Source of the DNA: Ectopseudomonas composti
Lineage (GTDB): Bacteria; Pseudomonadota; Gammaproteobacteria; Pseudomonadales; Pseudomonadaceae
NCBI GenBank assembly: GCA_946886245.1
Contig: CAMPIF010000171.1
Location: forward strand, 1-8,224
DNA length: 8,224 bases
Direction of reading: 5' to 3'
How positions within the stretch are numbered: position 1 is the stretch's first letter; every line of letters begins with the position of its first letter. Of this stretch, positions 1 through 8,224 are shown one piece after another. The translations under genes and the position numbers were made by a program. Below the pieces are notes generated by a model that searched no databases, was not told the origin of the DNA, and worked only from the letters and a program-made list of their open reading frames with translations.

Positions 1-6
1 AGGAGG
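1..6 (+). promoter_or_regulatory. Ribosome binding site of the CPBP gene
   Basis: AGGAGG stands four bases before the ATG at 11. It is a strong Shine-Dalgarno match, although the spacing is a little short. It supports the ATG at 11 as the true start and shows the gene is complete at its 5' end. The promoter would lie to the left of the window. Confidence 0.75.
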
Positions 7-10
7 TGCC

Positions 11-769
11 ATGCCCCTGCATCTGCGCTTGCTGCTCCCTGCTCTGACCCTGGCCCTGGGCACCGGCCTGGGTTTCATCCACCCCCTCGGCCTGCTGCTG
101 GGCAGCGCATTCGTCATCGTCCTGCTGGCCGGACAATCGCGCCTGCCCAACTGGCTGTGGCTGCCTCTGATCCTGCTCGGCGCAATCGCCCTGGCGGCGC
201 ACCTCATACCCGGCTTCAGCCCCTGGCAGTTGTGGCAGCCACGTCTCATCAGCCACGATGCAGCTCCCTATGGCCTGCGCCTGTCCTGGGACAAACTGCT
301 GTTGGGCAGCGCCCTGCTCGCCTGGTGGCTGGGGCAGCCACGCAGCCCTGTGATTTCGCAGAAACATGCCTGGCTGACGTGCGTCGCCACCCTGCTGCTG
401 GTGCCGCTATTGGCCATGGCGCTGGGCCTGGTCACCTGGCAACCCAAATGGCCGCAGGGCCTGCTGCTGTGGCTGGCGGTCAATCTCGGCGTAGCGGTGC
501 TGGCGGAGGAATTGCTCTTTCGCGGCCTGCTCCAGACCGCCCTGATCAAGCGCCTGGGTATCTGGCCAGGCTTGCTGTTGACGGCTGGCCTGTTCGGTGC
601 GGCGCATCTGCCCTTCAGCACGCTATTCGCCGTGGTGGCGACCTGCGCGGGGCTGGGTTATGGGCTGGTCTTCCACTACAGCGGCCGCCTGAGCCTGGCC
701 ATCGCCCTGCACACAGCGGTCAATCTTCTGCATATATTGCTGTTGAGCTATCCGCTACGTCTGGCGTGA
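11..769 (+). CDS. CPBP family intramembrane metalloprotease
   Basis: A 252-residue, very hydrophobic inner-membrane protein with several predicted membrane segments, for example around residues 5-42, 47-65, 95-107, 122-142 and 150-170. The three CPBP (CAAX protease and bacteriocin-processing, Abi) motifs are present in order: EExxxR as EELLFR at 166-171, FxxxH as FGAAH at 195-199, and HxxxN at 234-238. In Rce1-type enzymes these Glu and His residues form the active site. Bacterial members are linked to peptide maturation or immunity, but the substrate here is unknown. It starts with a strong AGGAGG site. It is convergent with the next gene, and their 3' ends overlap by 50 bases. Nothing ties it to terpene metabolism, so it is probably an unrelated neighbour. 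The family is confident; the physiological role is not assigned. Confidence 0.88.
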   Translation: MPLHLRLLLPALTLALGTGLGFIHPLGLLLGSAFVIVLLAGQSRLPNWLWLPLILLGAIALAAHLIPGFSPWQLWQPRLISHDAAPYGLRLSWDKLLLGSALLAWWLGQPRSPVISQKHAWLTCVATLLLVPLLAMALGLVTWQPKWPQGLLLWLAVNLGVAVLAEELLFRGLLQTALIKRLGIWPGLLLTAGLFGAAHLPFSTLFAVVATCAGLGYGLVFHYSGRLSLAIALHTAVNLLHILLLSYPLRLA

Positions 770-1538
770 CGGCAATGCGGTAAGGCGAAAAGATGCGTTG
801 CAGCTCGCCTTTCGCCCTCAACTGCTCGAGCAGGGCGGCGAAACGTTCAGGAGTTATCGGTGCGCCGGCGCGAATCATCGCATGATGGCGATAGACCTGA
901 TCGACACGCTCGGAGATCAGTAACTGCCGTGCATACTCGCGATTGCGCTCGAGAAAGTCGTAGAGATTGGAGCGTGTCACCAGCGCGACATCGGCGCGCC
1001 CGCGTATCACCATCAGCAGGTTGCTGTCGTGGGAGTGACCAAGGTTGGCATTGAAGGCGCTGGTAAGGAACTCCGGGTCGCTGTTGAACTGGGCAAAGCC
1101 ATAGTGATAGCCGCGATAAAGCGCCAGGCGCTTGCCTTCGAGCTGCTCGAAGTAACGCTGGTCGCGCAGCGCCTCGTTCCTGGCGACGAACAACTCCGCA
1201 TCTTCCAGCCTCATATCGACGGCTTCAGCGTCGACGTCCTGCCAGCCCCATTGCGGATTCTCGAAAATCGCCATATCGATACGCCCACGCTGCAGATCGC
1301 TGAAACGACGCACGATGGCGGTGGGCAACATGGTGAAGTGGTATTCGCTCTGCTCTCGATTGAGCGCTTCGAGCAACTGCGGTAGCAGGCCACTGGAGTC
1401 GTGCAGGTTGGACTTGATCACATAGGGGGGGAAGTGCGCGCCACCGACCTTGACCACGTCGGCCGCATGCAGAGGATCCACCAGCAAGAGACACAAGGCA
1501 CCCAAACATCCATGAAACCAGCACCGCGCATGCCGCAT
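720..1538 (-). CDS. Periplasmic solute-binding (SBP_bac_3-like) protein, copy 1
   Basis: A 272-residue protein resembling the single-domain amino-acid-type binding proteins of ABC systems (SBP family 3). The ATG at 1538 is chosen because GGGGA lies six bases upstream and the product then begins with a good signal peptide: MRHAR, then the hydrophobic stretch CLGALCLLLV, with cleavage near residue 25-26 (LHA/AD). A GTG at 1580 would add 14 unlikely residues. The mature protein opens VKVGGAHFPPYV, a typical first strand of the fold. The core carries GYHYGFAQF (143-151), SHDSNL (169-174) and RADVALVTRS (181-190), all shared with the adjacent paralogue. No permease or ATPase gene is nearby, so it may be an orphan sensor-like or scavenging protein. 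The gap from the paralogue is 76 bases on the same strand, so co-transcription is likely. The ligand cannot be inferred. Confidence 0.85.
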   Translation of the reverse strand: MRHARCWFHGCLGALCLLLVDPLHAADVVKVGGAHFPPYVIKSNLHDSSGLLPQLLEALNREQSEYHFTMLPTAIVRRFSDLQRGRIDMAIFENPQWGWQDVDAEAVDMRLEDAELFVARNEALRDQRYFEQLEGKRLALYRGYHYGFAQFNSDPEFLTSAFNANLGHSHDSNLLMVIRGRADVALVTRSNLYDFLERNREYARQLLISERVDQVYRHHAMIRAGAPITPERFAALLEQLRAKGELQRIFSPYRIAVTPDVADSSTAIYAED

Positions 1539-1614
1539 GTCGAGTCCCCAAAAAATTCCTTCTCTCAGTGAGCTGCACACTACTCCAGTCTCTCCTGACC
1601 GACCAGATGGATTT

Positions 1615-2400
1615 TCACTCTACTGACACTTTGTTACCCAATGTCAGACGATAGCGCCCAAGTAGCTTGGTTAGTTCACCACTGGCCTGCAGCCGGTTCA
1701 ACAGTTCGGCAACTTCGGCCGGGCTCAGCGGCCCCTTGGGCCGCAGCAGCACCTGGTGGTGATAGAGCTGATCGGGGCGATCGGAAACCAGAAAATCGGG
1801 CAGCATTTCCGGGTGCCGATCCAGAAACAGCTCCAGATACGAGCGCGTCACCACGGCGATATCGACGCGTCGCGCCAGGAGCATGCGCAGGTTACTGTCG
1901 TGGGAATAGGTCAGCAGCGCGTTGAACTGCCGCGCGAGGTAGTCAGGGTCGGCGTCGAAACTGGCGAAGCCGTAGTGATAGCCGTTGTAGAGCGCCATGC
2001 GCTTGTCGCTGAAATTCTCGAAATAGTCCTGCCCACGCCCCGGCTCCGCCGCAGCGACATAGACTTCCGCATCGTCGATATCCAACCCCAGGGCCAGGTA
2101 TGACGTGCCCTGCCACCCCCAGCGACTGGACTCGAAGAACATCAGATCGAAGCGTCCGCTTTCAAGGTCGCGGTAACGGCGGGTCGCCGACGTTGGCACC
2201 AGCACGAAACGGTATTGCTGCTGCGACGCGTTGAGCGCGCGCAACAATTCGGGCACCAAACCTTGCGGATAGGATGATTCGGGCTTGTCCAGATAGGGCG
2301 GGAAGTGATAGCCGCCGACGCGTATTTCCTGCAGCGCAACGGCAGCAGGTACATGCAACAGCCACAGACAGCACAACAGGCAAAAGGCTAGTGCGCGCAA
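1615..2400 (-). CDS. Periplasmic solute-binding (SBP_bac_3-like) protein, copy 2
   Basis: A 261-residue paralogue of the gene at 720-1538, similar over its whole length, with roughly half the positions identical by eye. I prefer the TTG at 2400: AGAGG (2407-2411) lies six bases upstream, and the product opens with a compact signal peptide (MRALAFCLLCCLWLL, cleavage near AVA/LQ at 22-23). A longer reading from the TTG at 2442 lacks a ribosome site and puts 14 mostly polar, charged residues before the signal. Mature motifs are IRVGGYHFPPYLD (26-38), GYHYGFASF (140-148), SHDSNLRM (166-173) and RVDIAVVTRS (178-187). The fold suggests periplasmic ligand binding; the ligand is unknown. It lies downstream of atuR on the same strand, so read-through from atuR is possible. 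No transporter partner is visible. Confidence 0.83.
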   Translation of the reverse strand: MRALAFCLLCCLWLLHVPAAVALQEIRVGGYHFPPYLDKPESSYPQGLVPELLRALNASQQQYRFVLVPTSATRRYRDLESGRFDLMFFESSRWGWQGTSYLALGLDIDDAEVYVAAAEPGRGQDYFENFSDKRMALYNGYHYGFASFDADPDYLARQFNALLTYSHDSNLRMLLARRVDIAVVTRSYLELFLDRHPEMLPDFLVSDRPDQLYHHQVLLRPKGPLSPAEVAELLNRLQASGELTKLLGRYRLTLGNKVSVE

Positions 2401-2478
2401 ACTCGACCTCTCGTCACGGATGACAACGCGGGAGTACCCCAACGCCCGTGTTCGAGCCGAAAACCGGCAGATGCTCCT

Positions 2479-2508
2479 ATCCTAGCCTCAGGCTTCCTTG
2501 CATACCAA
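2479..2508 (-). promoter_or_regulatory. Weak candidate promoter for the binding-protein pair
   Basis: On the minus strand TTGGTA (2503-2508) and TAGGAT (2479-2484) are separated by 18 bases. Each matches four of six positions of the sigma-70 boxes. The site spans the 3' end of atuR and points at the gene starting at 2400. It could drive the two solute-binding genes independently of atuR. The match is modest and could be chance. Confidence 0.25.
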
Positions 2509-3111
2509 TGACAATGCTTCTTCGGCCAACTGATCCAGCGTCATGGGTCCCTGCGAACGGAACCAGGTATTGGTCCAGCTCAGCGCACCGGTGAGAAAAC
2601 GCCGCTGAATGAAGGGATCGCCCCTGAAGTAACCGGCCTCACGTGCCTCGCCCAGCACCGCCAACCAGATCTGCTCGTAGGTATCACGCAGGGCCAGTAC
2701 CTGTGCCTGCCCCTCTTGCGAAAGCGAACGCCATTCGTAGACCAGCACCGCCATGGCCTCGCCGGTACCGCCCATGATCGATTGCAGCTCGCAGCGGATC
2801 AGCGCCAGCAGCCGCTCGCGGGTGCCCTGCGCCTCGGCCAGTGCAGCGCGCATCAGGGCGGTGTTGTAAACGATGGTTTCCTCCATCACCGAGCGCAGGA
2901 TCTCGTCCTTGCTCTTGAAGTGGTGAAAGATGCTGCCCGACTGAATGCCGATGGCAGCGGCCAGATCGCGCACCGTGGTGCGCTCGTACCCCTTGCTGCG
3001 GAACAGGTGGGCGGCCATCTGCAACAGCTTGCCGCGGGCACTGTCCGGATCGGTTACCTGGCCGCTGGCGACCAGTTCCTGCATCACGGCCTGGGCTCTG
3101 TGTTCGTCCAC
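2488..3111 (-). CDS. atuR: TetR-family repressor of the atu cluster, AtuR
   Basis: A 207-residue TetR-type repressor. The GTG at 3111 is the likely start: GGGGAG lies eight bases upstream. An ATG at 3267 in the same frame would add 52 residues, read through the operator and promoter region, and has no ribosome site. The N-terminal DNA-binding domain covers about residues 24-70, with the helix-turn-helix TTVRDLAAAIGIQSGSIFHH at 45-64 followed by FKSKDEIL, a classic TetR signature. The rest is an all-helical ligand-binding and dimerisation domain. In P. aeruginosa AtuR represses the atu genes and binds inverted repeats in the atuR-atuA gap. An acyl-CoA-type terpenoid inducer is plausible but cannot be read from sequence. 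It is divergent from atuA, with a candidate operator over its own promoter suggesting autoregulation. Identification rests on fold plus context. Confidence 0.93.
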   Translation of the reverse strand: MDEHRAQAVMQELVASGQVTDPDSARGKLLQMAAHLFRSKGYERTTVRDLAAAIGIQSGSIFHHFKSKDEILRSVMEETIVYNTALMRAALAEAQGTRERLLALIRCELQSIMGGTGEAMAVLVYEWRSLSQEGQAQVLALRDTYEQIWLAVLGEAREAGYFRGDPFIQRRFLTGALSWTNTWFRSQGPMTLDQLAEEALSLVCKEA

Positions 3112-3117
3112 GCTGAC

Positions 3118-3125
3118 TTCTCCCC
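3118..3125 (-). promoter_or_regulatory. Ribosome binding site that fixes the AtuR start
   Basis: On the minus strand GGGGAGAA occupies these bases. GGGGAG ends eight bases before the GTG at 3111. No comparable site precedes the ATG at 3267 or the internal ATG at residue 10, so the GTG is the best-supported start. Confidence 0.7.
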
Positions 3126-3173
3126 TGATTGCCCTGCACGGCGATTGTTCTGATGAATTCTCTATGCTGCCGG

Positions 3174-3193
3174 CAAGTGCTTGTCTTGCTTGA
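3174..3193. promoter_or_regulatory. Degenerate third operator-like element
   Basis: CAAGTGCTTG (3174-3183) differs by one base from the palindromic core CAAGCGCTTG of the two strong sites. It is followed after one base by CTTGCTTG, which resembles the flank of the 3275-3290 site but is displaced by one base. It would lie at the start of the atuR transcript if the promoter at 3197-3225 is right. It may be a weaker auxiliary AtuR site. Confidence 0.4.
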
Positions 3194-3196
3194 CGA

Positions 3197-3225
3197 AATG
3201 TATGCGGCGAGAGCTGACCAAGCAA
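3197..3225 (-). promoter_or_regulatory. Candidate atuR promoter
   Basis: On the minus strand TTGCTT (3220-3225) and TACATT (3197-3202) are exactly 17 bases apart, a sigma-70-like arrangement. The -35 box lies inside the operator-like site 3218-3233, so a bound repressor would block it. Transcription would begin near 3190, giving a leader of about 80 bases. The -35 box is weak (three of six). Confidence 0.45.
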
Positions 3226-3233
3226 GCGCTTGG
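3218..3233. promoter_or_regulatory. AtuR operator-like site 1
   Basis: CCAAGCAAGCGCTTGG. It contains the 10-base perfect palindrome CAAGCGCTTG and also reads as CCAAGC-4-GCTTGG, an imperfect palindrome suited to a TetR dimer. It is the exact reverse complement of the site at 3275-3290. In P. aeruginosa AtuR binds two 13-base inverted repeats in the equivalent gap. I infer that these 16-base matches contain the equivalents; I have not aligned them. Confidence 0.8.
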
Positions 3234-3274
3234 GCGCATTTTTGGCCGAATTGGCGTCTTTCGCCACTTTTAAA

Positions 3275-3290
3275 CCAAGCGCTTGCTTGG
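3275..3290. promoter_or_regulatory. AtuR operator-like site 2
   Basis: CCAAGCGCTTGCTTGG, the exact reverse complement of the site at 3218-3233. The centres are 57 bases apart, about five and a half helical turns. It lies 42 bases before the atuA ATG, over the presumed atuA promoter. Together the pair could let AtuR silence both divergent genes. Confidence 0.8.
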
Positions 3291-3311
3291 TAGTGTGAGC
3301 TCACCTTCTCA
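3283..3311 (+). promoter_or_regulatory. Weak candidate atuA promoter
   Basis: TTGCTT (3283-3288) sits in operator-like site 2 in the same relation to it as the atuR -35 box sits in site 1. A matching -10 box is poor: TTCTCA follows at 17 bases and CTCAAT at 19. The symmetry suggests a promoter here overlapped by the operator, but the boxes alone would not support it. Activator help or another sigma factor is possible. Confidence 0.25.
3295..3304. promoter_or_regulatory. Perfect palindrome GTGAGCTCAC upstream of atuA
   Basis: A ten-base perfect palindrome five bases after operator-like site 2 and 28 bases before the atuA start. Its half-sites differ from the AtuR-like sites. It is not a Crp/Vfr site, because TGTGA and TCACC are only two bases apart. 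It could bind a second regulator or be chance. Confidence 0.3.
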
Positions 3312-3332
3312 ATGTGTGACGGGCCAATTCCA

Positions 3333-5150
3333 ATGAGCAAAACCGTACGCATCGGCTGCGCCTCCGCGTTCTGGGGCGACACCTCCACTGCTGCCGCCCA
3401 GCTGGTTCGCGGTGCCGAGCTGGATTACCTGGTGTTCGACTACCTGGCCGAGATCACCATGTCGATCATGGCCGGCGCCCGCATGAAGAAGCCTGACGAT
3501 GGCTACGCCCGTGATTTCGTCGAGGTGCTCACGCCGCTGCTGGGCGAGCTGGCGGCGAAGAAGATCCGCGTCATCAGCAACGCCGGCGGGGTCAACCCGA
3601 TGGCCTGCGCCACCGCCCTGAGCGCTGCCTGCGAGCAGGCCGGTGTGCAACTGAAGATCGCCGTGCTGCACGGCGACAACCTGCAACCCAGGCTTGGCGA
3701 GCTGGTCAAGGCCGGCACCCGCGAGATGTTCACAGGCGCCGCGCTGCCGCCCTTCTGCGTGTCGGTCAACGCCTACCTGGGCGCGCCGGGCATCGTCGCC
3801 GCGCTGGAACGGGGCGCCGACATCGTCATCACCGGCCGCGTGGTCGACAGCGCCGTGGTCAGCGCCGCCCTGGTGCACGAGTTCGGCTGGGCCTGGAGCG
3901 ATTACGACAAGCTGGCCCAGGCCGCGCTGGCCGGGCACATCATCGAATGCGGCGCGCAGTGCACCGGTGGCAATTTCACCGATTGGCGCGACGTAGCGGA
4001 TTACGAGCACATCGGTTTCCCCATCGTCGAAGTCGAAGGCGATGGCCGTTTCGTCGTGACCAAGCCCGAGGGCTCCGGCGGCCTGGTCACGCCTTTTACC
4101 GTTGGCGAGCAGATGCTCTACGAGATCGGCGACCCGCGCGCCTATCTGTTGCCGGACGTGATCTGCGACTTCACCCTGGTCGAACTGCGCCAGGTCGGCG
4201 ACAACCGCGTGCAGCTGCAGGGCGCGCGCGGCCTGCCGCCTAGCGATCAGTACAAGGTCAGCGCCACGCACCCGGACGGTTTTCGCTGCACTGCCAGCTT
4301 CCTGCTCGCGGGTATCGATGCCGTGGCCAAGGCCGAGCGGGTCGCCCAGGCGATCATCAACAAGACCGAAGAGATGTTCGCCGAGCGTGGCTGGGGCCGT
4401 TACCAGGAGGTCAGCGTCGAGCTGCTCGGCAGCGAGGCCACCTATGGCGCCCACGCTCAGCATCAGGACAGCCGCGAGGTGGTGGTGAAGATCGCCGCAC
4501 GCCATGCCAGGAAGGAGGCGCTGATCCTCTTCTCCCGCGAGATCGCCCAGGCCGCCACCGGCATGGCGCCGGGCCTGACCGGCATCGTCGGCGGGCGCCC
4601 TACCGTCTACCCGGTGATCCGCCTGTTCAGCTTCCTGGTGGACAAGAGTGCCTGCGCCTTGGGCGTCGAGATCGATGGCGAGCGCCAGCCGGTCGCCCTG
4701 CCCCAGGTCGATGCCTTCGACCCGGCTCAACTGCGCGCACCGGCCGCGCTGCCCGTGCCCATGGGCGAAGCGGACGCTACCGTACCGCTGATCCGCCTGG
4801 CCGTGGCGCGCTCCGGCGACAAGGGCAACCACAGCAATATCGGCGTGATGGCCAGAAAGCCCGAATACCTGGCGTGGATAGCCGCTGCGCTGACACCCGA
4901 AGCCGTGGCCAGCTGGATGGCACATACCCTGGATGCCGAGCAGGGTCGCGTCAGCCGCTGGTACCTGCCGGGCAGCCACAGCCTCAACTTTCTGCTGGAG
5001 AACGCGCTGGGCGGTGGTGGCGTCGCCAGCCTGCGCATCGACCCGCAGGGCAAGGCCTTCGCTCAGCAACTGCTGGAATTCCCGGTACCGGTGCCCGGGG
5101 CGCTGGCCGGGACCTTGACTGGTGCGCACGGCGCACCCTACACCCCGTAG
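3333..5150 (+). CDS. atuA: Acyclic terpene utilisation protein AtuA
   Basis: A 605-residue cytosolic protein of the AtuA family (DUF1446). It is required for growth on citronellol and geraniol in P. aeruginosa, but its reaction is not established. The start at ATG 3333 gives [16 protein letters not shown]; an ATG 21 bases upstream adds an unlikely seven residues, and neither has a strong ribosome site. The large N-terminal domain (about 1-450) has conserved-looking stretches such as [10 protein letters not shown] (81-90), [10 protein letters not shown] (167-176) and TGGNFTDW (211-218). A second domain (about 484-590) opens [19 protein letters not shown] and contains [20 protein letters not shown] (543-562), typical of the C-terminal AtuA-like domain. 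No membrane segment or signal peptide is visible. The last nine residues and the stop codon come from a REP repeat, so the natural C-terminus probably ended near T596. It is the first gene of the operon, 42 bases before atuB. Confidence 0.93.
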
Positions 5151-5167
5151 GGTGCGCTGCGCGCACC
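5121..5167. repeat. REP doublet overlapping the end of atuA
   Basis: Two 21-base REP units face each other. The right unit (5147-5167) is GTAG, then GGTGCGC, TGC and GCGCACC. The left unit (5121-5141) is the same design reversed, with CGT as its loop. They are separated by ACCCC and differ only in loop bases (19 of 21 arm positions pair). The GTAG head and short palindrome are the hallmark of REP elements mobilised by RAYT transposases in pseudomonads. The atuA stop TAG (5148-5150) is the TAG of the right GTAG head. The element can fold into a strong mRNA hairpin between atuA and atuB. There is no following T-run, so it is not a standard terminator. Confidence 0.85.
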
Positions 5168-5192
5168 GGTATCACTCAGGACAACCAGAACA

Positions 5193-6062
5193 ATGAGCTA
5201 CGACTCCGTATTCAAACCCGGTCTTTTCAATGATCAGACCAGCCTGGTCACCGGCGGTGGCAGCGGCATCGGTCGCTGCGTGGCCCACGAGCTGGCCTAC
5301 CTGGGCGCCCATGTGGTGCTGGTCGGACGCAAGCAGGAAAAGCTGGAGAAGACCTGTGCCGAGATCATCGAAGACGGCGGCAGCGCCAGCTTTCAGGTCT
5401 GCGACATCCGCGACGAAGACGCGGTAAAGGCCATGATTGCTGCAGTGATCGAGGAGCGCGGGCGCATCCATCAACTGGTCAACAACGCCGGCGGCCAGTT
5501 CCCGGCGCCGCTGATCGGCATCAACCAGAAAGGCTTCGAGACCGTGGTGCGCACCAACCTGGTGGGCGGTTTTCTGGTGGCCAAGGAAGTCTTCCTGCAG
5601 AGCATGAGCAAGCACGGTGGCGCCATCGTCAACATGCTCGCCGACATGTGGGGCGGCATGCCCGGCATGGGTCACTCCGGTGCGGCGCGTGCCGGCATGG
5701 AGAACTTCACCAAGACCGCCGCCTACGAATGGGGCCACGCCGGTGTGCGGGTCAACGCCGTGGCGCCGGGCTGGATTGCCTCCAGCGGCATGGACACCTA
5801 CCCCGAGTCGATGAAGAACATGATCCGCAACCTCAAGGATCACGTGCCGCTGCAGCGCATCGGCAGCGAATCCGAGGTAGCCGCAGCCATCGTCTTCCTG
5901 CTCAGCCCCGGCGCCAACTTCATCAGCGGCAACTGCATCCGCATCGATGGCGCCGCCAGCCAGGGCACCCGCGCCTGGACGCTGGGCAAGGCGAGAAACA
6001 GCGAGCCCTACAACGGTTTCCATCGGGCCTATGTGCCCGATGTACTGAAAGATCAGGAGTAA
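5193..6062 (+). CDS. atuB: SDR-family oxidoreductase AtuB
   Basis: A 289-residue short-chain dehydrogenase/reductase. The dinucleotide-binding motif TGGGSGIG is at 20-27, CDIRD (70-74) lies at the cofactor-binding strand, and NNAG is at 97-100, followed by TNLVGGF at 121-127. The usual Ser and Tyr-x-x-x-Lys are absent: the region reads IVNMLAD (145-151) and then GHSGAARAGMENFTK (160-174), much like peroxisomal trans-2-enoyl-CoA reductase and related to dienoyl-CoA reductases. The tail VAPGW and the SG.CIRIDGA block (245-254) are standard SDR. AtuB is usually proposed to oxidise citronellol or citronellal, but these features leave room for an acyl-CoA reductase role. A weak AGGA site lies 11 bases before the ATG. 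atuC follows after four bases, so the two are probably translationally coupled. Confidence 0.92.
   Translation: MSYDSVFKPGLFNDQTSLVTGGGSGIGRCVAHELAYLGAHVVLVGRKQEKLEKTCAEIIEDGGSASFQVCDIRDEDAVKAMIAAVIEERGRIHQLVNNAGGQFPAPLIGINQKGFETVVRTNLVGGFLVAKEVFLQSMSKHGGAIVNMLADMWGGMPGMGHSGAARAGMENFTKTAAYEWGHAGVRVNAVAPGWIASSGMDTYPESMKNMIRNLKDHVPLQRIGSESEVAAAIVFLLSPGANFISGNCIRIDGAASQGTRAWTLGKARNSEPYNGFHRAYVPDVLKDQE
6055..6059 (+). promoter_or_regulatory. Ribosome binding site of atuC inside atuB
   Basis: AGGAG lies immediately before the atuB stop TAA (6060-6062) and seven bases before the atuC ATG at 6067. The arrangement supports translational coupling of the two genes. Confidence 0.7.
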
Positions 6063-6066
6063 GGCG

Positions 6067-7683
6067 ATGCCCGTGATCCAATCGGAAATCGATGTGCATG
6101 GCGACGCCTTCGCGCAGAACCGCGAGGCCATGCTGGCGGCCATCACGGCCTTCCGCGACGTCGAGCAGAAGGTGCAGGACAAGGCGCAGGAAGCCAAGGC
6201 CAAGTTCGAGAAGCGCGGCCAGTTGCTGCCGCGCGAACGCATCAACCTGCTGCTCGATGCCGGTGCGCCGTTCCTCGAGCTGGCCTCGCTGGCCGGCTAC
6301 AAGCTGCATGACGACAAGGACGGCAGCCAGGCCGGCGGCGGCCTGATCGCCGGCATCGGCTACATCGCCGGCGTGCGTTGCCTGGTAATTGCCAACAACA
6401 GCGCGATCAAGGGCGGCACCATCTCCCCCAGCGGCCTGAAGAAATCCCTGCGCCTGCAGCAGATCGCCTTCGAGAACAAACTGCCGGTGGTGACCCTGGC
6501 AGAAAGCGGCGGCGCCAACCTCAACTACGCCGCCGATATCTTCGTAGAAGGCGCGCGCGGCTTCGCCAACCAGGCGCGCATGTCCGCCATGGGCCTGCCG
6601 CAGATCACCGTGGTGCACGGCTCAAGCACCGCCGGCGGGGCCTATCAGCCCGGCCTGTCGGACTACGTGGTGGTGGTGCGCGGCAAGGCCAAGATGTTCC
6701 TCGCCGGCCCGCCACTGCTCAGGGCCGCCACCGGCGAGATCGCCACCGACGAGCAACTCGGCGGCGCCGAGATGCACGCCCAGGTCGCCGGCACCGCCGA
6801 GTACCTGGCCGAGAACGACGCCGACGGCGTGCGCCTGGCGCGTGAGATCCTCGCCATGCTGCCCTGGAACCAGCAGCTACCGGCGCGTCCGGCGAAAACC
6901 TGGCGCGAACCGCTGTACCCAGCCGAGGAACTGCTCGGCCTGGTACCGGCCGACGCCAAGAAGCCCTACGACGTGCGCGAGATCATCGCGCGCATCGCCG
7001 ATGGCTCGGCGTTCCTCGATTTCAAGAACGAGTTCGACAGCCAGACCGTCTGCGGCCACCTGCAGATCGAGGGCCTGGCCTGCGGCTTCATTGGCAACAA
7101 CGGCCCGATCACCCCGCAAGGTGCGGCCAAGGCAGCGCAGTTCATCCAGCTGTGCGAGCAGAGCAACACACCGATCCTGTTCTTCCACAACACCACCGGT
7201 TTCATGGTCGGTACCGAGTCGGAGCAGAACGGCGTGATCAAGCACGGCTCGAAGATGATCCAGGCCGTGGCCAACGCCACCGTGCCCAAGCTCACCATCG
7301 TCGTCGGCGGTTCCTACGGCGCCGGCAACTACGCCATGTGCGGCCGAGGCCTCGACCCGCGCTTCATCTTCGCCTGGCCCAACAGCAAGACCGCCGTGAT
7401 GGGTGGTGCCCAGGCCGGCAAGGTGCTGCGCATCGTCACCGAGGACAAGCACGCCAAGGAAGGCAAGGAAGCCGATCCGAAAATGCTCGACATGCTCGAG
7501 CAAGTCACCGCGCAGAAGCTCGACAGCCAGTCCACCGCGCTGTACGGCACCGCCAGCCTGTGGGACGACGGCCTGATCGACCCGCGTGATACGCGCAAGC
7601 TGCTGGGCTTCTTGCTGGACATCTGTGCCGAGGCCAACCTGCGTCCATTGAAGAAAAGCAGCTTCGGCGTGGCGCGATTCTGA
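6067..7683 (+). CDS. atuC: Geranyl-CoA carboxylase carboxyltransferase (beta) subunit AtuC
   Basis: A 538-residue full-length carboxyltransferase of the biotin-dependent acyl-CoA carboxylase family, the usual size. It transfers carboxyl from biotin on the alpha subunit (AtuF, expected beyond the window) to geranyl-CoA, giving isohexenylglutaconyl-CoA. The N-terminal crotonase-fold half contains AGGGLIAGIGYIAG (89-102), NNSAIKGGTISPSGLKKSLR (110-129), LAESGGANL (144-152), STAGGAYQPGLSD (187-199) and FLAGPPLL-ATGE (211-224). The C-terminal half contains TPQGAAKAAQFI (349-360), the acyl-site region LFFHNTTGFMVGTE (371-384), GGSYGAGNYAMCGR (414-427) and MGGAQAGKVL (445-454). The relative LiuB (methylcrotonyl-CoA carboxylase) is the main alternative, but adjacency to atuR, atuA and atuB decides for AtuC. 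A good AGGAG site lies seven bases upstream. Confidence 0.94.
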   Translation: MPVIQSEIDVHGDAFAQNREAMLAAITAFRDVEQKVQDKAQEAKAKFEKRGQLLPRERINLLLDAGAPFLELASLAGYKLHDDKDGSQAGGGLIAGIGYIAGVRCLVIANNSAIKGGTISPSGLKKSLRLQQIAFENKLPVVTLAESGGANLNYAADIFVEGARGFANQARMSAMGLPQITVVHGSSTAGGAYQPGLSDYVVVVRGKAKMFLAGPPLLRAATGEIATDEQLGGAEMHAQVAGTAEYLAENDADGVRLAREILAMLPWNQQLPARPAKTWREPLYPAEELLGLVPADAKKPYDVREIIARIADGSAFLDFKNEFDSQTVCGHLQIEGLACGFIGNNGPITPQGAAKAAQFIQLCEQSNTPILFFHNTTGFMVGTESEQNGVIKHGSKMIQAVANATVPKLTIVVGGSYGAGNYAMCGRGLDPRFIFAWPNSKTAVMGGAQAGKVLRIVTEDKHAKEGKEADPKMLDMLEQVTAQKLDSQSTALYGTASLWDDGLIDPRDTRKLLGFLLDICAEANLRPLKKSSFGVARF

Positions 7684-7685
7684 CC

Positions 7686-7735
7686 GTAGGGCGGGTGAAA
7701 CCCGCAAAGCATGCGGCGGGTTTCACCCGCCCTAC
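7686..7735. repeat. REP doublet between atuC and atuD
   Basis: Two perfectly complementary 20-base arms (7686-7705 and 7716-7735) flank a ten-base loop, AAAGCATGCG. Each arm is a REP-like unit: the head GTAG, one G, then GCGGGT-GAA-ACCCGC, itself a small hairpin. Here the GTAG heads are at the outer ends, opposite to the doublet after atuA, and the stem sequence differs, so it is probably another REP family. It starts two bases after the atuC stop. It could act as an mRNA hairpin separating atuC from atuD; no T-run follows, so it is not an obvious terminator. An ATG within it (7711) is in frame with atuD but is not a credible start. Confidence 0.85.
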
Positions 7736-7750
7736 AGACCCATTCGATAC

Positions 7751-7755
7751 GGAGT
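7751..7755 (+). promoter_or_regulatory. Ribosome binding site of atuD
   Basis: GGAGT lies nine bases before the ATG at 7765 and downstream of the REP doublet. It fixes the start of atuD at MIFTQEHEEL. Confidence 0.65.
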
Positions 7756-7764
7756 ACAACAACA

Positions 7765-8224
7765 ATGATCTTCACTCAGGAACACGAAGAACTCCGCCGT
7801 ACCGTCCGCAACTTCGTCGACAAGGACATCAATCCACACGTCGATGAGTGGGAAAAGGAAGGCCGCTTCCCCATCCACGACATCTTCAGGAAGGCCGGCG
7901 AGCTGGGCCTGCTGGGCATCTCCAAACCGGAGAAATTCGGCGGCATGGGCCTGGATTACAGCTATTCGATCGTTGCTGCCGAAGAGTTCGGCACCATTCA
8001 CTGCGGCGGCATCCCCATGTCCATCGGCGTGCAGACCGACATGTGCACCCCGGCCCTGGCGCGCTTCGGCTCCGATGAGCTGCGCGAAGCGTTCCTGCGC
8101 CCGGCCATTACTGGCGAAATGGTCGGCTGCATCGGCGTCTCCGAAGTCGGTGCCGGCTCCGACGTGGCCGGGATGAAAACCAAAGCGCGCTAGGACGGCG
8201 ACGACTATGTGATCCACGGCAGCA
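7765..8224 (+). pseudogene. atuD: Citronellyl-CoA dehydrogenase AtuD, in-frame stop, cut by window edge
   Basis: The 5' part of an acyl-CoA dehydrogenase gene. In P. aeruginosa AtuD converts citronellyl-CoA to geranyl-CoA with FAD. The first 142 residues are intact: MIFTQEHEELRRTVRNFVDK, the N-terminal helical domain with LGISKPEKFGGMGLDY (50-65), then the start of the beta domain with the family signature IGVSEVGAGSDVAG (123-136). Codon 143 is TAG (8191-8193). The same frame then continues DGDDYVIHGS to the window end, exactly what follows in this family, so the stop interrupts a conserved gene. A product ending here lacks most of the beta domain and the C-terminal helical domain with the catalytic Glu, and should be inactive. 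It may be a true nonsense mutation, a sequencing error or, less likely, a suppressed codon. The family normally has about 380-390 residues; the rest lies outside the window. Confidence 0.85.

Follow-up and report, generated by a model that had tools for sequence, protein, structure and literature searches.

Does the in-frame TAG close to the end of this stretch of DNA mark a catabolic gene that has been inactivated in the strain, a stop codon that is read through, a naturally short enzyme, or a fault in the sequence itself? The window, by which we mean the whole stretch that was analysed (8,224 nucleotides), was placed in the Pseudomonas oleovorans/mendocina group, and the closest genome among those compared is that of Pseudomonas sp. 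8O (L001), with 94.9% identity across the whole window. As judged from sequence comparisons, the TAG most likely (probability of about 0.7) arose as an error where the sequence end is chimeric or has poor support, and would be absent from the gene of the organism.

The atu cluster and the TAG in atuD

The features of the window that bear on this question, together with their neighbours, are as follows.

11-769, plus strand: CPBP-type membrane protease gene (ORF list, Pfam)
720-1580 and 1615-2442, minus strand: two adjacent solute-binding-like protein genes (weak Pfam matches to SBP_bac_3 and Phosphonate-bd)
2488..3267, minus strand: TetR-family regulator gene, divergent from atuA (ORF list, Pfam)
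3312..5150, plus strand: atuA, open frame (Pfam AtuA and AtuA ferredoxin-like domain)
5193..6062, plus strand: atuB-like short-chain dehydrogenase gene, open frame (ORF list, Pfam)
6067..7683, plus strand: atuC-like carboxyltransferase gene (geranyl-CoA carboxylase beta subunit), open frame (ORF list, Pfam)
7686..7735, strand not assigned: REP-like inverted repeat with perfect 20-nt arms and a 10-nt loop, in the gap from atuC to atuD
7765..8193, plus strand: 5' part of atuD (citronellyl-CoA dehydrogenase), 142 codons and the TAG, encoding the N-terminal domain and no more than the beginning of the middle one
8191..8193, plus strand: in-frame TAG at codon 143, without counterpart in any relative examined
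8172..8224, plus strand: anomalous window end, with private changes at 8172, 8173, 8178, 8183, 8191 and 8215, plus 8184

The initial annotation had placed a TAG at codon 143 of an atuD frame beginning at the ATG at 7765, followed by DGDDYVIHGS, and the window sequence and its translation bear this out. Translation from 7765 gives 142 residues, the stop at 8191-8193 and then those ten residues up to the end of the window, with only 31 bases between the TAG and the last letter; the open reading frame listed from 7711 closes at the same codon. The start at 7765 is backed by relatives, as an ATG is found at the matching place in 80 of 80 loci. The assignment to atuD also holds, with a match to the N-terminal domain Acyl-CoA_dh_N (PF02771) over residues 4-118 (E 3.1e-35) and 98% identity of the 142 residues to the Pseudomonas sp. 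8O copy.

The genetic setting agrees with this identity. Genes for AtuA, a short-chain dehydrogenase and a carboxyltransferase lie upstream of atuD, and the order atuA-B-C-D, together with a TetR gene (presumably AtuR) that faces away from atuA, is that of the Pseudomonas atuABCDEFGH cluster. Unlike the AtuD of that cluster, which has no TAG at codon 143, the window gene carries the stop and is cut at the window end. Further upstream, the two solute-binding-like genes are perhaps an old duplication. The repeat between atuC and atuD is called REP-like because 45 of 49 match rows in the genome of the nearest relative, with most places listed on both strands, cover the element; the region 7684-7740 has a predicted folding energy of -44.1 kcal/mol (z -8.9 compared to shuffles). 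Plasmid records gave only three weak matches to the window, at 60-80% identity over no more than 10% of its length, and phage records gave none.

Codon 143 among relatives

Alignment with the AtuD of relatives had been suggested as a check on the stop, and it shows the TAG to be unique to the window among everything examined. A scan of genome contigs returned 401 relatives, and in the best 80 of these no locus has a stop at codon 143. The residue there is Lys in 78, Gln in one and Arg in one, which is the class of residue that the initial annotation had expected, and the codons are AAG (63), AAA (15), CAA (1) and AGG (1). Frames of 385-388 amino acids are found in 78 of the 80 loci, and the remaining two run without a stop to the end of their contigs. 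Among 298 searched genomes of the genus, 246 gave a match, weak ones counted, and 30 loci taken from them carry AAG (29) or AAA (1), in a set that overlaps with the first 80. In the widest comparison, 118 of 124 loci were within limits of at most 90 upstream and at most 22 tail differences, six were dropped, and 105 distinct sequences were obtained; none of these orthologues has a stop anywhere in codons 1-153, and so none at codon 143.

These counts bear on three of the alternatives. A genuine nonsense mutation in the atuD of the strain, which may lie in a short tract that is recombinant or decaying, is conceivable though unlikely. It draws on the earlier remark that one base change would make this stop, which is correct in that the codon of nearly all relatives is one base from TAG, and on an upstream frame that is open; the lack of any stop in the same 153 codons of the 105 orthologues speaks against it. 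Read-through of the TAG by amber suppression or recoding, which would yield a full-length AtuD, could be argued from the ten codons 3' of the stop, as these retain the sequence of the family. However, ten conserved codons are equally expected from an error or from a recent mutation, and TAG at this codon is present in no relative examined, so read-through is very improbable.

The third of these alternatives, that a shorter, functional AtuD of 142 residues occurs naturally, must be considered extremely unlikely. A database search for proteins near 142 amino acids in length returned 1037 hits at E <= 0.001, and among the best 120 are two more distant proteins (P0081 and P0110) of 142 amino acids and 64-67% identity that end at the matching Arg142, though both may just be cut by contig ends. 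Full-length AtuD of the nearest relative contains N-terminal, middle (122-217) and C-terminal (229-375) domains, of which the latter two lie mostly or wholly beyond residue 142, and 119 acyl-CoA dehydrogenase-like sequences of solved structures match this intact protein. A complete AtuD would be expected to have middle and C-terminal domains and about 386 residues. The window frame stops after residue 142 and the window itself ends at 8224; each of the 78 relatives whose frame is complete reaches 385-388 amino acids.

Unusual changes in the last 53 bases

Private changes were defined as those found in the window only, compared to 11 near relatives that align along its full length. There are 53 such sites, six of them in the last 53 bases, and this segment (8172-8224) is the window maximum of private changes per 53 nt, the best elsewhere being three; the first 53 nt of the window contain none. 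From 8172 to the end, 6 of 44 otherwise conserved sites are private, compared to 47 of 6129 before it (odds ratio 20, Fisher p 1.6e-6, a value that is only a guide because the region was picked after looking at the data). Near the start of this segment, all of 16 near relatives share a base at 8183 that the window lacks, and they carry C or T at 8184; at 8169 the window is unlike 15 of the 16 and the same as the remaining one (L003).

The changes in the tail also differ in kind from those that precede them. Before 8172, the private changes in atuD are distributed over the three codon positions as 0/0/5, all of them in the third position, and one of these, at 7827, converts Glu21 to Asp. In the tail the distribution is 3/1/2, as if unfiltered by selection. 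Three tail bases, all within the last 41 bases and all protein-changing, are present in none of the 105 orthologues: 8184 A, 8191 T and 8215 C, which produce Lys140, the stop and His151 in place of the Thr, Lys and Asn that predominate in relatives. Across the 460 bases of atuD in the window, singletons relative to the 105 orthologues thus number zero in the first 407 and three in the last 53, an excess of unsupported bases that is confined to the window end; when only the first 80 relatives are considered, 7827 is likewise unmatched. As a control, singletons were counted in the last 53 bases of each of the 105 orthologues, giving one in nine sequences, zero in 96 and a maximum of one, a comparison that is somewhat generous to an artefact, since the near-identical sisters of many orthologues lower their singleton counts.

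Clustering alone is not proof of a faulty end. In four of the 11 relatives, too, the locus contains 53-nt clusters of private changes that are about as dense or denser (L001 with 5, L003 with 5, L002 with 6 and L013 with 10), which means that the tail may be a real recombinant tract and lends the nonsense allele some support. Contig ends of relatives are, in addition, mostly not error-rich. Thirteen such ends were tried, six of which were not scorable, and the seven that were scored have zero private changes per 53 nt in three cases, two in two cases, four in one and 11 in one; the end with four is preceded by 15 in the adjacent 407 bases, and the end with 11 had a single relative for comparison. 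On the same test the window end has five private changes, with three upstream, and the window start has zero. The window resembles contig-end errors or chimeric joins in that unsupported protein-changing bases cluster in its last bases only, and departs from the other contig ends tested, which are mostly without such clusters.

What argues for a bad or chimeric end over an isolated nonsense mutation is the burst of changes at the window end together with the two unique bases beside the TAG. A single real nonsense mutation should be a solitary change, and a gene that is dead should gather changes over its whole length; an ordinary upstream frame followed by a terminal burst fits neither expectation. 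The visible atuD is like nonsense pseudogenes of catabolic genes in having a single in-frame stop in an otherwise open frame, but unlike them its remainder is without clear sign of relaxed selection: under relaxed selection changes would be spread gene-wide, whereas the upstream private changes are in third positions only, with a single one altering the protein. This argument would not apply to a mutation of very recent date. The stop also falls together with two other unique bases at the window end, which weighs against a genuine allele. The initial annotation was correct in seeing the TAG; what it could not reveal is that the codon belongs to a group of odd substitutions packed into the last 53 bases. 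A loss of citronellyl-CoA dehydrogenation by the strain, which it had expected of a real stop, is not favoured, given the raised private rate from 8172 on and the singletons at 8184 and 8215 on either side of the stop.

Possible sources of the tail and the consequences of a real stop

In order to be explained by transfer from another lineage, the tail would need a donor, and no single one was found among the genomes and proteins searched. Several of its alleles (8172 G, 8173 A, 8178 A and 8183 A) are present in other, more distant Pseudomonas, as recombination would give, and this counts in favour of a genuine allele. A 75-nt tail query matched 13 of 369 genomes of the class, at no more than 86% over most of the query, with pieces of 26-31 nt at 87-92%, and 283 of 398 genomes of the genus, the best among the matches listed being 93%. 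The genome closest in the tail among the matches listed (L119) has 6 differences in these 75 nt and 56 in the 385 upstream; it has three of seven tail alleles in common with the window, all from the set 8172, 8173, 8178 and 8183, and is without 8184 A, 8191 T and 8215 C.

Searches at the protein level gave a similar picture. In a search with residues 114-153, none of the best 120 of 2365 proteins has the residue set of the tail, and neither Met137 with Lys140 nor His151 was found in the 119 of these 120 that could be scored. The words GMKTK, MKTKA, KTKAR, YVIHG and VIHGS occur in none of 238 proteins (the best 120 of each of two protein searches), which indicates that there is no coherent donor among the proteins listed. 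The tail pattern, exact but for two N, had no match in viral_contigs or in 82 loci. Two other possible sources were rejected. A paralogue in the nearest genome has only 8178 in common with the tail, and for local template switching there is no same-strand match of at least 10 bases in the window outside 8100-8224, while the one 10-base match on the opposite strand does not account for the tract.

From these comparisons, the tail is possibly a patchwork in which alleles known from other Pseudomonas stand beside unique bases, and the stretch 8169-8184, where the window leaves its own species group for other Pseudomonas alleles, may reflect either real recombination or the join of a chimera. A contig end that is chimeric or has poor support fits the foreign alleles as well as the unique bases. 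Under this preferred explanation, the window, whose odd length of 8,224 nucleotides would fit a metagenome contig, is taken to end at a contig end, and its last 53 bases would be poorly supported or chimeric: the upstream sequence tracks the oleovorans/mendocina group closely, private changes then pile up, and the three bases found in no orthologue examined would be errors or products of a chimeric join, one of which happens to create the TAG. The real atuD would then encode an ordinary full-length acyl-CoA dehydrogenase within an ordinary atu cluster. As a caution for annotation, a striking gene-inactivating stop can stem from the last bases of a sequence, and it is the neighbourhood of the stop compared to orthologues, not the stop alone, that exposes the likely artefact.

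If the stop is nonetheless real, the product would consist of the N-terminal domain and the beginning of the middle one. In acyl-CoA dehydrogenases, the flavin site and the catalytic base reside largely in the parts that are missing here, and the 142-residue product is on that account predicted to be inactive. Use of citronellol would be lost or weakened, while geraniol would still enter at geranyl-CoA, so that the strain would be a simple knockout, made by nature, in which the use of citronellol is separated from that of geraniol. The full form of this scenario, in which a natural strain of the oleovorans/mendocina group carries a recent atuD null allele, made by a short recombinant tract and a nonsense change, and uses geraniol and not citronellol, is doubtful. 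Among the consulted rows of a published table that concern Thauera linaloolentis, an organism whose route passes through geraniol and geranial, none is for AtuD (PMC4847356); these rows are compatible with a geraniol bypass and are no test of it.

Finally, the initial annotation had raised polarity of the stop on atuE and atuF. In the nearest relative, genes for an enoyl-CoA hydratase (atuE-like), a biotin carboxylase (atuF-like) and a short-chain dehydrogenase do lie 3' of atuD, which makes polarity on the first two a sensible worry, one that matters only if the stop is real. As a separate observation on the same genome, an autotransporter gene (L001:15175-17769) follows the atuG-like gene, in place of the acyl-CoA synthetase (atuH) gene.
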